From Fibrobacter sp. (GTDB lineage Bacteria > Fibrobacterota > Fibrobacteria > Fibrobacterales > Fibrobacteraceae), in the NCBI GenBank assembly GCA_017520105.1, contig JAFWRL010000109.1, positions 1 to 7,668 of the forward strand: a DNA stretch of 7,668 bases, given 5' to 3'. This document shows positions 1-7,668 of this stretch, one piece after another (within the stretch, counting starts at the first letter, position 1; the number at the start of each line of letters is the position of its first letter). The position numbers and the translations under genes are program-made. The notes below the pieces were generated by a model. It did not search any database and had not been told where the DNA came from. It worked only from the letters and a program-made list of their open reading frames with translations.

Positions 1-129
1 CGTATCAGCATGGTGGGTACAGACTTTGAACAGGCCGCAGGCGTTTGCGGAGCCTCTTCGGGACACGTGCCTGTCACTGTTGGACAACCGTCTATTAAAG
101 TCGATCAAATTCTAGTCGGAGGGCGGTAG
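1..129 (+). CDS. C-terminal end of an unidentified protein (5' truncated)
   Basis: Reading from base 1, the first frame is open for 42 codons and stops at TAG 127-129. The visible end is rich in Gly, Val, Ser and Thr and finishes [10 protein letters not shown] do not recognise the family, and 42 residues are too few to name a domain. The frame is supported by Fibrobacter-like codons and by an intrinsic terminator 35 bases after the stop on the same strand. The second plus frame is also open, to TAG at 111-113, so the frame choice is probable rather than certain. Nothing in the fragment suggests membrane segments or a catalytic motif. Confidence 0.5.
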
Positions 130-151
130 CCGCACTTTTTTCTAAAAAATC

Positions 152-190
152 CCGTGAAAACGGAAAAGCCCTCGCAAAGAGGGCTTTTTT
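152..190 (+). terminator. Intrinsic terminator of the upstream gene
   Basis: A perfect 10-bp stem, AAAAGCCCTC (164-173) with GAGGGCTTTT (179-188), encloses the 5-base loop GCAAA and runs into a T tract ending at 190. Just upstream sits a small stem CCGT-GAAA-ACGG (152-163) with a GNRA-like loop. The position shortly after the stop at 129 fits termination of that gene. Confidence 0.9.
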
Positions 191-314
191 GGATTATGGG
201 TTGTCATAAGCTTTGTACTTAAAACTTCGAGTAAAGTACAAAACTATTTCGAATAAAACAAGAAAGTTCAAAAAAAAAGAAACAACGGCATCTCAGAAGA
301 GGTGCCGTTGTTTT
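191..314 (+). ncRNA. Possible small RNA ending at the orphan terminator
   Basis: This tentative call rests on two things. There is a strong terminator (280-314) with no gene in front of it, and a second stem upstream: TTTGTACTT (212-220) with AAGTACAAA (235-243), a perfect 9-bp pairing with a 14-base loop. I could not find a convincing promoter. TTGTCA at 201-206 resembles a -35 box but has no good -10 at the right distance. The 5' end given here is arbitrary. Alternatives are a backup terminator for the upstream gene or the remnant of a lost gene. Confidence 0.25.
280..314 (+). terminator. Orphan, probably bidirectional intrinsic terminator
   Basis: A 15-bp stem with one G-T wobble pairs 280-294 with 299-313 around the loop AGAA, with core CAACGGCA / TGCCGTTG. 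On the plus strand it ends in TTTT (311-314). On the minus strand the same hairpin is followed by a long T tract, the complement of the A run at 270-278, so it could stop transcripts from either side. No protein-coding gene lies between this hairpin and the terminator at 164-190, so its client is unknown: a small RNA, read-through from the left, or antisense transcription from the clpB side. Confidence 0.8.
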
Positions 315-424
315 GGTGTATGGGATGTTTGGTTTTGTATTCATAAAATAGTTTAAATTGGAATATAAGTAGAACTTTTTGGTACTTTTCCGATGTAAAG
401 GTTTACAACGCCTACAACGTGTTC

Positions 425-458
425 TTTTTACCGTAAATTGGCGAAATTTGAGTAAAAA
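425..458. promoter_or_regulatory. Nested inverted repeat, candidate activator site
   Basis: TTTTTAC (425-431) is the exact complement of GTAAAAA (452-458). Inside it AAATT (435-439) pairs with AATTT (445-449), with nearly the same centre near 442. The centre lies about 215 bases upstream of the predicted sigma-54 start. Because the arms are mostly A and T, chance is a real alternative. Confidence 0.25.
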
Positions 459-507
459 TGATGATTTTTGGTGAATTTGTATAGACTGTGGGGGTGGGAG
501 TGGACTC

Positions 508-546
508 TGTTTCAAAAAAATGCTGGAAACCTTTAGTTTTGAAACA
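508..546. promoter_or_regulatory. 10-bp inverted repeat, candidate enhancer for the sigma-54 promoter
   Basis: TGTTTCAAAA (508-517) and TTTTGAAACA (537-546) are perfect inverted copies separated by 19 bases, centred at 527, about 130 bases upstream of the predicted sigma-54 transcription start. A related half (TTTTTTGAAA, 557-566) follows at once. Sigma-54 promoters need an enhancer-binding activator, which usually binds inverted repeats 80-200 bases upstream, so position and symmetry fit. Binding by any protein is inference. Confidence 0.4.
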
Positions 547-574
547 AATAATGGCTTTTTTTGAAATCTTTTGC

Positions 575-583
575 TGGTATAAT
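575..583 (+). promoter_or_regulatory. Extended -10 (sigma-70 type) promoter upstream of clpB
   Basis: TGGTATAAT is a perfect extended -10: the TG dinucleotide at 575-576, one base, then consensus TATAAT at 578-583. No good -35 sits 16-18 bases upstream (only a T run), which extended -10 promoters tolerate. Transcription would begin near 590 and give a leader of almost 90 bases. A hairpin of C plus T6 (587-593) against A6 plus G (599-605) lies at this predicted start. Confidence 0.6.
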
Positions 584-630
584 TGGCTTTTTTCGTTAAA
601 AAAAGGAACTTTAGGGGCTTTTGTTGCTTT

Positions 631-646
631 TGGCACGCTATTTGCA
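631..646 (+). promoter_or_regulatory. Sigma-54 (RpoN) -24/-12 promoter of clpB
   Basis: TGGCACG (631-637), CTAT, TTGCA (642-646) matches the sigma-54 consensus TGGCACG-N4-TTGCW at every defined position. The invariant GG (632-633) and GC (644-645) are separated by exactly 10 bases. With C645 at -12 the start falls at G657, leaving a 21-base leader that holds the ribosome site AGAAGG (666-671) six bases before ATG 678. Fit to the gene start and candidate activator repeats upstream support a working promoter. An AAA+ activator would be required; none is encoded in this window. Confidence 0.75.
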
Positions 647-677
647 AGAGTAGGGCGATAAAAAAAGAAGGTGTTAT

Positions 678-3245
678 ATGTCCGATTTTACTAATGATGC
701 TGAAAAGGTCTTGGCGAAAGCGCAGAGTTTACGTGATCGTTGTTCGCATTCCTACTTGGGTGCGGCTCATTTGGCCGTTGGCCTTGTCGAAGGCCCTGAT
801 GCGACCTTGAAAAAGCTTTATAAGTCCAAGGGAGTCAAGACGAACGAACTCCGCGGCAAGCTGGAGCCGTTTGTGCAGAAAATTCCGCGTATGGAAGGTG
901 TGAATCCGGATGTGGAACCGGATAGCGACTTAAACCGTATTTTGCGTGCGGCAGTGCAGGCGGCGCGTCAGGTGAGCCGTATGGTGACGCCGGGCGATTT
1001 GCTTGTGGCTTTGATGAAGTTCTCGGGCGACCGTGGACTTTCGAAGGTCTTTGAAGATGCGCTTGGTTCGACCGAAGTGGTGGAAACTTGGCTTTCGGAT
1101 CCGTTTGCGGGTGCCGCGAATGCCGAAGAACAGTCTCCGTTAAAGCTTTATGGTCGTGAACTTGTGGAAATGGCGGCGGACGGAAAGCTCTCGCCGGTGA
1201 TTGGCCGTGAAGAAGAAATCCGCCGTGTGATTTTGATTTTGAGCCGTAAGACGAAGAATAATCCGTGCTTGGTCGGTGAACCGGGCGTGGGTAAGACGGC
1301 TATTGTTGAAGGCCTTGCCGAACGTATTTATCGTGGCGATGTGCCGGATGCGTTGAAGGGCAAGAAGGTTTTTGCGCTTGATTTGTCCGCGTTGATGGCG
1401 GGCGCAAAATACCGTGGCGACTTTGAAGAAAGGCTCAAAGCCGTTATAGATGCGATTGAAGAAGATGGCAACACGCTTATGTTCATCGACGAACTCCACA
1501 ACATTGTGGGGGCGGGCAAGACCGAAGGCTCGATGGATTTGGGCAATATGCTGAAACCGAAGCTTGCTCGTGGCGAACTCCATTGCATTGGCGCAACGAC
1601 GACGCAGGAATACCGCAAGTACATCGAAAAGGATTCCGCTTTGGAACGTCGATTCCAGCCGGTGCAGGTGAACGAGCCGAGCGAAGACGAAGCGATTTCG
1701 ATTTTGCGTGGCATTAAGGATGGCTTTGATGCGCACCACGGCGTGCGTCTGCATGATAACGCGCTTGTGGCGGCTGTGAAACTTTCGAGCCGTTACATCA
1801 GCGACCGCTTCTTACCGGATAAGGCGATTGATTTGATCGACGAGGCCGCAAGCCTTGTGAAGACGCAGATGGACACGGTACCGGAAGCGCTGGATACTTT
1901 GCAGCGTAAGGAACTCCAGATGAAAATCGAGGAGCAGGCGTTGTCGAAGGAAACGGATGCAAATAGCGTAAAGCGCTTGAAAGAACTTCGTGAAGATTTG
2001 GCCGTGACCGATGCGGCGGTCAAGCAGATGCAGGAACGCTGGCAGGATCGCCGTGCCGCATTTGCCGAAGTACAGGACTTGAAGAAATCCTTGAAGGCGG
2101 CAAAGGACGAGATGGAACAGGCGGAAGCCCGTTACGACTTGAACCGCGCTGCTGAACTCAAGTACAACAAGATTGTGAACATTGAGAAGGAATTGGCTCA
2201 AAAGACCGAAGCGCTCCGCAAGAGTGCCGAAGAAGGTGGCTTGAGCGAAGAAGTCACGGAAGAGACGATTGCGCTTGTGGTGAGCCGTTGGACGGGCATT
2301 CCGGTGACAAAACTTTGCGAAGGCGAAAAGGCAAAGTTGTTGCACTTGGACGAACGTTTGCATGCCCGCGTCATTGGCCAGGACGAAGCTGTCGAAGCCG
2401 TGTCCGAAGCTATTCTGCGTAACCGTAGCGGTCTCTCCCGCGAGAATGCGCCGATTGGTAGTTTCCTCTTCTTGGGCCCGACAGGTGTCGGTAAGACGGA
2501 ACTGGCGAAGGCTTTGGCTGTGGAACTTTTCGATAGCGAAAACGCGCTTGTCCGTATCGACATGAGCGAATATATGGAAAAGCATAGCGTAAGCCGTTTG
2601 ATCGGTGCTCCTCCGGGATACGTGGGGTACGAAGAAGGCGGCCAGCTGACCGAAGCTGTGCGTACGCATCCGTACTGCGTGATTCTACTTGATGAAATCG
2701 AGAAGGCGCATCCGGACGTGTTCAATACGCTGTTGCAGGTGCTTGATGACGGTCGTTTGACGGACGGCAAGGGCCGTACGGTGAACTTCAAGAACACCTT
2801 GATTTTGATGACCTCGAACTTGGGTGCCGAGAAGTTCCGCTTGAGTGCGGCTAGCGCCAAGAACGGTGAACCGCCGCAGGTTGCACTTGCGGATGTCGAA
2901 GCCGACTTGCACGCGTTCTTCCGCCCGGAATTCTTAAACCGTTTGGACGAAGTGCTTGTGTTCCAGAGCCTCTCGAAAAAGCAGATTCGCGAAATCGTGA
3001 AACTCAAATTTGCGGATTTGGCGAACCGCGCTGCCCGTCAGGACTTGGTGCTTACGCTTTCGGATGCGGCGCTTGATGCGATTGCGGAAGGCGCTTACCA
3101 GCCGGAATTCGGTGCACGTCCGATTCAGCGGTACATCGAACGCAACATTGAACGTCCGTTGAGCCACGCGATACTTTCGGGCACTGTAAGTGCCGCAAAG
3201 CCCGCCGTGGTGGATTACCAGAACGGAATGTTTGTGGTGAAGTAA
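678..3245 (+). CDS. clpB: ATP-dependent chaperone ClpB (Hsp104-type disaggregase)
   Basis: The 855-residue product acts in the cytoplasm. With DnaK/DnaJ, ClpB hexamers pull polypeptides out of aggregates through a central pore. Domain order is complete: Clp N-domain repeats (about 1-145); first AAA+ ring with Walker A GEPGVGKT (200-207), pore loop KYRG (244-247), Walker B LMFIDE (267-272) and Arg pair ALERRF (near 324-325); a long coiled-coil middle domain (about 395-525); second AAA+ ring with Walker A GPTGVGKT (600-607), pore loop GYVGYEEG (647-654), Walker B VILLDE (668-673), Arg finger in NRLDE (R755) and sensor-2 GARP (812-815). The full middle domain and length near E. coli ClpB (857) separate it from ClpA and ClpC; I see no ClpP-binding loop. 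ATG 678 follows AGAAGG with a 6-base gap. It appears monocistronic, the next gene being convergent. Upstream lie a sigma-54 promoter and an extended -10 promoter; no CIRCE element is present. Confidence 0.97.
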
Positions 3246-3246
3246 T

Positions 3247-3373
3247 AGACGAAAGAACGCACCTTTGGTGCTACAGACGAGAGACGAAAGATTGTTAGTT
3301 AGACTACGAAATTACGATTGCTTTTTTCTCTCGTCTTTCGTCTAAAGAGAGCTTTGCGAACGTTCTCTCGTCT
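3247..3373. repeat. Intergenic repeat built on a 7-base unit (AGACGAR)
   Basis: Forward copies AGACGAAAG (3247-3255) and AGACGAG-AGACGAA-AG (3275-3290) face complementary copies CTCTCGT-CTTTCGTCT (3328-3343) and CTCTCGTCT (3365-3373). The motif AGACGAR thus occurs three times forward and three times reversed in 127 bases. Two exact 9-bp pairings are possible at once: 3275-3283 with 3365-3373, and 3282-3290 with 3335-3343, giving an imperfect cruciform or RNA stem. It fills nearly the whole space between the convergent clpB and secreted-protein genes and may help end transcription from both sides, although no hairpin with an adjacent T tract is present. Confidence 0.75.
3259..3271. repeat. Small hairpin after clpB
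   Basis: GCACC-TTT-GGTGC is a perfect 5-bp stem with a 3-base loop, 13 bases after the clpB stop. Its core CACCTTTGGTG differs by one base from CACCTTCGGTG (6957-6967) in the other repeat-rich spacer of this window. It lacks a T tract, so it is not a standard terminator. Confidence 0.4.
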
Positions 3374-3375
3374 AA

Positions 3376-4074
3376 TTAAAGAGCTGTCATGACGTAGAGA
3401 CCTATTGTCTTTACGTCATTGTTCTTTTCTTGCATGACGCCGACATCAAAGTCAATGCGAATGTGAGTGCCGCCGAACGTCAGTTCGATTTTGGGGATGA
3501 TATCTACCATGAAGTCATCGCGGAAATTTCCGACGCTAGTGGAGGACGTGACTTCAATGAACAGTCGAAAAACTTGTCCGAAAACAATGGTCGGAATCAT
3601 GGATGCCGAAAATTTTACGTATCCGTCTTCGCCAGTTGCTCCATCAAGGAACCCTGCACGGAGTTCATAGTAGTTTGCGAAGCATTTAGAAATGAAATTT
3701 TGTGTTCCGATAGTAAAAACGATGGCACTTGCATTGACGTCGCTCAAGTCCAGATAACCGTCCAATGCGATAAAGGAGCTAGGCTTGTAACGGTAGCGAC
3801 CACCAATGTCTAAGGCTGTGTGTATGTTATCTAATTTGTTGTAGGTATTGACATCGAGTTTTGCACCGACGTCAAATTGCTTGTTCAGTCGCGTCGTAAA
3901 GTTGAGCGGAAACAGAACATCTGAATTGAATGCGGAACGAATCCCAAGACCGACACCGATTTGGGGGGATGGACGGCTTTCGGGACCGAAAGTGTAGCGC
4001 ATGTCCCATAGGTGGTCCAGAGCAAAAGAATTTGTAACCAAAACGGCGAATAGTAGGCAAAGAATGCGTTTCAT
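3376..4074 (-). CDS. Exported protein of unknown function, probable outer-membrane beta-barrel
   Basis: The 232-residue product begins MKRILCLLFAVLVTNSFA, a classic signal peptide: a positive start, a hydrophobic core and likely cleavage after A18 (S-F-A before L19). The mature part has no further long hydrophobic helix. It shows alternating polar and hydrophobic strands separated by short turns, for example near residues 37-45, 65-75, 87-96, 113-122, 152-165, 195-211 and 222-231, which is how small outer-membrane barrels look. I do not recognise a named family. The frame is open upstream to another ATG at 4165-4167, but that start would overlap hisC and bury the signal peptide, so ATG at 4072-4074 is chosen. 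No clear Shine-Dalgarno precedes it. The gene converges on clpB and diverges from hisC, with only 65 bases between this start and that of hisC. Confidence 0.75.
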   Translation of the reverse strand: MKRILCLLFAVLVTNSFALDHLWDMRYTFGPESRPSPQIGVGLGIRSAFNSDVLFPLNFTTRLNKQFDVGAKLDVNTYNKLDNIHTALDIGGRYRYKPSSFIALDGYLDLSDVNASAIVFTIGTQNFISKCFANYYELRAGFLDGATGEDGYVKFSASMIPTIVFGQVFRLFIEVTSSTSVGNFRDDFMVDIIPKIELTFGGTHIRIDFDVGVMQEKNNDVKTIGLYVMTAL

Positions 4075-4085
4075 GATTATCAAAG

Positions 4086-4115
4086 TTAGATAAATCATCT
4101 GGTAAAAGCTAAATT
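4086..4115 (+). promoter_or_regulatory. Weak candidate promoter for hisC
   Basis: TTAGAT (4086-4091) and TAAATT (4110-4115) are 18 bases apart and would start transcription near 4122, giving a leader of about 18 bases before GTG 4140. Both boxes match the consensus only partly, so this is a suggestion. If right, it excludes the ATG at 4119 as the start of hisC. Confidence 0.25.
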
Positions 4116-4129
4116 TACATGCGTAAAAT

Positions 4130-4134
4130 GGAGG
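4130..4134 (+). promoter_or_regulatory. Ribosome binding site that decides the hisC start
   Basis: GGAGG at 4130-4134 lies five bases before GTG 4140, an ideal arrangement. The in-frame ATGs at 4119 and 4128 have no purine-rich site upstream, and the second overlaps this GGAGG. Confidence 0.7.
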
Positions 4135-4139
4135 TATTT

Positions 4140-5225
4140 GTGGTCGAACCGCGTCCAGAACTTTCAAAACTTTCCGATTACGTTCCTGGCAAGTCCATCG
4201 ACGAGATTCGTGAACGTTATGGTCTTAAGAATGTTGTAAAGCTTGCGTCTAACGAAAACCCGTTGGGTGCTTCCCCGAAGGCGGTGGAAGCGTTCCACGA
4301 GATTGCAAATTCGTTGCACTTGTACCCGCGCGGCGATGCCCCGAAGCTCATAGACTCGATTGCCCAGATGTATGGTGTGCAGACGAACCAAATTGTAATC
4401 GGCAACGGTTCCGATGAAATTATCGACATGGTGGGTAAGGCATTTATCCGTCAAGGCGACAACTGCGTGGGCATTACGCCGACGTTCTCCGTCTATAAGT
4501 TTACGACGCTTTCGAATGGTGCCGATTTTATTGGCGTTGGTGAAGGCGAAGAAAAGGCTAGCCTTGATAAGCTCGCTGCTGCCGTCAATGACAAGACTCG
4601 CGTGGCTTTTATTTGCAACCCGAACAACCCGACCGGTCACTATTACACCGAAGCGGAAATTCGCAGCTTCCTTGCGAAAGTGCCGTCGAACGTTCTTGTG
4701 TTCTTGGACGAAGCTTACGCTGAATTTGCAACGGCTGCCGATTATCCGAAGATGGCCCCACTGCTTTCGGAATACCCGAACTTGTTCCTCAACCGCACTT
4801 TCAGTAAGATTTACGGTTTGGCTGGGCTCCGCGTGGGTTATGCGATGGCAAGTGTTGAAGTCGTCCGTGCGATGTGGAAAATCAAGCCGCCGTTTGACGT
4901 GAACCAGGCTGCTCAGGTGGCTGCTGTGGCTGCTCTTGCCGATACCGCACACGTTGAAGCGACTCGCAAGAACAATGCTGTGGGTTTTGAATACTTGAAC
5001 CGTGAACTTGGTGCGCTTGGCTTCAAGGTGCTCCCGACGCAGGCGAATTTTATCTGCGTGCGCATCGGTGAACGTGCCAAGGAACTTGTCGCTTTCTTGG
5101 AACAGAACGGCATGATTGTCCATGGCCTCACGAGCTTTGGTATGCCGGAACACATCCGCATCACGGTGGGCAAACCCGAAGAAAACGAATTGCTTGTTTC
5201 GCTTGTCAAGAAGTGGGTCGGCTAG
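4140..5225 (+). CDS. hisC: Histidinol-phosphate aminotransferase HisC
   Basis: A pyridoxal-phosphate enzyme of fold type I that transfers an amino group from glutamate to imidazole-acetol phosphate, giving histidinol phosphate in cytoplasmic histidine synthesis. Read from GTG 4140 it has 361 residues, normal for HisC, and starts with the family pattern RPEL...L..YVPGK. Motifs in order: KLASNENPLG (near 34-43), GNGSDE (88-93), CNPNNPTG (159-166), FLDEAYAEF with the cofactor-binding Asp190 and Tyr193, TFSK with the Schiff-base Lys223, GLRVGYA with phosphate-binding Arg231, and Arg340 in HIRIT, the usual carboxylate-binding residue. GTG 4140 is preferred because of GGAGG five bases upstream. ATG 4119 would add seven residues but lacks a ribosome site. 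The gene heads a two-gene operon with the phosphatase gene at 5235. Some HisC relatives act on aromatic amino acids or cobyric acid precursors; the neighbour favours histidine. Confidence 0.93.
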   Translation: MVEPRPELSKLSDYVPGKSIDEIRERYGLKNVVKLASNENPLGASPKAVEAFHEIANSLHLYPRGDAPKLIDSIAQMYGVQTNQIVIGNGSDEIIDMVGKAFIRQGDNCVGITPTFSVYKFTTLSNGADFIGVGEGEEKASLDKLAAAVNDKTRVAFICNPNNPTGHYYTEAEIRSFLAKVPSNVLVFLDEAYAEFATAADYPKMAPLLSEYPNLFLNRTFSKIYGLAGLRVGYAMASVEVVRAMWKIKPPFDVNQAAQVAAVAALADTAHVEATRKNNAVGFEYLNRELGALGFKVLPTQANFICVRIGERAKELVAFLEQNGMIVHGLTSFGMPEHIRITVGKPEENELLVSLVKKWVG

Positions 5226-5228
5226 GAG
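5223..5228 (+). promoter_or_regulatory. Ribosome binding site overlapping the hisC stop codon
   Basis: TAGGAG contains the hisC stop TAG (5223-5225) and a Shine-Dalgarno core six bases before ATG 5235. A ribosome ending hisC would cover this site, so the two genes are probably translationally coupled. Confidence 0.65.
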
Positions 5229-5234
5229 TTTGCT

Positions 5235-6071
5235 ATGGAAAATCGCGAGATTGCAAAGGTCGGTGTCGCTCCCGAGAATCTGGAACTTTTGAAGATTGCT
5301 CTCAAGACGGCGGAACTTGCCGAAGAGAACATTCTCAAGTATTACCAGAACGATGTTGGCGTCGAATGGAAGGCTGACAAGACTCCCGTGACGATTGCGG
5401 ACAAGGGAACGGAAGAACTCGCTCGCAAATTCTGGGCAAAGGAAACTCCCGGCTTTGGCGTCATTGGCGAAGAATTTGGCATTGAAAGCCCGGATGCGGA
5501 ATACCAGTGGGTGATTGACCCGATTGACGGCACCAAGTCGTTTATCCACGGTGTGCCTTTGTTCGGAACGCTCATTGGGCTGTGGCATAAGAACGTTCCG
5601 ATTGCGAGCGTGGTTCATTTGCCCGCGATGAAGAGTGCCGTATGGGCTGTGAATGGCGGTGGCGCCTTCTTGGACGGTCGTGAAGTTCGCACTTCGAAGG
5701 TATCGCAGTTAAGCGATGCTCTTGTGCTTTCGGGAACAGTCAACACGATGGAAGACAAGGGCTTTGGCGAAGGCTTTACGAAGCTCCGCCGCAGCGCCCG
5801 CTTGCATCGCGGCTGGGGTGACTGCTACGGCTATTACCTGGTGGCGGCAGGCCGTGCTGAAATTATGGTGGATCCAGTCGTTTCGCTGTGGGACATTGCT
5901 CCGTTCCCGCTCTTGATGAAAGAAGCGGGTGGCAAGTTCAGCACCATTGATGGCAAGACCGAACTCTTCGATGCAAACGGAAAGCCGACGGCGCCCATTT
6001 ACGAAGGCTTCACAAGCATCGCGACGAACGGGCTGCTGCATGATACTGCGCTTGAGTATTTGAAGAAGTAA
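5235..6071 (+). CDS. hisN: Histidinol-phosphatase, inositol-monophosphatase family (HisN type)
   Basis: A 278-residue, Mg-dependent phosphatase, predicted to hydrolyse L-histidinol phosphate to histidinol, the step after HisC. The family's metal site is complete: TIADKGTEE (53-61), GEEFG with Glu79 (78-82), WVIDPIDGT with Asp95 and Asp98 (92-100), and Trp219-Asp220 near the C-terminus. The stretch KSFIHGVPLFGTLIGL (101-116) after DPIDGT is typical of the HisN branch rather than of general inositol monophosphatase or CysQ. Length fits the family. ATG 5235 is nine bases after hisC, with its ribosome site overlapping the hisC stop, so the two are cotranscribed and likely coupled. The partnership with hisC is the strongest argument for histidinol phosphate as substrate; activity on inositol phosphate or another sugar phosphate cannot be excluded from sequence alone. 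Confidence 0.85.
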   Translation: MENREIAKVGVAPENLELLKIALKTAELAEENILKYYQNDVGVEWKADKTPVTIADKGTEELARKFWAKETPGFGVIGEEFGIESPDAEYQWVIDPIDGTKSFIHGVPLFGTLIGLWHKNVPIASVVHLPAMKSAVWAVNGGGAFLDGREVRTSKVSQLSDALVLSGTVNTMEDKGFGEGFTKLRRSARLHRGWGDCYGYYLVAAGRAEIMVDPVVSLWDIAPFPLLMKEAGGKFSTIDGKTELFDANGKPTAPIYEGFTSIATNGLLHDTALEYLKK

Positions 6072-6110
6072 AATTTATTTCATGCAAAATAGTTTTTTTT
6101 GATAAATTGT

Positions 6111-6755
6111 ATGAAAAGAATTCTTATAGGCTTGCTAGTTCTTGTTCTTTGCTGTAATGGCATGGGCGAGGAACCGGTTAAAGAAAGTTATTTGCCTTAT
6201 GGGATGACTTTTCATGCATCTTATGTGTATCCGACTACTGCGGAAATATCTCTGTTTGATATTCGGTCAGGAACCGAAGAGGATGCTTTCCATGTAGGCA
6301 ATTTATTTGATGTTTATTTTGGATTTGATCCGCTTCATATAAGCATTGATCCTGATAAAGTTTCTGATGAGGCTCTGTTTTCTTTGGGTGGAGCCTTAGT
6401 GGTGGGCTTGATTGTAGGGGCGTTTGATGGATATTCTCCTTCAAATAAGGCTTTAGAAGTGTTAGGTTATATACTTTTAGGTGTCCCTGCCTATGCTTGG
6501 TGCGGAAACCTTTATATACCTTTAGTTCCTAAATCATGGTTAGGATTAACAGATCAAAGTCATATTATCACTCATGTTATTTATGAACGAGGATTTCATT
6601 TGCGCAGTTTTACATACGTGAATGATATTGGTTTGCGGTGGTCCCCAATGCGAACAGTTTATTTTGAAGCCGGCGTTCGTTTGGAGAAAAATTTTGCAGA
6701 TGATTTTAAGTGCAAATTTTTCTTCCAGATAGGGGGCGCTGGAACAAGTAAATAG
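6111..6755 (+). CDS. Exported or membrane protein of unknown function
   Basis: The 214-residue product starts MKRILIGLLVLVLCCNGMGEE, an export signal. The Cys pair at 14-15 resembles a lipoprotein site, but the residue before either Cys (Leu or Cys) is not the usual Gly, Ala or Ser, so lipid attachment is doubtful. Two later hydrophobic stretches (about 89-105, rich in Gly and Val, and 115-138) could be membrane helices. The C-terminal third (about 160-210) alternates like beta strands. I do not recognise the family. ATG 6111 is chosen over an in-frame TTG at 6099, as it begins the signal directly; neither has a Shine-Dalgarno. Codon choice is clearly AT-richer than in clpB, hisC and hisN (many TTT, TTA, ATA and GAT codons), suggesting low expression or a different history. 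It lies 39 bases after hisN on the same strand and could be read through from that operon; no terminator separates them. Confidence 0.7.
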   Translation: MKRILIGLLVLVLCCNGMGEEPVKESYLPYGMTFHASYVYPTTAEISLFDIRSGTEEDAFHVGNLFDVYFGFDPLHISIDPDKVSDEALFSLGGALVVGLIVGAFDGYSPSNKALEVLGYILLGVPAYAWCGNLYIPLVPKSWLGLTDQSHIITHVIYERGFHLRSFTYVNDIGLRWSPMRTVYFEAGVRLEKNFADDFKCKFFFQIGGAGTSK

Positions 6756-6802
6756 CTTATCTTTCTAAGATTAGTCCCTATAACCTAACTCTTAAACACT
6801 AA

Positions 6803-6979
6803 ACTTTACTGGATCCTATCGGTCTCCCGGCTCGGTGGTTCGACAGGCTCACCAACCTTAATTCGGGGCTAAAGACATTAATGGCTTCGCATTTGAATAA
6901 GGCTCCCTCCAGAATGACATCATTAAGTTTTATCAACTGACTTTACTGGATCCTTCCACCTTCGGTGTCAGGATGACGT
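6803..6979. repeat. Two REP-like intergenic repeat units
   Basis: Both units share the 15-base head ACTTTACTGGATCCT (6803-6817 and 6940-6954) and a similar tail, AGAATGACAT (6911-6920) and AGGATGACGT (6970-6979), 8 of 10 identical. The second unit is compact (40 bases) and folds well: ATCCT/AGGAT and CACC/GGTG stems around the loop TTC. The first is about 118 bases and carries TTCGACAGGCTCA (6839-6851) between GGTG (6834-6837) and CACC (6850-6853) arms. Heads ending in GGATCC and tails ending in GGATGACG are reminiscent of dispersed hairpin repeats in many bacterial genomes. No transposase is encoded nearby. Confidence 0.65.
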
Positions 6980-6983
6980 TTTG

Positions 6984-7005
6984 CTAGTAACTAGTATCTA
7001 GTAAC
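6984..7005. repeat. Three tandem 7-base repeats (CTAGTAW)
   Basis: CTAGTAA (6984-6990), CTAGTAT (6991-6997), CTAGTAA (6998-7004) and a partial C follow one another without gaps. Each unit contains CTAG, a tetranucleotide that is scarce in many bacterial genomes. It adjoins the compact REP-like unit. Confidence 0.75.
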
Positions 7006-7012
7006 TTGGAAC

Positions 7013-7027
7013 TGCGGCGAAGCCGCA
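7013..7027 (-). terminator. GC-rich hairpin at the 3' end of the comEC-like gene
   Basis: TGCGGC-GAA-GCCGCA is a perfect 6-bp stem with a 3-base loop, ending two bases beyond the stop codon of the minus-strand gene at 7030. No proper T tract follows on the minus strand, so termination here is only possible; it could instead be one more REP-like palindrome or protect the mRNA end. Confidence 0.35.
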
Positions 7028-7029
7028 AT

Positions 7030-7668
7030 TCACCACATCGTTGTATAGCTCATTGAATCCGGGACGAACGTGAACGTTATCGTCCCTTTTTTTGCGGTGT
7101 TGATGTAGGGAATGTTTAGCGAATCGAGGCGGTTCAGCACTTGTTTGTGCGGGTGGCGGAAACGGTTTTTGCGACCGCTGGGGATGATGGCGTAAATGGG
7201 GTCGATTGCTGTCACGAACGGTATGCTGCTGGATGTCTTGGAACCGTGGTGCCCGAGTTTTAGCACATCGCTTTTTAGATAAATGTCGGTCTTTAGGATT
7301 TCTTTTTCGCCTGCGACGGTGAGGTCTCCCGTGAGGACGGCAGAATGCCCTAGCCCTTTAAGCCGGACGGTGACACTCCCTTCGTTCGCTTCGACGCAGG
7401 CGTTTTCGATAGGGTGGAGCGTCTTGATTTCAAAGAAGTTCTCTTTCCAAAGAAAGCCTCGGTGGACATGGCGAATAGGAATTTTTCGTTTGTTCGCTTC
7501 GCGGATGAACTTTTGCCAATCGGGCTTGGGCTCTTTCAGGGAACATTCGCTTGTCCATATTTCCTTGATAGGGAACATCTTGATGAGCGAAATCGCTCCG
7601 CCGAAATGATCTTGGTCAGGGTGCGTGATGATTAGAGCCTCTAGCTGACGGACTCCGATGTGGTGCAA
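7030..7668 (-). CDS. ComEC/Rec2-like DNA-uptake protein, C-terminal metallo-beta-lactamase domain (5' truncated)
   Basis: The gene enters from the right edge; 212-213 codons are visible, stopping at TGA 7030-7032. The visible part is a metallo-beta-lactamase-fold domain in the form found at the C-terminus of ComEC/Rec2, the channel that moves single-stranded DNA across the inner membrane in natural transformation. Counting from the window edge: LIITHPDQDHFGG with metal ligands His16, Asp18, Asp20 and His21; NEGSVTVRL (95-103), equivalent to the family NNxSxVLRL; VLTGD with Asp115; LKLGHHGSKTSSS with His140 and His141; and SGRKNRFRHPH (164-174). GVRQLEALIITHPD matches the usual lead-in. Whether the membrane part (ComEC domain) is attached lies outside the window; a stand-alone hydrolase is possible. 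The TTG at the very edge is not taken as a start. Confidence 0.82.
   Translation of the reverse strand: MHHIGVRQLEALIITHPDQDHFGGAISLIKMFPIKEIWTSECSLKEPKPDWQKFIREANKRKIPIRHVHRGFLWKENFFEIKTLHPIENACVEANEGSVTVRLKGLGHSAVLTGDLTVAGEKEILKTDIYLKSDVLKLGHHGSKTSSSIPFVTAIDPIYAIIPSGRKNRFRHPHKQVLNRLDSLNIPYINTAKKGTITFTFVPDSMSYTTMW

Follow-up and report, generated by a model that had tools for sequence, protein, structure and literature searches.

A conserved sigma-54 promoter in front of clpB and a candidate enhancer and activator for the chaperone genes of Fibrobacter and its relatives

The DNA analysed here, referred to as the window, is a stretch of 7,668 nucleotides from a Fibrobacter sp. assembly (GCA_017520105.1, contig JAFWRL010000109.1). 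It carries clpB on the plus strand at 678..3245, whose product has TIGR03346 ClpB as its best NCBIfam match (1138 bits, below the cut-off of 1232), followed by hisC (4119-5225) and a histidinol-phosphatase gene (5235-6071). Two further frames, 3376-4074 on the minus strand and 6099-6755 on the plus strand, gave zero NCBIfam matches, and an open frame on the minus strand at 7030-7668 resembles the C-terminal part of ComEC/Rec2 (126.5 bits against a cut-off of 190). Residues 1-224 of the window's ClpB are 100% identical to those of L001 and L002, from two Fibrobacter metagenome-assembled genomes. All genome-level counts reported below (rpoN, activators, HrcA, RpoH) were obtained from relatives of the window's genome, and these were grouped by ClpB identity.

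Upstream of clpB, positions 631-646 read TGGCACGCTATTTGCA, which fits the pattern TGGCACG-CTAT-TTGCA (TGGCACG-N4-TTGCA) of a plus-strand sigma-54 -24/-12 promoter, with GG at 632-633, ten intervening bases and GC at 644-645, so that the GG-N10-GC spacing is exact. Taking C645 as the -12 position places the predicted transcription start at G657, 21 nucleotides 5' of the clpB ATG at 678, and an AAGAAGG-type ribosome binding site can be read in the leader at about 665-671. The original prediction had proposed a sigma-54 promoter with this spacing and this start, and the sequence agrees. The element is the window's sole zero-mismatch promoter match, but at up to three mismatches the pattern is no commoner than chance (12 seen, 11.84 expected), a figure that favors reading 631-646 as a chance match as well. 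The window by itself is thus little proof, and the proof has to be comparative.

Comparison with other clpB loci speaks strongly. GG-N10-GC stands before clpB in all 35 Fibrobacter loci despite diverged flanks, and the fuller pattern TTGGCAYR-N4-YYGCW lies within 160 bp of the clpB start in 33 of them, against 0.0 per shuffled set; the other two, L015 and L033, miss it by the last base only and keep GG-N10-GC intact. L006 and L019 have in common an insert of roughly 80-100 bp, which contains a short hairpin-like repeat, separates the promoter from the start of clpB and so pushes the site out to about -132 and -152. Among further Fibrobacterota, with ClpB identities from 75% down to 56%, GG-N10-GC occurs 28-88 bp before the clpB start in 20 of 20 loci, a set scored without shuffles in which the deepest six sites are weak and the start of L213 is provisional. 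In a still deeper set (19 loci at about 50% ClpB identity, plus G055) it is found in 18 of 20 loci with at most two mismatches to a 17-base consensus, and is absent before clpB in L395 and L397. Summed over all sets, 73 of 75 loci keep the site, as the original prediction would have it for related strains, and this conservation refutes the chance match, to which we assign a negligible probability.

A second candidate lies at 575..583 on the plus strand, where TGGTATAAT forms a good extended -10 and could mark a rival or additional sigma-70 promoter, with 631-646 then being secondary or silent. It is kept in just one of the 35 Fibrobacter clpB loci, L001, whose sequence is nearly the same as the window's, against 35 of 35 for the sigma-54 element. 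We reject it as the clpB promoter because it is not conserved, and consider its primacy very improbable, although both elements could be used. Judged by comparison of sequences, the element at 631-646 is almost certainly a real and conserved sigma-54 promoter.

The machinery looked for on the strength of the original prediction is present in the relatives. The sigma-54 DNA-binding domain (rpoN) was found in 35 of 35 Fibrobacter genomes, and strong PF00158 matches to sigma-54 activators in all 15 Fibrobacter genomes searched; strong matches alone were counted because every one of the 14 control genomes also gives weak ones. The activators were sorted into families (A, B, C, D, E, F), several of which occur together in each genome. 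A strict promoter pattern gave 384 matches in the 35 genomes (5 to 20 each), whereas the pattern reversed gave 18. Twenty strict sites were followed to the genes downstream of them (11 of 12 sites in G007, all 8 in G001 and a single one in G022). These genes, identified by reading the proteins or, for a sigma-70-family gene, by profile search, include dnaK, grpE, htpG, clpB, the genes for a PII protein, glutamate synthase and glutamine synthetase, two porin-like genes, two genes for small exported proteins and two copies of the sigma-70-family gene; some strict sites (e.g. L154, L155, L158) are apparently unconnected to a gene start. At L152 (G007) and L165 (G022) a sigma-54 site stands between a family-A activator gene and the gene, downstream, for a small exported protein. 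The sigma-70-family gene, in which Pfam recognizes regions 2-4, has a sigma-54 site directly before it in four genomes (L151, G007:C6:322678; L159, G001:C44:22725; G022:C88:64496; G032:C142:588), and this arrangement suggests that sigma-54 feeds into a further sigma factor in a cascade.

Textbooks usually assign heat-shock control to a sigma-70-type sigma factor or to a repressor, and HrcA-CIRCE is the repressor system controlling groE and dnaK operons. Other chaperone genes were examined for the sigma-54 site in 30 genomes, with gene starts anchored by tblastn, and groES, grpE, dnaK and htpG all carry it, upstream of groES in 26 of 29 loci, grpE in 18 of 20, dnaK in 17 of 25 and htpG in 17 of 29. 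The groES count includes a doubtful site at -293 (L231, in the HrcA- and CIRCE-bearing G126), and the counts leave out 7 of 27 grpE loci, whose N-terminus did not align, and 1 of 30 htpG loci. Four of the eight dnaK loci without a site have dnaK just behind grpE (G120, G132, G103, G122), and the other four belong to the HrcA-bearing genomes G061, G126, G117 and G090; for htpG the site is absent in 12 of 29 loci. One genome, G022, from horse faeces, holds two dnaK and two grpE copies (G022:C22, G022:C38), each with a sigma-54 site, reflecting either duplication or a mixed assembly. On this comparison clpB is probably transcribed by sigma-54 RNA polymerase from 631-646, with a start near 657, as a member of a heat-shock regulon comprising groESL, grpE, dnaK, htpG and clpB.

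The familiar regulators were sought in the same lineages. The HrcA gene was found in 0 of 15 Fibrobacter genomes and in 7 of 14 control genomes. Across the phylum it is present in 29 of 120 genomes, a search in which 71 of the negatives are not individually named and group counts were made by hand on the ClpB table: 0 of 66 genomes that we label Fibrobacteraceae-like (a term coined for this analysis), 9 of 10 in the next group at 56-59% ClpB identity, where G115 is the genome without it, and 20 of the remaining 44. G057 was placed in the 56-59% group with an identity of 62%, which covers residues 146-853 only. CIRCE, at two mismatches or fewer, occurs at groES in 4 of 29 loci, all four in HrcA-bearing genomes; the other 25 have at least seven mismatches to it and all carry the sigma-54 site, their HrcA status being covered for all but G011. 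RpoH above the TIGR02392 cut-off was found in 0 of 7 Fibrobacter genomes and 2 of 14 controls, a threshold below which diverged heat-shock sigma factors could score. As none of the three was found in the Fibrobacter genomes searched, we reject control of the Fibrobacter chaperones by HrcA, CIRCE or RpoH. That HrcA and CIRCE are found in deeper lineages only suggests that sigma-54 replaced HrcA. The clpB sigma-54 site, by comparison, lies on both sides of the HrcA divide, and for this reason clpB looks like the founding member of the sigma-54 set, the other chaperone genes appearing, in the order we infer, as later recruits.

Beside the chaperone promoters we find a palindrome, TGTTTCA-N3-TGAAACA. 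A dyad search upstream of these promoters, in which the clpB set comprised 33 of the 35 Fibrobacter loci, returned GTTTCA-N3-TGAAAC as its top result, present in 16 of 109 regions, the highest count in five shuffles being 2. With up to two mismatches the longer form lies upstream of groES in 22 of 25 cases, dnaK in 17 of 17 and grpE in 11 of 17, and in htpG it sits in the leader (16 of 17 with at most one mismatch, scored without a shuffle control). The exact core has 41 copies in 23 of the 30 genomes (18 for the reversed control), and 39 of these stand ahead of a chaperone match, at a distance of 21-378 bp (htpG 16, groES 15, grpE 4, dnaK 2 and clpB 2). At clpB the palindrome is degenerate in most Fibrobacter, with 3-6 mismatches to the N3 form; in other Fibrobacterota that form is found with up to three mismatches in 31 of 40 clpB regions, and exactly in G056. 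In the window, plus-strand half-sites of a candidate enhancer stand at 508..514 (TGTTTCA) and 540..546 (TGAAACA); they equal the half-sites of the chaperone palindrome and are paired at 25 bp, as they are in 5 of 33 clpB regions of Fibrobacter, and TGTTTC half-sites alone are uninformative at clpB in most species. In G090 (G090:C40:149473) an exact core lies 161 bp before the groES match, in company with HrcA and CIRCE and without a sigma-54 site there; this arrangement perhaps represents an early step of the regulator change.

The palindrome might instead be the operator of some repressor that succeeded HrcA, with an unrelated activator serving sigma-54. The htpG copy, at +51 to +116 from the -24 element and hence downstream of the promoter, is where a repressor could act, and some grpE and dnaK copies come as close as 24-36 bp upstream of the -24 element. 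Against an operator stands the variable distance of the palindrome from the promoter, 24 to about 230 bp upstream with downstream copies besides, which is why we favor an enhancer; nor was it found at eleven other, non-chaperone sigma-54 promoters, where 3-6 mismatches separate the sequence from the palindrome. We regard the operator as improbable. With the palindrome as enhancer, clpB and the main chaperone genes would be switched on by activator-dependent sigma-54 transcription from a common enhancer type.

The best candidate for the activator of the chaperone promoters is family B, here bEBP-B, which could be read in all 15 Fibrobacter genomes, G003 included. Its AAA+ sigma-54 interaction domain (PF00158, E 1.9e-69) bears the loop GSYTGS, GSFTGA or GAFTGA, so that the GAFTGA motif is altered in most, and a Fis-type DNA-binding domain is present (HTH_8, E 9.5e-16). 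It aligns with Aquifex NtrC1 (PDB 1ny5, 4l4u) over the receiver and AAA+ domains at E 1e-78 and 1e-81. Unlike in NtrC1, the phospho-acceptor Asp of the receiver's LLDL motif is replaced in 11 of 11 sequences, by Glu, His, Cys or Ser, and an invariant Asp occurs ten residues on, opposite a Glu of NtrC1; we read this domain as a probable pseudo-receiver. Among the 27 loci of relatives that contain dnaJ with sequence beyond it, eight have the bEBP-B gene after dnaJ in the chaperone operon (G120, G132, G061, G117, G113, G090, G126, G037), directly in seven and with one small frame between in G120. The other 19 lack it next to dnaJ; they include G007 (the one Fibrobacter), four genomes from the group at 72-75% and thirteen deep genomes. 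At four Fibrobacter loci the gene comes after a CheY-like receiver gene (receiver verified in two) and an upstream frame that is incomplete; a histidine-kinase ATPase domain is encoded upstream of it in L106 and L342. Two exact palindrome cores, the remainder of the 41, fall inside the bEBP-B coding sequence (G007, G027). Autoregulation through them was considered and rejected: we count them as chance, given that they lie on the codons of the receiver's F-I-M-K-P stretch and that 11 of the 14 genes compared are without them.

The sigma-54 promoters may be real and yet be driven by another activator (A, C, D, E or F) to which the palindrome belongs. Several families coexist in each genome, and F is a relative of C2 (58% identity over their common part), so that one could substitute for the other. 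Yet G027 (strong matches B, D and F) and G029 (A, B, two C, E, one unassigned and one outside all families), both with sigma-54 chaperone sites, have family B as the sole family in common, in assemblies that may be incomplete, and only family B is seen in the dnaK operon. We consider another activator unlikely and bEBP-B the probable ligand of the palindrome. The signal is likely to be heat or misfolding, and it may reach bEBP-B by way of the kinase and the CheY-like protein encoded nearby, or through contact with chaperones. The original prediction had coupled protein disaggregation to a specific signal through an enhancer-binding protein; the comparison supports the tie between clpB and such a protein, but the reading proved too narrow, since clpB is one member of a set, with groESL, grpE, dnaK and htpG, that has a common palindrome, and general protein stress is a more likely signal than one specific to disaggregation.

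Sigma-54 chaperone promoters have precedents, which limits the novelty of these results. Flavobacterium psychrophilum resembles the present case in having sigma-54-type (SM4) promoters with mapped starts at groES-groEL, dnaK, grpE-dnaJ, htpG, clpB and lon (PMC9723704); the available part of that paper mentions three PF00158 proteins, assigns neither activator nor enhancer and does not mention HrcA. In predicted sigma-54 regulons of 16 phyla, GroEL, GroES, GrpE, DnaJ, DnaK and IbpA are enriched in Planctomycetota and Bacteroidota, and the words Fibrobacter and clpB are absent from the survey's main text (PMC12316311). In Myxococcus xanthus the NtrC-like HsfA, phosphorylated by HsfB, directly regulates the heat-shock gene lonD (PMC9109919), a precedent for such a protein at a heat-shock gene; HsfA, as the available part of that source describes it, differs in being phosphorylated and in having lonD as its named target, whereas in Fibrobacter a chaperone set is involved and the bEBP-B receiver is without the Asp. 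The portions available of papers on Xylella (PMC3224663), Desulfovibrio (PMC4641369) and Rhodopirellula (PMC2754498) do not show sigma-54 control of chaperones, and a literature search by title found no work on sigma-54 or heat-shock control in Fibrobacter.

The Fibrobacter palindrome is missing (5-6 mismatches) from four upstream regions of Bacteroidales taken from a plasmid collection (three dnaK, one groES). Of the dnaK regions, one has a canonical GG-N10-GC and two, read by eye, have GG-N10-GT; groES, likewise by eye, has TTGGCACACTATTCGCA. Plasmid searches with GroEL and ClpB yielded one usable Bacteroidales record, from GroEL. L467 and L469 (dnaK) and L470 (groES) are chromosome-like pieces filed as plasmids, in which sigma-54-like elements and, instead of the Fibrobacter palindrome, TGTCA-type repeats can be made out by eye. 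The HrcA-CIRCE system likewise controls groE and dnaK and is present in deeper Fibrobacterota, but it acts by repression and was not found in the Fibrobacter genomes searched. Sigma-54 chaperone promoters as such were already known, and what the present comparison would add is a candidate enhancer, a candidate activator and the apparent replacement of HrcA.

Comparison of genomes is what speaks for a conserved promoter, for the set of chaperone genes that have it, for the specificity of the palindrome, for the distribution of HrcA and CIRCE and for the position of bEBP-B within the dnaK operon in relatives. We lean, with modest confidence, towards a heat-shock response in Fibrobacterota run by one dedicated pseudo-receiver enhancer-binding protein, which ancestrally would have resided in an HrcA-controlled groE-dnaK operon while driving clpB and which, once the lineage leading to Fibrobacter had lost HrcA, would have taken over the whole chaperone set together with sigma-54 and TGTTTCA-N3-TGAAACA. 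If true, this would be a regulator replacement with a traceable path, and a positive, ATP-driven heat-shock switch resembling a bacterial counterpart of heat-shock factor and its element. The activator gene, the enhancer and the replacement of HrcA are each testable in culturable rumen Fibrobacter, and, if the proposal is right, the chaperone output of a major cellulose degrader depends on an ATP-driven activator.
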